Below, piece by piece: positions 1 to 64,000 of a stretch of 64,000 bases of DNA. The position numbers were made by a program, and so were the translations under genes. The notes below the pieces were generated by a model that was not told the origin of the DNA, searched no databases, and was given only the letters and a program-made list of their open reading frames with translations. The first letter of the stretch is position 1, and each line of letters opens with the position of its first letter. Location of the stretch: positions 186,001 to 250,000 of the forward strand of contig WYAX01000029.1 of NCBI GenBank assembly GCA_011525625.1, in the 5' to 3' direction. This DNA is from Nitrospira defluvii (lineage in GTDB: Bacteria > Nitrospirota > Nitrospiria > Nitrospirales > Nitrospiraceae).

Positions 1-55
1 CCAACCGAAATCGTCCGTCCGTCACGGGATAGATCTCAAACGCTCCGAGTTTCAT
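1..55 (-). CDS. MBL-fold metallo-hydrolase, N-terminal fragment (cut by window edge)
   Basis: Only the first 18 codons are inside the window; they read MKLGAFEIYPVTDGRFRL. This resembles the N-terminus of AHL-lactonase-like metallo-beta-lactamase-fold hydrolases (family knowledge). The ATG at 55 is preceded on the minus strand by a good Shine-Dalgarno AGGAGG, 11 nt upstream. The zinc-binding HxHxDH motif lies outside the window, so the assignment rests on N-terminal resemblance alone. It is the last visible gene of the minus-strand catabolic operon, about 145 bp after the acyl-CoA mutase. Confidence 0.5.
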   Translation of the reverse strand, partial: MKLGAFEIYPVTDGRFRL

Positions 56-201
56 GTCCTACAGATCCTCCTATGCTCCCGCTTCTCATGTTCACCTGTG
101 TCTCAGTGGTGACGACCAGGAGGCCTCCGGCTGCGCCGGTTCCACGAGGGCTTCTGCGCCGCGCGTTGCGCGAGCAGAGATGGCACCTGGTGGCCGCTGC
201 C

Positions 202-1797
202 TCACAACACCACCGGTTCGCGGTAGGTTCCATACACCTCGCGTAATGCGCTGCAGATCTCGCCCACCGTCGCCTTCGCCAGAACGGCCTCAATGAGCGC
301 GGGCATGAGATTCTGATGGCAGGCCGCCGTCTCCTGCACTTCTTCCAACGCGCCGGCCATTCGGAAAGGATCGCGAGATTTGCGTAGATCGGACAGCCGC
401 GCCACCTGCTCCTGTTCCACCTCGGACCCGATTCGTAAAATGGGAATCGGCCGTTGAGTGTTCTCCACATATTCGGTGACGCCGACCAGACTCCGCTCGC
501 CCCGCTCGAGCTCCCGCTGATACCGTTGCGACGCGTCAAGAATCTCGCGCTGCGGAAACCCACCTTCGATGGCGCGAATCATCCCTCCCATTCCGTCCAA
601 TCGGCGGAAATAGTCCCGCGCTCCTTCTTCCAGGCGATTCGTCAACGACTCGACAAAATACGACCCGCCCAGGGGATCGACGGTATTCACGGTTTCGCTC
701 TCGGCGGCAATGATCTGTTGGGTTCTCAGGGCGAGTGTCACCGCCTCTTCCGTGGGCAGTGCCAGGGATTCGTCCATCGAGTTCGTATGGAGCGACTGGG
801 TGCCACCCAGCACCGCTGCCAATGCCTGGAGGCTGGTCCGCACGATGTTGTTCATGGGTTGTTGTGCGGTGAGGGAGCATCCGGCGGTCTGTGCATGGCA
901 ACGGAGCTGGAGCGAGCGCGGGTTCTTCGGATGATAACGCCGTTCCATTTCACGCGCCCACAGCCGTCGAGCCGCACGGAACTTGGCGATCTCCTCAAAG
1001 AAGTCGTTGTGGACGTTAAAGAAGAACGACAATTGCGGGGCGAATGCGTCGACATCGAGTCCGGCCTTCACGGCGGCGTCCACGTAGGTCAGCCCGTCGT
1101 ACAGAGTAAACGCGAGTTCCTGGACAGCCGTCGAACCGGCTTCCCGGATGTGATAGCCGCTGATACTGATCGGATGCCATTTCGGCACGTGGGCGGCGCA
1201 GTAAGCGATCGTGTCGACGATTAAGGCCATATGGGGTTCCGGGGGGAAGAGCCACTCCTTTTGGGCGATGTATTCCTTCAGGATGTCGTTTTGGATGGTG
1301 CCGCCGAGTTGCGAAAACGGAATGCCGCGTTTCTGGGCAACGGCGAGGTACATGGCGAACAGCACGGCGGCCGGCCCGTTGATCGTCATCGAAGTCGTGA
1401 CCTGATCGAGCGGGATGCCGTCGAAGAGTCGCTCCATGTCGGCAAGCGAAGAGATCGCGACGCCGCAATGGCCCACTTCGCCCTGTGCTCGTGGATCATC
1501 CGAGTCGAGTCCCATCAACGTCGGCAAGTCGAAGGCCACACTCAGTCCGGTTTGGCCCTGGTGAAGTAAGTAGTGGAAGCGCCGGTTGGTGTCCTCTGCC
1601 GAGCCGAAGCCGGCGAATTGCCGCATCGTCCAGAGACGGCCACGGTACATGGTCGAATGGATGCCGCGGGTGTAGGGAAATGCGCCCGGGAGGCCGAGAT
1701 CCTGATCGGCATGCCAGTCTTTGAGGTGGTCCGGCGTGTAGACCGGTTCGATCGAGAGACCGGAGAGGGAGGTGAATCGAGATGTCCGCACACTCAT
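202..1797 (-). CDS. Adenosylcobalamin-dependent acyl-CoA mutase, large subunit (methylmalonyl-CoA mutase family)
   Basis: A 531-residue catalytic TIM-barrel subunit without the C-terminal B12-binding domain, so it needs a separate small subunit not seen here. Family hallmarks are present: [20 protein letters not shown] near residue 52, [10 protein letters not shown] near 81, [11 protein letters not shown] near 165, and [11 protein letters not shown] near 211 with the catalytic Tyr215-His216. Two methylmalonyl-specificity positions differ from true methylmalonyl-CoA mutase: the Tyr of RQYAGF is Phe61, and the Arg of PSMR is Ala191. These residues normally bind the substrate carboxylate, and isobutyryl-CoA mutases also change both. 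A non-carboxylated substrate such as isobutyryl-CoA is therefore more likely (inference). The start at MSVRTS was chosen because the longer frame runs back into the preceding gene. It lies downstream of the dehydrogenase and thiolase genes in the same operon. Confidence 0.88.
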
Positions 1798-1828
1798 GAC
1801 GCGGCCCTCCAGCGTACGGGCTGGAACG

Positions 1829-2713
1829 TCAGGGCATCTGCATCGCGGGCTGCTCTCCATGAAGATAGAATCCATGCCCGCTTTTCCTGCCCAGCCAGCC
1901 GGCTTCCACGTATTTCCGCAACAGGGGACAGGGACGAAACTTCGGATCACCCAGGTCCTGATGCAAGACCTCGCAGATGGCGAGCACCGTATCCAGGCCG
2001 ATCCGGTCCGCCAATGCAAGGGGACCTACGGGATGGTGCGTCCCTTCCACCATGGCCAGGTCGATTTCCTCGGCTGTCGCCACGCCGTCCTCCAGCGCGA
2101 AGATGGCTTCGTTGATCATGGGAATCAGGACACGATTGACGATGAATCCGGGGAAGTCTTTGCAGACAACCGGAATTTTTCCTGCGCGTCGGACCAGGTC
2201 CAGAGCGAGGTGCACGGTCGGCTCCGAGGTGCCGATGGCGCGCACCACTTCCACGAGGCGCATCACGGGCACAGGATTCATAAAATGAAGGCCGACGACG
2301 CGATCCGGCCGGCCTGACGCCATGCCTAGACTCGCGATGGAAATCGACGAGGTGTTGCTGGCCAGCAGCGCGGACGGCTCGCAGACGTGGCCCAGTTGGG
2401 CGAACAGCGCCCGCTTCATGACCGCATCCTCCGGTATGGCTTCAATCACCACCTGTGCCTCACGCAATCGCTGCAGGTGGCGCATGGGATGGATGACGGC
2501 CATGGCTGCGCCGGCTTGATCGCCGCGCAGGGCTCCCTTTTCGACGGCTTTCGTCACGCCCTGCCAGAGTTTCTTCGTGGCCTCTTCCAGCACCGCTTCC
2601 GCCACGTCTACCAGCAGGACATTCCACCCGCAGGTGGCTAGCACCTGCGTGATGCCGCGTCCCATCTGGCCCGCTCCCACCACACCGATGGTCTTGATGT
2701 CGTCGATGGTCAT
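1829..2713 (-). CDS. 3-hydroxyacyl-CoA (3-hydroxybutyryl-CoA) dehydrogenase
   Basis: A 294-residue, NAD-dependent L-3-hydroxyacyl-CoA dehydrogenase of normal single-unit length. The Rossmann glycine motif [12 protein letters not shown] is close to the N-terminus, ASNTSSISI and [11 protein letters not shown] form the catalytic region, and [10 protein letters not shown] and the terminal SGHGFY belong to the C-terminal dimerisation domain. I chose the ATG at 2713 (MTIDDIK). An in-frame TTG at 2746 overlaps the thiolase stop and would add 11 residues, so the start is not fully certain. It follows the thiolase closely and probably forms a beta-oxidation or acetoacetyl-CoA step with it. Confidence 0.9.
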
Positions 2714-2742
2714 CTCCACTCTCTGCTCCCTCGCATCTTCCC

Positions 2743-3927
2743 TCAACGTTCCACGAGCAGCGCCAAGGCCTCGCCGCCGCCGATGCAGAGAGCCGCCAGC
2801 CCTCGACGGGCAGCCCGCGCTTCCATTGCGTACAGCAGCGTGGTCAGAATTCTGGCTCCCGTCGCGCCGATGGGATGGCCTAACGCGACGGCGCCGCCGT
2901 GCACGTTGACTTTCTTTGTGTCCAACCCCAGTTCCCGGTTGATGGCGACCGAGACGGAGGAAAAGGCCTCGTTGATCTCAAACAGGTCGATGTCTCCGAT
3001 GGCCAATCCAGTCTGCGTAAGCAGGCGGCGAATTGCCTCGATCGGTGCAATGGTGAACCATTCGGGAGCGAGCGCGGCCCCCGCATATCCTGCAATCGTG
3101 GCCATCGGCCTCAGGCCCACTCGCCGGGCCTCGTCCTCTGCCATGATCACCAGCGCCGCCGCACCGTCGTTGCAGGACGGGGAGTTGCCTACCGTCAGGA
3201 CTCCGTCGTCCTGGAAGACGGGTTTCAGTTGCCGCAGCCTTGAGAGATCGACCCGGTTGGGCTCCTCATCGTCCGTGACGACGATCGCAGCCCCCTTCTT
3301 CTGCGGGACGTCGACCGGGATGATCTCTCTGGTGAATGCGCCTGACGCGATGGCGGCACGCGCGCGGCGATAACTTTCGAGGGCGAAGTCGTCTATTTCT
3401 TGCCGGGAAAAGCTATAGGCGGCTGCACACCGTTCCCCGGCGTGGCCCATGTGAAACTGGTTATACACATCCCACAGCCCGTCTTTGATGAGACTGTCGG
3501 TCAATTCTCCATGGCCCAGCCGATAGCCCTGCCGAGCCTTGTCCAACAGAAACGGGGCACGAGTCATGTTTTCCATTCCACCGGCCACGATGACGCGCGC
3601 GTCCCCTACGGCGATGGCTCTGGTTGCCATGATGACGCTCTGGAGGCTGCTGCCGCAGACCTTGTTGACGGTGACGGCTCCGACCTTGTGGGGGAGCCCG
3701 GCGCCGATTGCCGCCTGCCTGGCCGGAGCCTGGCCCAGCCCGGCGCTGAGCACGCAGCCCATCACCACTTCATCGACCTGCTCTCCGGGCAGGTGAATGC
3801 GTGTGAGGGCCTCGGCAATGGCGAGACTTCCCAAGGTGGGGGAAGGCATTGAGCTGAAGGCGCCGTTGAAGCTGCCCATGGGGGTTCGAGCCGCGCTCAC
3901 GATCACGGCCCGTTGTCCGGTGCTCAT
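2743..3927 (-). CDS. Thiolase (acetyl-CoA C-acyltransferase)
   Basis: A 394-residue thiolase that cleaves 3-ketoacyl-CoA or condenses two acetyl-CoA. Nucleophilic Cys91 sits in KVCGSSLQS. The conserved NEAF, GGAVALGHPIGATGARI and the C-terminal CIGGGEA loop carrying the second Cys are all present. The ATG at 3927 overlaps the E2 stop codon as ATGA, so translation is probably coupled to the upstream dehydrogenase. A second, distinct thiolase lies in the divergent operon at 13531. Confidence 0.93.
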   Translation of the reverse strand: MSTGQRAVIVSAARTPMGSFNGAFSSMPSPTLGSLAIAEALTRIHLPGEQVDEVVMGCVLSAGLGQAPARQAAIGAGLPHKVGAVTVNKVCGSSLQSVIMATRAIAVGDARVIVAGGMENMTRAPFLLDKARQGYRLGHGELTDSLIKDGLWDVYNQFHMGHAGERCAAAYSFSRQEIDDFALESYRRARAAIASGAFTREIIPVDVPQKKGAAIVVTDDEEPNRVDLSRLRQLKPVFQDDGVLTVGNSPSCNDGAAALVIMAEDEARRVGLRPMATIAGYAGAALAPEWFTIAPIEAIRRLLTQTGLAIGDIDLFEINEAFSSVSVAINRELGLDTKKVNVHGGAVALGHPIGATGARILTTLLYAMEARAARRGLAALCIGGGEALALLVER

Positions 3928-5069
3928 AGCCGTGTGTCCCACTCGTTGGTTTCCAAACGGTGCTTCACGATGCTCACGAAGCGATCGGCCGTTGCGCCAT
4001 CGATGATGCGGTGGTCGAAGGAAAGGCTCAGGTAACACATGGGGCGGATCGCGATGGCATCTTGGATGACGACGGCGCGCTTCTGTACGGCACCCACGCC
4101 GAGAATGGCGGCCTGCGGTTGATTGATGATCGGCGTGCTGAACAGGCTGCCGAATCCGCCGTGGTTGGTAATGGTGAAGGTTCCGTCCAGTACTTCCTCC
4201 GGAGTCAGGCGTTTGCTTCTGGCGCGTTGCGCCAAGTCGGCGACTTCTGTTGCGATCTGTGTCAATCCCTTCCGATCGGCGTGACGAATCACCGGGACGA
4301 GCAGTCCGTCTTCGATGGCTACCGCAATGCCGATGTGCAAGGTCTTCCGGATGACGATACCTTGGTCGCGCCAGCAGGCGTTCACGATCGGCACGTCCTT
4401 CAAGGCCTGGGTTACGGCACTGATGACAAAGGGCAGGTACGTGAATGAACGACCGACGCGGAATCGTTCGATGCCGGAGCAATCGGCCTCGAAGAAGGTC
4501 GCCACGTGCGCGGAGGTGCGGCGGCTGAGGAGCATTCGTTCAGCGATGGTGGCACGCATTTGGGTCAACGGCACCAGCTGTTCTTCATCCGCGGATGGCG
4601 TCGGCAAAACGGCGCGGCTCTGTGCGGAAGTTTCTCGCTTGGCGGCGGCGTCCATGACATCCTTCCTGGTGATCCGTCCCCCCTCGCCGGTCCCCGTGAC
4701 GCCCGACAAGTCGATAGCATAATCACGGGCTACTTGCTTCACCGCCGGCGAATAGTGCGGCTCTCCGTCTGACGGCGCGCGGCGCGTCCGTACCCCTACG
4801 CCTCCCACTCGACTCATCACGGCTTCCGCCGGCTCATGCTCCAGTCTGGCCAGCAGGGTTCCGACCGGGACGGTCGCGCCTTCTTGTACGAGAACCTCGC
4901 GGAGAATTCCGGTGGCGGGCGATGGGATATCGAGCGCCACTTTTTCCGTTTCCACTTCCAGCAGGGGCTGATCCTTCTCGACCATGCCGCCCGGAGGGAT
5001 CAGCCACTTGACGACGGTCCCTTCGGCGATGCTTTCCCCAAGTTGCGGCATGACGATATCAGTGGCCAC
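3924..5069 (-). CDS. 2-oxoacid dehydrogenase dihydrolipoyl acyltransferase (E2)
   Basis: A 381-residue E2. Residues 1-78 form one lipoyl domain with the lipoylated lysine in EVETEKVALDIPSP. Residues about 105-140 are the E3/E1-binding peripheral domain (YSPAVKQVARDYAIDL...GRITRKDV). The rest is the trimeric acyltransferase core, with the catalytic motif SFDHRIIDGA near the C-terminus. The start is GTG, 6 nt after GGAGG. With the neighbouring E1alpha and E1beta it makes a branched-chain-type 2-oxoacid dehydrogenase. No E3 (dihydrolipoamide dehydrogenase) is present in the window. Substrate choice (branched-chain versus pyruvate) is inferred from the catabolic context. Confidence 0.92.
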   Translation of the reverse strand: MATDIVMPQLGESIAEGTVVKWLIPPGGMVEKDQPLLEVETEKVALDIPSPATGILREVLVQEGATVPVGTLLARLEHEPAEAVMSRVGGVGVRTRRAPSDGEPHYSPAVKQVARDYAIDLSGVTGTGEGGRITRKDVMDAAAKRETSAQSRAVLPTPSADEEQLVPLTQMRATIAERMLLSRRTSAHVATFFEADCSGIERFRVGRSFTYLPFVISAVTQALKDVPIVNACWRDQGIVIRKTLHIGIAVAIEDGLLVPVIRHADRKGLTQIATEVADLAQRARSKRLTPEEVLDGTFTITNHGGFGSLFSTPIINQPQAAILGVGAVQKRAVVIQDAIAIRPMCYLSLSFDHRIIDGATADRFVSIVKHRLETNEWDTRL

Positions 5070-5086
5070 TTCGACCTCCGGCTCTT

Positions 5087-5158
5087 AGCTGTCGGCGCTC
5101 AGCGGTGAACCTCAGCACCTCGACATATTCTCCGGCTGGGGGCTGAACGCCGATGGCT
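5087..5158. repeat. Imperfect inverted repeat, REP-like, between E1beta and E2 genes
   Basis: The left arm AGCTGTCGGCGCTCAGCG at 5087-5104 pairs with GGCTGAACGCCGATGGCT at 5141-5158. The arms match at 14 of 18 positions, and most mismatches become G-U pairs in RNA. About 36 nt separate the arms. A related single unit, GGTGAGCGCTGACGGCT, lies at 14737-14753 between two other genes, suggesting a dispersed intergenic element. It sits inside an operon, so it may affect differential expression of E1 and E2. Confidence 0.45.
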
Positions 5159-5172
5159 TGTTTACCCCCGGT

Positions 5173-6165
5173 TCAATAGGCCGCGAGCCTCCTGGCTCCG
5201 GAGACAATATCGCTTACCTTAGGCAGAAAGAATTCTTCCAACGGCGTACTGAACGGCACCGGCGTGTCGGGCGGGGCGATGCGGAGGATAGGCCCGTCCA
5301 GACAATCGAAGCATTCTTCCGCCAGCAGTGCGGCGATTTCGGCCCCGATGCCGCCGGTCTTGTTGTCTTCATGCAGGAGAATGACTTTGCTGGTTTTGCG
5401 GACCGATTCGTAGAGGGTTTCCTTGTCGAGCGGGATCAACGTGCGGAGATCCACGACCTCGAGGTCGATGCCTTCCTTGTTCAACAGCTCCGCGGCCTCC
5501 AACGCCAGGTGCACCATCGCTCCATATGTGATGACCGACAGGTCGCGGCCGCGTCGTTTGACGTCGGCTTTGCCGAGCGGCACGACAAAATCCTCTTGCG
5601 GTAAGACAGCTTTAATGCGCCGATAGAGAAACTTGTGTTCGAAATAGAGGACCGGGTTGGGATCGCGAATCGCGGCCTTCAAGAGGCCCTTCGCATCATA
5701 GGGCGTGGACGGTGCCACGATCTTGAGCCCCGGCGAATGGAAGAACCAGCCTTCGGGACATTCCGAATGGAACGGCCCACCATGGACACCGCCTCCAAAA
5801 GGCGCCCGGATGACCAGGGGCACCGCTGCGCCCCACCGATAGTGGTTTTTGGCCGCGACTTCGGTGATCTGATCGAAGGCGCAGGAAATGAAGTCCGCAA
5901 ACTGCATCTCGACGACCGGACGTAATCCCATCATGGCCGCGCCGATCGCCGCTCCGACGAAGCCGGATTCCGACAGGGGCGTATCGAGCACGCGCCATTC
6001 GCCGTATTTCTGTAGGAGGCCTTCCGTCACCTTGAACGCCCCGCCGTAGGTCCCGATGTCCTCCCCCATGAGAAACACCCGTTCGTCCCGAGTCATCTCC
6101 TCGTCCAGGGCCTGTGAGATCGCGTCGACGTACGTGACTTCGTGGGTAGTCGTTGCGGTGGTCAT
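5173..6165 (-). CDS. 2-oxoacid dehydrogenase E1 component, beta subunit
   Basis: A 330-residue transketolase-like beta subunit of the heterotetrameric E1. Recognisable segments are DERVFLMGEDIGTYGGAFKVTEG, PLSESGFVGAAIGAAM, PFGGGVHGGPFHSE and, in the C-terminal half, DLRTLIPLDKETLYESVRKT. It provides part of the thiamine diphosphate site together with the alpha subunit. The ATG at 6165 overlaps the alpha-subunit stop (ATGA), as expected for a 1:1 complex. The subunit pattern fits 2-oxoisovalerate and acetoin/pyruvate dehydrogenases; the neighbouring acyl-CoA genes favour branched-chain oxoacids. Confidence 0.93.
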   Translation of the reverse strand: MTTATTTHEVTYVDAISQALDEEMTRDERVFLMGEDIGTYGGAFKVTEGLLQKYGEWRVLDTPLSESGFVGAAIGAAMMGLRPVVEMQFADFISCAFDQITEVAAKNHYRWGAAVPLVIRAPFGGGVHGGPFHSECPEGWFFHSPGLKIVAPSTPYDAKGLLKAAIRDPNPVLYFEHKFLYRRIKAVLPQEDFVVPLGKADVKRRGRDLSVITYGAMVHLALEAAELLNKEGIDLEVVDLRTLIPLDKETLYESVRKTSKVILLHEDNKTGGIGAEIAALLAEECFDCLDGPILRIAPPDTPVPFSTPLEEFFLPKVSDIVSGARRLAAY

Positions 6166-7163
6166 GCCGACACCTCATCGACCGATGCAAATACGCCGGT
6201 CAGCGTTTCAGGTCCTTCCGGGAGCGGGCTCTGTTCGGCGAACTCCGTGCCGGCGTCGACTTCTTTCCTGACCCGCTCGCCCACATCGTGGAAATACGAT
6301 TCGTCCGCATAGCCGAGTGTCATCAGCAATCGTTCTGCGCGGAGGATCGGATCTTTGGCCTTCCATTCCTCCAACAATTCGTGCGGCACATACTTGGCCG
6401 CGTCGTGTTCGGAATGCCCGTGCATGCGCATGGTTTTAAACTCGAGGAAGGTCGGCCCGTTGCCGGCTCTGGCATTGGCGATAGCCCGACGGCTGGCCTG
6501 GTAGACGGCGGCGACATCGTTGCCGTCCACAATGTCACCCGGCATGCCATAGGCTTTCGCCCGTTCGACCACGTCCGTAATCGCCATTTGGCAGCGCACC
6601 GGGGTGGAGTAGGCATATTGATTGTTCGTGCAAAAATAGACGACCGGGAGTCGCCGAACCGCCGCGAAGTTCATGGCCTCATGGAAATCCCCGCGGCTCG
6701 TCCCCCCGTCGCCGGTTCCGGCAAATGCCACGCGCGCTTCTCTCCGGATTTTGAATGCGAGTGCGGCGCCGGCTGCGACCGGCAGATTGTCGGCCAGGTG
6801 GCTGACGAATCCGATCATTCCCCGCTTCAAGTCGCCCATGTGGACGTTGCCGTCTTTCCCTTTGGTGGGGCCGGTTCGTTTGCCGAGGTACTGCGCAAGG
6901 ATTTCACCCGGCGTGAATCCGCGAATCAAAAAGGCGCCCATATCGCGATGAAACGGGGCAATGACATCATCGGGCTGCAATGCCGAGGCGTAGCCGACCG
7001 CAATCGCTTCCATACCGTGGCTGGTGTAGACACCGCCGACGATGCGTCCTTGTCGATAGAGGGCGGTGATCCGGTCCTCCAGGCTTCTCGTCAGCCTGAG
7101 GTACCAGTACATGTTCAGGAGGTCGCTGCGCGGGATGTCGTTCGATACGGTGGCCTGATCCAT
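6162..7163 (-). CDS. 2-oxoacid dehydrogenase E1 component, alpha subunit
   Basis: A 333-residue thiamine-diphosphate-dependent alpha subunit. The ThDP/Mg motif is GTGDGGTSRGDFHEAMNFAA followed by a late NN (FCTNNQYAYSTP). LEFKTMRMHGHSEHD is the conserved phosphorylation-loop region. The start MDQATVSN at 7163 has AGGAGG just upstream; a longer in-frame reading reaches back into the preceding gene and is not used. The gene lies 36 bp after the phosphoribosyltransferase-like gene and overlaps E1beta by 4 bp. Confidence 0.92.
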   Translation of the reverse strand: MDQATVSNDIPRSDLLNMYWYLRLTRSLEDRITALYRQGRIVGGVYTSHGMEAIAVGYASALQPDDVIAPFHRDMGAFLIRGFTPGEILAQYLGKRTGPTKGKDGNVHMGDLKRGMIGFVSHLADNLPVAAGAALAFKIRREARVAFAGTGDGGTSRGDFHEAMNFAAVRRLPVVYFCTNNQYAYSTPVRCQMAITDVVERAKAYGMPGDIVDGNDVAAVYQASRRAIANARAGNGPTFLEFKTMRMHGHSEHDAAKYVPHELLEEWKAKDPILRAERLLMTLGYADESYFHDVGERVRKEVDAGTEFAEQSPLPEGPETLTGVFASVDEVSA

Positions 7164-7198
7164 AGCCCCTCCTCCTGTCCCGGTCGTCCCCGGTCTCG

Positions 7199-7969
7199 TT
7201 ACCACGCGGGCAGATCCCTCCAGAGGAACAGCGGTTTCTTTGCTGTGCAGAGATGACAATCAGCCGGCTCCCACTGGGGCATCTCCAGATCGGCGCTGAA
7301 ATAAAACGGGTAGGTGCCGGTCAGTTCGGCCATGAAGGGAAATTGGCCGCTGTCGCGTCTGGCAAAGACCATCATGCCCGCCACCTGTCCGCCGTGATCC
7401 GTGACGACCGTGCCGAGTTTGTTGACACACATCCCTCGCGTCGTCACATCATTCAAGGCGAGGAACCGTTCTCCAGTGCTGATTGTGCCTTGGACGATGT
7501 CCGTGCCGATTCTTCCCGTCCGGTGGTCGAACGGCGTAAGGACCACCTGGAGCGGCATCTGCATGGCAAGGAGATCGCTGGTGCGTTGAGCCAACAGGCG
7601 AGCGTCCGACGATGTCGTGATAATCCCGGTCGGTGGATCGTGTCCGAAGGTTTCGACGATCCATTCCGCCATGTTGGAGGCGATGCGCGTGATCAGGTCC
7701 GGAAACCGGGCGATGGATTCGAAGCGCAGATAGATCCCTGTGTGGTGGCCGGAGACCACTTCGACGTGACAATCGAAGTACAAGGCCCTGGAGCTACGCA
7801 GCAGTTGCTGAATATCCCATGGCGACAGCGTAGGATGCGGGGTCTCGCGAATGAGGTGATCGAGCATGCTGTCGATCTCGGGTCCCTCATAAAGCGTTCT
7901 CTGCCGTGCTACTAGCTCCAGCGTGGCGGTATCCGGTGATTTTTCGATGGATGGCAGCATGATGGTCAC
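7199..7969 (-). CDS. Phosphoribosyltransferase-like protein of unknown function
   Basis: A 256-residue soluble protein. The middle-to-C-terminal part has type I phosphoribosyltransferase architecture: a loop GIITTSSDARLLAQRTSDLL, then a degenerate PRPP motif FLALNDVTTRGMCVNKLG where orotate PRTases have a VDDVxTTG-like sequence. One acidic residue of the usual pair is Asn, and the TG is RG. The C-terminus has a Cys-x2-Cys-like CHLC motif. The GTG start at 7969 overlaps the upstream stop as GTGA; an ATG at 7960 is the alternative. Its position between tyrosine catabolism and the oxoacid dehydrogenase gives no obvious nucleotide-salvage role. True catalytic activity is doubtful. Confidence 0.6.
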   Translation of the reverse strand: MTIMLPSIEKSPDTATLELVARQRTLYEGPEIDSMLDHLIRETPHPTLSPWDIQQLLRSSRALYFDCHVEVVSGHHTGIYLRFESIARFPDLITRIASNMAEWIVETFGHDPPTGIITTSSDARLLAQRTSDLLAMQMPLQVVLTPFDHRTGRIGTDIVQGTISTGERFLALNDVTTRGMCVNKLGTVVTDHGGQVAGMMVFARRDSGQFPFMAELTGTYPFYFSADLEMPQWEPADCHLCTAKKPLFLWRDLPAW

Positions 7970-8961
7970 GCGCTCCTCTCGTCCGGCGCCGCGATCGTGG
8001 TGCGGAGGATGCCGATCGGCTGAATTTCCAACTCGACGACATCACCAGGCTGTAGATAGCGATCCAGCTCCAAGCCGCATCCGCCGCCGACCGTGCCGGA
8101 GCCCAGCAGATCGCCGGGGTAAATCGCCTCGTCTCGAGACACATGCTCAATCATCTGCGGGAACGACCAGTGAATCGAACCGAACCGTCCCCGCGACCAG
8201 ACGTCTCCGTTGACGCGGGCGATCATCTCCAGGGCGGCGAGATCCGGGATGTCTTCAGGCGTCACGATGCAGGGGCCGATCGCCGTCGCGAAGTCTTTTC
8301 CCTTGGCGGGGCCGAGGCGGCAGGCCATCTCCTGAAATTGGACATCCCTCGCGCTGAAGTCGTTCATGATCGTGTAGCCGGCAATGTATCCTGATGCGTC
8401 GCGCTCGGCGATATTCATGCCTGTGCGTCCGATGATGCAGGCCAGCTCGAGCTCGTAGTCCAGTTTCTGCGTCCGTAACGGCCAAGGTAGCCGTTGGTCC
8501 GGCCCGATGATCGTCCGGTGGTTGCCTTTGTAGTAGACAGGGGCCTTGTACCACTCTGGCGGAATCGGTTGGCCCCGCCGTTTGGAAGTGGCGGCAATGT
8601 GGTCTTCAAAGGCGATAAAGTCGCGCAGGGATGCCGGAGTGGGGAGGGGTGCCGCCAGAGAAACGGCGGCGGGATCGTAGGAAATCGTTTCACCGGCCGG
8701 GCCTGTGGCGGATGTGCCCAGGTGTGCCGCATGGGTCAACGCCTGGCGTGCCGCGTTCATGGCGGAGGCGCCGCCCGCCAAGAACTCCGACATGGTAGAC
8801 GCGAGCTGCGCATCGGCAAGGCGCCGGGGTTGCGGTTCTCCCTGATCGGACAGCCAACGGGCATAAGCCATGTTGAGATCGACGATGACCTGTCCCAGAT
8901 CTGCACCGATCCTGGTGAACGTACCGACCGGGGTACGGACAGTGAAACTCACGAGTTTCAT
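7966..8961 (-). CDS. Fumarylacetoacetate hydrolase family protein
   Basis: A 331-residue FAH-fold hydrolase. The C-terminal catalytic core contains FIAFEDHIAATS, YYKGNHRTIIGPDQ, LDYELELACIIGR (metal-binding Glu residues), NDFSARDVQ and the late GSGTVGGGCGLELDRYLQPGDVVELEI. In tyrosine degradation this enzyme cleaves fumarylacetoacetate to fumarate and acetoacetate. Direct adjacency to homogentisate dioxygenase (ATGA overlap) supports that role. A related acylpyruvase or diketo-acid hydrolase activity is the alternative. The ATG at 8961 has GGAG 6 nt upstream and is preferred over a TTG at 8973. No maleylacetoacetate isomerase gene is seen in the window. Confidence 0.85.
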   Translation of the reverse strand: MKLVSFTVRTPVGTFTRIGADLGQVIVDLNMAYARWLSDQGEPQPRRLADAQLASTMSEFLAGGASAMNAARQALTHAAHLGTSATGPAGETISYDPAAVSLAAPLPTPASLRDFIAFEDHIAATSKRRGQPIPPEWYKAPVYYKGNHRTIIGPDQRLPWPLRTQKLDYELELACIIGRTGMNIAERDASGYIAGYTIMNDFSARDVQFQEMACRLGPAKGKDFATAIGPCIVTPEDIPDLAALEMIARVNGDVWSRGRFGSIHWSFPQMIEHVSRDEAIYPGDLLGSGTVGGGCGLELDRYLQPGDVVELEIQPIGILRTTIAAPDERSA

Positions 8962-10073
8962 GAACGACTCCAACTCATGGCGTAATCTTTGAGTTCAATC
9001 GTTTCAAATTCCGCAGTCACCACAAAGGGCTGTCGAGATTCGATCATGACGGCGACCTCGCTGGTCTGGTCTTTCGTTTTGCTGGCCGCCACGGCCTGAG
9101 GATGTGGTCCGTGATGAATGCCCTGGGGATGCAGCGTCAACATGCCGGCGCGAATGCCGGCGCGGCTGAAGAACTCTCCCCGGTGATAGAACAGGACTTC
9201 GTCATAATCCATATTGCGGTGGTAGAACGGCACACGCAGTGCTTGGGGATCGGTCTCCAACGGCCGTGGCGCAAACGTGGAGATCATGAGTCCCCCCGCT
9301 TGAAACGTGGCATGCACGCTGGGGGGAAGGTGATAGCGCGGGCTGATGACCGGGCGAAAATCACGGACGTTCAACTTCGCCGCCCACAGGTCGCCCTTCC
9401 AGCCGGCGACATCCATGGGATAGTAGGGATAGGTGACGCGGGTCTCTTCTCCATCGCGCGCGATACGGACCTCCCATTCCCGTTTGTGTTTCGCATCAGC
9501 CGGCGGTGGCCCGAGTTCCGGTACCATGATGACGCCAGGATCAAACAGCGCATGCCGACCCAGCGGACCTCGCTCCGGCAGGGTGACCGGCGCGCTGGTT
9601 TCGACAATCAGGAAGAGGCACTCGTCCTGTATCGATTCGACATGCACTCGATACGTGGTGCCTTTCGGGATGACCAGATAGTCGCCTGGCTCGTAGGGTA
9701 ACAGGCCATAGTCGGTTTCGAAGCGTCCATGCCCCTGGTGGACGAAGACGATTTCGTCGCCGCCGGCGTTGCGCACAAAATGTGTCATCGTGCTTCGCCG
9801 TCGTGAGATAGATACGCGCGCATCAGCGCTGTGGAGAATCGTGACCGGTCGCCCGTCGGGCGTGCGTTGATCGGGGGTGGGTAATTCGCTGCAGGTGCAG
9901 GCTCGCGGCCGCAGAGGCCCTTCGATCCTGCTCCATTCGGTCGGAGGACGACGATGATAGAGATGCGAGGAAGGGCCGGAGAATCCCTGCCGACCGTGCT
10001 CTTCCTCGTACAGGCCCTCGGGGATGCCCACGTGGGCCTGGCCTGGGGCGGCGCCTTGTCTCACCAGATACAT
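8958..10073 (-). CDS. hmgA: Homogentisate 1,2-dioxygenase
   Basis: A 371-residue cupin-fold, non-haem Fe(II) dioxygenase that opens homogentisate to maleylacetoacetate. The iron-ligand region is recognisable near the C-terminus: PFYHRNMDYDEVLFYHRGEF supplies His and Glu, and GIHHGPHP supplies the last His. Bacterial enzymes are often longer (about 430 residues), so this belongs to a shorter subfamily. AGGAGG precedes the ATG by 7 nt. It lies between the HPPD-like VOC gene and the FAH gene, giving three consecutive steps of tyrosine catabolism in one operon. Confidence 0.88.
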   Translation of the reverse strand: MYLVRQGAAPGQAHVGIPEGLYEEEHGRQGFSGPSSHLYHRRPPTEWSRIEGPLRPRACTCSELPTPDQRTPDGRPVTILHSADARVSISRRRSTMTHFVRNAGGDEIVFVHQGHGRFETDYGLLPYEPGDYLVIPKGTTYRVHVESIQDECLFLIVETSAPVTLPERGPLGRHALFDPGVIMVPELGPPPADAKHKREWEVRIARDGEETRVTYPYYPMDVAGWKGDLWAAKLNVRDFRPVISPRYHLPPSVHATFQAGGLMISTFAPRPLETDPQALRVPFYHRNMDYDEVLFYHRGEFFSRAGIRAGMLTLHPQGIHHGPHPQAVAASKTKDQTSEVAVMIESRQPFVVTAEFETIELKDYAMSWSRS

Positions 10074-10110
10074 CGGGAACCTCCTGACTGGTCAGGTATG
10101 GCTCGATGTT

Positions 10111-10707
10111 TCAGGATGCGTGCTGAAAGGATGTGGCCTCAGCCGTTTCAAACGGAAGCGGCAAGGTCTCGTAGTCGACGATCGTGCGTGTTATTCCTCT
10201 CGTTTGATCTCGCTCGATATCCCGATAGAGCGCCTCGACGGTGGCGCGGACAAACGTTTTAGATTCCTCTAACCCGTGCTGCCGTTGAGTCAATTCGAGG
10301 AAGAGTCCGCACCCGGGGAACAGGGGATACGTAAAGCGTTGTCTCAGCGGGCCGAACCCGTCCCTCCCGTCCTTAATATCTCCGCTGAACCTCACGCCCC
10401 TGGCTTCCCATTCGCGGCACACTGCGTCGATATCGTCGACTTCAAGCGCGATATGTTGGACGCCCTCGCCGTACTTCTCGATGAACTCGCAGATCTGGGA
10501 CTTCTGCTCTTTGTTTCGCCCCTGCATCAAGGCGATCTTCGCATCGCCCCTCTGGACGACGACGGTGTCCATAGAGGACGTGTCGCTTCCCACATCCTGC
10601 GCGGCCCAGATGACATGAAATCCGAGAATGTGCGTGAACAGATAACGTGTGGCTGCCAGATTGTTCACGCACAAGGTGACGTGGTCAATGCCGATGGCTT
10701 CTTTCAT
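10111..10707 (-). CDS. VOC-family protein resembling the catalytic half of 4-hydroxyphenylpyruvate dioxygenase
   Basis: A 198-residue vicinal-oxygen-chelate protein. Metal-ligand candidates are His9 (GIDHVTL), His85 (GVQHIALEVDDI) and Glu138 (LFLELTQR). These three motifs match the Fe-binding motifs of the C-terminal domain of HPPD, including the HPPD-typical GVQHIAL and terminal E-x-x-QR. Normal HPPD is about 350 residues with two VOC halves, so this is half-size. It is the first gene of the minus operon and is followed by homogentisate dioxygenase, so it may perform the HPPD step (inference). A different VOC dioxygenase or lyase activity is possible. Confidence 0.75.
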   Translation of the reverse strand: MKEAIGIDHVTLCVNNLAATRYLFTHILGFHVIWAAQDVGSDTSSMDTVVVQRGDAKIALMQGRNKEQKSQICEFIEKYGEGVQHIALEVDDIDAVCREWEARGVRFSGDIKDGRDGFGPLRQRFTYPLFPGCGLFLELTQRQHGLEESKTFVRATVEALYRDIERDQTRGITRTIVDYETLPLPFETAEATSFQHAS

Positions 10708-10788
10708 GACGGTTCCTCCTGCTCGGTATCCCTGGAACCTCAGGTTGTCTTACCCACCGCCGTTGTCGTGCATCGAGCATGAGTCGAC

Positions 10789-10816
10789 TATATAACAAAA
10801 GAGTTGCATCATTCAA
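10789..10816 (-). promoter_or_regulatory. Probable sigma70-type promoter of the minus-strand catabolic operon
   Basis: On the minus strand TTGAAT (10816-10811) is followed after 16 nt by TATATA (10794-10789), about 80 bp before the VOC gene start. The surrounding DNA is unusually A/T-rich for this window. It interleaves with a candidate plus-strand promoter. Confidence 0.5.
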
Positions 10817-10833
10817 TATAGTTTTTGTATTAT
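10804..10833 (+). promoter_or_regulatory. Probable promoter of the plus-strand fatty-acid operon
   Basis: TTGCAT at 10804-10809 and TATTAT at 10828-10833 are separated by 18 nt. It overlaps the -35 region of the divergent minus-strand promoter, so a single regulator or polymerase competition could couple the two operons. Confidence 0.4.
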
Positions 10834-11005
10834 TTTGATGTGTCGCAAGAGAAAAGCAATTGCGACAGGCTCGATCTGAGTTGATCGAGACGAAGTGCCT
10901 TCACGGCTGATGCAGAGAGGGAGCGGAAAGAGGGGGCGAGATGGAGAACGTATCAATCGTATCGATGGCGGAAACACAATCCTCTGGCAGGTGGGGAGGT
11001 GCGCC

Positions 11006-11764
11006 ATGCCGTTTTACGACGACGTTCGTGCTGAGGTGCTCCGGCACGGTGCGATCCACAATTCTTTTCTGACACGCTTTCGGGCCGGGGACGTGAGTGA
11101 TGAAGAGTTTCGTGAATTCGCCGTGCAGTTCTACAGCTTCGCGCGGTTTTTTCCCCGCATCCTTGCCGCTCAGTTGGTCAACACAGAGGATGAGGCCGTT
11201 GCCGATGAACTGACCAGGGTTCTCTATTCGGAACTCGGCGACGGACTGGTCAAGAATCGGCATGAATTGCTGTACCGGCGGTTTCTCTGCTCCATCGGCA
11301 TTTCCATTCATGATGCGATGATGACGCCGATGCGCGCCTCCACGCGCGCGTATATCGATGGCATGGAAGGCCTGTACGGCAGCCGAAACCATGCGACCGC
11401 ATTGGGGGCATCGTTTGGTCTGGAGAACATGGCCATTACGATGTGGGATCAGCTGATTCCAGGCCTCTCGATCATACGGACCACCCGATACCCTCACATG
11501 GACATGACCTACTTTACGTTTCACCGGCAACTCGAGTCTGAGCACGAAAAAGCCATGGCGCTGGCCATGGCGGCGGTCGACGGCACGGGATCCGTCTCAC
11601 AGGCCGGCATGACGGATCTGGAGAAGCGTGAGTTTCGCCTCGGGATGAACGCGGTGCTCGATTATCTCCAAGGATTTTGGATGGGGTTGGAGCGGGAACC
11701 GGCTGGTGCCATGCAGGGATGGACCGGGCCGGTGCCACAGCTCCCCAGTGAGTGGCGCGGATAA
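11006..11764 (+). CDS. CADD/PqqC-like diiron (iron-containing redox) protein
   Basis: A 252-residue all-helical, haem-oxygenase-fold protein. Candidate diiron ligands match the CADD pattern: Glu76 (YSELGDG), His86 (RHELLY), Glu140 (FGLENMA), His173, Glu177 and His180 (FHRQLESEHE, spacing +4/+7). Relatives include Chlamydia CADD (4-aminobenzoate formation), the fatty-acid decarboxylase UndA and PqqC. Leading an operon of fatty-acid genes could hint at a fatty-acyl substrate, while the CADD-like ligand spacing would fit folate precursor synthesis; the sequence cannot decide. ATG at 11006 follows GGGGAGGT by 6 nt. A longer in-frame reading is ignored because it lacks a ribosome site. Confidence 0.78.
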   Translation: MPFYDDVRAEVLRHGAIHNSFLTRFRAGDVSDEEFREFAVQFYSFARFFPRILAAQLVNTEDEAVADELTRVLYSELGDGLVKNRHELLYRRFLCSIGISIHDAMMTPMRASTRAYIDGMEGLYGSRNHATALGASFGLENMAITMWDQLIPGLSIIRTTRYPHMDMTYFTFHRQLESEHEKAMALAMAAVDGTGSVSQAGMTDLEKREFRLGMNAVLDYLQGFWMGLEREPAGAMQGWTGPVPQLPSEWRG

Positions 11765-11795
11765 TCTCGTCGCCCGGCCAGGGATGGAGGCGTCC

Positions 11796-13511
11796 ATGCC
11801 GCGGTCGTGGATCAGCCGGTATGATCCGGGTGTTCCTGCCACTGCCGACTATCCGGAATGGACCGTTCCGGATTTGCTCCGGCGCTCTGCCTCACGCTTC
11901 CCCGATTCTCCTGCGCTCTCCTTCTACGGAACGACCCTTTCCTTCCGAGAGCTGAACGACGTCACCACCCGCTGCGCCCTCGGTCTGCGCCGGCTTGGCG
12001 TGCGGGCGGGTGATCGTGTGGCACTCATGCTGCCGAATATCCCGCAGGCGGTCATTGCCTACTACGGTGTGTTGAAAGCCGGGGCCGTCGTCGCACCGAT
12101 GAATCCGCTCTCTGTCGAGCGCGAAATTCAGAGTCAGGTGATGGATGCAGGTACTGAGACGATCGTCGCCTTGGATCTGTTGTATCCACGCATCCACGCC
12201 GTCCGCGAGCGCGCAGGCCTGCCGAAACGGATCATCGTCACCAGCCTGCGGGATTTTCTGCCGACCGCGAAGCGACTGTTGTATCCGATCAAGGCCTGGT
12301 GGGCAAAACGCTGGATCGTGGTGGAGAAGAGTCCACCGGTCTATGGCTTTCTCGAGCTTCTCGATGCGGCATTCCCGGGAATGGACGTGGGTGACTCGCC
12401 CTTGCCCTCGTTGGCGCCCGACTCGCTGGCACAGATCCAATACACCGGCGGTACGACCGGCTCGCCCAAAGGCGTCATGCTCACGCATCGTAACGTGCTG
12501 GTCAGCGCGCTACAGGGCCGCCTGTGGTGTTCGAATTTCCGTGAGGGCCAGGAAGTGTTTCTTGGCGCGGTGCCGCTGTTTCATTGTTATGGATTAAGCA
12601 CGTGCCAGAATCTTGCCGTGGCGACGGGTTCTCGCATCGTGTTGCTCCCGCGTTTTCATGCCGACGAGGTCGTGAAGGCCATCCAGAAACATCGTGTCAC
12701 CATCATGTCCGGTGTCCCGATGATGTTCTCCATGATCACCGATGTGGCCAAAGCTAGGCGGCACGACTTGCGTTCGATTCGTGTCTGTCTCTGCGGAGCC
12801 AGCCCGCTCCCGGCCGAAGTGCAACAGGAGTTCGAGCGGTTAAGCGGGGTGACCATTTCAGAAGGGTACGGGTTGACCGAAGCGGGTCCTACGACTCACT
12901 GCAATCCGATTCAGGGCACGCATCCCCGCGGCTCGATGGGGCTGCCGTTTCCGGACACGGACGCGCGGATCGTGGATCTGGAGACCGGGCGCAGAGACGT
13001 GCCGATAGGCGAGGCCGGGGAGCTCATCGTTCGCGGGCCGCAGGTAATGCGGGGCTATTGGAATAAAGCGGCGGAGACGCAGGCCGTGTTACGGGAGGGG
13101 TGGCTCTTTACCGGAGACATCGTGAGGTGTGACGAGCAGGGATTTTTCTTTTTCATGGAGCGCAAGAAGGATGTGATCAAACCGTGGGGTGAGACGGTCT
13201 ACCCGCGAGAGGTGGAAGACATTCTGTTCCAGCACCCCGCCGTGCATGAAGCCGCAGTCGTCGGTATTCCCGATCGTCATTACGGAGAAGCGGTCAAGGC
13301 GTTTGTCGTGCCCGCTCAAGGAGCCTGTGTGACGGAACGGGACCTGATCGAGCATTGTCGCAAGTCGCTGGCGCGATTCAAGGTTCCGTCGGCGATCGAG
13401 TTCCGCACTGAATTGCCGCGGACGGTAATCGGCAAGGTGCTGCGAAGAGCGCTACGTGATGAGTCGGGGGTGCCTGTCGTGGATGCTTCGCCGTCACGGA
13501 AGGCGATGTGA
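11796..13511 (+). CDS. fadD: Long-chain fatty-acid--CoA ligase (AMP-forming)
   Basis: A 571-residue ANL-superfamily adenylating enzyme that activates carboxylic acids to acyl-CoA with ATP. The P-loop-like motif YTGGTTGSPKGVML lies near residue 215, the A5-type motif is SEGYGLTEAGP, WLFTGDIVRCDEQGF carries the ATP-ribose Asp, and the C-terminal catalytic Lys is in GKVLRRALRDE. ATG at 11796 has GGAGG 5 nt upstream, 31 bp after the CADD-like gene. It begins the beta-oxidation series of this operon. Chain-length preference cannot be read from the sequence. Confidence 0.9.
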   Translation: MPRSWISRYDPGVPATADYPEWTVPDLLRRSASRFPDSPALSFYGTTLSFRELNDVTTRCALGLRRLGVRAGDRVALMLPNIPQAVIAYYGVLKAGAVVAPMNPLSVEREIQSQVMDAGTETIVALDLLYPRIHAVRERAGLPKRIIVTSLRDFLPTAKRLLYPIKAWWAKRWIVVEKSPPVYGFLELLDAAFPGMDVGDSPLPSLAPDSLAQIQYTGGTTGSPKGVMLTHRNVLVSALQGRLWCSNFREGQEVFLGAVPLFHCYGLSTCQNLAVATGSRIVLLPRFHADEVVKAIQKHRVTIMSGVPMMFSMITDVAKARRHDLRSIRVCLCGASPLPAEVQQEFERLSGVTISEGYGLTEAGPTTHCNPIQGTHPRGSMGLPFPDTDARIVDLETGRRDVPIGEAGELIVRGPQVMRGYWNKAAETQAVLREGWLFTGDIVRCDEQGFFFFMERKKDVIKPWGETVYPREVEDILFQHPAVHEAAVVGIPDRHYGEAVKAFVVPAQGACVTERDLIEHCRKSLARFKVPSAIEFRTELPRTVIGKVLRRALRDESGVPVVDASPSRKAM

Positions 13512-13530
13512 CGGGCTGGAAGGAGGCTCT

Positions 13531-14721
13531 GTGAAGCAGGTAGTGGTCACGGCCGGTGCGCGAACTCCCATCGGCAACTTCGGCGGCGCGCTGAAGGATG
13601 TCACGCCCCAGAGGATGGGAGAGTTGGCCGTGCGAGAGGTGATCGCACGCGCCCAGGTCGATCCTCGACTCATCGATGAGGTGATCATCGGTTCCGTCGG
13701 ACATACGAGCGATGCCTACAACGTCGCGCGTGTCATCGCTCTTCTGGCAGGCATCCCTGTACGGACGCCCGCCTATTCGGTGCAGCGCAACTGTTCCTCC
13801 GGCCTCCAACCGTTCGTCAACGCCTATCAAAATATCCAGAGTGAGGATGCGGATGTGCAGATCGTCGGCGGGGTCGAAAGCATGAGCCGCGCCCCGTTTG
13901 TCTCGCGGGATATGCGATGGGGGAAACGACTGCGCCACGCGGAATTCATCGACAGCATCTGGGAAGGATTGACCGATGCCTTTTGCGGTCAGTTGATGGG
14001 GCTGACGGCGGAGAATCTGGCGGAAGAATTCGGCATCAGCCGTGAAGCGCAGGATCGGTTTGCCGTGGATAGCCATCGCCGTGCGTTCAACGCCATTCGA
14101 GAGGGGCGACTGAAGGACGAGCTGTTTCCGGTCAGCATCCCCAAATCAGTGGGGGGGCGGGACGTGGCGCCGGTCGCGTTGACGCAGGATGAAGGGCCGA
14201 ATGTCGGGTTGACCGAACAGCAACTCGCGCTCTATCCGCCGCTGTTCAAGGAAGGCGGCACCGTCACGGCGGGCAACAGTTGCCCGCTGAACGACGGCGC
14301 GGCGGCGGCGATGGTCATGTCTGCCGCGCGTGCGCGCGAGATGAACTGCCGGCCGCTGGGACGCCTCAGGAGTTACGCGTTCATCGGCGTGGATCCGACC
14401 CGCATGGGGATCGGGCCGGCGGAGGCGTTGCCGTTGGCCCTCACACGTGCCGGTGTGAGTCTCACGGACCTGGAGTTGATCGAAGTGAATGAAGCCTTTG
14501 CCGCACAATACCTTGCGGTGGAGCGGGTCTTGGGGCTGAAGCGCGACCGCGTCAATGTGAACGGCGGGGCCATCGCGCTGGGACACCCGGTCGGTATGAC
14601 CGGGGCGCGTCTGGTGATTGCGCTGCTCTATGAAATGCAGCGGCGAGGCGCTGCGCTCGGCGCAGTGGCCATGTGCGTCGGAGGCGGGCAGGGGGCGGCG
14701 ATGGTGCTGGAGCAGATCTGA
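13531..14721 (+). CDS. Thiolase (acetyl-CoA C-acyltransferase)
   Basis: A 396-residue thiolase starting at GTG (13531), just after AGGAGG. Active Cys88 is in QRNCSSGLQ, with NEAFAAQ, GGAIALGHPVGMTGARL and the C-terminal CVGGGQG loop. It differs clearly from the minus-operon thiolase, so the two are paralogues probably serving different chain lengths. It follows the acyl-CoA ligase by 19 bp and would perform the last step of beta-oxidation. Confidence 0.92.
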   Translation: MKQVVVTAGARTPIGNFGGALKDVTPQRMGELAVREVIARAQVDPRLIDEVIIGSVGHTSDAYNVARVIALLAGIPVRTPAYSVQRNCSSGLQPFVNAYQNIQSEDADVQIVGGVESMSRAPFVSRDMRWGKRLRHAEFIDSIWEGLTDAFCGQLMGLTAENLAEEFGISREAQDRFAVDSHRRAFNAIREGRLKDELFPVSIPKSVGGRDVAPVALTQDEGPNVGLTEQQLALYPPLFKEGGTVTAGNSCPLNDGAAAAMVMSAARAREMNCRPLGRLRSYAFIGVDPTRMGIGPAEALPLALTRAGVSLTDLELIEVNEAFAAQYLAVERVLGLKRDRVNVNGGAIALGHPVGMTGARLVIALLYEMQRRGAALGAVAMCVGGGQGAAMVLEQI

Positions 14722-14777
14722 GGCCGAAGAGTGAACGGTGAGCGCTGACGGCTGGAAGATCGACATGTGGTGACGCT

Positions 14778-16001
14778 ATGTACATCTACAAGGTCGGTGT
14801 CGTAGGGGCGGGCACCATGGGTGCACAGATCGCGGAAGTCGTGAGCTATGCCGGTCTGCCGGTGCTGGTGGTGGATCGACAGGAGGACCTGGCCATGCAA
14901 GGGGTTGCGGCGGTGCGCAGGATCTACCAGGCCCGCGTGGACAAGGGCAAGATGACACCTGAACAGCTGGAAGACAAAATGCTGTTGGTTCACGCCTCGA
15001 CGAACCTCGAAGACTTGAAGGATGTTGATCTGGTGATCGAGGCCGTGCCGGAGGATCTGACACTGAAACAGCAGGTTTTCCACACGCTCGATCGACTCTG
15101 TCCGCGAAATGCCATCCTGGCGAGTAACACCTCCGCACTCTCCATCTCAGCGTTGGGGGCTGGAGCCGGGCGTCCCGGTCAGGTGATCGGACTGCATTTT
15201 TTCAATCCGGCCTATGCGATGCCGCTGGTCGAAGTCATCCCCGGACTGGCAACCGATCCGCACACGGTCGATGACGTGGTCGGTTTCGCAGAGAGTCTCC
15301 GGAAGACGCCGGTGATCGTGAAGGAGTGCGCAGGGTTCCTCGTCAATCGGCTGCTGTTACCCTATATGAATGAGGCTGTCTGGTGCCTTCAAGACAGCGG
15401 CCTCTCCATCAAAGACATCGATCAAGACATGGTGTCCTTCGGCATGCCTGTTGGTCCCTTTGCCCTCTTGGATAGCGTCGGGTTGGATATTGCGCTGGAG
15501 GTCGCGAGGATTCTTCATCGATCGTATGGGCCGCGGATGGCGCCGGCGCCGTTGCTGGAGGCGTTGGTCAAGGCGGGACGGACGGGCGTCAAAGCGGGAC
15601 ATGGTTTTTACGAGTATGGGAACGAAGACGAGCGAGCCGGTACCCAACGCCTTGAAGACCTCGTGCAGCAGCTTCGGCAGCTCAGTGGATCGCATCGGCG
15701 CGATTGGACGAGGGCACGGCCTCTGTTGGCCATGGTGAACGAGGCGGTCATCGCGCTGCAGGAGGGTGTGGCGTCGGCGCGTGATATCGATCTCGCGGTC
15801 GTGGCGGGAACGGGATTTCCAAATGACAAGGGAGGGCCACTGCACCTTGCCGACCAGCTGGGAATCGATCAGGTTCTTCGGCAGCTGGAGGAGTTCACGG
15901 AGAGCCTGGGAATCCGGTTCTGGCCCGCGCCGATGTTGCGACGAATGGTGGATGCCGGTTTTACCGGCCGGCCGGCCGGGAGGGGCTTTTTCCAATACTG
16001 A
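14778..16001 (+). CDS. 3-hydroxyacyl-CoA dehydrogenase with duplicated C-terminal domain
   Basis: A 407-residue protein: a Rossmann domain (GVVGAGTMGAQI at the N-terminus, ASNTSALSISALG, GLHFFNPAYAMPLVE), then two tandem 3HCDH C-terminal domains. The first begins at KECAGFLVNRLLLPYMNEA and ends at KAGHGFYEY; the second contains ALLAMVNEAVIALQEGVASARDID and ends at GRPAGRGFF. This two-unit layout resembles the dehydrogenase half of FadB-type multifunctional enzymes without the hydratase, which is encoded separately at 16107. The ATG has only a weak ribosome site. The other single-unit dehydrogenase is at 1829. Confidence 0.9.
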   Translation: MYIYKVGVVGAGTMGAQIAEVVSYAGLPVLVVDRQEDLAMQGVAAVRRIYQARVDKGKMTPEQLEDKMLLVHASTNLEDLKDVDLVIEAVPEDLTLKQQVFHTLDRLCPRNAILASNTSALSISALGAGAGRPGQVIGLHFFNPAYAMPLVEVIPGLATDPHTVDDVVGFAESLRKTPVIVKECAGFLVNRLLLPYMNEAVWCLQDSGLSIKDIDQDMVSFGMPVGPFALLDSVGLDIALEVARILHRSYGPRMAPAPLLEALVKAGRTGVKAGHGFYEYGNEDERAGTQRLEDLVQQLRQLSGSHRRDWTRARPLLAMVNEAVIALQEGVASARDIDLAVVAGTGFPNDKGGPLHLADQLGIDQVLRQLEEFTESLGIRFWPAPMLRRMVDAGFTGRPAGRGFFQY

Positions 16002-16106
16002 TGCGCCCGTGCCGGATCGTCGGCCAACGCAAAGTGACGAACGTGTTCAATGTCTCCTGTCGATCTACGAACAGGTGATCCAACCATTGCATGATGCGAG
16101 GTTCCT

Positions 16107-16895
16107 ATGACCACAACAGCCGACTCGATGCTCTCGTGCAGCGTGGACGGGGCAGTGGCCACGCTGGTGATCAATCGTCCTCCGGCGAACGCCCTCACGC
16201 CCGACCTGCTCGCCGAGCTGAGCAGGGCCTTCGGTCACTGTGCGGAGGATGATGCCGTCAAAGCGGTGGTCTTGACCGGGACGGGCCGGTTTTTTATCGC
16301 GGGGGCAGACATTCGCCTGTTGGCGTCGATTGCCTCGGCGCAGGAAGGCGAAGCGATCGCGCAGCAAGGACAGGCCGTCTTGCACCGGATCGACACCTTG
16401 GAGAAGCCGGTCATCGCGGCGATCAATGGTGTCTGCCTCGGGGGAGGTCTGGAACTCGCCATGTGTTGCCACATTCGCCTCGCGGCTGAAGGCAGCCGGT
16501 TGGGCCAGCCGGAAATCAACTTGGGCATCATGCCCGGTTTTGGGGGCACCCAGCGGCTTCCAAGAATCGTCGGTCAATCGAAGGCGATGGAATTGATCTT
16601 GACGGGGGATCCGATCTCGGCACAGGAGGCCAAGTCGCTCGGATTGGTGTCGCAGGTCATCCCGCCGGAAGATCTCCTGCGTCACGCGCAAGGCATGGCA
16701 CGGAACCTGGCCTCCAAGAGTCTGGCTGCGCTGGGTGCCTCGTTGCGAGCGATACGTGACGGTCATCGGCTGACGTTACCGGAAGGTCTGGCGTTGGAGG
16801 CGCGCCTGTTCGGCGGGCTCTGTGAGACGGAGGATAAGCGGGAAGGCGTGGCCGCCTTCTTGGAGAAACGTCAACCGCATTTCGTCGACCGCTGA
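16107..16895 (+). CDS. Enoyl-CoA hydratase/isomerase
   Basis: A 262-residue crotonase-fold protein. The oxyanion-hole segments are GRFFIAGADIRLLA and INGVCLGGGLELAMCCHIRLA, and the two catalytic Glu positions are in LGQPEINLGIMPGFGGTQRLPR, typical of hydratases. It would add water to trans-2-enoyl-CoA, completing the beta-oxidation set with the neighbouring dehydrogenase and thiolase. About 105 bp separate it from the dehydrogenase gene. Confidence 0.92.
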   Translation: MTTTADSMLSCSVDGAVATLVINRPPANALTPDLLAELSRAFGHCAEDDAVKAVVLTGTGRFFIAGADIRLLASIASAQEGEAIAQQGQAVLHRIDTLEKPVIAAINGVCLGGGLELAMCCHIRLAAEGSRLGQPEINLGIMPGFGGTQRLPRIVGQSKAMELILTGDPISAQEAKSLGLVSQVIPPEDLLRHAQGMARNLASKSLAALGASLRAIRDGHRLTLPEGLALEARLFGGLCETEDKREGVAAFLEKRQPHFVDR

Positions 16896-16938
16896 GCACC
16901 GGTGAGGACGAGGCAGTCGATGACAGGAAAGGGGCGAC

Positions 16939-18147
16939 ATGGCACCGGCGTGCGGTAAGCGGGCGTTGGCCTTAGGCGGAGGAGGCTTCACGGGCTATCT
17001 CTTCGAGATCGGCGCGTTGACCGCTCTCGATGATTTGGTCGAGGACGGCACCGGTATGAATGACCTCGACCTGTACGTCGGTGTCAGTGCCGGAGCCGCG
17101 GCGGCGTCTCTGATCGCCAATGGTGTCACCCCGCGTGAGATTTTGGAGACGAATCTGTCCGGAACCCGGCCCTATTATTTCGACCATCGCAACGTCTTCT
17201 CGCCTGCGATCGGCGAAGGGCTCAAGACCCTCTGGCGTGTCACCCGCCAGTTGGTGCCATTGCTCAAACTCTATGTGCGGCACTATCGCGAGATGACGCT
17301 CATCGATCTTCTTGATAAGGCGCAGGATGCGCTCCCCAGCGGTATCTATACCCTGGAGCCGTTCGCGGCCTATCTCTCGGCGATCTTCAAGGCGAGACGT
17401 CTGAGCGACACATTCGCCGGACTTTCAAAGGAACTCTATATCCCGGCCATCGATCTCGAAACCGGCGACGGGGTGATGTTCGGTGACGAGGGCTGGCGGG
17501 AGGTTCCTATCTCCCGTGCCGTCACCGCCTCTTCCGCCGTGCCCATCTACTTCTGTCCCGTGCGGATCCAGGGGCGCGATTATATCGATGCAGGGATCGG
17601 CCGCATGGCGTTTTTTGAGATCGCCGTTCACAAGCATGTGGATTTCACGATCATGATCAATCCCATGGTCCGGGCACCTCAGCGCCGGTCGTCGCCCGGC
17701 GGGACAGCCGAGAAGCGAGTGCGGGAGCGGGGGTTTCTGTCCATCGGCGAGCAGGCGTCCAGGATCAACTACGATGCCCGGTTTTCGCACGCGTTAGAAC
17801 GGTTCCAACATGACCACCCGGACAAAGAAGTGCTGGTCATCTCTCCGGTGGAAGAGGATGCGTTGTTGTTCGAGCGCAGTTTTCTGAGTTACCGCGACCG
17901 TATCCATCTTCTCCGGGCCGGATACATGTCGGTGACGATGCTGGCCAGGGACCGATTCGAAACGTTGTCGGCACAGTTCGCCCGCCATGGTATGCCCCTC
18001 TCACGTATGACATTCGAGGAACGGGCCCGAGGACGACTGGCCGCACTTCACCAGGCGGAGAGGGAGGTCCTCCCGCGCGCGCCTCAGTCCGTCGCGGCGC
18101 CGGTCTGCGTCGGCGGGGTCGGGGTGGCCTGGCGGAAGGCGAAGTAG
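16939..18147 (+). CDS. Patatin-like phospholipase / acyl hydrolase
   Basis: A 402-residue patatin-family serine lipase. The glycine-rich oxyanion loop GGGGFTGYLFEIGAL is near residue 12, nucleophile Ser is in VGVSAGAAAAS near residue 50, and the dyad Asp lies in YIDAGIGRM. No signal peptide is seen, so it is probably cytoplasmic or peripheral. It may release fatty acids from lipids or storage compounds and feed the acyl-CoA ligase encoded in the same operon (inference). Confidence 0.85.
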   Translation: MAPACGKRALALGGGGFTGYLFEIGALTALDDLVEDGTGMNDLDLYVGVSAGAAAASLIANGVTPREILETNLSGTRPYYFDHRNVFSPAIGEGLKTLWRVTRQLVPLLKLYVRHYREMTLIDLLDKAQDALPSGIYTLEPFAAYLSAIFKARRLSDTFAGLSKELYIPAIDLETGDGVMFGDEGWREVPISRAVTASSAVPIYFCPVRIQGRDYIDAGIGRMAFFEIAVHKHVDFTIMINPMVRAPQRRSSPGGTAEKRVRERGFLSIGEQASRINYDARFSHALERFQHDHPDKEVLVISPVEEDALLFERSFLSYRDRIHLLRAGYMSVTMLARDRFETLSAQFARHGMPLSRMTFEERARGRLAALHQAEREVLPRAPQSVAAPVCVGGVGVAWRKAK

Positions 18148-18168
18148 TGGAAACAACGGAGGGCACCG

Positions 18169-20094
18169 ATGGCGACCAGGGGGCCTCTCTTCAACGGTTC
18201 GCTCGCGGCTGCCGAGGCCGCGCGCGATACCCGCGCCTATGCAGGGTTCATTTCAGGTCTGTTCGAAGGAAAAGTTCGCCGACACCTATTTGCCGACAGT
18301 GCGATTCCTGCGACCAGCGAGGCTGCGAGCGTCTTTCTCCATCGGCTCAGGCGTGTGCTGATCGAGCGGGTGAATCCGGAAGCGATCGACAGGGAGGGGG
18401 CCATCGGCGAGGATGTGTTTGCGGCGTTGAAGGGGATCGGTGCGTTCGGGATTAAGATTCCCCGTTGCCATGGCGGACTGGGGTTGTCCCAGTCGGAGTA
18501 CCACGCGGTGGGGACCCTGCTGGGCAGTCATGATGCGGCGACCACCGTCCTTCTGTCGGCCCACAACTCGATCGGGGCGGCCGAACCTGTCAAGTTGGTG
18601 GGAAATCCGGAGCAACAGACCCGATGGTTGCCTCGTTTGGCGAAAGGCGCAATTTCGGGATTTGCGCTGACCGAGAAGGAGGCGGGGTGCGATATCTGGG
18701 ATCTGCACACCTATGCGATTCCCATTCACGAAGGCGGTGTGTTGGTCGGCTATCGACTGACCGGCGACAAATTGTATACGACGAATGCAGCGCGGGGGAA
18801 CCAGGTCTTCCTGGCCTCGCTGCTCGTGGTCATTGCGCAGATCGTGAATGCCCCTCACGAGGTGCATCGTCCGAAAGAGGCGCGAAGGTTCGGCGCGTTT
18901 CTCGTCGATACCCAGTCGCACGGGTGCCGCTGTACGAGGCTCAGTTTTATGGGCGTGCGGGGCATCTATAACGGGCAGGTGCATTTGCGCGAGGTGTTCG
19001 TGCCGGTCGCCGATCGGCTGGGTGACGAAGGCGACGGCTTGCGGCGCGCCCTGGAGAGTCTGACGGTGGGGCGACTCACGCTGCCTGCCGCCTGCTTGGG
19101 CAATCTCAAACAATGTTTATGGTTCGCACGACAGCGAGCGCAAGGGCGTGTGCAGTACGACCGTCCGATCGGTGAACATACGGACATCGGTGCCAAGCTC
19201 GTCTTGATGGCCTCGCGGGTGTTGGCGCTGGAAGCCATCGTGAAGATCACAGGCATCTGGGCCGACGGCAAGCAGGATGTACGGCTGGAGTCTGCGGCCG
19301 CCAAAATTCTTGCGACGGAATGGTTGCTGGAGTCGTTGCTGGACTTGTTTCGCATCTATGGCGGGCGCGCATTCGAGACGCCGGACTCGCTCCGGCTCCA
19401 TGGAGATGTGCCGGTGCCGGTTGAACGGATGATCCGCGACGCGCTCATCAATGTGATTTGGGAAGGAACCAACGGGATCTTGACGCTCTGGATCGGGCGG
19501 GAGGGATTGGCGGAGTTTGTGACGCACGGCCGGGCCTTTCTCGACTACCAGGTTGCCGAGATGTTGCAGGCCGCGCCCTTTTTCGTGAAGACTGCGGCCA
19601 GGTCGGTCCATGCCCTGTCCGCCTTCGAGAAGCACGGCGGGACGGTCGGCGCATTCGATCGCGTGTGGGAGCCGTTTGTGGTCCGAAAGAGTCGGGAGCT
19701 GGCGCAGACGACGTTGTGGGTCGCGATACGCGACCGACAGGGCTTGGCGCGGAAACAACTTCTCACGACTCGTCTGGTCAAAGCGGCGATGCATCTCTTT
19801 GCCGTCGAAACGTTGCTGTGGTACAAGTCGCGCGAGCAGCTTCGAGACCGGCCTCATATCCAGAGTCTGGTCGCGTATTTCTGCTCAAAAGTGGAAGGGG
19901 AGTTCGATCCCTCGCCGCTGCTGTCCTGGCGGTCGTCGGGGTGGGATGACGATACCGTTCTCCATCCGCTGGCCAACGCCATTGTGTCCGGCCGTCTGGA
20001 TTGGTTGGAGGAGGGCATTATTCGTGGTCAGGCGACCGGGTCCGGTGTGGCAAGCGAGGCGGAACGGTTGGTGGGCGCCTCTCTCTCAGACTGA
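18169..20094 (+). CDS. Large acyl-CoA dehydrogenase (VLCAD/ACAD9-like length)
   Basis: A 641-residue flavin dehydrogenase, longer than the usual 380 residues because of an extra C-terminal domain as in very-long-chain acyl-CoA dehydrogenases. N-terminal half: FGIKIPRCHGGLGLSQSEY, GFALTEKEAGCDI and LTGDKLYTTNA. The catalytic Glu is probably in NVIWEGTNGILTLW. The C-terminal 180 residues are the extra helical region. It closes the plus-strand beta-oxidation operon as the first oxidation step. Membrane association is possible by analogy with VLCAD but not visible in the sequence. Confidence 0.88.
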   Translation: MATRGPLFNGSLAAAEAARDTRAYAGFISGLFEGKVRRHLFADSAIPATSEAASVFLHRLRRVLIERVNPEAIDREGAIGEDVFAALKGIGAFGIKIPRCHGGLGLSQSEYHAVGTLLGSHDAATTVLLSAHNSIGAAEPVKLVGNPEQQTRWLPRLAKGAISGFALTEKEAGCDIWDLHTYAIPIHEGGVLVGYRLTGDKLYTTNAARGNQVFLASLLVVIAQIVNAPHEVHRPKEARRFGAFLVDTQSHGCRCTRLSFMGVRGIYNGQVHLREVFVPVADRLGDEGDGLRRALESLTVGRLTLPAACLGNLKQCLWFARQRAQGRVQYDRPIGEHTDIGAKLVLMASRVLALEAIVKITGIWADGKQDVRLESAAAKILATEWLLESLLDLFRIYGGRAFETPDSLRLHGDVPVPVERMIRDALINVIWEGTNGILTLWIGREGLAEFVTHGRAFLDYQVAEMLQAAPFFVKTAARSVHALSAFEKHGGTVGAFDRVWEPFVVRKSRELAQTTLWVAIRDRQGLARKQLLTTRLVKAAMHLFAVETLLWYKSREQLRDRPHIQSLVAYFCSKVEGEFDPSPLLSWRSSGWDDDTVLHPLANAIVSGRLDWLEEGIIRGQATGSGVASEAERLVGASLSD

Positions 20095-20189
20095 GCCCGG
20101 GGGGCCGGACGCCCATGCTGGGGGATGTGCGACAGGAGGGCGGTTCGACTGCACCGGAGGGTGATGACGATGTTGGCGAGAGGACACTG

Positions 20190-21170
20190 ATGGAGATTGC
20201 CCGATATTTCGACGCGGTCAAGGAACGGTATGGCCTCAGCAGCGACTATGCCCTCGCGAAAAAATTGGGCATTGCTCAACCGGAAGCGAACCTGATGCGG
20301 CGCGGGCTGAAAATTCCCAAGCCGGAACTCTGCATCAAGATGGCCAAGTTGCTCGACCGGAATCCCGTGGAACTCCTGCTGATCGCGCAAAAGGACAAGG
20401 CGCCCAAGCAGGCCAAGGAATACTGGACCCTGGCCCTGACGGCGGTGGACGTGATGTTACACGTCCCCAAACATCCACGGTACTTGCCGAAGAAGGTCGA
20501 AGCCATCGGACGGGAACTCAAGCAACTGGAGGCGCAAACCCTCACGTATGAAGGTGCGGCTGCGAACGCCGAGGCGGTTCGGCTGATGGAGACGGCCGAG
20601 CGTTCGGTCGATGCGATGATGGAACGCTGGAATATCTGGAAAAAGGGCGAGGCCCTCTATCCCAACTATTTGCTGGCCAACCAGGCGGCGGCGCGACGGC
20701 ATGTGCGGATTCGCCGCTTGCTCATCCTGACGCAGGCGCAAATGGAGGATGAGGCGACGGTCGCCGATGCCATCCAGGTCATGGAGGATCAACGGCGCGC
20801 AGGGATCAAGATCTTCTATGCGTTCCGCGAGGCCCTGGTCCATTCGCCGACGTTCCAGCGACTGGAGGAGGATTTCAGAAAATACGGCGCGGCTGACGAT
20901 ATGAACACCGCGATGTTCGATCGCGAAGTGTTGATCTTTTCTCAAACCTACGGCACCGTTCCGCTGGGCATGGTCGGGACCCCTACACCGATTACGATGA
21001 TCAATCGCCTGCAGATTTCGTGGAAGCCGGAGATGATCAGGGAACTCGATCCGGCGCCGCTCTTCGACATGACACGCTACGTGTTCGACTACCAAGGCCC
21101 CGGTCCGTTTCACGAGCAGTTGGCCTACTTCAAGAGGTCGATCCGTGAACTCCCCATACGAGCCGTATAG
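20190..21170 (+). CDS. HTH-domain protein with uncharacterised C-terminal region
   Basis: A 326-residue protein. Residues 1-65 form a Cro/phage-repressor-like helix-turn-helix ([20 protein letters not shown], then [14 protein letters not shown]). A helical linker (about 70-150) leads to a C-terminal globular region of unknown family with [21 protein letters not shown] and [21 protein letters not shown] at 20190 was chosen because GAGAGGA lies 7 nt upstream; earlier in-frame ATGs would overlap the acyl-CoA dehydrogenase gene. Its end overlaps the start of the decayed lyase gene by 26 bp, suggesting it may once have been co-transcribed with it. Confidence 0.7.
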
Positions 21171-22565
21171 GATCAAGGTCGTCGAGCCGATCGAGCCGAC
21201 CGGTCGAGAGGAGCGATGCCGGTTGCTCCACGAGGCCGGTTTCAATCTCTTCCGGCTCCCTGCGGAGAGTGTGGCGATCGACCTGTTGACGGATAGCGGC
21301 ACCTCTGCCATGAGCGATTCCCAATAGGCCGGGCTGATGCTCGGCGACGAATCCTACGCCGGCGGCAGGAATGTGTATCACTTCGAGGCGGCGGTGCGCT
21401 CGCTGTGCGGGTATCGGTATGTGGTGTCCACACATCAGGGGCGGGCGGCGGAGCATGTGCTGTGTGCGTCCGTCGTCAAGCCCGGCATGTGTGTGCCGAA
21501 CAATATGCACTTCGACACCACTCGGGCCAACATCGAACATCGGGGGGCCGAGGCGCTCGATCTCGTGATTAAGGAGGCCTAGGATCCGCATTGCGAGCTG
21601 CCGTTCAAAGACAACAGGGATGTGGACCGCCTGGAAGCGACCATCGAACGAGTCGGGCCCGATCGGGTTCCGTTCGTATTGATCACCATCATTAACAACA
21701 GCGGCGGTGGGCAGCCCGTCTCGATGGCGAACATTCGTGCGACCAGCCGGTTGCTGAAGCGCTACGGCATCCCCCTGGTCTTCGATGCCTGCCGGTTTGC
21801 GGAACATTGCTTCTTCAGTAAGGAACGGGAACCCGGGTATGCCGATGTGCCGGTGCGGGAGATTGCCCGGTTGCTGTTTAGTCCGGGGGACGGCTGCCTC
21901 ATGTCGGCGAAGAAAGACGGGTTGGTCAACATCGGAGGATTTCTGAGTGTCAATGATGAGCGCTGGGCCCAGGCGATCACCTGATCCTGGTTGAGGGGTT
22001 TCCGAGCTACGGCGGGCTGGCAGGGCGTGATTTAGAGGCCATGGTCAGAGGTCTTGCCGAGGTGTTGGATAAAGACGATCTGCGGTTCAGAATCAGTCAG
22101 GTGCGTTATCTGGGGGAATTGCTCGCACGCGGCGGGGTGCCGATCCTCCATCCCATCGGGGGGCACGCGGTGTCCCTCAATGCGAGGGAATTGCTGCCGC
22201 GTCTCGAACAACACCGGTTCCCGGCGCAGGCGCTGGCCGTGGCCCTCTATCGTGAGTATGGCATTCGGGGTGTGGAGATTGGATCTGCGTTGTTCGAGAG
22301 GCGGAACCCGGTGACGGGGCAGGCGATCTCTCCAGAACTGGAACTGGTCCGGATGGCTATTCCGCGCCGCGTCTATACGAATTCGCATCTGACCCATGTC
22401 GCAGAATCGGTCGTCGATCTCTTCCATCACCGCGACGCTATCAGGGGACTGGTCATGACCTATGGGGCGCCTCAGTTGCGATACGACACGGCGCGTTTTG
22501 CAGAGGACGTTCCTGTCGGGAATTCATGGCCGGTCGTACGGTTCGTGGGTGCGCCATCGTCATGA
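21145..22565 (+). pseudogene. Decayed tyrosine phenol-lyase / tryptophanase (beta-eliminating lyase)
   Basis: Three reading-frame pieces together cover a complete PLP-dependent beta-eliminating lyase (about 470 residues). The N-terminus reads [18 protein letters not shown] and the first motif is [16 protein letters not shown]. The PLP-lysine region is LMSAKKDGLVNIGGFL and the C-terminal part has GFPSYGGLAGRDLEAM and IPRRVYTNSHL. An in-frame TAG at 21325-21327 sits where relatives have the Trp of MSDxQWAGMM. A second TAG is at 21580-21582. Near 21970-21985 the frame shifts. The full enzyme would split tyrosine or tryptophan to phenol or indole, pyruvate and ammonia. The overall alignment is otherwise intact, so inactivation looks recent. 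Confidence 0.85.
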
Positions 22566-22987
22566 AGCGGCAGAGGCATGCGAGGGGTAGGTATGGTATC
22601 ACGCCTCGAACCGGGCCTTTACGGAACGCCTCATTCCGCCCGGATCTGCCGGTGTATCGTCCGATCCTGCCGGAGTTGACTTCGTCCCTTACCCTGGTTC
22701 TGTCGCGGCCTGACTCACCGTCGTTCCCATCGACCAAAAAACTTCCCGGCCCCAGGAGTATTTTGTTTCGAGACATGTTATAAGCAATTCCTTCCAACAC
22801 GGACTCTCCAAACAGCTACGTATCGCCTCGGCCGATAGACGAGTGCCGCGCGACTGCGTTGATTCTCGGGAGTGCGTGATGTGCGGCACGGCGGTGTCAT
22901 GCAGGAGCAATGAGTGCGAGCAGATGATTTTACGGGCACTGATTCACGATCTCCGTGCCCCGTCATCAAGAAAGAGGGGAGGCCTTG
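22566..22987. other. Intergenic region upstream of the two-partner-secretion cassette
   Basis: About 420 bp without a convincing gene; short frames here have no family resemblance. The 3' part probably holds the promoter for the secretion cassette: A/T-richer stretches at 22735-22790 and a short inverted repeat TATCG/CGATA at 22821-22837. No confident -10/-35 pair or terminator was identified. Confidence 0.4.
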
Positions 22988-24817
22988 ATGGCTTGTGTGA
23001 AGACTTCGCTAGGGCAGGAAGCAGGCATCAACAGGCAGGCCGAGGTGTGCTCGGCTCCATGGTGCCGTTCATCCCGTCGCAGGAACCGCGAGACCATGCT
23101 ACGTTGCTGGCGTGGGGCCGTTGTGGGTGTGGCGACTCTTGTGTTGCTTGGCGTGCTGGTCGTGCCGGCCTATTCGCAGACCGGCCCGTTGCCCCCGCAG
23201 ACCGGCGGCCCGTTGCCCCCGAAGCCGCCGCAAGTGCCTGTTGTGCCTCCACCCGCACAGCCCCCCTCACTTGAGCTTCCGACCCCGACGCCCCCGGGCG
23301 CACTTGAGCAGGCGGCGAAGGGGCCCAAAATCATGGTCAAGGATATCCGACTCGTCGGAAACACCGCCTTTACCTCGCAACAGTTGTCGGAGATCACCGA
23401 TCCCTATACGCATCGAGAGTTGACGGCGGAAGATTTGGAAGCGTTGCGTCTCGCGCTCACCTACTACTACGTCAACCATGGCTATTTGACGTCGGGCGCG
23501 GTGGTTCCGGAGCAGGATGTCGCCGACGGCACGCTGACGATGCAGATCATCGAGGGGAAAATTACGCAGGTCAACGTCGAGGATACCAAGTGGTTCCGGC
23601 CCTCGTATTTTCAGAGCCGGGTGAATTTGGCGGCCGGCCCTCCGCTCCATGTCGAGGCACTCCAGGAACGGTTGCGGGTGATGCAGGTCAATCCTCGGAT
23701 CGAACGGATCAATGCCGAACTCTTACCGGGTGCGATGCTTGGAGAGAGTACGCTGAACGTGAAAGTGAAGGAAGCCAATCCGCTGAAGGCCTGGTTGGAA
23801 TTCAATAACTATCAGTCTCCCGTGGTCGGTGCGGAGCAAGGCTTCGTCACGCTGGCTCACCGGAATCTCCTCGGATTCGGCGATACGCTGAGTTTGCAAT
23901 ATGGTCGCTCGGCGGGGGTCAATCCGATGCTCAATTTTAAATACGAAATTCCCGTGAATCCTCGTGACACGACGGTCGCGTTCCAGTATCGCCGGTTTGA
24001 TTTCGGGGTTGAGGAGTCACCCTTCGATGCATTGGATATCAAGAACAAGGCTCAGATATTCGGCCTTGCGGTCAGGCATCCTGTGATTCGAAAAGCCGAC
24101 GAGGAATTCGCATTGTCGCTGACGGGAGAGCATGCCCGGAACGAGAGCACGGTGGGAGGCGCTCCGCAGGAATTGATCACCGGGTCGCCGAACGGCAAGT
24201 TCCGCGTAACATCGCTCCGCTTCGGTCAGGAATATGCGCGGCGTTCCGCCGAACAGGTGATTTCCCTGTTATCGCGTTTCTCGGTCGGTGTCGGAGCCAT
24301 GGGGGCTACGGCGAACGGCGATCCGAACCTGCCGGATGCGCGGTTTTTCTCCTGGTTGGGCGAAGCCCAGTGGATCCGTCAGCTTCCTCTATGGCGGACG
24401 CAGTTGGTCAGCAGGGGAGTTGTGCAATTATCCAACGACCACCTGTTCCCTCTCGAACAGATTGCGGTGGGCGGCCGGTACAGCGTGCGCGGGTATCGGG
24501 AATTCACGCTGATTCGTGACAATGCCGCCATGTTATCCATCGAGGCCCGCGTTCCGGTGTATACGACGAAGGCCGGCGTCGATTCGGTGTTTCTCGCGCC
24601 TTTTTTCGATTTGGGGCATGGCTGGCAAACGACGGTCCAAACGCCCGGGACGCCCCCCAAAACCTTGGCGAGCCTCGGGGCCGGGGTCATTTGGAATTTT
24701 TGGCGCGGGAGTCATTTCGAACTCTATTATGGAAAACAGTTGAAGCGGTACGATACCGATCGCAACAACCTGCAGGATCACGGCATCCATCTGCAACTGG
24801 TGGTTGAGGCCTTCTAA
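22988..24817 (+). CDS. Two-partner secretion outer-membrane transporter (ShlB/FhaC/HecB family, TpsB)
   Basis: A 609-residue Omp85-superfamily transporter. The N-terminus has a long, Arg-rich extension before the hydrophobic core (VVGVATLVLLGVLVVPAYSQ near residue 53), like the extended signal peptides of two-partner systems. A proline-rich linker follows, then two POTRA domains (first IMVKDIRLVGNTAFTSQQL, second starting near KITQVNVED). A 16-strand barrel runs from about residue 265 to a terminal Phe. The conserved loop-6 motif VRGY is in GGRYSVRGYREF. ATG at 22988 has GGGGAGG 5 nt upstream. It would secrete the TpsA-like protein encoded next. Confidence 0.9.
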   Translation: MACVKTSLGQEAGINRQAEVCSAPWCRSSRRRNRETMLRCWRGAVVGVATLVLLGVLVVPAYSQTGPLPPQTGGPLPPKPPQVPVVPPPAQPPSLELPTPTPPGALEQAAKGPKIMVKDIRLVGNTAFTSQQLSEITDPYTHRELTAEDLEALRLALTYYYVNHGYLTSGAVVPEQDVADGTLTMQIIEGKITQVNVEDTKWFRPSYFQSRVNLAAGPPLHVEALQERLRVMQVNPRIERINAELLPGAMLGESTLNVKVKEANPLKAWLEFNNYQSPVVGAEQGFVTLAHRNLLGFGDTLSLQYGRSAGVNPMLNFKYEIPVNPRDTTVAFQYRRFDFGVEESPFDALDIKNKAQIFGLAVRHPVIRKADEEFALSLTGEHARNESTVGGAPQELITGSPNGKFRVTSLRFGQEYARRSAEQVISLLSRFSVGVGAMGATANGDPNLPDARFFSWLGEAQWIRQLPLWRTQLVSRGVVQLSNDHLFPLEQIAVGGRYSVRGYREFTLIRDNAAMLSIEARVPVYTTKAGVDSVFLAPFFDLGHGWQTTVQTPGTPPKTLASLGAGVIWNFWRGSHFELYYGKQLKRYDTDRNNLQDHGIHLQLVVEAF

Positions 24818-25097
24818 GTGGGACCAACAGTCTTTTCTGCCGGCGCGCTGGCCTTGCTGACACAATCGGACTGCCGCGGAGCGTGACCGGCTGTGTGCTG
24901 AGCGAATTCTTGTTCGATGGCTTGCCCGCCCAGCGGCAGGAGGCGAAATTGCCGATCCGGTCAGGGCCCAATGGCCAGGGCCGAACGGTCGGGTCCGTGC
25001 ACGTGCCACCCATGGGTCGCGGCGGCGTGTGCGTGTTGAAGTTGCGCAGGTTTTAAGGTAAGAGAGGGGGCCTCCCACACACATGAGGAGATTGAGC

Positions 25098-26381
25098 ATG
25101 ATATGTCGCCCCGCCGGGATGCCGTTGTTGGTGCATGGGTTTCTCGCCTTCCTGATGCTTCTGGGCTCAACCGGGTCGATCGCCTATGGACAGGCTACGA
25201 ACATCGTCGCAACTCCACCGGGACCGGGCGGCCTGGGAACGACTCTCAGCACGTCGGGTAATACGACAAACATTGCGGGCGGCACGAGACCGGGCGGTGG
25301 GCCGAACCTCTTTCATAGCTTCAATCAATTCTCCGTCGGCGCCGGGGATGTCGCGGCGTTTGTGAACCCCGGCGGCGTCTCCAACGTCATCAGTCGCGTG
25401 ATCGGAGGCTCCCCCTCCAACATTAACGGTACCGTTCAAGCGCTCAACGCGAATTTGTTCTTCGTCAATCCGTCCGGCATCGTGTTCGGCCCTTCGGCTC
25501 AGTTGAATGTGTCCGGATCTGCGTATTTCAGCACCGCTCAGCAATTACGATTGAGCGACGGCGGAATCTTTACGGCGAACACCGCTCTTCTGGCCTTCGA
25601 CTCGACGTTATCAGTCGGTTCACCGGTGTCCTTCGGGTTTTTGGGGCAAGGCCCCTACGGTTCGATCGTGCTCTCGTCTCCCTCGACAGTGCTTCAGACA
25701 GGGGCTGTGCTCGGTTTGATGGGAGGCGGCATCCAGATCAACGGATCGAAAATCAGCGCGCAGCGAGTCATCGTCGGCAGTACGAGCTCCGCCGGTGAAA
25801 TGAGCACGCAACCGTTTGTCGCAAATCCTTTCTCCGGAGCGGCAGGCGACGGCCAGGTCCAAGCGTTGCCTGGAACGTTGATCGTCGCGGGCGGGGGTGG
25901 CGTGATTCCCCCCTCCATCGATGTGAGTCCGAACCTGACCGTGCCGACGGGCGCACAGATCAACACGACGACGAATTCGTTTACCCAACGTGTGACCCAA
26001 ATTCAGGTCGTGGGAGTGAACCTTGGCGGTCTCGCGCCTCTTGCGACTGCGAATGTGGCCAACGTGAATCCGGCGAATCCGGTCGAGCCTCTCGCCTTCT
26101 TGAATCGTGCAGCCATGGTCCTTCCTCAGGAAGCTCCTGCTCCACCGGCCCCCTTATTGACCAGCCGGTGCGCCGCGCGAAAAGACGGTGCGTTCAGTAG
26201 TCTGGTGCAGGCCTCGCGCGACGTGACGCCGTCGCAGCCCGGACCATCCCTGGCGGCGCCCGTTGTATTGGAGGAAGTCGGTAGCGACGTTGAGTCCGGC
26301 ACGTCGGCGGCACTGACACCGGCGGCACAGAATCAAGCTCGGTCGACCGCACAACGTATGGAATCATGGCAGGGGTGCTAG
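25098..26381 (+). CDS. Short TpsA-like secreted protein (filamentous-haemagglutinin N-terminal TPS domain)
   Basis: A 427-residue exported protein with signal peptide (LLVHGFLAFLMLLGSTGSIAYGQ). The TPS secretion domain follows: GPNLFHSFNQFSVGAGD, NVISRVIGGSPSNINGTVQ and FFVNPSGIVFGPSAQLNVSG. After about residue 290 there is no long beta-helical repeat region. The low-complexity tail contains one Cys (LTSRCAARKDGAFSSLVQ) similar to C-termini of cyanobacterial TPS exoproteins. Normal TpsA proteins exceed 1000 residues, so this is a miniature form. ATG at 25098 is preferred because AGGAG lies 7 nt upstream; ATG at 25083 is the alternative. It lies between its transporter and the CHAT gene. Confidence 0.85.
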   Translation: MICRPAGMPLLVHGFLAFLMLLGSTGSIAYGQATNIVATPPGPGGLGTTLSTSGNTTNIAGGTRPGGGPNLFHSFNQFSVGAGDVAAFVNPGGVSNVISRVIGGSPSNINGTVQALNANLFFVNPSGIVFGPSAQLNVSGSAYFSTAQQLRLSDGGIFTANTALLAFDSTLSVGSPVSFGFLGQGPYGSIVLSSPSTVLQTGAVLGLMGGGIQINGSKISAQRVIVGSTSSAGEMSTQPFVANPFSGAAGDGQVQALPGTLIVAGGGGVIPPSIDVSPNLTVPTGAQINTTTNSFTQRVTQIQVVGVNLGGLAPLATANVANVNPANPVEPLAFLNRAAMVLPQEAPAPPAPLLTSRCAARKDGAFSSLVQASRDVTPSQPGPSLAAPVVLEEVGSDVESGTSAALTPAAQNQARSTAQRMESWQGC

Positions 26382-26398
26382 TCCCCCAGGAGGACGTG

Positions 26399-28870
26399 AT
26401 GGCTAGGAAGCGTACCATGGTCACTCGGCGCGGCATGAAGCGTAGTCATAGGGCTGCAACTCCCGCACGTTCGCGCACACGTTCTTTGCCGTTGACGATA
26501 CTCAGCCTCGGGGCGCTGGCGTTGGGTGGATTCGCCTGGCCCGCCAACGCGGCGGCATTGGAATTGTTGGGCGGCTCAGGCGCGTCGATGACGCCGGCGC
26601 AAGAAATGCGACAGGGCACCGCGCAGTTTCAGCAGGGTGCCTTTGCCCAGGCGGCCACGCACTGGATGAATGCCGCGCGTGAATACGAAGAACGCGGGCA
26701 AGCCAAATTGCAGTGCCAGGCGTTGATCAACGTCGCGCATGCGCTTCGGCAGGAGGGGCAGATCCGTCGCGCGCAGACAACCTTGCAAGCCGCACTCACA
26801 CTGTCCGAGCAAACCGGTGAGCGCGGGCTTACGGCGACGATCCTCGCTCAGCTCGGCAATACCTTCCATGTGCTGGGGAAGGATGAACCGGCTACAGAAC
26901 ATTTGACCAGAGCCTTGACCCTGGCGCGAGAAGAGAACAAGCCCGTTTTGGTCGCCGGGATTTTGAACGATCTGGGTAATGCTCTGACTGCCCGGCGGCA
27001 GTTTGCGGAAGCGATCGACGTCTATGCTGAAAGCCGGACGCGTGCTGTCGAGACCAAGCAGCAGGCGTTGGCGGCGACGGCGCAGCTCAATGGCGCGATG
27101 GCCCTGCTCCAGAACCGGCAATTGGGAGAAGCGCACCGCCACTTGGATCAAGCCTGGTCCGATATGCGGTCGCTCGGCGACGGCCAAGCAAAAACCGCCG
27201 GGTTGTTGAATATCGGCCTTGGGTATCAGGAGTTGTTTGCCGCCATGACCGGAAAAGCCGGTGCGGCCGGGAAAGCCGATGCCGTGAAAGGCCGCGTCAC
27301 GGAGGCCGTGGCTGCTACGGGGTCCGCGGCGGGCCTGTTGCGTCAATCGGCGGATGCTTTTACCGCCGCCGGTGAGGCCGCCGGGCGCGTGGGCGATGCG
27401 CGCGGTCAGTCCTACGCCTGGGGGTATCTCGGAGAATTACGAGAGCGTGAGCATCGCCATCCGGAGGCCTTGGAGTATTCGCGGAAGGCCACCTTCGCCG
27501 CTCAAAAAGTACATGCGCCGGAATCGCTGTACCGTTGGCAATGGCAAACGGCGAGATTGTTACGTGCGGAGGGCAAGGAAGAAGAGGCGCTGACGGCCTA
27601 CCAGCGTGCTGTGACTCTCCTGAAGCCGATTCATTACGAATACTCTGTGGGGAATCAGGGGCGGTATCATTCGTACTACGAATCGGTCGCGCCGTTGTTT
27701 GCAGAGTACGAGGATGTCTTGTTGCGGAGAGCGGCAGCGGCAAAGACACCGGATCAGAACGAGCAGTTGCTCGTCAGGGTGAAAGAGACGATCGAAGTCT
27801 CGCGGGCGGCCGAATTGCAGGACTATTTCCAAGACGATTGTGTTGCGACGGTCGCGAGCCACCGAGGGGCCGGCTCCTTAGCGCCCGACACTGCGGTGAT
27901 CTATCCCCTTGCGTTTCCCGACCGGCTCGAATTGCTCCTGGAAACGGCCAACGGACTGAAGCAGGTCAGGGTTCCTGTAACGGGCGACAAGCTGACGAAT
28001 GAAATTCGTGCGTTCAGGCGGCTGATTCAGGACTCGCAGTCGCAGAATTATCTGGCTTCCGCCCAGGCGCTGCATGGCTGGTTGATTGCGCCCATTCAGC
28101 AGGATTTACAAGGGGCCGGCGTACATACGCTCGTGATGGTAGCTGAGGGGTCGCTGAGGACCATTCCCATGGGGGCTTTGCACGATGGCCGGCATTTTCT
28201 CGTGGATTCACTCGCCGTGGCCGTCACACCGAGTCTCGCCTTAACCGATATGAGTCCCACCCAACGCCGAAAAGGCGGTCTGCTGTCGGTCGGCTTGACG
28301 GAGTCGGTCGAAGGCCAATCCGCTCCGCGTTATGCAGAGAGCGAAGTGCAGGCGATCAGGACGATGTATGGCGGGAAGCTGCTGATGAACAAGCAGTTCT
28401 CTTCGCCTGCCTTGGAAGAAGAGATCAAAGACCAGGGATTGGGCATCGTTCATGTGGCCTCTCATACGGTCGTCGGTGCCGAGGCGAGGGAGTCCTTCGT
28501 ATTGGCGCATGACGGCAAGATCACGATGGATCGGTTGTCGCAGCTGGTCGGACTGCAGCAGTACCGGGAGCAACCGCTGGATCTACTGACGCTTAGCTCG
28601 TGCGAGATTGCGGCCGAGGATGATCGCGCGGCGCTCGGGTTGACCGGCGTGGCCGTGAAGACGGGGGCGCGAACGGCATTGGCGAGTTTGTGGACCTCAG
28701 ATGATGAAACGACTACGGAACTCGTCTCGGAGTTCTATCGGCAGCTGCAGGACCCGGCCGTATCCAAGGCGGTCGCGCTGCAGCGGGCTCAGCAGAAAAT
28801 TCTTGCCCAACGCGGACATAACCATCCCAGTTTCTGGTCGGCATTCCTGCTGATTAATAACTGGATGTGA
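26399..28870 (+). CDS. Exported TPR-CHAT domain protease
   Basis: An 823-residue protein with a long basic N-region and hydrophobic segment ending in PANAAA (about residue 50), indicating export. Residues about 65-440 are tetratricopeptide-type helical repeats (for example ATILAQLGNTFHVLGKDEPA). The C-terminal CHAT (caspase HetF-associated with TPRs) domain starts near residue 500. The catalytic dyad is visible as His689 (HVASHTVV) and Cys735 (LSSCEIA). Start ATG 26399 follows AGGAGG by 5 nt and is 17 bp after the TpsA-like gene, so co-expression is likely. Processing or anchoring of the TPS exoprotein is a reasonable inference; no substrate can be read from the sequence. Confidence 0.88.
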   Translation: MARKRTMVTRRGMKRSHRAATPARSRTRSLPLTILSLGALALGGFAWPANAAALELLGGSGASMTPAQEMRQGTAQFQQGAFAQAATHWMNAAREYEERGQAKLQCQALINVAHALRQEGQIRRAQTTLQAALTLSEQTGERGLTATILAQLGNTFHVLGKDEPATEHLTRALTLAREENKPVLVAGILNDLGNALTARRQFAEAIDVYAESRTRAVETKQQALAATAQLNGAMALLQNRQLGEAHRHLDQAWSDMRSLGDGQAKTAGLLNIGLGYQELFAAMTGKAGAAGKADAVKGRVTEAVAATGSAAGLLRQSADAFTAAGEAAGRVGDARGQSYAWGYLGELREREHRHPEALEYSRKATFAAQKVHAPESLYRWQWQTARLLRAEGKEEEALTAYQRAVTLLKPIHYEYSVGNQGRYHSYYESVAPLFAEYEDVLLRRAAAAKTPDQNEQLLVRVKETIEVSRAAELQDYFQDDCVATVASHRGAGSLAPDTAVIYPLAFPDRLELLLETANGLKQVRVPVTGDKLTNEIRAFRRLIQDSQSQNYLASAQALHGWLIAPIQQDLQGAGVHTLVMVAEGSLRTIPMGALHDGRHFLVDSLAVAVTPSLALTDMSPTQRRKGGLLSVGLTESVEGQSAPRYAESEVQAIRTMYGGKLLMNKQFSSPALEEEIKDQGLGIVHVASHTVVGAEARESFVLAHDGKITMDRLSQLVGLQQYREQPLDLLTLSSCEIAAEDDRAALGLTGVAVKTGARTALASLWTSDDETTTELVSEFYRQLQDPAVSKAVALQRAQQKILAQRGHNHPSFWSAFLLINNWM

Positions 28871-28913
28871 CAATCGGTGCGCACGCACTTGCGGGGGTCT
28901 TGGAGGGCGGGGC

Positions 28914-29597
28914 CTAGAGCTTCCTGCCGGTCATGATCTCGTAGGCTTCTTCGATCGTGTCTACTTCTCGCACCAGGACCTGCGACTCCAGCGACAGGCT
29001 GACTCTGTTGACGCGAGGCGTGTAGAACTGACCTCGCGGCACCAGCAACACGTGGTAGCCCGCTCGCGCCGCCGCCGTCGTGTGTTCAGCAACCTGACTG
29101 ACTTGTCCGATCCGTCCGCCGTCTTCCAGCGTTCCGGTGATCGTAATGTCGTGCTTCAGATGGTCGCCTTTCAGCAATGCGAGAAAACCGATGGCCAGGG
29201 CCGCCTCGGCCGTCGATCCTTCCGAGCTGAGCGGACCTGAAAACGTCGCATAGAGCGATAAGGTGCCGGTCGGGTGGAGGGTAGGACCAAGCCGTTCCAC
29301 AGCAAACCGGAATGCGTGCTGAATGGATGTCATACCGGTGCCTCTCACCGGAACCTGACTACGTCCCCATTTCAATGCCAGCGGATCGGGTTGGCGACCT
29401 TCGTCCCATTTCATGACGAACGTCGGGAATCCCGACTGAGTGTCCGTGTACGTGGCGACGGAGATAGGGACGACCAGGGTGCGATTGGCAAGGGCCGTGG
29501 AAGGGAGGACCAACAGGCAACCGAGCAACGAGACCATTCCAAAGGTCAACACGTGCGACCGTGTGCCGCTTCTGGGAAATGTGGTGTGCGTGCGCAT
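28914..29597 (-). CDS. Periplasmic Lon-like (S16) domain protein with degenerate catalytic dyad
   Basis: A 227-residue protein with signal peptide (MVSLLGCLLVLPSTALA). The C-terminal 120 residues align with the Lon proteolytic domain: EGSTAEAALAIGFLALLKGD, ITITGTLEDGGRIGQV and AAARAGYHVLLVPRGQ. Where Lon has the nucleophilic Ser of GPSAG this protein has Thr129 in GSTAE. Where Lon has the catalytic Lys of GGxKEK it has Ala170. It may therefore be a non-proteolytic relative. It is convergent with the CHAT gene, 44 bp apart. A functional link to that cassette is only positional. Confidence 0.72.
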   Translation of the reverse strand: MRTHTTFPRSGTRSHVLTFGMVSLLGCLLVLPSTALANRTLVVPISVATYTDTQSGFPTFVMKWDEGRQPDPLALKWGRSQVPVRGTGMTSIQHAFRFAVERLGPTLHPTGTLSLYATFSGPLSSEGSTAEAALAIGFLALLKGDHLKHDITITGTLEDGGRIGQVSQVAEHTTAAARAGYHVLLVPRGQFYTPRVNRVSLSLESQVLVREVDTIEEAYEIMTGRKL

Positions 29598-29896
29598 GAA
29601 CCAAGTCTAGATGAGGATGCTCGATTGTCAAATCTGTCCGATCCGGCCCGTGCGCTGCGCACAACAGCGTAGACGTCATCCACACCATGAACGAAGCAAG
29701 GAAGTGAAAACATTGCACTCTTGTTTCTGCTCCGGAATTCCCCTACGGAATTGCGTGAAGGGGTAATCTGTCCGAGTGCCGGATGCCTCGTGCCCCGCGC
29801 GCATGCTAATCTAGCGGGCCGGGTTGTGTAAGACATCCGTACAATCGCCGACGGCCGTATCGGCGGAGCGTGATGGGGTCCGAAGGAGGTCCGTGA

Positions 29897-30754
29897 GTGG
29901 GAGGAGCGGTCGTCGTCACCGGTGCGTCATCAGGAATCGGCGCGGCTTGCGCGAAACATCTCGATCGGCTGGGGTTCACGGTCTTTGCGGGTGTGCGGCG
30001 CCAGGTGGATGGAGACGCGTTGGTTCGTGCGGCCTCTCCGCGTCTCCGTGTCGTGATGCTGGACGTGACCGATCCGATGTCCATCGCCGACGCGGGACGC
30101 ACCATCGCTGAAGCGACCTCCGGATCGGGTCTGGCGGCCCTGGTCAATAACGCCGGAATTTCAGTCGCCGGGCCGCTCGAACTCTTGCCCCTCGCCGACG
30201 TGCGCACGCAGTTCGAGGTCAACGTCATCGGCGCGCTCGCCGTCACCCAGGCGCTCCTTCCGTTACTGCGACTCGCGCGCGGCCGTATCGTCAATATCAG
30301 TTCGATCGCCGGCCTGGCGGCGACGCCGTTTCTTGGCGCCTACTGCGGGTCGAAATTTGCGCTGGAAGCGATGAGTGATGCGTTGCGGTTGGAATTGGCA
30401 CCCTGGGGCATCGCGGTCTCGCTTGTTGAACCCGGTGCCATTCAATCTCAGATCTGGCGGCGTGCCATGATGTCGGCGACGCGCACGCTCGGCGAGGCCG
30501 CGCCGGAGTCGCTCGCACTGTATGCACAACCGCTGAGTCGTATGCAGCAGGTGATCGCCGGTGCGGCTGCACGTGCGATCCCGGCGGATGCGGTGGCTCG
30601 CACTGTCGCCCGCGCGTTGACGTCCTCGCGCCCGCGGACGCGATACCTGGTCGGTACAGACGCACGGTTTAGGGCCCTGCTGAAACGAATCCTCCCTGAT
30701 CGCGTGCAGGATCGGCTCTTGGCGTGGTTTATGGGGATTCCATATCAGGCTTGA
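29897..30754 (+). CDS. Short-chain dehydrogenase/reductase (SDR)
   Basis: A 285-residue classical SDR. The cofactor motif TGASSGIGAACA is at residue 8, NNAG follows in ALVNNAGISVAG, and the catalytic Ser/Tyr/Lys are in NISSIAGLAATPFLGAYCGSKFALE. The long C-terminus (GSRxRY-like PRTRYLVGTDARFRALL) is typical of NADP-dependent retinol/11-beta-HSD-like SDRs. Start is GTG 29897 after AAGGAGGT. Substrate is unknown. Confidence 0.88.
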   Translation: MGGAVVVTGASSGIGAACAKHLDRLGFTVFAGVRRQVDGDALVRAASPRLRVVMLDVTDPMSIADAGRTIAEATSGSGLAALVNNAGISVAGPLELLPLADVRTQFEVNVIGALAVTQALLPLLRLARGRIVNISSIAGLAATPFLGAYCGSKFALEAMSDALRLELAPWGIAVSLVEPGAIQSQIWRRAMMSATRTLGEAAPESLALYAQPLSRMQQVIAGAAARAIPADAVARTVARALTSSRPRTRYLVGTDARFRALLKRILPDRVQDRLLAWFMGIPYQA

Positions 30755-30796
30755 GTGTGGAGTTGTGCGTTAGTCTGAAGGTGTGAAGGAGTTGAG

Positions 30797-31201
30797 ATGC
30801 CTGAATCAGGGTGGGTGCGATCGGCAGGCGGGGTCGTGGTGCGGCAACAGGAGGTCTTGTTGATCCGGGTGTCCGATATCAAAGGTCGGCCTGTGTGGTC
30901 CTTTCCCAAGGGGCGGCTGGACGCCGGTGAAACTCCTGCACAGGCGGCGGTGCGCGAGGTCATGGAAGAAACCGGGTGGTACTGTCGGATCGAGGCCGAT
31001 CTCTCCACGACGGAATATTGGTTTCAGCGGGAGGGGCGACGATTTCGAAAGACCGTCGTCTGGTTCAAGATGACTCCGCTCGAGCGCGCCGGTGTGCCGG
31101 ACGGGGAGGTGGAAGAGGTGGAGTGGGTCGAGCGTGAGGCGGCGTTGCAGCGACTGACTTATCCGTCCGACGTCGCCCTGTTGTCGCAAGCGTTCATCTA
31201 G
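30797..31201 (+). CDS. NUDIX hydrolase
   Basis: A 134-residue NUDIX protein. The Nudix box runs from about residue 38: GRLDAGETPAQAAVREVMEE followed by TGW, with all catalytic Glu residues present. It probably hydrolyses a nucleoside diphosphate linked to another group (MutT-, Ap4A- or diphosphoinositol-type); WSFPKG before the box is frequent in Ap4A/diadenosine hydrolases. It follows the SDR gene by 42 bp. Confidence 0.88.
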   Translation: MPESGWVRSAGGVVVRQQEVLLIRVSDIKGRPVWSFPKGRLDAGETPAQAAVREVMEETGWYCRIEADLSTTEYWFQREGRRFRKTVVWFKMTPLERAGVPDGEVEEVEWVEREAALQRLTYPSDVALLSQAFI

Positions 31202-31479
31202 GTGCTATCCTCACGGTAGGGAAACGCCACTCTTCCGATATCGATGACGCGGGCGTCTGGAGTCGTTCATCAGAACCGAGGCGTGTTCTATCCGGGCACA
31301 CAACTTGACAAGGCCGGCCCCCTTCACTAGACTCGCCTGAACAATCGTTCCTCGCCTCGCGTTGCAAGGCACTGTGCTGCAGGTACGCGCTTCCTCCCTC
31401 GATTCGGCATTTCTCGACGCGCGTCACCCGTCGGCGCGTTGATCACGTCCTCCCCCATCGTTCACCCGAGGGCACGCCT

Positions 31480-34400
31480 GTGTATAGTCTGGCTCGCTTC
31501 TCGCTGTTGGAAGTGACTGAATGCTCCGCTGTCTTGCGTCAGTTGGGTGAACAGTCGAGCTCTCTCCAGCAAGCGGCCTCGCGGGCGGTGCACTATCTCT
31601 ACACCCATCTCGGCAACGAAGAGATGGGGGGGCGTGACTGTGCGTTGGTCCGGTGCTTCAAAACCACCTCCTACAGCCGACTCGATCCGGCCACTCAGCA
31701 ACTGGCTCGTGAGAAGCTTGGCGGCATCGCCCCGTTTCCTGAGATGAAGTGTTTCACGCTGCTGGCCTCGGTCGGTGAGGAAGCGGCATGGAACCATGTG
31801 GAACGGTCGCACCGGTATCGAGTGATCCCGATGGTCAGCGCCGATTTCGTCAAACAGTTTCCGATGTTTTCCCAGCTGCTGCATCAGTTCGGCGCGTCGA
31901 CGGCCTTCGACGTCATTCCGGGGGGGGAATGGCTGGTGGACTTGGAAGAGAAAACGTACAACGTGTTTTACGTCCCCGAGGCAGTCGGGAGTCCCTATGT
32001 GCCGGTGCAGGAAGGCTTCGTCGGGAAGTACGGCATCAAATCCGTTCTGTGTTTCGGGGGTATGCTGCCCTCCCGCGATTTATTCGCGGTCATTGTGTTT
32101 TCGAAAGTGTCGGTCCCTCGGGAGGCCGCCGCCCTCTGCAAATCCCTCGCGCTGAGCCTGAAAACATCCTTGCTGGCGTTCGATGAGGCCTCTCCGATGG
32201 AAGCGGTTCGGGAGGGTACGTCGGTATCGCCCGCCGTGGCGCCTCAGGAGCACAGTGCCGAAGTGCGTCATCAGTCCAGGTTGGCGGTGGCCGAACAGTT
32301 GCTGCGGGTCTACGAAGATGCTGTCCGGACGCAGTCGGCCGGAATTGTGGAGGCGGAGCGAGCACTGAGGGAACGGGCCGAGGCGTTGGCACGATCGGAA
32401 CAGGCCCTGAGCGACCAGACCAGAATCGTCAACTCGGTCCTGCGAAGCATGGGGGACGGCGTCGTCGTCACCGATGCGGAAGGGCAGCTGCTGGTCGTCA
32501 ATCGCGCCGTAGAAAGTATTCTCGGGTTTGCGCCGGGCCTCCTTCCTCCGACCGAGTGGGCGGAACGGTACGAGTTCCTTCATGGGGACACGGTGACGCC
32601 GTTTCTGCGCGATGAATGGCCGCTGGTGCGTGCACTGCGCGGAGAAAAGGTCGATTGGCTGGAAGCCTATCTGCGCGCCTCACAGGGCGTCCCGGGTCGT
32701 TGGATCAGTATCAATGCCAGGCCGATCAGGGACGACGTGGGGGTGTTGTGCGGAACCGTCTTGGTGTTTCATGACATTACGTGGCTCAAGCGGGCTCAGG
32801 ATGCGTTGTTCGAATCGGAATACCGCTTCCGCAGTCTGGTGGAGGGCGCGCGCGATATTATCTTTACACTGTCGGCCGATGCGACCATCACTTCGCTGAA
32901 TCCCGCGTTTGAAACGGTGACCAATTGGGCCCGGTCGCAATGGATCGGCGAGCCGCTCGTTGCCCTGCTGCACCCTGATGATGCGGGGTTTTGCCGAGAT
33001 GTCCTGCAGGCGATTCTGGAGAGGGGAACGCCCTTGACCTGTTCCATGCAAATCAGCACGAAGCAAGGCGGGTACGTGACCGGGGAGTTCGTGGGTACGC
33101 CGCAGATGCGCCAGGGACGGGTCGTCGGTGTCTTGGGCATCATACGCGATGTCACCGAGCGTCGGCGGATCGAGGATGCACTGCGCGTCAGCGAGGAGCG
33201 ATTGCGATCCATTGTGCAGTCGACGACCGATGCCATCGTGCTGGTGAATGCGTTGATGAAGGTGGCGTTCTGGAACAAGGGCGCCGAGGCGATCTTCGGG
33301 TATTCGGCGGAAGAGATCATCGGTCAACCCGTCACATTGATCATTCCCGAGCGGTTTCACGAGGAACTGGAGCGTAACATGCAACGGGTCCGGTTGCTGG
33401 AGCGGCTCCACTCGATGAGCAAGACCCTGGAACTCATGGGTCGGCGAAAAGCGGCGGATGAATTTCCCGTGGAGCTGAGCGTGACCTCGTGGAAGGGAAA
33501 GTCGGATCTGTTTTTTACCATGATCATGCGCGATATCAGCGAGCGAAAGTCGGCGGAAGAACAACTGGACCGGCTGCACTATCACAATCAGGTCGTGTTG
33601 AATTCCGCCGGGGAAGGAATCTTCGGTGTGGATCGTGACGGGTGTTTCACGTTCCTGAACCCGGCCGCGGCGAAAATGTTCGGCGCGGAGGCAGAGCACG
33701 TGATCGGTCACTCCATGCACGGGTTCGTCTTTCCTCCCGATCTGGGCGTGCGCCCGCTCGGGGAACTGCGTTGCCCGATTGCGGAGACGATTGCGGCGGG
33801 AGAGATCCGTGAGCAGGTCGATGGCGTATTTTGGCGTCCGGACGGCACGAATTTTCCCGTGGAATATGTCAGTACCCCGATGTGGGAGCGGCGGGAGATC
33901 GTGGGGGCCGTCGTGGTCTTCAAAGACACCACGGATCGGAAGCGGGCGGAGGCGCAGTTGCAGGATTCTCTTCGCCGGTTACGGAAACTGTCTGGACGGA
34001 TGGAGGGAATTCGTGAGGAGGAGCGCGGGCGGATCGCGCGTGAATTGCACGATGAATTGGGCGTGGGACTGACCTGTCTCAAGATCGATTTGTCTCGCCT
34101 CGGCGGGTTGCTGGGAGAGCGCCTTATCCCGCGCGATCGAGAAAAAGTGGACGAAAAAATTCGCGGCATGAAGGAGCAAGTCGACAGTACCATCACCTCA
34201 GTTCAACGGATTGTGGCTGAATTGCGTCCTGGAGTGTTGGACGACTTGGGATTGGTCGCCGCAATCGAGTGGCAATGCCGAGATTTTCAGCGCCGCACAG
34301 GGATCCTGTGTCACTGTACGGTCAGTCACGAAGACTTACGGGTCGAGCCCGAACAGGCGACGGCCGTTTTCCGCATTTGCCAGGAGGCCCTGACCAACGT

Positions 34401-34632
34401 GACCCGGCATGCGCAGGCAACCGAGGTCCACGTGTCCCTGGAGGACCACGGCGTAGGGTTGGTGCTGCAGGTGCGAGACAACGGGAGAGGAATTCCCACG
34501 GATCGGCTGGCCGATGCAAGATCCTTCGGCCTGCTGGGTATGCGAGAGCGTGCCGGCCTACTCGGCGGGGACGTTCAGATTGAAACGCAGGAAGGTCGCG
34601 GGACAACGATTGCCCTGCAGTTGCCTCGATAA
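31480..34632 (+). CDS. Soluble multi-PAS sensor histidine kinase (NarL-type HisKA_3)
   Basis: A 1050-residue cytoplasmic kinase with no transmembrane segment. Residues 1-245 form an uncharacterised sensor region (possibly GAF-like). A coiled coil follows (about 255-310), then four PAS domains starting near 315, 448, 575 and 701. The phospho-acceptor region EERGRIARELHDELGVGLT lies near 850, and the HATPase domain near 955-1050 has the G1 box DNGRGIP and GLLGMRERAGLLGG. GTG start at 31480 follows CGAGGG. The cognate regulator begins 17 bp downstream. Cytoplasmic stacked PAS domains suggest redox, oxygen or small-ligand sensing (inference). Confidence 0.9.
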   Translation: MYSLARFSLLEVTECSAVLRQLGEQSSSLQQAASRAVHYLYTHLGNEEMGGRDCALVRCFKTTSYSRLDPATQQLAREKLGGIAPFPEMKCFTLLASVGEEAAWNHVERSHRYRVIPMVSADFVKQFPMFSQLLHQFGASTAFDVIPGGEWLVDLEEKTYNVFYVPEAVGSPYVPVQEGFVGKYGIKSVLCFGGMLPSRDLFAVIVFSKVSVPREAAALCKSLALSLKTSLLAFDEASPMEAVREGTSVSPAVAPQEHSAEVRHQSRLAVAEQLLRVYEDAVRTQSAGIVEAERALRERAEALARSEQALSDQTRIVNSVLRSMGDGVVVTDAEGQLLVVNRAVESILGFAPGLLPPTEWAERYEFLHGDTVTPFLRDEWPLVRALRGEKVDWLEAYLRASQGVPGRWISINARPIRDDVGVLCGTVLVFHDITWLKRAQDALFESEYRFRSLVEGARDIIFTLSADATITSLNPAFETVTNWARSQWIGEPLVALLHPDDAGFCRDVLQAILERGTPLTCSMQISTKQGGYVTGEFVGTPQMRQGRVVGVLGIIRDVTERRRIEDALRVSEERLRSIVQSTTDAIVLVNALMKVAFWNKGAEAIFGYSAEEIIGQPVTLIIPERFHEELERNMQRVRLLERLHSMSKTLELMGRRKAADEFPVELSVTSWKGKSDLFFTMIMRDISERKSAEEQLDRLHYHNQVVLNSAGEGIFGVDRDGCFTFLNPAAAKMFGAEAEHVIGHSMHGFVFPPDLGVRPLGELRCPIAETIAAGEIREQVDGVFWRPDGTNFPVEYVSTPMWERREIVGAVVVFKDTTDRKRAEAQLQDSLRRLRKLSGRMEGIREEERGRIARELHDELGVGLTCLKIDLSRLGGLLGERLIPRDREKVDEKIRGMKEQVDSTITSVQRIVAELRPGVLDDLGLVAAIEWQCRDFQRRTGILCHCTVSHEDLRVEPEQATAVFRICQEALTNVTRHAQATEVHVSLEDHGVGLVLQVRDNGRGIPTDRLADARSFGLLGMRERAGLLGGDVQIETQEGRGTTIALQLPR

Positions 34633-34649
34633 GGAAGGAAGGTGACAAG

Positions 34650-35309
34650 ATGGAGAGCACGATGCGCACAACAACCACCGTACGAATTCTGGTTGTCGAT
34701 GATCATCCGTCGTTCCGGCGCGGTGTGAAAGATATCCTCGAAGAGGGATTTGAAGGCGCCAGCATGGGCGAGTGCGGAAATGCTCAAGAGATGCTGGAGC
34801 AGGTGCGCGAACAGCCGTATGACCTCGTTGTCATGGATATCAGCATGCCCGGACGGTCGGGTCCTGAAGTCTTGAAGGAGCTGAAGCAATTGGCGCCGAC
34901 CTTGCCGGTGTTGATTCTCAGCATGCATCCGGAAGATCAATATGCCATCCGGATGTTTAAAGCCGGTGCCGCAGGGTACCTTACGAAAGCGAGCGCGCCG
35001 GAGGAATTGGTGCATGCGGCCAAAAAGGTAATGGCCGGTGGTCAATATGTGAGCGCGTCGGTGGGCGAAGCCTTGGCGTTGACGGTGAGAACGGGCGTCG
35101 ACAAGTTGCCCCACGAGCGTCTGTCGGATCGGGAATATGAGGTGCTGTGCCTGATCGCTTCCGGGCAGACCGTCAGCGACATCGCTGAGAGTATTCATCT
35201 CAGTGTGACGACGATCAGCACGTATCGTGCGAGGATTCTGGACAAGATGAGCCTCAAGAACAACGCTGAATTGACCCGGTACGCGTTGCAGCACGGGCTC
35301 GTCGTCTGA
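34650..35309 (+). CDS. LuxR/NarL-family response regulator
   Basis: A 219-residue regulator. The receiver domain has the acidic pair in VVDDHPSF, the phospho-acceptor Asp in LVVMDISMPG and the Lys in GYLTKASAPEE. The C-terminal LuxR-type helix-turn-helix begins at LSDREYEVLCLIASGQTVSDIA. It is encoded directly after the histidine kinase and is almost certainly its partner. The spaced AAGGAAGGAAGG upstream serves as the ribosome site. Confidence 0.93.
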   Translation: MESTMRTTTTVRILVVDDHPSFRRGVKDILEEGFEGASMGECGNAQEMLEQVREQPYDLVVMDISMPGRSGPEVLKELKQLAPTLPVLILSMHPEDQYAIRMFKAGAAGYLTKASAPEELVHAAKKVMAGGQYVSASVGEALALTVRTGVDKLPHERLSDREYEVLCLIASGQTVSDIAESIHLSVTTISTYRARILDKMSLKNNAELTRYALQHGLVV

Positions 35310-35544
35310 CAGGATGCGAGACGGTCCGTCAGTGGTCATCTCGCAAGATGCCCCCGGCCCGGCGGCATTCACCGGCGCGACGCCTGTGCCCCTAGGTGTC
35401 GCGAACCTCGGCGCCTAGGTGCGATTTGCCGAAGGTGTACCATAATGTCGTGCCAACGATGACGATGGACACTGTTGTTTTGTGACACGGAAATCGGTCG
35501 CGCAGCGATAGCCTCCCCTTCCGTTCCGGCCTATTCTCACCTGC

Positions 35545-35787
35545 ATGCCGAAGCTCTGGATCACAGGAGCGACTACTCTATTGGCCGTGTTCGAGGCAGT
35601 ACGTGAACGCCGTACGGTTGAACGGTCCGGCGTGGACCCGCGTACCGGCGCATTTCGGCAGGGCTGGCCTGAGATTGTGGCGCAACTGAGCACGGTCGAC
35701 GCCGCCTTGTTGCAGGATGTCCCCTGGTGGGGGCCGCAGATGGAACGTCGACTGACGCAACTCACAGATGTCGGGCCTGTGACGTGA
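35545..35787 (+). CDS. Small hypothetical protein (doubtful)
   Basis: An 80-codon frame (MPKLWITGATTLLAVFEAVR...). No family is recognised, no clear ribosome site precedes it, and the opposite strand also holds a long open frame. The composition is protein-like and it leads towards the receiver-like gene at 35811, so it is listed with low confidence. Confidence 0.3.
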   Translation: MPKLWITGATTLLAVFEAVRERRTVERSGVDPRTGAFRQGWPEIVAQLSTVDAALLQDVPWWGPQMERRLTQLTDVGPVT

Positions 35788-35810
35788 CTCGATCCGGAGG
35801 GGAGGGATGT

Positions 35811-36200
35811 ATGATGCAACCGAATGGGAGACAAGGCGTACGAGTAAGGAAGCGGCCTACGGTTGCGGTGGTGTACGACGACGTGACGAAGGGGTATCGG
35901 TGCGCTGACTGGTTGGCCCTTCACGGCTACCAGGCCACGATGACCTCGACGGTTCATCCGTGGGAACAGAGTCTGAAAGAGCTTCGTCCCGACCTCATTG
36001 TGGTCGGCTTCCCCTCTGCGACCACACCTCTTCAGGCCACGGTCCCGCGCCTCCAAATGACCTGCCCGCAAGTGCCCATCATCGCGATGATGGAACGTTC
36101 GATCGCCCAGGGCGTCGGCTCTGCTCTCGACTCTGCGAAAGCCTTCGGTGCCGACGTGTTCATGTGTGATTCGCTCGGTCCCCCGCCGCCGATTCCGTAG
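35811..36200 (+). CDS. Degenerate receiver-like (pseudo-REC) protein
   Basis: A 129-residue protein with CheY-like alternation: TVAVVYDDVTKGYRCADWLA, LIVVGFP at the phospho-acceptor strand, VPIIAMME, and GADVFMCDS near the end. The Asp that is phosphorylated in true receivers is replaced around LIVVGFP by Gly, and the late Lys is absent. It would act without phosphorylation if it is a signalling protein. It lies between two regulator genes (LuxR-type and sigma54-type). GGAGGG precedes the ATG; an adjacent ATG at 35814 is equally possible. Confidence 0.6.
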   Translation: MMQPNGRQGVRVRKRPTVAVVYDDVTKGYRCADWLALHGYQATMTSTVHPWEQSLKELRPDLIVVGFPSATTPLQATVPRLQMTCPQVPIIAMMERSIAQGVGSALDSAKAFGADVFMCDSLGPPPPIP

Positions 36201-36304
36201 CACGTCGTCCGGTCAATCCAGAGCGATCTCACGGTCTCAAAGGCTGTGAAAAGGGGGCCTCAGGGCCGGCGTCCTCCTTCCCATCTTTTGAAAGGAGCCG
36301 AATC

Positions 36305-37717
36305 GTGGTGAAACCTATTGTATTCATTGTGGAGCAGGATGAGTTGGTGGCCTCTGCCTTGCGCGCGTTGCTTGAGGACGAATTCGACGTGTGCCTGGCC
36401 GGGTGGAATGCGCACACTGTCAACCAGATTCACGAGTGGGCACCGATGGTCATTCTGCTGGATCTTGATTGGTCGTCGAGTCCGACCGGCGAGGAGGGCA
36501 TTGCGGTTCTCCAGCACCTGCGCCAGGCCGGCCATACGGGAAAAATCATCGTGTATACGGCGATCACGGAAAGACGCCTTGCGGTCCGAGCCATTCAGCA
36601 CGGCGCGTGCGAAATCCTGAACAAGCCGCTGGACTTGACCCTGCTGAAGCAGCTCGTTCACCGTGTCGCCAGGATTGCCGATTTGGAACAGGAAGTACGG
36701 GAAGCGACCGTTGGTACCGGGCACGAGGAATTCAGCGGTATGCTCGGGACCAGCTCCAGTATTCATCGCATTTATGAGGCCATTCGAAAAGTCTCGACGA
36801 ACGATGCGCCGATTCTGATCACCGGCGAAAGCGGGACCGGCAAAGAATCGACTGCCCGCGCGATCCATGAGCGGGGGCTTCGCCGGCAGGGCCCGTTCAT
36901 CCCGATTAATTGCGGGGCAATTCCGGAAAGTCTTCTCGAGTCGGAACTATTTGGATACGAGCGGGGCACGTCTACCGGTGCGGCGGGACAGAAAAAAGGC
37001 AAAGTGGAGTATGCCCAGGGCGGGACGCTGTTTCTCGACGAGGTCGGGGAGCTGCCTCACGCACTGCAAGTGAAGTTGCTGCGCTTTCTGCAGGATCATA
37101 CCTTCGAACGGGCCGGCGGCCACCAGCCGATTGAGATGAATGTTCGCATCATTGCGGGGACGAATGTGAACCTCAAGGAAGCGATCGAGAAGGGCACCTT
37201 CCGCGAAGATCTCTATTACCGGCTCGGGGTCGTGCACATCAATCTCCCACCGCTGCGTGAGCGCGGCGAGGACGTCTCACTCATTGCCATGGCGTTTCTG
37301 CGCCAAACGGCCTCACGCTACAACAAACGTGTCTACGGCTTCACCCGAGAGGCGCAGGAGGCCTTGCAAGCCTACGCGTGGCCGGGCAATGTGCGTGAGT
37401 TGTCCAATCGTGTCGGCCGTGCCGTGGTGATGGCGGAGGCGGCACATGTCACGTCGGATGACCTGGACTTGCCGCGTCAGGCGCCGCGTCAGGATGAGGG
37501 ATCGATTTCACTAAAGGTCAATCAACAGCGGATCGAGACGGATCTGATCTTGAAGGCATTTACGTTGTCTCAGGGGAACTTGAGTCGAGCGGCTCACGAG
37601 TTGGGAATCAGCCGCTCGACGCTCTATCGACGCTTGCGCCAATATGGAATGGAACGAAGCCTCGAAGCACGTCGATTTCCCGGTATGTCGCCGCGTGCGT
37701 CGATGACGGAGCATTGA
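36305..37717 (+). CDS. Sigma54-type response regulator with altered GAFTGA loop
   Basis: A 470-residue NtrC-family protein. The N-terminal receiver (about 1-125) has Asp in VILLDLDW and Lys in ILNKPLD. The AAA+ domain has Walker A GESGTGKES and Walker B GGTLFLDEVGEL. A Fis-type HTH (LSRAAHELGISRSTLYRRL) closes the protein. The sigma54-contact loop, normally GAFTGA, reads GTSTGA (36965-36982); loss of the Phe usually impairs sigma54 activation. It may regulate sigma70 promoters like TyrR, or use a modified contact. GTG start at 36305 follows AAAGGAG. Confidence 0.88.
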   Translation: MVKPIVFIVEQDELVASALRALLEDEFDVCLAGWNAHTVNQIHEWAPMVILLDLDWSSSPTGEEGIAVLQHLRQAGHTGKIIVYTAITERRLAVRAIQHGACEILNKPLDLTLLKQLVHRVARIADLEQEVREATVGTGHEEFSGMLGTSSSIHRIYEAIRKVSTNDAPILITGESGTGKESTARAIHERGLRRQGPFIPINCGAIPESLLESELFGYERGTSTGAAGQKKGKVEYAQGGTLFLDEVGELPHALQVKLLRFLQDHTFERAGGHQPIEMNVRIIAGTNVNLKEAIEKGTFREDLYYRLGVVHINLPPLRERGEDVSLIAMAFLRQTASRYNKRVYGFTREAQEALQAYAWPGNVRELSNRVGRAVVMAEAAHVTSDDLDLPRQAPRQDEGSISLKVNQQRIETDLILKAFTLSQGNLSRAAHELGISRSTLYRRLRQYGMERSLEARRFPGMSPRASMTEH

Positions 37718-38016
37718 TCGGCACGTCAGCACTCTTGACCGCAGGTGCTGTCGTACCGGTGGGTCGCCGGATGCACTCCGGGTGCGAGCGCTGAATTGGT
37801 TGACCGTTAGGGCGGTATTTGTTAAGAAAGAGAGTCTTCCAGTCTCTGCTGGCTTGGTCCTGCCGAGGTCTCGTCGGCCCATTGTCTGTCGGCCCGCCCT
37901 GTTTCGTCATTTGCGTGAGCCATCTGTGACACGCACGAGGAAAGCCGCGTTGCCTAATCGCGTCCTGTGAAGGGCGTGGGGCGAGCGAAGAAGACATCCT
38001 TTCGTGGAGTGTATTG
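37718..38016. other. Intergenic region with no recognised feature
   Basis: About 300 bp between the sigma54-type regulator and the DUF882 gene. No convincing frame, hairpin or strong promoter was found. It presumably carries the promoter of the downstream peptidase gene. Confidence 0.35.
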
Positions 38017-38583
38017 ATGCCTGAGCAAGCCCCGGCCCTTTGGACGAGGCGGAGTCTGTTCCGCACTGTGACCGCCTGTGCGGCCCTGACGGTCGCCAAG
38101 CTGGTGTTGCCTTCAGCGGCCTGGGCATCGCGACTCCCTGACGGGCAGGTGCGTTTGTACAATCTGCACACGGATGAGCACCTGTCGATCAGGTACCGGA
38201 ATGAGATCGGCGACTATGATCAAGGTGCGCTCAATGAGCTCAATTATTTTCTACGCTGTCACCATACCAATGAGTCGAGGACCATGGATGTCCAACTCAT
38301 CGAGTTCGTGAATCTCGTACAGAAGCGGATCGGGGGGCGGCGCGATATCCATGTGGTGTCCGGGTATCGTTCCCCCGAGTACAACGAACAACTTATTAAA
38401 ATGGGCACTCGTGCGGCGCGCCACAGCTATCACGTGTCCGGCCAGGCGGTCGATGTGCAAATCCCCGGTGTGCCGTTGCGGACTCTACGAGAGGTCGCAT
38501 TACGACTCGGCTGTGGCGGTGTCGGCTACTATCCGCGCGGCAAGTTCGTGCATCTCGACTCGGGCCCCTTCCGTCACTGGTAA
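38017..38583 (+). CDS. Tat-exported DUF882 / M15 family murein peptidase (MepK/YcbK-like)
   Basis: A 188-residue protein. The N-terminal TRRSLFRTVTACAALTVAKL is a twin-arginine signal followed by LPSAAWA. The mature part has the LAS-type zinc motifs of M15 peptidases: HVVSGYRSPEYNEQL, SYHVSGQAVDVQIPG (His and Asp ligands) and FVHLDSG (His). In E. coli the homologue cuts mDAP-mDAP crosslinks in peptidoglycan. ATG at 38017 has GGAG about 9 nt upstream. It stands alone between two intergenic regions. Confidence 0.87.
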   Translation: MPEQAPALWTRRSLFRTVTACAALTVAKLVLPSAAWASRLPDGQVRLYNLHTDEHLSIRYRNEIGDYDQGALNELNYFLRCHHTNESRTMDVQLIEFVNLVQKRIGGRRDIHVVSGYRSPEYNEQLIKMGTRAARHSYHVSGQAVDVQIPGVPLRTLREVALRLGCGGVGYYPRGKFVHLDSGPFRHW

Positions 38584-38862
38584 GTCCCTCGCGTCTCCTC
38601 TCCGCCACTGTCTGTGCTCAATCAACGATTCTCCGAGCCACTGCTTGTGTCCCCTTTTCGATCGGAGTCGAGCGGTCGACCGCCCTGTGCGGAATCTTCG
38701 ATGTGCATTCGGCCATGTGGAAGGCGAATGGGCCGGGGGCGACGCAGGTATCTGGAGCAGGCCGGGAAGTGCGCACGGACAAACCCGTCACCGAGCGAGA
38801 GGGAGAAGAATCGAGTTGCAGAACGAGAGGGGTGGATGGAGGGGCGTTCGTATCGTGAGTGG

Positions 38863-39255
38863 TTAGCCCACCAGATCAGGATTCATCTTCGTCATCGACT
38901 GAACGGATGTGGCCTTGATTTCATTGTAGACAATGGCACGGCCGGCCTGGCGCAAGCGGCTGAAAATCCCTTCGACCACCACGTAGTCGCCTTCCCGTAC
39001 ATCCGCCTTTCCGAGTCCGACGACTTTTACGGTGCCGGCTGTGTCCTGGAGAAGAAAACCGAATGCTGGTTGGCCATCGCGATTCGTTGCCAGCTGATAG
39101 TTGGTCACGCGCCCGCTGACCGTGACGACCTGATGATCGTAATGGTCGGGATGAGCGATGAGTTCCGTGACCTCGACCAGGACGGCCGCAGAGAGAGGGC
39201 CGACAGACATGGTCATCAGTACAGAGGTAAGCGCCAGCGCTATGAGTCTCCGCAT
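38863..39255 (-). CDS. Exported OB-fold-like small protein
   Basis: A 130-residue protein with signal peptide (MRRLIALALTSVLMTMSVGPLSAA). The mature part, with HPDHYDHQVVTVSGRVTNYQ, GFLLQDTAGTVKVVG and VREGDYVVVEGIFSR, resembles the OB-fold of periplasmic NirD/YgiW- or tRNA_anti-like proteins. It probably binds a ligand or partner in the periplasm; function is unknown. The ATG at 39255 was chosen so that the signal peptide begins properly. An earlier in-frame start at 39300 would only add residues before it. Confidence 0.65.
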   Translation of the reverse strand: MRRLIALALTSVLMTMSVGPLSAAVLVEVTELIAHPDHYDHQVVTVSGRVTNYQLATNRDGQPAFGFLLQDTAGTVKVVGLGKADVREGDYVVVEGIFSRLRQAGRAIVYNEIKATSVQSMTKMNPDLVG

Positions 39256-39428
39256 TCTCACTCGTGCCCCGATCGCTTGTGTAGTATGAGCATGATGCAC
39301 TGTTTCATGAATTATACAAAATTCATCCGAGAGTGAGAAGCCGGACGCAAAATAAATTTTGAGGCGATTCGCGAACCTTCCTTCTGCGTGAGGTGCCGAC
39401 CGGTATGAGCCTTCCTGAAGAAGATCCC

Positions 39429-40598
39429 TTACCGTTGAAGGTCGTTGTGCAACTCGCCGATGAAACTGTTCAACACGTGTTGCTGCATTTGTCCGATTTT
39501 TTCGGCATCTGACTGAATCGTGCCGTCGGTCAGGGCCGGGGCATCCTTGGGGATCGGCGCCGTTCGAGCCAGCAGTTCCTCTTCGAGTGCGTCAGGGCTG
39601 GAATCGATTTCCGAGAGCACAGCCAGCAAACGCTGTAGGCCGAAGACCGACCGAGCATTTTCAGAATGCACGGCATTCGAACTCGCGCCATGCACAAGGG
39701 ACAGCCAGAATTTCGCTTCCAGATCTTCCCCAAGGGTACCCCAGGCAAACGTCCGCAGTTTTTCCACCAACGCTTCTTCAGTTCGCTCAAGCCCGTCATA
39801 GTGCGCAATCGAACGTTCGACCGGTCGTTCGCCCAAGACCGCAAGCGTCTCTTTCCACAGATCGAGCGCTCCCGTTGCCGGGACAGTCTGAGGGGATGCC
39901 TTCTGCAAGTTCGTTTGAATCGCGTGAAGGTACTGATGGAGATGCTTCACCTTCCGGCCGGCCAGACTTCCGGCCGGGATCCCCCAAATATGACCGATCT
40001 CATGATCTTGCAGGGGAGCGGCATTGATGGATTTCCATTCTCGTTCTGAGACTTCGAGGCGTTTCTTGTACTTCTCCATCAAGCGGAGTTGGGCCTGAAT
40101 TTCAAGACCGAGTCTGGCTTCCTGATAAGCCTCGGCCGAGATATCATCCTCATCCCACCTGCGGTTCAGCGATCGGATCGCCGGCTTGGGGACTGCGGCG
40201 CGTGCGCCTTGCTTGATCGCATCCACGGCTGCAGGATCCAGCTTGTAGCGGGTGCGCAGGAGATCTGCGGCCGCGCGCACTTGTCCTTCAGCCAGGGCGA
40301 TCATTCCCTTCATGGCTTCCATTTGCAGCCAAAGACGCTCCCGTCGGAGCCTGACCCGGCGGCGATATTCATCTCTCCGGTTGGTGACGTCCCGCAACGC
40401 GTCCTGTTTGACCATCTGGTGGATCGGTTTGGACCCCGCCACGCAGCGAGGGTCTGGTCGGTCGGCTGCGATATGGCTGATCTCCTCAGGCGTGATGTCA
40501 AAGTGCTGCAAGAGCAGGAGTTTGAGCATGATCCGGCCCTGGATCGGTGCTTGTTCGATGGTGGAGGCGATAAGTTCAGGGGTCAGTAAGGCGGACAT
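39429..40598 (-). CDS. Conserved hypothetical protein, helical
   Basis: A 389-residue, mostly alpha-helical soluble protein with no family I recognise. It has charged coiled-coil-like stretches (VTNRRDEYRRRVRLRRERL, LRLMEKYKKRLEVSEREW) and a C-terminus rich in Glu. No signal peptide or membrane segment. ATG at 40598 has GAGAGG 7 nt upstream. It is followed upstream in the same direction by the 70-residue gene at 40631, with 32 bp between them, so the two are probably one operon. Confidence 0.6.
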   Translation of the reverse strand: MSALLTPELIASTIEQAPIQGRIMLKLLLLQHFDITPEEISHIAADRPDPRCVAGSKPIHQMVKQDALRDVTNRRDEYRRRVRLRRERLWLQMEAMKGMIALAEGQVRAAADLLRTRYKLDPAAVDAIKQGARAAVPKPAIRSLNRRWDEDDISAEAYQEARLGLEIQAQLRLMEKYKKRLEVSEREWKSINAAPLQDHEIGHIWGIPAGSLAGRKVKHLHQYLHAIQTNLQKASPQTVPATGALDLWKETLAVLGERPVERSIAHYDGLERTEEALVEKLRTFAWGTLGEDLEAKFWLSLVHGASSNAVHSENARSVFGLQRLLAVLSEIDSSPDALEEELLARTAPIPKDAPALTDGTIQSDAEKIGQMQQHVLNSFIGELHNDLQR

Positions 40599-40630
40599 GA
40601 TAGGCCTCTCGTGCGAGGTAAAAGGTTCGC

Positions 40631-40843
40631 TCAGGCCGTGCCCTGATGACTGTTTTCAAGGTAGACCGCGACGTATTCGCGAATTTCTTGGATGCTGCCG
40701 CTGGCAAACAGTTCGCGGGGAATTTCGACCCGCACCAGCTTGGCCGGATCGACGCCACGGTCGATCGCATATTCATCGTCGATGTACAAGGTCACAGAAC
40801 CGTCGGGGTGGCGAATCGCATAGACCGCATTGTTTTCGGCCAT
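40631..40843 (-). CDS. Small hypothetical protein
   Basis: A 70-residue soluble protein (MAENNAVYAIRHPDGSVTLYID...). The N-terminal half suggests a small beta-sheet and the C-terminal half a helix (IQEIREYVAVYLENS). GGAG lies 9 nt before the ATG. It immediately precedes the 389-residue hypothetical gene and probably shares its transcript. No family recognised. Confidence 0.6.
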   Translation of the reverse strand: MAENNAVYAIRHPDGSVTLYIDDEYAIDRGVDPAKLVRVEIPRELFASGSIQEIREYVAVYLENSHQGTA

Positions 40844-40944
40844 AGGAGCTGCTCCGTCTGAGGATGTGGAACGGTGTCGCTCCTACTGGTAACACAGGCT
40901 CCGGCTGAGTGTCAAAACGTCACCGGCCGTTCTTCACACTGTCT

Positions 40945-41607
40945 TCAGCGCCGGAACATGTGTCGCCGCCAGAGGATGTAGCTGGTGAAGGCAAGGAGGG
41001 CGATCAGCAGGGTGTTTCGGATTCGACCCGGACCGAAACAGGTCAAGTTGACGACTGCGTTCGTGGTGCCGTATGCGGCATACACCAAGTACACGAGGAG
41101 TGACCATTTTTTGAGGCGAAGGAACCCGTATCCGACCCAGGTGTGGAGAACGGGAGAGAGGGCTTTAGTCACGAAGCCGGCGGCTCCGTCCAGTTTCGTG
41201 CAGAAAAATGGCAGCAGGTATTCAGGATTCTTGGCGATGATAATCGCATCGTTAGCGGCGCTGACCAGGAAGAGGAGACCGAGAAATCTAATGTCATGTC
41301 CCTCGGCCCATGCCTTGCGGCCGGTTCTCGCGACATCGGAGCCTGAACCTGCCGGTCCGAGTGCGGCGTCGTAACTCTGAAGTGCCCACCAGGGAAGCGC
41401 CAGCAGCATGAAGAAGAAGACTTCGGCGGCTCGACCGGAGAGGCGTCCCAACGCGTAACTCAAAACAATCAGTAAGATAGTCATGAAGCCATAGAAGACG
41501 GCGGCTCGACGCCGCCCGCGAAGCAGCTGGCCGAGTCCGGGGAGAAGCGCTGAGTAGAGGGCCGCACGGTGGTCCGAGGTCGAATGGGTCGGAGCGTTCA
41601 CGGGCAT
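40945..41607 (-). CDS. Polytopic membrane protein, PGLGQ-type
   Basis: A 220-residue membrane protein with about five hydrophobic segments (for example AVFYGFMTILLIVLSYALG, VFFFMLLALPWWALQSYDAA, NTLLIALLAFTSYILW). The N-terminal SALLPGLGQLLRGRRRAAVF matches a motif seen in TM2-like and DUF5683-type small membrane proteins. ATG 41607 is used because the upstream start at 41655 lies inside a hairpin; no strong ribosome site is seen, so the exact start is uncertain. Function is unknown. Confidence 0.65.
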   Translation of the reverse strand: MPVNAPTHSTSDHRAALYSALLPGLGQLLRGRRRAAVFYGFMTILLIVLSYALGRLSGRAAEVFFFMLLALPWWALQSYDAALGPAGSGSDVARTGRKAWAEGHDIRFLGLLFLVSAANDAIIIAKNPEYLLPFFCTKLDGAAGFVTKALSPVLHTWVGYGFLRLKKWSLLVYLVYAAYGTTNAVVNLTCFGPGRIRNTLLIALLAFTSYILWRRHMFRR

Positions 41608-41652
41608 GGATGTGGCGGTGCGAGCTACGATCACGTGTTGGAGCAGAACGCA

Positions 41653-41684
41653 CACGGCCCTCGATCAGCAGATCGAAGGCCGTG
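41653..41684 (-). terminator. Stem-loop after the coproheme decarboxylase gene
   Basis: CACGGCC-C-TCGAT, a 6-nt loop CAGCAG, then ATCGA-A-GGCCGTG: a 13-bp stem with one mismatch, 26 bp after the chdC stop. No strong T-run follows, so it may be a weak or Rho-assisted terminator. Confidence 0.5.
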
Positions 41685-41709
41685 AGAACCGTTCAAACGC
41701 GAGGGGCTG

Positions 41710-42417
41710 TTAGCCACCCAGCGTATCGAGAGTTTCTTTGAGACTTTTGCGGATGCAGGTGAAGATCGGGGTGTCCCGCAAAGTATAGCGGCTGCCTTCG
41801 GTTTCCCGAAGCGCCATGACGAGGTCGAGGAAGTCTTCCGGCTTGTCGCTTTCGAAGGCTACAACCCATTCTTGATCGTCGAGTCCGAAAGAGTAGGTCG
41901 TATTCAGTTTGACCGACGGGAAGCGATGGCCGACTTCAATGTGCTCGTCCATCATGCCCTGACGCGCGGCCTTGGTGAGCAGGAACCACTCGCGAGTTTT
42001 CACAAATGGATACACGAAGATGTACTTCGCCTTGCCGGGGACCACGGTCAGCCGTTTGCTTTCCTGGTTCTCGTGGGTGTGATTGTCGACGTAAATGGAG
42101 CGTTTGGTGATCGCGAGGTACGAGTAGGGGTTGAGCAGATACTTGCCCAATCCGGACGCCAGGATCTTGGTGCTCATTTCCTGGAACAGCTCAAGTTCGT
42201 AGCTGATGCGCCAGAGCATCAGGTCGCAGTCGCCGCGAATACCGACGGTCGTATACGCAATGACGAGCACTTTGCCCTGGTATTCTTCCACGGCACGGAG
42301 AAACTCCTGCTTGCCACGTGTGCGCTCATCTTCGGGAAGGCGACGCCACGCCGGATCAACCTTGTAGAATGTGAAATTGACGTACTGGCGGCGGGCCGCT
42401 TGTTCGGGGCTGGACAT
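41710..42417 (-). CDS. chdC: Chlorite-dismutase-family protein, probable coproheme decarboxylase
   Basis: A 235-residue protein of the Cld/HemQ fold. In coproheme decarboxylases a Tyr and a Lys four residues later react with the propionates; here Tyr136 and Lys140 (VYPFVKTREWF) match. The proximal haem His is His159 in MMDEH. The distal Arg required by chlorite dismutases is Leu171 (SVKLNTTYSFGLDD), so chlorite dismutation is unlikely. The enzyme would make haem b from coproheme III in the last step of haem synthesis. GGAGG is 8 nt before the ATG. It is transcribed alone, with a hairpin after it and a palindrome in front. Confidence 0.8.
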   Translation of the reverse strand: MSSPEQAARRQYVNFTFYKVDPAWRRLPEDERTRGKQEFLRAVEEYQGKVLVIAYTTVGIRGDCDLMLWRISYELELFQEMSTKILASGLGKYLLNPYSYLAITKRSIYVDNHTHENQESKRLTVVPGKAKYIFVYPFVKTREWFLLTKAARQGMMDEHIEVGHRFPSVKLNTTYSFGLDDQEWVVAFESDKPEDFLDLVMALRETEGSRYTLRDTPIFTCIRKSLKETLDTLGG

Positions 42418-42457
42418 GAGGAACCCTCCAGGCAACTTCTTGATAATGTAAAAGAAT

Positions 42458-42497
42458 AAGAGCTAGCTCTTTAGCATTTCGTCTCCTGGGCTGTCAA
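42458..42497 (-). promoter_or_regulatory. Candidate promoter with palindromic operator before chdC
   Basis: The perfect 14-bp palindrome AAGAGCTAGCTCTT is at 42458-42471. On the minus strand TTGACA (42497-42492) is followed after 18 nt by TAAAGA (42473-42468), preceded by an extended TG. The palindrome overlaps the -10 region, the classical place for a repressor. It might sense haem, iron or redox state (inference). Confidence 0.45.
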
Positions 42498-42562
42498 CAC
42501 AGTCCACGGTGGTGAGGCAGCGAATTGACAGGCCTTCACCGATCTGGTACTGCCTGCACACG

Positions 42563-43177
42563 ATGAGCCGCATGCGGAGATGGGGGGCCGAGTTCCCGTG
42601 TCTACGGGGCTTGCTGATCGCGGCAGGTCTGAGCGCTCCTGCGCTGTCGCATGGGATCGAGGTCCAGCCGACTCCCGAACAGATTCATGCCGCAGTGGAG
42701 CGTGGACAAGCGGCTGCGGCTCAAGGCATTTCTCCCGATCAACTCCACACCTGGTTCGGTTCCGAAAAAGATCTGGCTCCCCGCGGGTTCATCATGACCA
42801 AGCTCGGGAGCCTGTTGGTGATGGCCAACCATTTGTCCTTGCGAGCGTTGTCGCCGACCGAACAGGACATCGCCCAGGTCATGGCCAATGAGAACCTGCT
42901 CATCAATGTAGTGCTCTACGGGGACCGACTCAATTTCGCGGCCGACAGTTACGTGGTCCTGGAGCAGGCCGGCCGGACCGTCAAGCCTGCCACGGTGCGA
43001 TTTGATGCGCGAGGCGATCGCACAGCCGTGTGGCCGCAACAGCCGGCCTATCGGGCGAAGGTGATTGCGCAATTCCCCTATGCAGAGCTGGACCCGCGTG
43101 CGAAGACGACCCTCACCGTGTTTCCATCCGGCGGCGGGCAAGTCAGCTTCGACCTTGATTTCGCCCGTATCGAATAG
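42563..43177 (+). CDS. Secreted hypothetical protein
   Basis: A 204-residue protein with a probable signal peptide (CLRGLLIAAGLSAPALS). The mature part contains TPEQIHAAVERGQAAAAQGISPD and LYGDRLNFAADSYVVLEQ; no family recognised. No clear ribosome site precedes the chosen ATG; an in-frame ATG 9 nt later (42572) is equally possible. It diverges from chdC and precedes cinA by about 48 bp. Confidence 0.6.
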   Translation: MSRMRRWGAEFPCLRGLLIAAGLSAPALSHGIEVQPTPEQIHAAVERGQAAAAQGISPDQLHTWFGSEKDLAPRGFIMTKLGSLLVMANHLSLRALSPTEQDIAQVMANENLLINVVLYGDRLNFAADSYVVLEQAGRTVKPATVRFDARGDRTAVWPQQPAYRAKVIAQFPYAELDPRAKTTLTVFPSGGGQVSFDLDFARIE

Positions 43178-43225
43178 TGTGAACATCCCGTCAATGCCCG
43201 TGTCCAGTATAAAGGTTGATGCCGT

Positions 43226-44509
43226 ATGAACAAGTCGAACGCCTGGACGGCCGAAACCGTCGCCATTGGGTCTGAACTCCTCCTCGGTGGGCGTCTGGAT
43301 ACGAATTCCCTCTTCATCGCCGGCTGCCTGGCGGCCAGCGGAATCGAACTTCGGTACAAAACGACGGTGGGCGATGATCTCTCGGACATGGTGACGGTGC
43401 TCAAGGCGGCGGCCCGGCGTGTGCGGGTGGTGATCATCACGGGAGGATTGGGCCCAACCGTCGACGACCTCACGCGCGAGGCGGTTGCGCAGGCCACCGG
43501 GCATCGCTTGGTCCGGCGAAAGACCGCGCTGGACGAAATGACGGCCCGATTGGCTCAGTGGGGCAGAACCCCCACGACGTCGCAGTTTCGACAGGCGAGG
43601 ATTCCGTCGGGTGCGGACATCCTGTCCAATCCGGTCGGCACCGCGCCGGGATTCGCCCTGGTGTGGAACGGAACGTTTGTTGCCGCGCTTCCCGGAGTCC
43701 CGCGTGAGATGGAGCCGATGCTGCGCGAAGGGGTGTTGCCACGTCTACAAGCCTGGATGCCTACGCAGAAGGTGCGGCCGGCGACACCGATGATTCGGCG
43801 GGTGCTGCATACGTCGGGCGTGCCGGAATCGGTTGTGGATCAGAAGCTGGCGGGGTTGGTGCCGCAACACAGTTCGGTCCAACTGGGCATCTATGCGTCT
43901 CCTATGGAAGTGATGGTGTCCTTGACCGGACCGGCCGATGCACCGGGCACCGTGGCTCTGGAGCGATTGTGCGAAGAAGCCAACGCGAAGCTCGGCGATA
44001 TTGTGTACGGTCAAGAAGCGGACACGATGGAATCGGTGGTCGGCCGCCTGTTGACCGACCAACGGATGACGCTGGCAGTGGCTGAGTCCTGCACGGGGGG
44101 ACTGATCGGCCATCGGTTGACGCAAGTGCCCGGCTCTTCCTCCTATGTGGACCGGATCGTGGTCTGTTACAGCAACCGGGCGAAGATCGAGTTGGTGGGG
44201 GTGCCTGAGGATCTGATCGATCGGCATGGAGCCGTGAGTGCGGAGGTGGCGGCAGCCATGGCACGAGGCATCCGTGAGCGCAGCGGCGTGTCCGTCGGGT
44301 TGAGCGTGACCGGCATTGCGGGGCCGGGAGGGGCGACAGAGACAAAACCGGTGGGGTTGGTCTATGTGGGGCTCGACGGTGGCCCGGGCAAGGCGATGAC
44401 GAAGGAGTTTCGCTTCCATGGCGCAGACCGTTCCGTCATCAAGCAGCGCGCGTCGCAGGCCGCACTGGATCTGTTGCGTCGTTGGCTGATTCAACACAGG
44501 CTCGCATGA
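43226..44509 (+). CDS. cinA: CinA, nicotinamide mononucleotide deamidase / ADP-ribose pyrophosphatase-like
   Basis: A 427-residue two-domain protein. The N-terminal MoeA/MoaB-like domain (AETVAIGSELLLGGRLDTNS, ITGGLGPTVDDLTREA, PGVPREMEPML) resembles CinA COG1058. The C-terminal deamidase domain has AVAESCTGGLIGHRLT and VSVTGIAGPGG-like LSVTGIAGPGG. It recycles NMN in NAD metabolism. Its stop overlaps the thpR start (ATGA), and recA lies further downstream on the same strand. Confidence 0.93.
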   Translation: MNKSNAWTAETVAIGSELLLGGRLDTNSLFIAGCLAASGIELRYKTTVGDDLSDMVTVLKAAARRVRVVIITGGLGPTVDDLTREAVAQATGHRLVRRKTALDEMTARLAQWGRTPTTSQFRQARIPSGADILSNPVGTAPGFALVWNGTFVAALPGVPREMEPMLREGVLPRLQAWMPTQKVRPATPMIRRVLHTSGVPESVVDQKLAGLVPQHSSVQLGIYASPMEVMVSLTGPADAPGTVALERLCEEANAKLGDIVYGQEADTMESVVGRLLTDQRMTLAVAESCTGGLIGHRLTQVPGSSSYVDRIVVCYSNRAKIELVGVPEDLIDRHGAVSAEVAAAMARGIRERSGVSVGLSVTGIAGPGGATETKPVGLVYVGLDGGPGKAMTKEFRFHGADRSVIKQRASQAALDLLRRWLIQHRLA

Positions 44510-45120
44510 TCCGGGCATTTCTCGCCATTGAGGTGCCTCCGGAACTCCGCGCGGCCTTGTCGGCGGTCCAGCAGGACCTCAAGCGACGGTTCGAGCGAAC
44601 GGTCGATCGGCGGGCGCACATCACTTGGGTGCAACCGGCTTCCATGCATCTGACGCTGAAGTTTCTGGGCGACATACCGGAAGGTCTGATCGAGTCGCTG
44701 CATGTGAGGCTTGCGCAGGCGGTGGCCGGTCATCGCATGATCGAGGTGCCCTTCTCGCGACTGGGAACGTTTCCCCGATCGCAGCAACCGAGGGTCCTCT
44801 GGGCAGGCCCGCCTGAAAGTTGGGAGCAGGGGAACGAGGGAGAACGATTACAGGCATTGTCTCGGACGGTGGAGGACGTGTGCCTGGCCGGGGGGCTGGC
44901 GGCGGACGTGCGGCCATTCAGTCCGCATCTGACATTGGCACGCATCAAAGAAGGGGAACGGCAGGTCGGGCAGGTCTTGGCGGAGAGTGGGGTGTTGACT
45001 CAGTCCCTGACCTGTGGCCTGTTGGAGATCAAGGCGGTGGTCATGATGAAAAGCCAGCTGCGGCCCACAGGGTCGGTCTATACCCAACTGTGGGAATGCC
45101 CCTTGAACCCAATTGTTTGA
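44506..45120 (+). CDS. thpR: RNA 2',3'-cyclic phosphodiesterase (ThpR/LigT)
   Basis: A 204-residue 2H-phosphoesterase with both His-x-Thr/Ser-x motifs: HLTLKF after SM, and HLTLARI about 95 residues later. N-terminal MIRAFLAIEVPPEL is typical of ThpR. It opens 2',3'-cyclic phosphates at RNA ends. ATGA overlap with cinA gives coupled translation. Confidence 0.92.
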   Translation: MIRAFLAIEVPPELRAALSAVQQDLKRRFERTVDRRAHITWVQPASMHLTLKFLGDIPEGLIESLHVRLAQAVAGHRMIEVPFSRLGTFPRSQQPRVLWAGPPESWEQGNEGERLQALSRTVEDVCLAGGLAADVRPFSPHLTLARIKEGERQVGQVLAESGVLTQSLTCGLLEIKAVVMMKSQLRPTGSVYTQLWECPLNPIV

Positions 45121-45182
45121 AATCCGGTCCGGGAGCGGGACCTGTCATTGGGCGCGATGGTCACGGATCGCCGGCGGCTCTC

Positions 45183-45446
45183 TCAACGGGTGACGCATTC
45201 CTCAGGGACAGGAACGGCGTCTAATTCGGTCAGTGCGGCCACCTGCATGCGGCACATGGCGGACACGATCCCTTCGTAGACGGTTGCGGCGGCAACAGAC
45301 CAAGCGGGATTAAACGGCTCGCCACGGAACGCCGCTTCGGCCGCTTTCTTTTCGTCATATGTCAGGTCGCGCGGGCTAGGCACGGCGGGCTCCTGCAGCT
45401 GTGCGGCAGACTGTCCGAATCCGTCATCCATTCGCGGTTGTGGCAT
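45183..45446 (-). CDS. Small hypothetical protein
   Basis: An 87-residue soluble protein (MPQPRMDDGFGQSAAQLQEP...). AGGAGG precedes the ATG with good spacing, which supports it as a real gene. The C-terminal half is helical (NPAWSVAAATVYEGIVSAMCRMQ). No family recognised. Confidence 0.5.
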   Translation of the reverse strand: MPQPRMDDGFGQSAAQLQEPAVPSPRDLTYDEKKAAEAAFRGEPFNPAWSVAAATVYEGIVSAMCRMQVAALTELDAVPVPEECVTR

Positions 45447-46005
45447 GGAGGCCTCCTGCATCAAGTGAGGAAATCGGTCACCACTGGTGATCCAGAGCAA
45501 TCTTGGTGCCAGGGGTATGTTCATGCAGAACGCATCTCGATGGAGATATTCAGAAGCCTCACACGCAACAACTAGAGTAGATTTTCTGCGGTCTCCAAAA
45601 TGTTTTCATGGACTTACGCGTCCGGGCGCACGACGAGTCGAGCATACGTGATCGAGCAAATTGAGTCAGGGGTATGTTGGTGCGGTGACGGTTATGACAG
45701 TACCTCGCGGGATTTCTGACGTTGGTCACGTCTGCGTCCATGCGGGCGACGGCGCTGACCGACGGGGGCTCGCGAGATTGCTTGAGGGGAATCACGTGGA
45801 TGTGTCGTCCGTCGAGGTCGACTGAGGGACGTGCAGGCTAGGTTTCTTTCATCTCAGTCCGGTATAATCCGCTGTTCTGTCCGCGTTCATGGTCTGAGTC
45901 TGGTCCGGTTGGCGCGTGGTCAACTCATGGCCGGCTGGTGCGTTGTTTCCGACGACATGCGAGACACGCACACTTCACGAGTCATGTTGCGAGAAGGAGT
46001 TTCGA
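45447..46005. other. Intergenic region before recA
   Basis: About 560 bp. A TATAAT at 45863-45868 is the best -10 candidate for recA; the corresponding -35 is weak. No clear LexA-type palindrome was found. Short frames here, including a 78-codon minus-strand frame at 45559-45795, look spurious. The ribosome site GAAGGAG of recA is at the end. Confidence 0.4.
45863..45868 (+). promoter_or_regulatory. -10 element candidate for recA
   Basis: A perfect TATAAT about 140 bp before the recA start. The -35 region is not close to consensus, as is common for regulated SOS promoters. Confidence 0.35.
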
Positions 46006-47118
46006 ATGACTGAAAAAGACGAGAAAAAGCGCGCGTTGGACTTGGCACTGGCTCAGATTGAAAAGCAATACGGCAAGGGTGCGGTCATGAAGTTGGGGAC
46101 CGAGGATCGACCGGCCGATGTGCCGGCAATTTCAAGCGGGTCCTTGGGGTTGGATATTGCGCTCGGCGTGGGCGGATTTCCTCGTGGACGGGTCATCGAG
46201 ATTTTTGGTCCGGAGTCGTCCGGTAAAACCACCCTGACGCTGCATGCCATCGCCGAAGCGCAGAAGGCCGGCGGGGTGGCGGCGTTCATCGATGCCGAAC
46301 ATGCGCTGGATTTGACCTATGCCAAGAAGTTGGGTGTGCAGACCGACGACTTGCTCGTGTCGCAGCCGGATACCGGCGAGCAGGCGCTCGAAATCGCCGA
46401 AACTCTCGTACGCAGCGGCGCGATCGACGTGATTGTCGTCGACTCCGTGGCGGCGTTGGTGCCGCGGGCTGAGATTGAAGGCGAAATGGGCGATGCCCAC
46501 ATGGGTTTGCAGGCGCGCTTGATGTCGCAGGCCTTACGCAAACTGACGGCGGCGATCGCCAAATCGCAGACGACCTTGATCTTCATCAACCAGATCCGCA
46601 TGAAAATCGGGGTGATGTTCGGGAACCCCGAAACGACGACCGGCGGCAATGCGTTGAAGTTCTATTCGTCCGTGCGCCTGGATATTCGTCGAATCGAGTC
46701 GATCAAGGATGGTCAGGACGTCACCGGAAGCCGTGTCCGGGTGAAGGTGGTGAAGAACAAGATGGCCCCGCCGTTCAGGCAGGCGGAATTCGACATCATG
46801 TTTGCCGAAGGCATTTCCAAGTCGGGCGAGATCGTCGATATGGGGGTGGAGAAGCGCGTGGTGGAGAAGGCCGGTGCCTGGTACTCCTATAAAGGGGAAC
46901 GATTGGGACAGGGTCGGGAAGCCGTCCGCGATTTTCTGAAGACCAATCCGGCCATTGCCAGGGAGATTGAAGGCAAGGTGCGCGAACTCGCGGGTCTGCC
47001 TGCCCGTGGGGCCGACAAGAAGGCGGATGCCAAAGAGGCCAAAGACGAGAAACCCGAGCGCAAGGTGGAGAGCCGGCAGGACGAGAAGCGCGGCCACAGT
47101 GCGAGAGCGACGACGTAG
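46006..47118 (+). CDS. recA: RecA recombinase
   Basis: A 370-residue RecA. Walker A is GPESSGKTT, the core contains DAEHALD, and the L1/L2 loops are recognisable ([35 protein letters not shown]). The C-terminal tail is rich in Lys and Glu. It forms the nucleoprotein filament for homologous recombination and SOS activation. Start ATG 46006 follows GAAGGAG; a longer reading frame upstream has no support. recX follows by 8 bp, as in many bacteria. Confidence 0.97.
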
Positions 47119-47126
47119 GGAGCGGC

Positions 47127-47615
47127 ATGCCGGCTGGACCTGGTGGACGACGACGTGCGGAGTCGCCGCCGGATTTCCTGACCATGGCGATCCGGTACCT
47201 GGCCCGTGCCGAGCGGACCGCATCACAGGTCGAGCGGTACGTTCAGGGAAAAGGGGCGAGCCGGGCGCAGGGGTACGCGGTTGTACGCGAACTGGAGCGA
47301 CGAGGCTATCTCGACGATCAGGCCTATGCCGCTCGTTGGGCGGAATCTCGGTTGTGGCGGCGCCCGATGGGGCGTGAGCGGCTGAAACTGGAGCTCCTCG
47401 GTCGAGGCTTCGAGGACAGGGTGGCGGAGCGGGCCTTAGATCTTGCTTACCGGTCGATTTCCGAACAGGAGTTCGCGTGCCGGGCGTTAGAGGGGCGCAG
47501 GACGAGCATGCGTCCGCTACAGTGGGTGAGATTTTTGCGGCAACGCGGGTTTGATGACGACACCATTCAGCAAGTCACGCAAGTCGACTTGGAGACGGGG
47601 TTAGACGAGTTATGA
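47127..47615 (+). CDS. recX: RecX regulatory protein
   Basis: A 162-residue RecX with the typical three helical repeats: AIRYLARAERTASQVERYV, then ELERRGYLDDQAYAARWAES and the later FLRQRGFDDDTIQQV. RecX limits RecA filament growth. It starts 8 bp after recA and its stop overlaps the alaS start (ATGA), so the three genes are co-expressed. Confidence 0.9.
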   Translation: MPAGPGGRRRAESPPDFLTMAIRYLARAERTASQVERYVQGKGASRAQGYAVVRELERRGYLDDQAYAARWAESRLWRRPMGRERLKLELLGRGFEDRVAERALDLAYRSISEQEFACRALEGRRTSMRPLQWVRFLRQRGFDDDTIQQVTQVDLETGLDEL

Positions 47616-50242
47616 GCCAGAGTGTAAACGATCTGCGGCGAGCCTTCATCCGGTACTTTGAACAGCAGGGCCATCGGGCGGTGCCGAGCGCGCCGTTGAT
47701 TCCACAGGCGGATCCGACGTTGCTGTTCACGAACGCCGGGATGAATCAATTCAAACGGGTGTTTCTGGGTGAAGAGACGCGCGCCTATCAGCGGGCCGTG
47801 ACCGTGCAGAAGTGTCTGCGCGCGGGCGGCAAGCACAATGATCTCGAAAACGTCGGTTACACCAGGCGTCATCATACGTTCTTTGAAATGCTCGGCAACT
47901 TTTCCTTCGGCGACTATTTCAAGGAAGACGCCATCCGATTCGGCTGGGAGTTTCTGACCTCGGTGGTCGGACTGTCGAAAGACCGGATGTGGATCACGAT
48001 CTTTCGCGAAGACGACGAAGCCGATCGGCTGTGGCGAAAGATCGGTGTCTCTCCAAACCGGATCGTGCGTTGTGGCGAAAAGGATAACTTCTGGCAGATG
48101 GCCGATACGGGTCCCTGTGGGCCTTGTTCGGAATTGCACTTCGACCAGGGCCCGTCGGTGCCGGGCGACGACACGCCGAACGGTGAAGGGGATCGGGTCA
48201 TTGAGATCTGGAATCTGGTGTTCATGCAATTCAATCGCGATAGCGCGGGGACGCTCAATCCTCTCCCCAAGCCGAGTATCGATACCGGCATGGGGCTGGA
48301 GCGCCTCACGGCGGTCGCACAGGGCCGGCTCAGCAATTACGACAGTGATTTGTTCGCGCCGTTGTTGGCCGCAATCGGGCGGCGAGCCGGTGCCGAGTAT
48401 GGCGCGATGGAACAGGCGGATCGTTCCATGCGGGTTATTGCCGACCACCTTCGGGCGATTACCTTTTTGATGGCGGACGGCGTGTTACCGTCGAATGAAG
48501 GGCGGGGATACGTGCTGCGTCGAATCCTCCGGCGCGCGGCCCGGCACGGCCGGTTGCTCGGCATCACCGAGCCATTCCTGCATGAGCTGACGGCGACGGT
48601 CGTGGACCACATGGGTGAGGCCTATCACGAACTGCGGCCTGCGGCCGGGACGGTGGCCGAAGCGACGCGCGGCGAAGAAGAGCGGTTTATCGCCACACTC
48701 GATCAAGGGTTGCCGATCCTGAACGACCTGCTCTCGAAGGTGAAGACGTCGGGGCAACAGGTGTTGCAAGGGGCGGAGATTTTTAAGCTCTACGACACGT
48801 ATGGGTTTCCGATGGACCTCATCGCAGAAGCCTGCCGTGAGCAAGGGGTGGCCCTCGACGAAACCGGATTTGAAGCGGCCATCGAAGAGCAGCGGACACG
48901 CGCCAGAAAGACGGGGGGCTTCGAGAGTGAGACGGCGAGGCCGGTCCTCAGCGACGTGGCCGCGCGTGTCGGAACCACCTCCTTTGTCGGTTACGAGCGG
49001 TTGGATTCAGAGGGCGTGGTGCAGGCACTCCTTCAGGGTGATCGCCTGATCAAGGAAGCCCGCGAGGGCGACGATATTGAAATCGTGCTCGATGTCACGC
49101 CCTTTTATGCGGAGGGTGGCGGACAGGCCGGCGACCAGGGTGTTTTGACCGGCCCCGACGGGCGAGTGGAGATCCGTGAAACCACCAGACCGGTCCCGAC
49201 GTTGATCGTCCATAAGGGCGTGGTGATATCAGGGTCCATTCGTGAAGGCGAACGGCTCCAGCTTTCTGTGAATCCTCGCACCAGGCAGGCTGCGGCGCGT
49301 AACCATACGGCCACGCATTTGGTGCATGCCGCGCTACGCGATCTCCTCGGTCCGCACGTCAAGCAGTATGGTTCACTGGTGGCGCCGAACCGCCTGCGCT
49401 TCGATTTTGCCCACTTCCGTCCTCTCTCCTCCCGCGATATCGACGAGATCGAGTCGATCGTCAATGAACAAGTCCGTCAGGATCGGCCGGTACAGACGGA
49501 TGTGATGGGTGTGCAGGATGCCGTAGCCGGCGGGGCCTTGGCGTTTTTTGGCGATAAGTATGGCGACCGGGTGAGGGTGGTGCAGATCGACACCTTCAGC
49601 AAGGAATTGTGCGGAGGCACCCATTGCCGGCGTACGGGCGAAATCGGATTGTTCCGGATCGTCTCAGAATCCGGAGTGGCGGCCGGGGTGCGGCGGATCG
49701 AGTGTTTGACCGGGAGCGGGGCATTGGATTCCCTCAAACGCCTGGAAGCAGATGTGCGGGAGCTGTCCGATCTTCTCAAGGTCGCACCGAATGAAGTCGT
49801 CGCGCGCACCAGGAAGTTGAGCGAACAGTTAAAAGACAAGGAGCGGGAACTGGCAGAGGTGAAGCTGAAGATGGCAAGTACCTCGTCCGGCGACGCGCAG
49901 GCGCGCGAAATCAAGGGCGTGCAAGTGCACGCGCAGCGTACGGATGGCCTCGATGTGAACGGCATGCGGGCGCTCGCCGATCAATTGCGCGACAAACTCC
50001 GGAGCGGCGTGGTCGCTCTTGGCGCGGCCAACGACGGCAAGGTGTCGTTGCTGGTGGTGGTGACCAAGGATCTGGTGGGCCGTCTCAAGGCAGGCGAATT
50101 GATCAAGGGGATGGCGGTCGAAGTCGGCGGCACCGGCGGCGGTCGTCCCGAGATGGCGCAGGCCGGTGGGAAAAATCCCGAAGGGCTGAATACGGCGCTC
50201 GAAAAAGTTTTTGGGTTGGTCCAAAAGGCCTTGGAAGGGTAA
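47612..50242 (+). CDS. alaS: Alanyl-tRNA synthetase
   Basis: An 876-residue class II synthetase of normal length. Motif 1 region FTNAGMNQFKRVFLGEE, motif 2 RRHHTFFEMLGNFSFGDYFKE and motif 3 GMGLERL are clear. The editing domain has NHTATHLVHAALR (His motif) and the zinc motif CGGTHCRRTGEIG. C-terminal coiled coil and C-Ala domain are present. It charges tRNA-Ala and edits Ser/Gly mischarging. Confidence 0.97.
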   Translation: MSQSVNDLRRAFIRYFEQQGHRAVPSAPLIPQADPTLLFTNAGMNQFKRVFLGEETRAYQRAVTVQKCLRAGGKHNDLENVGYTRRHHTFFEMLGNFSFGDYFKEDAIRFGWEFLTSVVGLSKDRMWITIFREDDEADRLWRKIGVSPNRIVRCGEKDNFWQMADTGPCGPCSELHFDQGPSVPGDDTPNGEGDRVIEIWNLVFMQFNRDSAGTLNPLPKPSIDTGMGLERLTAVAQGRLSNYDSDLFAPLLAAIGRRAGAEYGAMEQADRSMRVIADHLRAITFLMADGVLPSNEGRGYVLRRILRRAARHGRLLGITEPFLHELTATVVDHMGEAYHELRPAAGTVAEATRGEEERFIATLDQGLPILNDLLSKVKTSGQQVLQGAEIFKLYDTYGFPMDLIAEACREQGVALDETGFEAAIEEQRTRARKTGGFESETARPVLSDVAARVGTTSFVGYERLDSEGVVQALLQGDRLIKEAREGDDIEIVLDVTPFYAEGGGQAGDQGVLTGPDGRVEIRETTRPVPTLIVHKGVVISGSIREGERLQLSVNPRTRQAAARNHTATHLVHAALRDLLGPHVKQYGSLVAPNRLRFDFAHFRPLSSRDIDEIESIVNEQVRQDRPVQTDVMGVQDAVAGGALAFFGDKYGDRVRVVQIDTFSKELCGGTHCRRTGEIGLFRIVSESGVAAGVRRIECLTGSGALDSLKRLEADVRELSDLLKVAPNEVVARTRKLSEQLKDKERELAEVKLKMASTSSGDAQAREIKGVQVHAQRTDGLDVNGMRALADQLRDKLRSGVVALGAANDGKVSLLVVVTKDLVGRLKAGELIKGMAVEVGGTGGGRPEMAQAGGKNPEGLNTALEKVFGLVQKALEG

Positions 50243-50246
50243 ACTG

Positions 50247-50858
50247 ATGAAAGGCCAGCGGATTCTTGCGATCGATCACGGCTCGAAACGGATCGGTTTT
50301 GCGCTGAGCGATGAGCTCGGGTGGACGGCCCAACCGTTGGAGACGTTTTACCGCCGCAATCCCGAGGCCGACATCCGACATATTCAGGAGCTCGTGCGCG
50401 AGCACGAGGTCGGCCGGGTGCTGGTCGGCCTGCCGCTTCGGTTGGACGGCGAAAGCGGTCCGGCAGCCAAAGTGGTCGAGGAATTTATCCAGTTGCTCGA
50501 ACCGGCCTTGTCGGTCCCGGTGGTGACCTGGGATGAACGGATGACGACCTGTGCGGCGGAGGACCTCTTGATTGCCGCCGATGTCGGGCGTCGGAAGCGG
50601 AAAGGCATCGTCGACCGAATCGCCGCGGCCATTTTGCTCCAGAGTTACCTCGCGAGTTTGGAGAAGCCGTCGTCGCACCCGGAGCAGGGTGTGGGTGACT
50701 CACAACACGACGATCCCTGGTCTTTTGACGAACCACGAGTCGATGATGCAGAGAAGATTGATTGCGTGTCTGGCACTGGCGGCTGTGATGCTCCTGAGCA
50801 TCTTGGGGTATCTGATGCTGCACTGGGCTCAGAGTCCGGTCGCCGGCGGGCTTCCTAA
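50247..50858 (+). CDS. ruvX: RuvX/YqgF family Holliday-junction-resolvase-like protein
   Basis: A 203-codon frame whose first 140 residues are a normal RNase-H-fold YqgF: LAIDHGSKRIGFALSDE, VGLPLRLDGESG, WDERMTTCAAE and a closing basic helix with DRIAAAILLQSYL. The last 60 residues do not belong to the family and overlap the mltG gene by about 115 bp in another frame. It acts in rRNA 5' processing or DNA repair. It starts 4 bp after alaS. Confidence 0.9.
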   Translation: MKGQRILAIDHGSKRIGFALSDELGWTAQPLETFYRRNPEADIRHIQELVREHEVGRVLVGLPLRLDGESGPAAKVVEEFIQLLEPALSVPVVTWDERMTTCAAEDLLIAADVGRRKRKGIVDRIAAAILLQSYLASLEKPSSHPEQGVGDSQHDDPWSFDEPRVDDAEKIDCVSGTGGCDAPEHLGVSDAALGSESGRRRAS

Positions 50859-51795
50859 GCCCCCCTCTCAAATTGTCGTTGTTCCAGACGGCAGTACCTT
50901 TCAGCAAGTCGCGGGCATCTTATACGGCGAGCACCTGATTCGTAGTCGGTGGGCATTCCTCCTCCTCGGCAAAACCGGGGATATTGATCGAAAAATTCGC
51001 CCCGGCGAATACGAGTTAGATGGAAGCATGTCCTCGCAGGCGATCCTGGCGAAGCTGTTGGCCGGTCGAGTCGTGTTGCATCCGGTCACAATTCCTGAAG
51101 GATACAATTTGTCGCAGATCGCCGAGGTGTTTGCGGCACAGCAAGTCACCGACGTCCAGGAGTTCTCAAAGCTGGTGCGCGATCGCACGTTTATCGCGAC
51201 GCTGGGGATTGAAGCGGACTCGTTGGAAGGGTACTTGTTTCCGGAGACGTATTCATTTCCTCGCCAGGCCAAGGCCCGTGATGTCATCAAGGCCATGGTC
51301 GACGGTCTCCATCGCGTATGGAGCGCCGAGTTGCAGGAACAAGCCACGCGCATGAAGTTGTCTCTGCATCAGGTATTGACGCTCGCGTCCGTCATCGAAA
51401 AAGAGACCGGCTCGAAGGAAGAGCGTGAACTGATTGCGGCGGTCTTTCACAACCGATTGCGAAAGAAGATTCCCCTGCAGAGCGATCCGACGGTCATCTA
51501 CGGGCTGCCGGCGTTTGACGGCAATATTCATAAACGCGACCTGTCTGTCATAAGCCCCTACAATACCTATCGCGTGCAGGGACTTCCGCCGGGACCGATC
51601 GCCAGCCCTGGGGCCCACTCGCTCCGTGCGGCATTGTTCCCGGCTCAGGCGTCGTATCTCTATTTTGTGTCGCGCAACGACGGCACCCATCAATTTTCTT
51701 CCACGCTGGCCGAACATAATCAAGCTGTGGAGAAGTATCAGAAGCAGCCCTTCCGGAAGCGCACCAGAGGAAGCCTCGCTGTTCACGGTGCGTGA
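50743..51795 (+). CDS. mltG: Endolytic transglycosylase MltG
   Basis: A 350-residue inner-membrane protein. Membrane anchor LIACLALAAVMLLSILGYLML near the N-terminus, then a LysM-like subdomain (QIVVVPDGSTFQQVAGIL) and the YceG catalytic domain with the putative catalytic Glu in LASVIEKETGSKEER and the signature NPLRLQSDPTVIYG-like IPLQSDPTVIYG. It cleaves nascent glycan strands and sets their length. The start (ATG 50743 or 50746) is deep inside ruvX. Confidence 0.92.
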   Translation: MMQRRLIACLALAAVMLLSILGYLMLHWAQSPVAGGLPKPPSQIVVVPDGSTFQQVAGILYGEHLIRSRWAFLLLGKTGDIDRKIRPGEYELDGSMSSQAILAKLLAGRVVLHPVTIPEGYNLSQIAEVFAAQQVTDVQEFSKLVRDRTFIATLGIEADSLEGYLFPETYSFPRQAKARDVIKAMVDGLHRVWSAELQEQATRMKLSLHQVLTLASVIEKETGSKEERELIAAVFHNRLRKKIPLQSDPTVIYGLPAFDGNIHKRDLSVISPYNTYRVQGLPPGPIASPGAHSLRAALFPAQASYLYFVSRNDGTHQFSSTLAEHNQAVEKYQKQPFRKRTRGSLAVHGA

Positions 51796-51833
51796 CCTAC
51801 CGTTGCCTGCACCTGTACTTCGTCTCGCCTCAG

Positions 51834-51847
51834 TGTGATCGATCACA
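51834..51847. promoter_or_regulatory. Perfect 14-bp palindrome upstream of deoC
   Basis: TGTGATCGATCACA, centred 42 bp before the deoC ATG. Its 5-4-5 geometry (TGTGA-N4-TCACA) matches CRP/FNR-family half-site layout. In E. coli the deo operon is CRP-controlled, which makes this a plausible operator (inference). Confidence 0.4.
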
Positions 51848-51881
51848 ACAGTGAGACCGACAAGCTGAAAGGACTACGCAT

Positions 51882-52571
51882 ATGGGACTTGTGTCGTGGA
51901 ATGACAATCTTCCTGGGCTGTTGGATCACACGGTGCTGCGTCCGGAGGCGACCAAGGCGGACGTGTTGCAACTGTGTGCCGAGGCGAAGGAGCAGGGATT
52001 TGTCGTCATCTTTGTGCCGCCCTGTTACGTCGATGAGGCGGTCGCGGCAGTCGCTGGAACGGCGGTGCAGGTCGGCATTCCGATCGGGTTCCCCCTCGGT
52101 GGCCACTCGACCCATACCAAGGTGACGGAGGCGATCGAGGCGGTCGCGCATGGCGCGCAGGTGCTCGATATGGTCATCAACATCAGCCGCCTGAAATCCG
52201 GCGACTACGATTTCGTGCGGCAGGATATGGCGGCTGTCGTCCGGGCTACGCCTGGCGTCAACCACAAGGTCATTCTCGAAACCTGTTTGCTCACTCGCGA
52301 AGAAAAAATCATGGCCTGCCGCCTGGCCGTGGAGGCGGGGATGGACTATGTCAAGACGTCGACAGGGTTCAATCAGGCCGGCGCCACGGTGGAAGACGTG
52401 CGGCTGATGAAGGAGGCCGTTGCCGGACGGGCGAAAGTGAAGGCCTCCGGCGGCGTTCGAGACTGGAAGGCGACGGCTGCCTTGCTGGAGGCTGGGGCAG
52501 ACCGCATCGGCACCAGCGCAAGTCTGAAGATTGTGGGCGAATGGCGCGCGGAACAGGCCACCGGTCGCTGA
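51882..52571 (+). CDS. deoC: Deoxyribose-phosphate aldolase
   Basis: A 229-residue class I aldolase. The Schiff-base Lys is in YVKTSTGF, and GFPLGGHS, KVILETCLL and KASGGVRDW are conserved. It splits 2-deoxyribose-5-phosphate to acetaldehyde and glyceraldehyde-3-phosphate. AAGGA lies 8 nt before the ATG. It pairs functionally with the phosphopentomutase downstream. Confidence 0.94.
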   Translation: MGLVSWNDNLPGLLDHTVLRPEATKADVLQLCAEAKEQGFVVIFVPPCYVDEAVAAVAGTAVQVGIPIGFPLGGHSTHTKVTEAIEAVAHGAQVLDMVINISRLKSGDYDFVRQDMAAVVRATPGVNHKVILETCLLTREEKIMACRLAVEAGMDYVKTSTGFNQAGATVEDVRLMKEAVAGRAKVKASGGVRDWKATAALLEAGADRIGTSASLKIVGEWRAEQATGR

Positions 52572-52628
52572 GCTGCCTTGCGAGTTGTCCTCGGACATGT
52601 GCTGCATTGACGGGACGGTGAGATTGGC

Positions 52629-52656
52629 TTGCTCGTTCCGATGGATTTGATATAGT
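52629..52656 (+). promoter_or_regulatory. Candidate promoter of deoB
   Basis: TTGCTC (52629-52634), 16 nt, TATAGT (52651-52656). The expected transcription start coincides with the deoB ATG at 52663, and no ribosome site precedes the ATG. The message may therefore be leaderless. Confidence 0.4.
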
Positions 52657-52662
52657 GCCTCG

Positions 52663-53817
52663 ATGATGACTCGAATCGTGCTGTTGGTGTTGGATGGCTG
52701 CGGCATCGGATCACTGCCCGATGCAGAATCGTACGGTGATGCCGGATGCAATACGCTGCAGCGGCTGGCCGCCATTTCCAAGGGACTCACCCTTCCGAAT
52801 CTTGAACAGCTCGGCCTCGGTCTCCTTGGCCAATTCCAAGGCATTCGCCCCATGACCCAGCCTGAGGGGTGCTATGGGATGCTGGGGTTTTCGACCAAGG
52901 GTAAGCACTCGCTCGCCGGACATTGGGAACTAGCCGGCTACGTGATCGAAGACGGCCCGCCTCCATGTGAAACGTTTACGGGAGAACTGGCTTCCGGACT
53001 CGAAGCCGCATTGGGACAAAAGACGCTGGGGAATTGTCGCACGATTCATTTGGAGCCGATCGCAGAGTTCGGCGCGCAACATCAAAAATCGGGCATGCCC
53101 ATCGCGTGGATCGATACCGCGGGGACCATCATGCTGGCCGCTCACGAGCAGGTCGTCCCGCCTGAGGAGTTGTATCGCCTGGCGCGTGAAGCGAGGCGGC
53201 GGCTCAAGGCGACCATGCCGATCGTTCGCGTGGTGGCCTATCCGTTTGCCGGGCAGCCCGGGCGATTTGCCGTCACGGAACGTCGTCGTGATTTTGCTGT
53301 GGAACCGCCGGGCCTCACGCTCCTGGATCATTTGAGCCGCGCCAGCCAACTGGTATTCGGGGTGGGAAAAGTCGGCGATCTCTTCAGCGGACGCGGCGTC
53401 ACCAGGTCGGTGCCTCTGTTTCAGGCCCATGCCGTCATGGACGAAGTTATGGGTCTGTTCAGTAAGGCGCCACGCGGCTTGATCTATGCGAATCTTCCGA
53501 TCATGAGCCCTGACCTGCAGGAGACTGTATCGACGCTCCAATACGTCGATCGTCGGCTGCGTGAATTGCAGGACTGCCTCAAGGTCGGTGATGTCCTCAT
53601 CATCACCGGCGATCATGGGTTCGACTGCGCCAGACCCAATCCCGGTCATTCGCGCGAGTATGTGCCCTGTCTCGTAACCGGTCCGCGCCTTGCACGGGGT
53701 GTGAACCTCGGAACCAGAACAACCGCCGCCGACCTTGCGCAGACGATCGGCGAAGCGTTAGGCGCGACGAGACTTCCTTGGGGCGACAGCTTCCTGGATG
53801 CCCTGCAGTCCCGCTAG
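52663..53817 (+). CDS. deoB: Phosphopentomutase
   Basis: A 384-residue alkaline-phosphatase-superfamily enzyme that interconverts (deoxy)ribose-1- and -5-phosphate. N-terminal metal motif LVLDGCGIGSLPDAESYGD, and the C-terminal DHGFDCARPNPGHSREYVP with metal-binding Asp/His. The nucleophile loop, usually GKDTxxGHWE, is GKHSLAGHWE (residues 80-89): the Thr is Ser83 and the preceding Asp is His82. Serine can serve as nucleophile in this superfamily, so activity is possible. deoC lies just upstream, completing a deoxynucleoside-breakdown pair. Confidence 0.88.
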   Translation: MMTRIVLLVLDGCGIGSLPDAESYGDAGCNTLQRLAAISKGLTLPNLEQLGLGLLGQFQGIRPMTQPEGCYGMLGFSTKGKHSLAGHWELAGYVIEDGPPPCETFTGELASGLEAALGQKTLGNCRTIHLEPIAEFGAQHQKSGMPIAWIDTAGTIMLAAHEQVVPPEELYRLAREARRRLKATMPIVRVVAYPFAGQPGRFAVTERRRDFAVEPPGLTLLDHLSRASQLVFGVGKVGDLFSGRGVTRSVPLFQAHAVMDEVMGLFSKAPRGLIYANLPIMSPDLQETVSTLQYVDRRLRELQDCLKVGDVLIITGDHGFDCARPNPGHSREYVPCLVTGPRLARGVNLGTRTTAADLAQTIGEALGATRLPWGDSFLDALQSR

Positions 53818-54136
53818 CGGGCATATCCAACTTACTCAGCCAGTCTGTGCCTTCGACAGCTACTCACGACCTGTGTGGTCGATCACGGCCGCTTCACATA
53901 CTTTCCACTCCAGAACGACGAGGGTTGTCTGACGGTCGTGTCCTATGCCGAGCGCAATCCCTGATGGGCTCCTTTCGTGACGCGAGGGGACGACTCGTCG
54001 TGGCTTGGTGTTGGACAAGCGGCCACATGATTCGGATTGGGGCCGGCGGAGCCGTCATACTTCCTTCGTCATCCATTGCGAGTTAGGATCGAAGTGATGG
54101 TAACAGTATGAGAATTCTAGCCCTCGTAGAGCACCG
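53818..54136. other. Intergenic region after deoB
   Basis: About 320 bp; a palindrome CCCGCTAGCGGG (53810-53821) spans the deoB stop codon and could form a small terminator-like hairpin. Frames here are short and unrelated to known families. G+C drops towards the small gene at 54137. Confidence 0.35.
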
Positions 54137-54376
54137 ATGGACGCGCGAATGAAATTTCAAATGGTCATCCCTGCTCTAATAGCTGGTTCGCTTATCTGTA
54201 TCTACGGAAGTTATCGAAGGTGGAAATGGTTAGTCGATCCGCCAGAACATCTGGCGTTGGTTTATTCTCAATCACTCCTTAAAGTGTTGTTCGGCAGTGT
54301 ATTCGTGCGCAACTTTACAATGATTGTGGGATGGTTGGTGCTCGCTTACGCGGTTGCGCTTCTTTTAACGGAATGA
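54137..54376 (+). CDS. Small two-helix membrane protein
   Basis: A 79-residue protein with two hydrophobic helices (MVIPALIAGSLICIYG and FTMIVGWLVLAYAVALLL) joined by a basic/acidic hairpin. The DNA is clearly A/T-richer than its neighbours, suggesting recent acquisition. Membership in a known family is not recognised. Confidence 0.5.
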   Translation: MDARMKFQMVIPALIAGSLICIYGSYRRWKWLVDPPEHLALVYSQSLLKVLFGSVFVRNFTMIVGWLVLAYAVALLLTE

Positions 54377-54440
54377 AAAGCAGATGATCTGACCGGGAAA
54401 GAAAGTGGTCAGGCCTAGTTGATGCGAATGCGAAAGTGCG

Positions 54441-54641
54441 TTAGCGTTTTGTTGTGGGCAAGCGGCGGGAGCGTTGCGTGTGGTGGGCAAATTCCAGCGC
54501 GGCTTCCAGGCAAATGGCGCGGGCGTTCAGATCTTCAATGTGAGACTGCTGCTTGGCGACCGTGGCGTTCAGTTGTTCCACTTTGTCGTTCGGCTTGATG
54601 GTGTTGGCGAGGGCATCCCACACACGCTCAGTGAGTCCCAT
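54441..54641 (-). CDS. Small coiled-coil protein, partner of the RHH gene
   Basis: A 66-residue protein (MGLTERVWDALANTIK...) with a central coiled coil (VEQLNATVAKQQSHIEDLNA) and a basic tail. Its start lies inside the end of the ribbon-helix-helix gene (14-nt overlap), so both are made from one message. No toxin family recognised. Confidence 0.5.
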   Translation of the reverse strand: MGLTERVWDALANTIKPNDKVEQLNATVAKQQSHIEDLNARAICLEAALEFAHHTQRSRRLPTTKR

Positions 54642-54924
54642 CGTCGTCCTTTCTTGCGGGCTTGGCGAGCGCCAGCATGCGCGCTTCCGACTCCGCCACG
54701 AGGGCGAGGGTTTTGTCGATGGCGCGAAGGGTTTTCTTCGTCTCCCGGATGACTTGCTTGGCCATGTGATCCAACAGCGTGGGATCATCGGCTGGAACGT
54801 ACCGCTCGCCCCCTTCTCGAAGCAGCTCCGCCATGGTGAGATTGGCGGCTTTCGCCTTCTGTGCGAGACGGCGTTTCTGGCTGGGGCTCATGAGGATGGG
54901 GACTTGGACCATCGTAGATGGCAT
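54628..54924 (-). CDS. Ribbon-helix-helix DNA-binding protein
   Basis: A 98-residue protein. The N-terminal VQVPILMSPSQKRRLAQKAK followed by LTMAELLREGGERY is a typical ribbon-helix-helix (CopG/Arc-like) domain. The C-terminal half is a charged helix (KQVIRETKKTLRAIDKTLALV). An A/T inverted repeat just upstream is the likely self-regulatory operator. The arrangement with the overlapping small gene resembles antitoxin-led or plasmid-maintenance pairs. Confidence 0.65.
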   Translation of the reverse strand: MPSTMVQVPILMSPSQKRRLAQKAKAANLTMAELLREGGERYVPADDPTLLDHMAKQVIRETKKTLRAIDKTLALVAESEARMLALAKPARKDDDGTH

Positions 54925-54942
54925 GGTGCCTCCCTCGGCGTG

Positions 54943-54961
54943 GATATATAGGCCATATATC
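54943..54961 (-). promoter_or_regulatory. A/T inverted repeat before the RHH gene
   Basis: GATATAT-AGGCC-ATATATC, 19 bp in front of the RHH start codon. It combines a -10-like TATAT with dyad symmetry, as is usual for autoregulated ribbon-helix-helix operons. Confidence 0.5.
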
Positions 54962-55162
54962 TCACGGGACCGAATGTGCTGTCGATGCGCCCCATTTTCT
55001 CGCTCGTGTTGTCATGCATGCCGAATGCCTTCATCTTGCCGCACGACCCCCGGATGGCGTATACGTACGATGCGTTTGAGAGCGACTATCTGAGGAAAGA
55101 CATGAGACGGTTGACTCCCTCTTGCGTGACTGCCGGTGAAGTCGTGATCAAGAAAGGATCGT

Positions 55163-55627
55163 ATGGTGTCGATTGACGAGAAGCTCAGCAACCTCGGTCT
55201 CACCCTTCCGCCTCCGCCGAAACCGGTCGCGAGTTATGTGCCGGCTGTGCTTGCCGGTGACCTGCTGTACCTGAGCGGCATCTTGCCGTTTCGCGACGGG
55301 CAGGTGGCCATCACAGGCAAGCTGGGACAGGATGTGACGGTTGAGCGGGGAGCCGAAGCGGCGAGGCTGGCGCTCCTGAACGCTTTGGCAGTCGTGAAAC
55401 AGGAACTCGGTTCGCTGGACCGTGTGCAGCGCATTGTGCGAGTCGTGGGGCATGTGGCGTCGGCCAGCGGATTTGTGCAACAGCCGGCTGTGATCAATGG
55501 AGCGTCCGATTTGCTGGTGCAAATTTTCGGTGAAGCGGGACGCCACGCGCGAGTAGCGCTCGGGGCGGCTGAGCTGCCGCTTCATGCCGCCATCGAACTT
55601 GAACTGCTGGTGCAAGTCAGAGCCTGA
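55163..55627 (+). CDS. RidA/YjgF-family protein
   Basis: A 154-residue protein, longer than the 128-residue RidA archetype. GDLLYLSGILPFRDGQ and VRVVGHVAS match the family core, and the substrate-binding Arg is in HARVALGAAELP. RidA proteins hydrolyse reactive imines/enamines made by PLP enzymes; this subgroup may differ. It is the first gene after the small islet. Confidence 0.85.
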   Translation: MVSIDEKLSNLGLTLPPPPKPVASYVPAVLAGDLLYLSGILPFRDGQVAITGKLGQDVTVERGAEAARLALLNALAVVKQELGSLDRVQRIVRVVGHVASASGFVQQPAVINGASDLLVQIFGEAGRHARVALGAAELPLHAAIELELLVQVRA

Positions 55628-55866
55628 CGCAGCCATGCTCCCGTGTCCGTCTCGCCGTCTCCGCCTGCCTTGACATCAAAAAAAACCGCTTGTTATAGTC
55701 CCGAAGTCCCCTGGTTTGATGCCACACCCCCCCATCCGGCTTCGTTGCCTCAGTTGCGTGGGGTTTTGTGCCACGTTCGGGGCGTTCATCTGGCGTACCA
55801 TCATGTCATCCTCACGAGGGCTGCACGTCGAGCTCAGTTAGAGGGTATCGGCAGGGAGTGAATCCC

Positions 55867-57540
55867 ATGAAATATATTACTTGTACGATCGTTGGCTTGG
55901 CCCTTCTGGCGTATTCCGTTGATTGCATGGCAGCCCGGGCCGAAGCTCCGGCTCTGCACCCGAGTGCCGCGGTGCCTGGCGCCACACTGTCGATTACGGG
56001 CAAAGGATTCGGTCCGTTCAAATCCACCCGGTTTAATCAGGTGATGTTTCAAGGCGTGCCTGCGCTGATTCAGCGGTGGGATCCGGATCTCATCGAAGTG
56101 CGGGTGCCGTCACAGGCTGCGAATGGTCCGGTTGATGTCATCATCGGCAAGAAACACGTAAAGGCCGGCTCATTTACGCGGCTGCAACCCACGATTCAGT
56201 CTGTCTCGCCGGCCGAAGCGGAGCCGGGCTCGATTCTCGAAATCACCGGCGAACATTTCGGCAATACCGCCGGCCCGCGCGATCCGAACACGATTTTTGG
56301 CGTGAACAGTGTGATCGTCGGCGACGTGAGCGTGCGCGTCCGTAAGTGGCGTGACGACAAGATCGAAGTGGAGTTGCCCGGCAATGTGCAGTCGGGGGAT
56401 GTGGCCATTCGCATGGCCTCTTCCGATCCGTTGCCGGACGGGTCGTGCTGCGCTCCGGTGAAGCTGGTGGTGAGCAATTCGATGCCGGTGAAAGTGCTGG
56501 CGTCGGTGCGCGTCGATCCAACGAGCGGTCCGGTCGGCACGAAAGTCGTGCTCTTCGGCAAAGGGTTCGGGACGGCCAGAAACCCTGAAGATGGTGTGCT
56601 GTTCGGCGGCCATTTGGCCACGGTGTCGCAGTGGACGGATACGACCGTTGTGGTGCATGTGCCGCTTGACGCCCAAACCGGCCCGGTCGTGATGAAGCGT
56701 AACGGGCAAGAGCGGGCGCTCGGGACGTATACCGTGCAGACGCCTAAGGCCACGGCGCTGACTCCGACCGAGGCCCCGATTGGCACGTTGTTGAAAATCA
56801 CAGGCGAGAACTTTGGGTTTTATTCGGAGGCCGGGTCCACACCCTTTAACTATATCGATTTTTCGTTGAGTGAAAACACCGTCGAGATCGGCGGAGTTCA
56901 GGCAATCGTGTATCGATGGGGGCATGACCGCATCGATGTCTGGGTGCCGTTCAGTGCCAAAAGCGGTCCAGTGGTGGTCAAACGCGCCGCCAACACTCCG
57001 AAACCGGACGGCACATGCTGCGCGGACAAGCAGGTGCTGGAGACGCAAGCGGGCAACTTCACGCTCGTGACGCCGAAGATCGATTCGTACAGCCCGAACA
57101 CCGGCGGACTTGACGAGATAGTGACCATCAAAGGGAGCGGGTTCGGCAAGTTTTTGAAAACGATGGAGCCGAGTAAGCTCATTACCGACAGTGTCTATGC
57201 CAGAGCGGCCCCGGAGTTAGGGGAAAACGTTTCGCGCACCGAGGTCTTATTCAACGGGGTGGGGGCGATTGTCGAATCCTGGACGGATACGGAGATCAAG
57301 GTCCGTATTCCGCATCGTCATTCCTACGGCGTCGGCAAACTCGGCGAATTTAATCCGGACCTGACCTCGGGGCCGCTGGTGGTGCGGCGCGGGTCGTGGG
57401 ATTTGCTGCCGGATGGATCCTGCTGCACGCCGAAGAAATGGCTCACGCTGGAGGCCGGCACTTTTACGATTCAACCGTCAGGATTGCCCGACGCCAGTTA
57501 CTGGCGGAATCCCAATCCTGAAAACTCTCACTTTCATTGA
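55867..57540 (+). CDS. Exported protein with IPT/TIG repeats and three PDG(S/T)CC motifs
   Basis: A 557-residue protein with signal peptide (MKYITCTIVGLALLAYSVDCMA). The mature part is a string of about five IPT/TIG immunoglobulin-like repeats (typical units: PGSILEITGEHFG, VGTKVVLFGKGFG, IGTLLKITGENFG, LDEIVTIKGSGFG). Three repeats carry the same vicinal-cysteine motif PDG(S/T)CC near residues 190, 379 and 514, each near the end of a repeat. GGGAG precedes the ATG. A YCF48-like propeller gene follows after 11 bp, probably co-expressed. Confidence 0.82.
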   Translation: MKYITCTIVGLALLAYSVDCMAARAEAPALHPSAAVPGATLSITGKGFGPFKSTRFNQVMFQGVPALIQRWDPDLIEVRVPSQAANGPVDVIIGKKHVKAGSFTRLQPTIQSVSPAEAEPGSILEITGEHFGNTAGPRDPNTIFGVNSVIVGDVSVRVRKWRDDKIEVELPGNVQSGDVAIRMASSDPLPDGSCCAPVKLVVSNSMPVKVLASVRVDPTSGPVGTKVVLFGKGFGTARNPEDGVLFGGHLATVSQWTDTTVVVHVPLDAQTGPVVMKRNGQERALGTYTVQTPKATALTPTEAPIGTLLKITGENFGFYSEAGSTPFNYIDFSLSENTVEIGGVQAIVYRWGHDRIDVWVPFSAKSGPVVVKRAANTPKPDGTCCADKQVLETQAGNFTLVTPKIDSYSPNTGGLDEIVTIKGSGFGKFLKTMEPSKLITDSVYARAAPELGENVSRTEVLFNGVGAIVESWTDTEIKVRIPHRHSYGVGKLGEFNPDLTSGPLVVRRGSWDLLPDGSCCTPKKWLTLEAGTFTIQPSGLPDASYWRNPNPENSHFH

Positions 57541-57551
57541 GGCATTGAACG

Positions 57552-58520
57552 TTGCGTACGCTGGCTGCAGTGGTGTGTTCGCTTGTGACCCTGGTGTGTA
57601 TGGGTACGGTGGAGGCGGCTTCCCTCGCCATTCCGGTGACCGTGGCCATGCAGAAGAGCGGATCTGAGGCGACCCTGTTGGGAGTGTTTTTTCACGACCC
57701 TCAGCTTGGGTGGGCTGTCGGCTCCGGAGGAACGATCCTGAAAACCACCGACGGTGGTCACAAGTGGAAGAAAGTCTCGAGCGGCACCAGTGCGCTCCTG
57801 ACAGCCGTCTACTTTCGCGATGCGCAGCGCGGCTGGGTTGTCGGTGCCAACGGCACGGTCAGAACGAGCAGAGATGGTGGAGAGACGTGGAGTGTCGTCG
57901 TGGTTTCCACTCAGGCGCCCCTCTACGGAATTGCATTCGCATCTCCGACGAAGGGATGGATGGTGGGCGGGAACGGCACCATCTTGCAGACCACCGACGG
58001 TGGGGAGAACTGGATCGATCAAGCCAGCGGCACAAGTGCGGCATTGTACGCCATTGCGCTGACCAACGAAGAGCAGGGTGCCGTCGTGGGGGCATTGGGG
58101 ACGATTCTCACCACGGCAGACGGTGGGAAAAATTGGACCGTGCAGCTAAGTCAAAGCTCGGCGACGTTTTTTGATGTGGCCTTCGCGGATGAGGCCAACG
58201 GTTGGGCGGTCGGGAATGCGGGTGCGTTATTCCAAACGACCGACGGAGGCACACATTGGATCGACCGGACATTGCCCTGTGGACGAACCTGTAACAAACT
58301 CACCGACCTGATCCGGGTGCGGTTTACGGATCCGCAGCAGGGCTGGATTGTCGGGGAACGCGGTCAGATTCTGCGAACCAGCGATGCGGGCTTCAACTGG
58401 GTGGAAGAGATCAGTCCCGTCAAACGTTCTCTGATGGCTCTCAGTTTTCCTCGTGCCTCAGCCGGGTGGGCGGCAGGTGAAGGAGGGACCATTATCTCAA
58501 TCAGCGCAGGAAAGAAATAA
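57552..58520 (+). CDS. Exported YCF48/HCF136-like beta-propeller protein
   Basis: A 322-residue protein beginning with a TTG codon and a signal peptide (LAAVVCSLVTLVCMGTVEAA). Six to seven BNR/YCF48-type repeats follow, each with a GWxVGxxGTIxxTxDGGxxW pattern (for example GWAVGSGGTILKTTDGGHKW, GWMVGGNGTILQTTDGG). In phototrophs the related HCF136 helps photosystem II assembly; in other bacteria the role is unknown. No ATG start keeps the signal peptide, so TTG is preferred. It lies 11 bp after the TIG-repeat gene. Confidence 0.82.
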   Translation: MRTLAAVVCSLVTLVCMGTVEAASLAIPVTVAMQKSGSEATLLGVFFHDPQLGWAVGSGGTILKTTDGGHKWKKVSSGTSALLTAVYFRDAQRGWVVGANGTVRTSRDGGETWSVVVVSTQAPLYGIAFASPTKGWMVGGNGTILQTTDGGENWIDQASGTSAALYAIALTNEEQGAVVGALGTILTTADGGKNWTVQLSQSSATFFDVAFADEANGWAVGNAGALFQTTDGGTHWIDRTLPCGRTCNKLTDLIRVRFTDPQQGWIVGERGQILRTSDAGFNWVEEISPVKRSLMALSFPRASAGWAAGEGGTIISISAGKK

Positions 58521-58542
58521 GCGCTCGCCAGTCTCTGCCGTT

Positions 58543-59280
58543 CTAGCCTAATCTTCCCAATCGACTCTGCACGATGCTGAGGGCGGTCAACGCCGCGGTA
58601 TCCGCTCGAAGAATGTGCTCACCTAAACTCACGGTCCTGCACTGCCCCTGGATGGCCTGAGAGAGCTCTTCGTCTGCCCATCCCCCTTCCGGTCCGACAA
58701 TCAAGGTTATCGTGTCGTTTGCAAGAGTCGGCAGGGGAACAGCGGCCAATCCGAGAGTGTCTTGCCGCTCGGCGAGCAACAACGCACAGGTAGTCGAAAG
58801 GGTGGAAAATAAACGACGCGACTCCATCGGTTCCAATAGGTGAGGAGGTTGCCACTGTTCCGATTGTTGTGCGGCTTCAGTGGCAATGCGCTGCCAGCGG
58901 GCCACCTGGGCGGCAACTCTGTCTGGGTGCGGTCGTACGACGCCGTGCCGTGATATCAGCGGCACAATCGTCCGCACGCCCAGTTCGCTCGCCTTCTGCA
59001 CCACCCAATCCATATGGTCTCCTTTGAGCAGAGCTTGCGCGAGGAGAAGGCTTGGGGCCCTGTCGATCGGTCCTGGACGGCATTCGAGGATGTCTCCCGT
59101 CAACGATTGCGGGGCGACGGTGTGCACGCGCATCTGATACCGTTGTCGGCGCTCATCGGTGAGCCGCAAGACCTCTCCTGGCTTGATGCGCAGGCTGGCC
59201 CGCAGATGGTGGCAGAGGTCGCCGGTGAGGGTGAGTTCGGTGCCGCGGATTGCGGATGACGAGATGAAAAACGCCGGCAT
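58543..59280 (-). CDS. rsmE: 16S rRNA m3U1498 methyltransferase
   Basis: A 245-residue SPOUT methyltransferase. N-terminal PUA-like region (LTGDLCHHLRASLRIKPGEVLRL) and C-terminal SPOUT knot with LIVGPEGGWADEEL and SLGEHILRADTAALTAL. It methylates U1498 of 16S rRNA using S-adenosylmethionine. It follows dnaJ by 36 bp, a common bacterial arrangement. Confidence 0.94.
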   Translation of the reverse strand: MPAFFISSSAIRGTELTLTGDLCHHLRASLRIKPGEVLRLTDERRQRYQMRVHTVAPQSLTGDILECRPGPIDRAPSLLLAQALLKGDHMDWVVQKASELGVRTIVPLISRHGVVRPHPDRVAAQVARWQRIATEAAQQSEQWQPPHLLEPMESRRLFSTLSTTCALLLAERQDTLGLAAVPLPTLANDTITLIVGPEGGWADEELSQAIQGQCRTVSLGEHILRADTAALTALSIVQSRLGRLG

Positions 59281-59316
59281 GGTGGTCGGCCTGTCTGGCG
59301 GGGAAGCAGGGTCGGG

Positions 59317-60429
59317 TTATTCGAAGAACGTCTTCATTTTATCAAGAAATCCTTCACCTTCGCTGTCCTTCGTGTACCCGCTTTCCTTCGCAAATTCTTC
59401 CAGCAGCTCTTTCTGTCGGGCACTCAGCTTTGTGGGGATCTCAATTTTGACATTGAATAACTGATCGCCGGTATGGCCGCCCTTAAGGTTTGGAAATCCG
59501 AGGCCCTTAAGTCGCAGCACCTTGTCGGGCTGTGTCCCTGCAGGAATTTTCATGAAGGTGTTGCCCTTGAGCGTCGGGACCTCCACGCGGCCGCCGAGTA
59601 TCGCGGTCACAAGATTGATCGGAAGATCTGCGGCAATGTCCTGCCCGTCACGGCGAAAGTGGGGATGGGACTGCACATTGACCACGACGTACAAATCCCC
59701 CGGCGGACCGCCTTGCACGCCGTGCTCACCTTCATTGGCCAGGCGTAGGCGCATACCGGTCTCGATGCCCCCGGGAATTTGAACGGAGAGCATGCGCTCT
59801 TTGCGAACCCGTTGGCGTCCGCTGCAGGTCTGGCAGGGCTCCGTGATGATCTGTCCCGCTCCTTCGCATTGCCCGCAGGGGCGGCTGACGCTGAAGAAGC
59901 CTTGCTGGAAACGCATTTGGCCCTGTCCCTTGCAGGATGGGCACATCTTGATGGCGGTGGCGGATTTTGCGCCGGTTCCCTTGCAGTCTGCACAGGTTTC
60001 CCAACGAGGAATTTTGAGTTTGGCTTCTTTGCCGAAGACCGATTCTTCGAAACTCAGTTCGAGATTGTATTGGAGATCGTTACCGCGCTCCGCTCGCGCA
60101 CGTCCGCGAGGCTGCCCAAAAAAGTCTTCGAAGATGTCGTTGAAAATATCGCCGAAGCCGCCTTGTCCTCCGAAGTCGAATCCCTCGGCTCCCTGTGGTC
60201 CACCGGCATGGCCGAATGTATCGTACCGACGGCGTTTCTCTTGGTCGCTGATGACCTCGTAAGCTTCGTTGAGCTCCTTGAATTTTTCCTCTGCGGCCTT
60301 CTTTTGCTCGGGAGAGGTGTGTAGGTCGGGATGATGTTGGCGAGCGAGCTTTCGAAATGCTTTTTTGACTTCCTCATCGGACGCATTCCGCTCGATACCG
60401 AGGGTTTCGTAATAGTCGCGCTTTGCCAC
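59317..60429 (-). CDS. dnaJ: Chaperone DnaJ
   Basis: A 370-residue type I J-protein. J domain with HPD ([13 protein letters not shown]), G/F-rich linker, and four zinc-binding CxxC repeats ([32 protein letters not shown]); the last has Gln where Gly is usual, but all cysteines are kept. The start is GTG with a poor ribosome site. It stimulates DnaK ATPase. A stem-loop sits between dnaK and this gene. Confidence 0.95.
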
Positions 60430-60458
60430 GGAAAGAGTCTACCTGGTTGAAGGTGCCA

Positions 60459-60496
60459 CACGACCGGCTTCCACCGGAACGGGGAAGCCGGTCGTG
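60459..60496 (-). promoter_or_regulatory. Intercistronic stem-loop between dnaK and dnaJ
   Basis: CACGACCGGCTTCC (60459-60472) pairs perfectly with GGAAGCCGGTCGTG (60483-60496) around a 10-nt loop. No T-run follows on the minus strand, so it is probably an attenuator or mRNA-stabilising hairpin rather than a full terminator. It would let DnaK exceed DnaJ. Confidence 0.6.
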
Positions 60497-60511
60497 CGAT
60501 CTATCGGAAGT

Positions 60512-62440
60512 TTACTTCTTATCCTTGTCGACTTCTTCGAACTCGGCATCGACGACCTTTTCGTCGGTCTTGGCCTGCGCCCCTGCGTCCCCGGCCGAAG
60601 CGCCTGCATCGGCTGCGCCCGCACCGGCGGCCGCCGAAGCTTTCTTGTACATCTCCTCAGCCAGTTTGTGGGAGGCGGTGGTCAATGCCTGTGTGGCCGA
60701 CTCGATGGCGGCGGGATCATCTCCCTCCATGGCCTTGCGGAGCCCGGCGATCGCCTCGGTGATTTTCGTCTTGTCGTCCTCGCTGATCTTATCGCCATGC
60801 TCCGTCAGGTTCTTCTCGGTGCTGTAGAGCAGGGAGTCGGCTTGATTGCGGGCCTCAGCGACCCGACGACGCTTCTTGTCATCTTCCGTATGGGCTTGCG
60901 CATCCTTGACGAGCTTGTCCACTTCGTCTTTGCTGAGTCCGCTTGATGCGGTAATCTTGATGGACTGTTCCTTCTGCGTGGCCAGATCCTTGGCTGCGAC
61001 ATGCACGATGCCGTTGGCATCAATGTCAAAGGACACTTCAATCTGCGGCATGCCGCGCGGGGCGGGGGGAATGCCGACGAGATCAAACTGCCCCAGCAGC
61101 TTGTTATCGTTCGCCATCTCACGTTCGCCCTGGAAGACCCGGATGGTCACGGCGGTCTGGTTATCGGCGGCCGTCGAGAAGACCTGGCTCTTCTTCGTCG
61201 GGATCGTCGTGTTGCGCTCGATCAGTTTCGTGAACACGCCACCCAGGGTCTCGATGCCGAGGGAGAGCGGGGTCACGTCGAGCAACAGCACGTCCTTCAC
61301 CTCGCCCTTGAGCACGCCCCCCTGGACGCCGGCGCCGATCGCAACGACTTCGTCGGGGTTCACGCCGCGATGAGGCTCTTTGCCGAAGAATTCCTTGACG
61401 ACTTGGATGACTTTCGGCATCCGGGTCATACCGCCGACCAGCACCACTTCTTGAATGTCCTTGGCGCTGACACCGGCATCGGCCAAGGCCTTGCGGCAAG
61501 GCTCAATGGTCTTCTGGATGAGATCGCCCACCAACTGTTCCAATTTGGCACGGGTCAGCTTCGTGACCAGGTGTTTCGGTCCGCTGGCGTCGGCCGTGAT
61601 AAAGGGCAGGTTGATTTCGCTTTCCTGAGAGGACGAGAGTTCGATCTTCGCCCGCTCGGCCGCTTCTTTCAGGCGTTGCAACGCCATGCGGTCCTTGCGC
61701 AGGTCGATGCCTTGATCTTTCTTGAACTCTTCGACCAGCCAATCCATGACGCGTTCATCGAAGTCGTCGCCACCGAGGTAGGTGTCGCCGTTCGTAGACT
61801 TGACCTCGAACACGCCGTCGCCGATTTCGAGCACCGACACGTCGAAGGTTCCTCCGCCAAGGTCATAGACCGCGATGCGCTCGTCTTTCTTCTTGTCGAG
61901 ACCGTAGGCCAATGACGCTGCCGTCGGTTCATTGATGATGCGTAACACGTTCAATCCGGCGATCTGCCCGGCGTCCTTGGTGGCCTGGCGCTGGCTGTCG
62001 TCGAAATAGGCCGGGACGGTGACGACGGCTTCGGTGACCTTTTCACCGAGATAGTCTTCCGCAGTCTGTCGCATCTTCTGCAGAATCATCGCCGAGACTT
62101 CCGGTGGGCTATAGCGCTTGCCGCGCAGTTCGACGTGTGCATCACCGTTATCTGCTTCTACCACCTTGTAGGGGAGCCGTTTCATGGCTTCCTGCACTTC
62201 TTTGCTCTTGAATTTGCGCCCCATCAACCGCTTCACGGAGAAGATGGTATTTTCGGGATTCGTGATAGCCTGCCGCTTGGCAATCTGTCCCACCAAGCGC
62301 TCGTTCTTGTCCGTGATGCCCACCACAGAAGGGGTTGTGCGACTGCCTTCTGCATTGGCGATGACGACCGGGTCTCCACCGCTCATAATGGCCACGCAGG
62401 AGTTCGTCGTGCCGAGGTCGATTCCGATAACTTTGCCCAT
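60512..62440 (-). CDS. dnaK: Chaperone DnaK (Hsp70)
   Basis: A 642-residue Hsp70. Nucleotide-binding domain starts with [12 protein letters not shown] and contains [12 protein letters not shown] and [10 protein letters not shown]. Substrate-binding domain includes [13 protein letters not shown]. The C-terminus is an Ala/Gly-rich tail ending in a [12 protein letters not shown]-type acidic end. Start ATG at 62440 ([10 protein letters not shown]) follows AAGGAG. It forms the heat-shock operon with grpE and dnaJ. Confidence 0.98.
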
Positions 62441-62528
62441 GGGTTGGCTCCTTCGCAAAAAATATCAATACGTGAACGATTGTCTCAGCTTCTCTCGTGA
62501 AACGCGCACGGTCTCTGAAGGGCCGACG

Positions 62529-63083
62529 TTAATTCGCCGCACCGGTAGAGACGGTCACCATGGCGGCCCGAAGGATGCGGTCCTGGAGGAGATAGCCTTT
62601 TTGATACTCTTCCACGACGTGGTTCTCAGGGACGGTATCCGACGGAACCTGCGCGACCGCTTGCTGCGTGGCCGGGTCAAAGGCCTGTCCGACGCTTTCA
62701 ACGGCCTTGACGCCGAATTTCGTGAGCGCGCCGACCAACTGCTTGAGGGTGAGTTCCACTCCCTCCGTCAATGCGTCGATCGTTCCCGTTCCCTTGGCAG
62801 ACTTGATAGCCCGCTCAAGATTGTCCACCACAGGGAGCAGCTCCTTGAGAATCTGTTCGTTGCCGAACTTGATCTGTTCCCGTTGATCCCGCTGGGCGAG
62901 TCGCTTGTAGTTGTCGAACTCTGCCGCCAGTCGGAGATACTTTTCGTGAGCGGCCTTGCACTCGTCGGCCTTGGCGTCCAGTGCTTGCTGCAGTTCGCTC
63001 ATGGCGTCACTCGTGCCTGCTGCCGCCTCGCCGGGATCGTCTAAGTTGTCGATACTGTGAATGTTCTTCTCGTCGTCAGCCAT
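62529..63083 (-). CDS. grpE: Nucleotide exchange factor GrpE
   Basis: A 184-residue protein. The N-terminal acidic region leads to a long coiled coil (KADECKAAHEKYLRLAAEFDNYKRL), the GrpE-typical LLPVVDNLERAI and the C-terminal beta-wing (AFDPATQQAVAQVPSDT, VVEEYQKGYLLQDRILRAAMV). It releases ADP from DnaK. No hrcA gene is in the window. Confidence 0.95.
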   Translation of the reverse strand: MADDEKNIHSIDNLDDPGEAAAGTSDAMSELQQALDAKADECKAAHEKYLRLAAEFDNYKRLAQRDQREQIKFGNEQILKELLPVVDNLERAIKSAKGTGTIDALTEGVELTLKQLVGALTKFGVKAVESVGQAFDPATQQAVAQVPSDTVPENHVVEEYQKGYLLQDRILRAAMVTVSTGAAN

Positions 63084-63106
63084 TGATTACACCTATGATG
63101 GGGAGT

Positions 63107-63134
63107 GAGATAGCCACACGTGAAAGGAAGTCAA
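63107..63134 (-). promoter_or_regulatory. Candidate promoter of grpE-dnaK-dnaJ
   Basis: On the minus strand TTGACT (63134-63129) and TATCTC (63112-63107) are 16 nt apart. A CCCCATCAT stretch just downstream resembles a sigma32 -10, but no matching -35 was found. No CIRCE inverted repeat (TTAGCACTC-N9-GAGTGCTAA) is present. Confidence 0.35.
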
Positions 63135-63217
63135 CGGGGAATAAAAAGAAAACATCGTTTTTTCAGGTCCCTACGGGTTTGATCGTGGCTGCAGCGATGG
63201 GCCGAGGAGAGCCGGCC

Positions 63218-63988
63218 CTATGTGAGGCGATTGCGGTGGTACAAAAACTCCAAGCCTTCGAGGGTGAGGAAGGGGAGCACCTCCTGGATCGTTTCGGCTT
63301 CTTTGGCAATGACGGTCGCAAGGCCGCCTGTAGCGATGACCGTGGAACGGCGACCGAGTTCGCGCTCCATCCGGTGAACGATACCGTCCACAAGTCCGAC
63401 GTAGCCGAACAGCAGTCCGCTTTGAATGCCCCCGATCGTGTCTGTCCCGATGACGGTTTTCGGACGGATGATTTCGACCTTCGGCAGTTTGGCGGTGCGG
63501 GAAAAGAGCGCATCGGCAGAAATGCCCAGGCCGGGTGCGATCACCCCGCCGAGATATTCCCCCGATCTGGTAACGGCGCAGAATGTGGTGGCGGTGCCGA
63601 AGTCGACGATGATCAGGTCGGAACGATATCGCGCATAGGCGGCAGCGGCATTGACGATGCGGTCGCTCCCGATTTCTTTCGGATTGGCATAACGGAGCGT
63701 CAATCCTGAATCGGTGTCAGGGCCGACGATCACGGGGGTGTGATGAAAGTAGGCCTGAAGCAGCGAATCGAAGGTCGCGGTCAACGCGGGGACGACGCTG
63801 GACAGGATGCAGCCGCTGATGTGCCCGGGGGAGAATCCCGCGTTGTGAAGCAGGTTGAGGAGCAATATGCCGTATTCATTGTCGGTTCGTCGCGATTCCG
63901 TGGCCAAGCGCCAGTGCGCCTGCAGGGTCGACCCTTCGAACAGGCCGCACACCACGTTGGTATTCCCGATGTCGATCGCTAATAGCAT
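63218..63988 (-). CDS. coaX: Type III pantothenate kinase
   Basis: A 256-residue ASKHA-fold kinase. N-terminal phosphate-binding MLLAIDIGNTNVVCGLF, central IIVDFGTATTF and GGVIAPGLGIS, and the C-terminal VIATGGLATVIA are the family hallmarks. It carries out the first step of coenzyme A synthesis. Located upstream of grpE on the same strand, with a 134-bp gap. Only 12 bases of the window lie beyond it. Confidence 0.95.
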   Translation of the reverse strand: MLLAIDIGNTNVVCGLFEGSTLQAHWRLATESRRTDNEYGILLLNLLHNAGFSPGHISGCILSSVVPALTATFDSLLQAYFHHTPVIVGPDTDSGLTLRYANPKEIGSDRIVNAAAAYARYRSDLIIVDFGTATTFCAVTRSGEYLGGVIAPGLGISADALFSRTAKLPKVEIIRPKTVIGTDTIGGIQSGLLFGYVGLVDGIVHRMERELGRRSTVIATGGLATVIAKEAETIQEVLPFLTLEGLEFLYHRNRLT

Positions 63989-64000
63989 GGTCTGCTCACT

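Follow-up and report, generated by a model that had tools for sequence, protein, structure and literature searches.

We found that the exoproteins (TpsAs) of two-partner-secretion (TPS) systems linked to TPR-CHAT proteins end in a shared C-terminal tail, a new feature, and that the tail and the CHAT protein occur together. From their sequences, we lean towards a model in which the CHAT protein would be a dedicated envelope protease that reads and cuts the TpsA tail, releasing or maturing the exoprotein. The starting point was a three-gene cassette in a 64,000-nucleotide stretch of Nitrospira defluvii DNA, here called the window.

Results

Layout and conservation of the cassette

The cassette lies on the + strand in the order TpsB (22988-24817), TpsA (25083-26381) and TPR-CHAT (26399-28870), and so the gene order given by an earlier sequence-only reading of the window stands. 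TpsB is a ShlB/FhaC-type outer-membrane transporter with a signal peptide, a POTRA domain and a barrel (ShlB PF03865, E 4.8e-32; POTRA_2 PF08479, E 2.6e-22), and its ATG at 22988 is preceded by the ribosome site GAGGGGAGG. Since the TpsA stop codon ends at 26381 and the CHAT gene starts with the ATG at 26399, the two genes are 17 bp apart, as that reading had it; the gap holds AGGAGG, the ribosome-binding site of the CHAT gene (26388..26393, + strand). In 21 of 26 genus loci (L005-L033), CHAT and TpsA share a reading frame and are separated by no more than the TpsA stop and a few codons. Read-through of the stop codon from TpsA into CHAT was considered on this account and rejected, because the two genes are out of frame in the window. 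This is the only TPS gene in the genome, which holds 3 CHAT genes, among them just one full relative, that of the cassette.

The CHAT protein is present in 29/29 members of the genus within a set of 61 Nitrospirota genomes, and the order TpsB, short TpsA, CHAT is kept in the genus wherever the assembly allows. TpsA and CHAT are under strongly purifying selection, with dN/dS across the genus of about 0.10 and about 0.08, respectively. Because of these low values and the presence of the neighbourhood in every adequately assembled member of the genus, the cassette is more than a chance arrangement. On its upstream side, a tyrosine phenol-lyase/tryptophanase-like gene (21337-22565, + strand) lies in pieces in different frames, the last piece matching TIGR02618 298-449; it is therefore probably a broken gene. 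On the downstream side, convergent with CHAT, a gene on the - strand (28914-29597) encodes an exported protein of 227 aa whose Lon protease (S16) domain is degenerate; by eye, the catalytic Ser is replaced by Thr and the Lys is lost. This neighbour is kept beside CHAT in 29/29 genus loci at 66-89% identity; we note it and have not adopted it as a member of the cassette.

A short TpsA with a disordered tail

The TpsA of the window has 432 aa (25083..26381, + strand), and its TPS domain (PF05860, E 1.8e-33) was the only domain matched in it. In our AlphaFold2 (AF2) model, built from 36 aligned sequences, the TPS secretion domain (about residues 37-310; 25191..26012, + strand) forms a beta-helix at residues ~40-310 with a pLDDT of ~90. 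The best 23 structural matches were all TPS proteins, and the solved secretion domains of EtpA, HxuA, HpmA and HMW1 were at the top of the Foldseek matches. The remaining ~120 residues (314-432; 26022..26378, + strand) are predicted to be disordered, with a pLDDT of ~30. Taken together, the model and the structural matches indicate that this TpsA is a bare secretion domain followed by a tail, without the usual passenger.

With a POTRA-and-barrel TpsB adjoined by a TpsA that has an N-terminal TPS domain, the locus belongs to two-partner secretion (type Vb), and we propose that TpsA would be secreted via TpsB. TpsAs of such systems range from ~100 to 650 kDa (PMC5422565), and the large beta-helical passenger typical of them is missing from the window TpsA, whose fold stops after the TPS domain. 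The description of this TpsA as very short holds for the genus orthologue group, of which such a length is typical, but it does not carry over to CHAT-linked TpsAs elsewhere, which mostly have 800-1,300 aa; given the long TpsAs in related clusters, we regard the short protein as a size variant.

The TPR-CHAT protein is a predicted exported protease

The third gene encodes 823 aa (26399..28870, + strand; PF12770, E 2.5e-48, plus TPR). It begins with a probable Sec signal peptide with a long n-region, LPLTILSLGALALGGFAWPANA (26399..26551, + strand), followed by a TPR helical array supported by domain matches and AF2 (residues 66-477; 26594..27829, + strand) and a CHAT domain supported by domain match and alignment (residues 553-819; 28055..28855, + strand). 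The dyad of His689 (HVASH; 28463-28465, + strand) and Cys735 (SSCE; 28601-28603, + strand) is numbered exactly as first reported when the ATG at 26399 is used, and it is strongly conserved in the alignment of 51 CHATs. In the same alignment, Cys481 (motif AEL-x-DYF-x-D-x-C; 27839..27841, + strand), upstream of the CHAT domain, is a second invariant Cys of the family. The AF2 model (mean pLDDT 84) consists of a TPR superhelix and a CHAT domain; its best PDB match is Csx29 of the type III-E Craspase, and separase is also among the top matches. With a His-Cys dyad in a CHAT domain and a TPR array, the protein is a clan CD TPR-CHAT and a predicted protease.

Heuristically scored signal-like starts were found in 94% of TPS-type CHATs, 88% of TpsA and 87% of TpsB, versus 30% of other ORFs. 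The CHAT is thus very probably exported, in agreement with the earlier proposal of delivery beyond the cytoplasm. The accompanying premise that CHAT proteins are usually cytoplasmic does not hold in cyanobacteria, where 14/19 other CHATs also have signal-peptide-like starts, and for the same reason export is ruled out as a trait unique to this family.

CHAT and TPS genes are linked in several phyla

The link between TPS and CHAT genes is strong. In the 61 Nitrospirota genomes, TPS genes lie within 8 kb of 58/67 CHAT relatives; the nine unlinked loci include two distant proteins of 2,600 aa and several loci at contig ends. The same genomes hold paralogous clusters in which one to three long TpsAs are followed by TpsB and CHAT, or in which CHAT is divergent from TpsB-TpsA. 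At the genome level, 36 have both, 2 have CHAT alone (one a fragment, the other of a distant type), 3 have TPS alone and 20 have neither.

Among the best 80 CHAT relatives in the genome collection, all cyanobacterial, a TpsA was found in the fetched stretch of 46; it was not found in the stretch of the other 34, some of which end at contig ends. On four cyanobacterial chromosomes, 33/51 of the CHAT ORFs of 810-985 aa among the matches listed have a TPS gene no more than 12 kb away, against 2.5 expected and a maximum of 14 under rotation, whereas for other CHAT ORFs listed from these chromosomes the count was 1/33, with 1.6 expected. Annotated plasmids have the same adjacency. The sequence-only reading had named rarity of the three-gene neighbourhood in other genomes as evidence against itself, and these counts for Nitrospirota and, among the listed matches, for cyanobacteria run the opposite way. 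CHASE2, DUF928 and DUF1822 genes often adjoin CHAT in the cyanobacterial TPS-CHAT loci (L097, L225, L227). A CHAT-TpsB-TpsA operon is also found on two Caballeronia plasmids (L223, L230). The TpsA of this betaproteobacterial operon has, in place of a GRGGLP-type tail, a different one that contains Cys, and so a TpsA can be partnered by CHAT without having the tail described next.

A shared C-terminal tail accompanies CHAT

The tail that ends CHAT-linked TpsAs consists of a Cys, SS[FL], a basic residue, Pro...Pro and a second Cys within the last few residues. Its Nitrospirota version reads R-C-A-A...SS[FL]...RD..P..P, with a Cys among the last residues, and its cyanobacterial version C...SSF...GRGGLP..P, with a Cys close to the end. 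In the window, the conserved motif was aligned at residues 358-393 around RCAARKDGAFSSLVQASRDVTPSQPG (26154..26261, + strand). Cys363 (26169-26171, + strand) is invariant in 36-37 aligned TpsAs, as is the terminal Cys432 (26376..26378, + strand), and the predicted mature protein has no other Cys; between the two lies Arg379 (26217-26219, + strand), a candidate P1 residue. Over 66 Nitrospirota tails, for which the motif was not used for selection and which include one cyanobacterial anchor sequence, the first Cys is conserved in 66/66, the Arg in 61/66 and the two Pro in 62/66 and 64/66. Exactly two Cys occur in the last 150 residues of 66/66 Nitrospirota tails and of 40/44 cyanobacterial tails (no Cys in the remaining 4), and 42/44 cyanobacterial tails have the basic residue. 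A tail profile trained on cyanobacteria scored weakly on Nitrospirota TpsAs (up to ~13 bits), with the stronger cases at the expected place; homology of the two versions therefore rests on the pattern Cys...SSF...GR...P..P.

The tail is present in 60/61 complete CHAT-linked Nitrospirota TpsAs (with a looser motif, in 60/65 CHAT-linked ORFs, the misses being 4 broken ORFs and 1 near-variant) and in 4/4 TpsAs of genomes with CHAT elsewhere. By contrast, it is present in 0/10 TPS proteins without CHAT; the C-terminus of a few of these is incomplete or uncertain. In a sample of 98 cyanobacterial genomes spread evenly over the phylum, 26 matched the tail profile and 25 had a TPS-type CHAT, all of the latter being among the 26; the odd genome (G078) has a weak match in an ORF of 157 aa. 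A strong TPS domain with neither tail nor CHAT occurs in six further genomes, and so TPS alone does not explain the match of tail and CHAT. In the 31 TPS-bearing cyanobacterial genomes, which are related rather than independent, tail and CHAT are concordant in 31/31 (both in 25, neither in 6), and p-values for this agreement exaggerate how independent the genomes are. Since the CHAT-less TPS proteins are also divergent in their TPS domains and the genomes are not independent, the tail could instead mark the clade formed by this TpsA subfamily and have been carried along with CHAT.

In some clusters, one CHAT is accompanied by two or three tail-bearing TpsAs. Between such tandem TpsAs (medians taken by hand over the 11 pairs listed), identity is ~0.75 in the TPS domain and ~0.72 in the tail motif, against ~0.39 in the passenger and ~0.30 in the last 60 residues. 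Thus the first and last modules are conserved while the passengers diverge: TpsB would read the first, and CHAT, present once per cluster, would be the natural reader of the second.

Discussion

Based on these findings, we propose a mechanism for the processing of TpsA. TpsB would recognise the N-terminal TPS domain and thread TpsA outward, and the disordered tail would leave last, its two conserved Cys possibly forming a disulfide hook that stalls TpsA in the TpsB pore. Because secretion runs from N to C, the tail is the part that would still be periplasmic when a Sec-exported protease can meet TpsA. Extended peptides are commonly held by TPRs, and the exported TPR-CHAT may bind the tail in this way. 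The caspase-like site of CHAT would then cut the tail, most likely near Arg379, which would mature the exoprotein or lead to its release rather than its anchoring. Clan CD enzymes often cleave after basic residues, which makes Arg379 a candidate; we nevertheless hold this exact position to be doubtful. The earlier suggestion that the protease processes or releases the exoprotein gains specific support from a C-terminal tail that tracks CHAT. The gene order kept within the genus, the size-specific linkage in cyanobacteria and the TpsA-CHAT fusions described below also count in favour of the proposed mechanism.

In another reading, CHAT would itself be the cargo, and the TPS system or a TpsA scaffold would present the protease at the surface, where it would cut external proteins or those of neighbouring cells. 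Fusion proteins speak for this: in Acaryochloris marina, one polypeptide of 1,756 aa runs from TPS and beta-helix through the tail motif to TPR-CHAT, and a TPS-CHAT fusion in Tolypothrix, without the tail motif, likewise has the CHAT domain as passenger. The Caballeronia operon, moreover, lies inside a type VI secretion cluster. The stand-alone CHATs, however, have a Sec signal and no TPS domain, and so would stop in the periplasm, and a tail common to several TpsAs would be unnecessary for such a role; we therefore regard CHAT as cargo as unlikely. As to the fusion genes themselves, the Acaryochloris marina gene (L100:6215-11485) is on a plasmid, with a DUF928 gene upstream and two toxin-activating acyltransferase genes downstream, and the Tolypothrix ORF (L177:2249-7933), in which glycosyltransferase 2, TPS and CHAT follow one another in a single frame, may be genuine or a run-on.

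A somewhat less probable alternative is that CHAT does not cut and serves as a TPR chaperone or plug for the tail, or that it is a transpeptidase joining the tail to another molecule and so anchoring TpsA. The long TPR array, the invariant extra Cys481 of CHAT and the two invariant Cys of TpsA would fit such roles, and clan CD includes transpeptidating enzymes. Nothing, however, points to an acceptor molecule, and the strong conservation of the His/Cys dyad argues for catalysis. The surface sensor-protease or defence role first suggested for the cassette, in which the exoprotein would sense a surface event and activate CHAT to trigger a response, appears improbable to us. Other TPR-CHATs, such as Csx29, are indeed allosterically activated (PMC10028731), but a scan of flanking genes found no gasdermin gene and no Cas7-11, Csx30 or other CRISPR partner, PADLOC returned TPR and no defence model beyond it for the cassette, and the cassette is kept stably throughout the genus instead of being patchy. 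That the genes are neighbours by chance or by inherited order, with no functional link, is very improbable: close relatives do inherit gene order, but the linkage recurs in different orders across three phyla and as fusions, and tail and CHAT still occur together where their genes lie apart.

Our preferred reading, a protease that cuts the tail, recalls parts of several known systems. SphB1 of Bordetella is a subtilisin-like autotransporter. It matures the TPS exoprotein of the FhaB/FhaC system as a dedicated protease and is encoded away from the locus (PMC5422565), whereas the CHAT gene lies within the cassette. The TPS adhesin CdrA of Pseudomonas aeruginosa is held in CdrB by a C-terminal cysteine hook (PMC7616799), and its periplasmic C-terminal tail is cut by the periplasmic cysteine protease LapG (PMC5422565, PMC4694147). 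We propose a likeness in that the window also combines a TPS protein, a C-terminal Cys (here one of two that are invariant and may form such a hook) and an envelope cysteine protease that would cut the tail. However, LapG is transglutaminase-like and controlled by c-di-GMP, while the cassette encodes its own, unrelated TPR-CHAT (PF12770), outside the LapG family. Csx29, the closest solved fold to the window CHAT, is a TPR-CHAT that recognises the C-terminal domain of the neighbouring gene's product (Csx30) and cuts it once (PMC10028731). It acts with Cas7-11 and RNA, whereas the window CHAT is predicted to be Sec-exported and is TPS-linked, with no CRISPR partner nearby.

In the GlyGly-CTERM/rhombosortase and MYXO-CTERM/myxosortase systems, many substrates share one C-terminal signal and one dedicated protease with a matching distribution (PMC3237569, PMC11980579), and it was by reasoning from a conserved signal to a matching reader that GlyGly-CTERM/rhombosortase was discovered (PMC3237569). 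Our data have the same form: a common C-terminal signal, several substrates and the matching presence of one protease family. CTERM signals, however, carry a membrane helix and their enzymes are intramembrane, whereas the tail described here is a soluble segment with two Cys, the enzyme is predicted to be a soluble cysteine protease of clan CD, and neither a hydrophobic helix nor the sortase-type combination of helix and basic cluster was found in the tail sequences. Caspase-like releasing peptidases of clan CD also process exported proteins in polymorphic toxins (PMC3482391), but these are internal autoprocessing domains, while in the TPS-CHAT loci the protease mostly has a gene of its own and the tail is common to TPS exoproteins. 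Tentatively, then, Cyanobacteria and Nitrospirota may share an undescribed C-terminal processing system, in which the two-Cys tail would be the sorting signal and exported TPR-CHATs the dedicated enzymes, each acting in some genomes on many substrates.

Dozens of functionally uncharacterised CHAT proteins occur in cyanobacteria, and many TpsA exoproteins have no assigned maturation protease (PMC5422565); our literature search found no paper linking CHAT with TPS, ShlB/FhaC or filamentous haemagglutinin. The match of tail and CHAT joins these orphan proteins to the missing TpsA proteases, with a specific candidate substrate site. For this Nitrospirota genus, the cassette is core equipment. If the C-terminal processing system proves true, a large group of exported CHAT proteins would gain its first known function.
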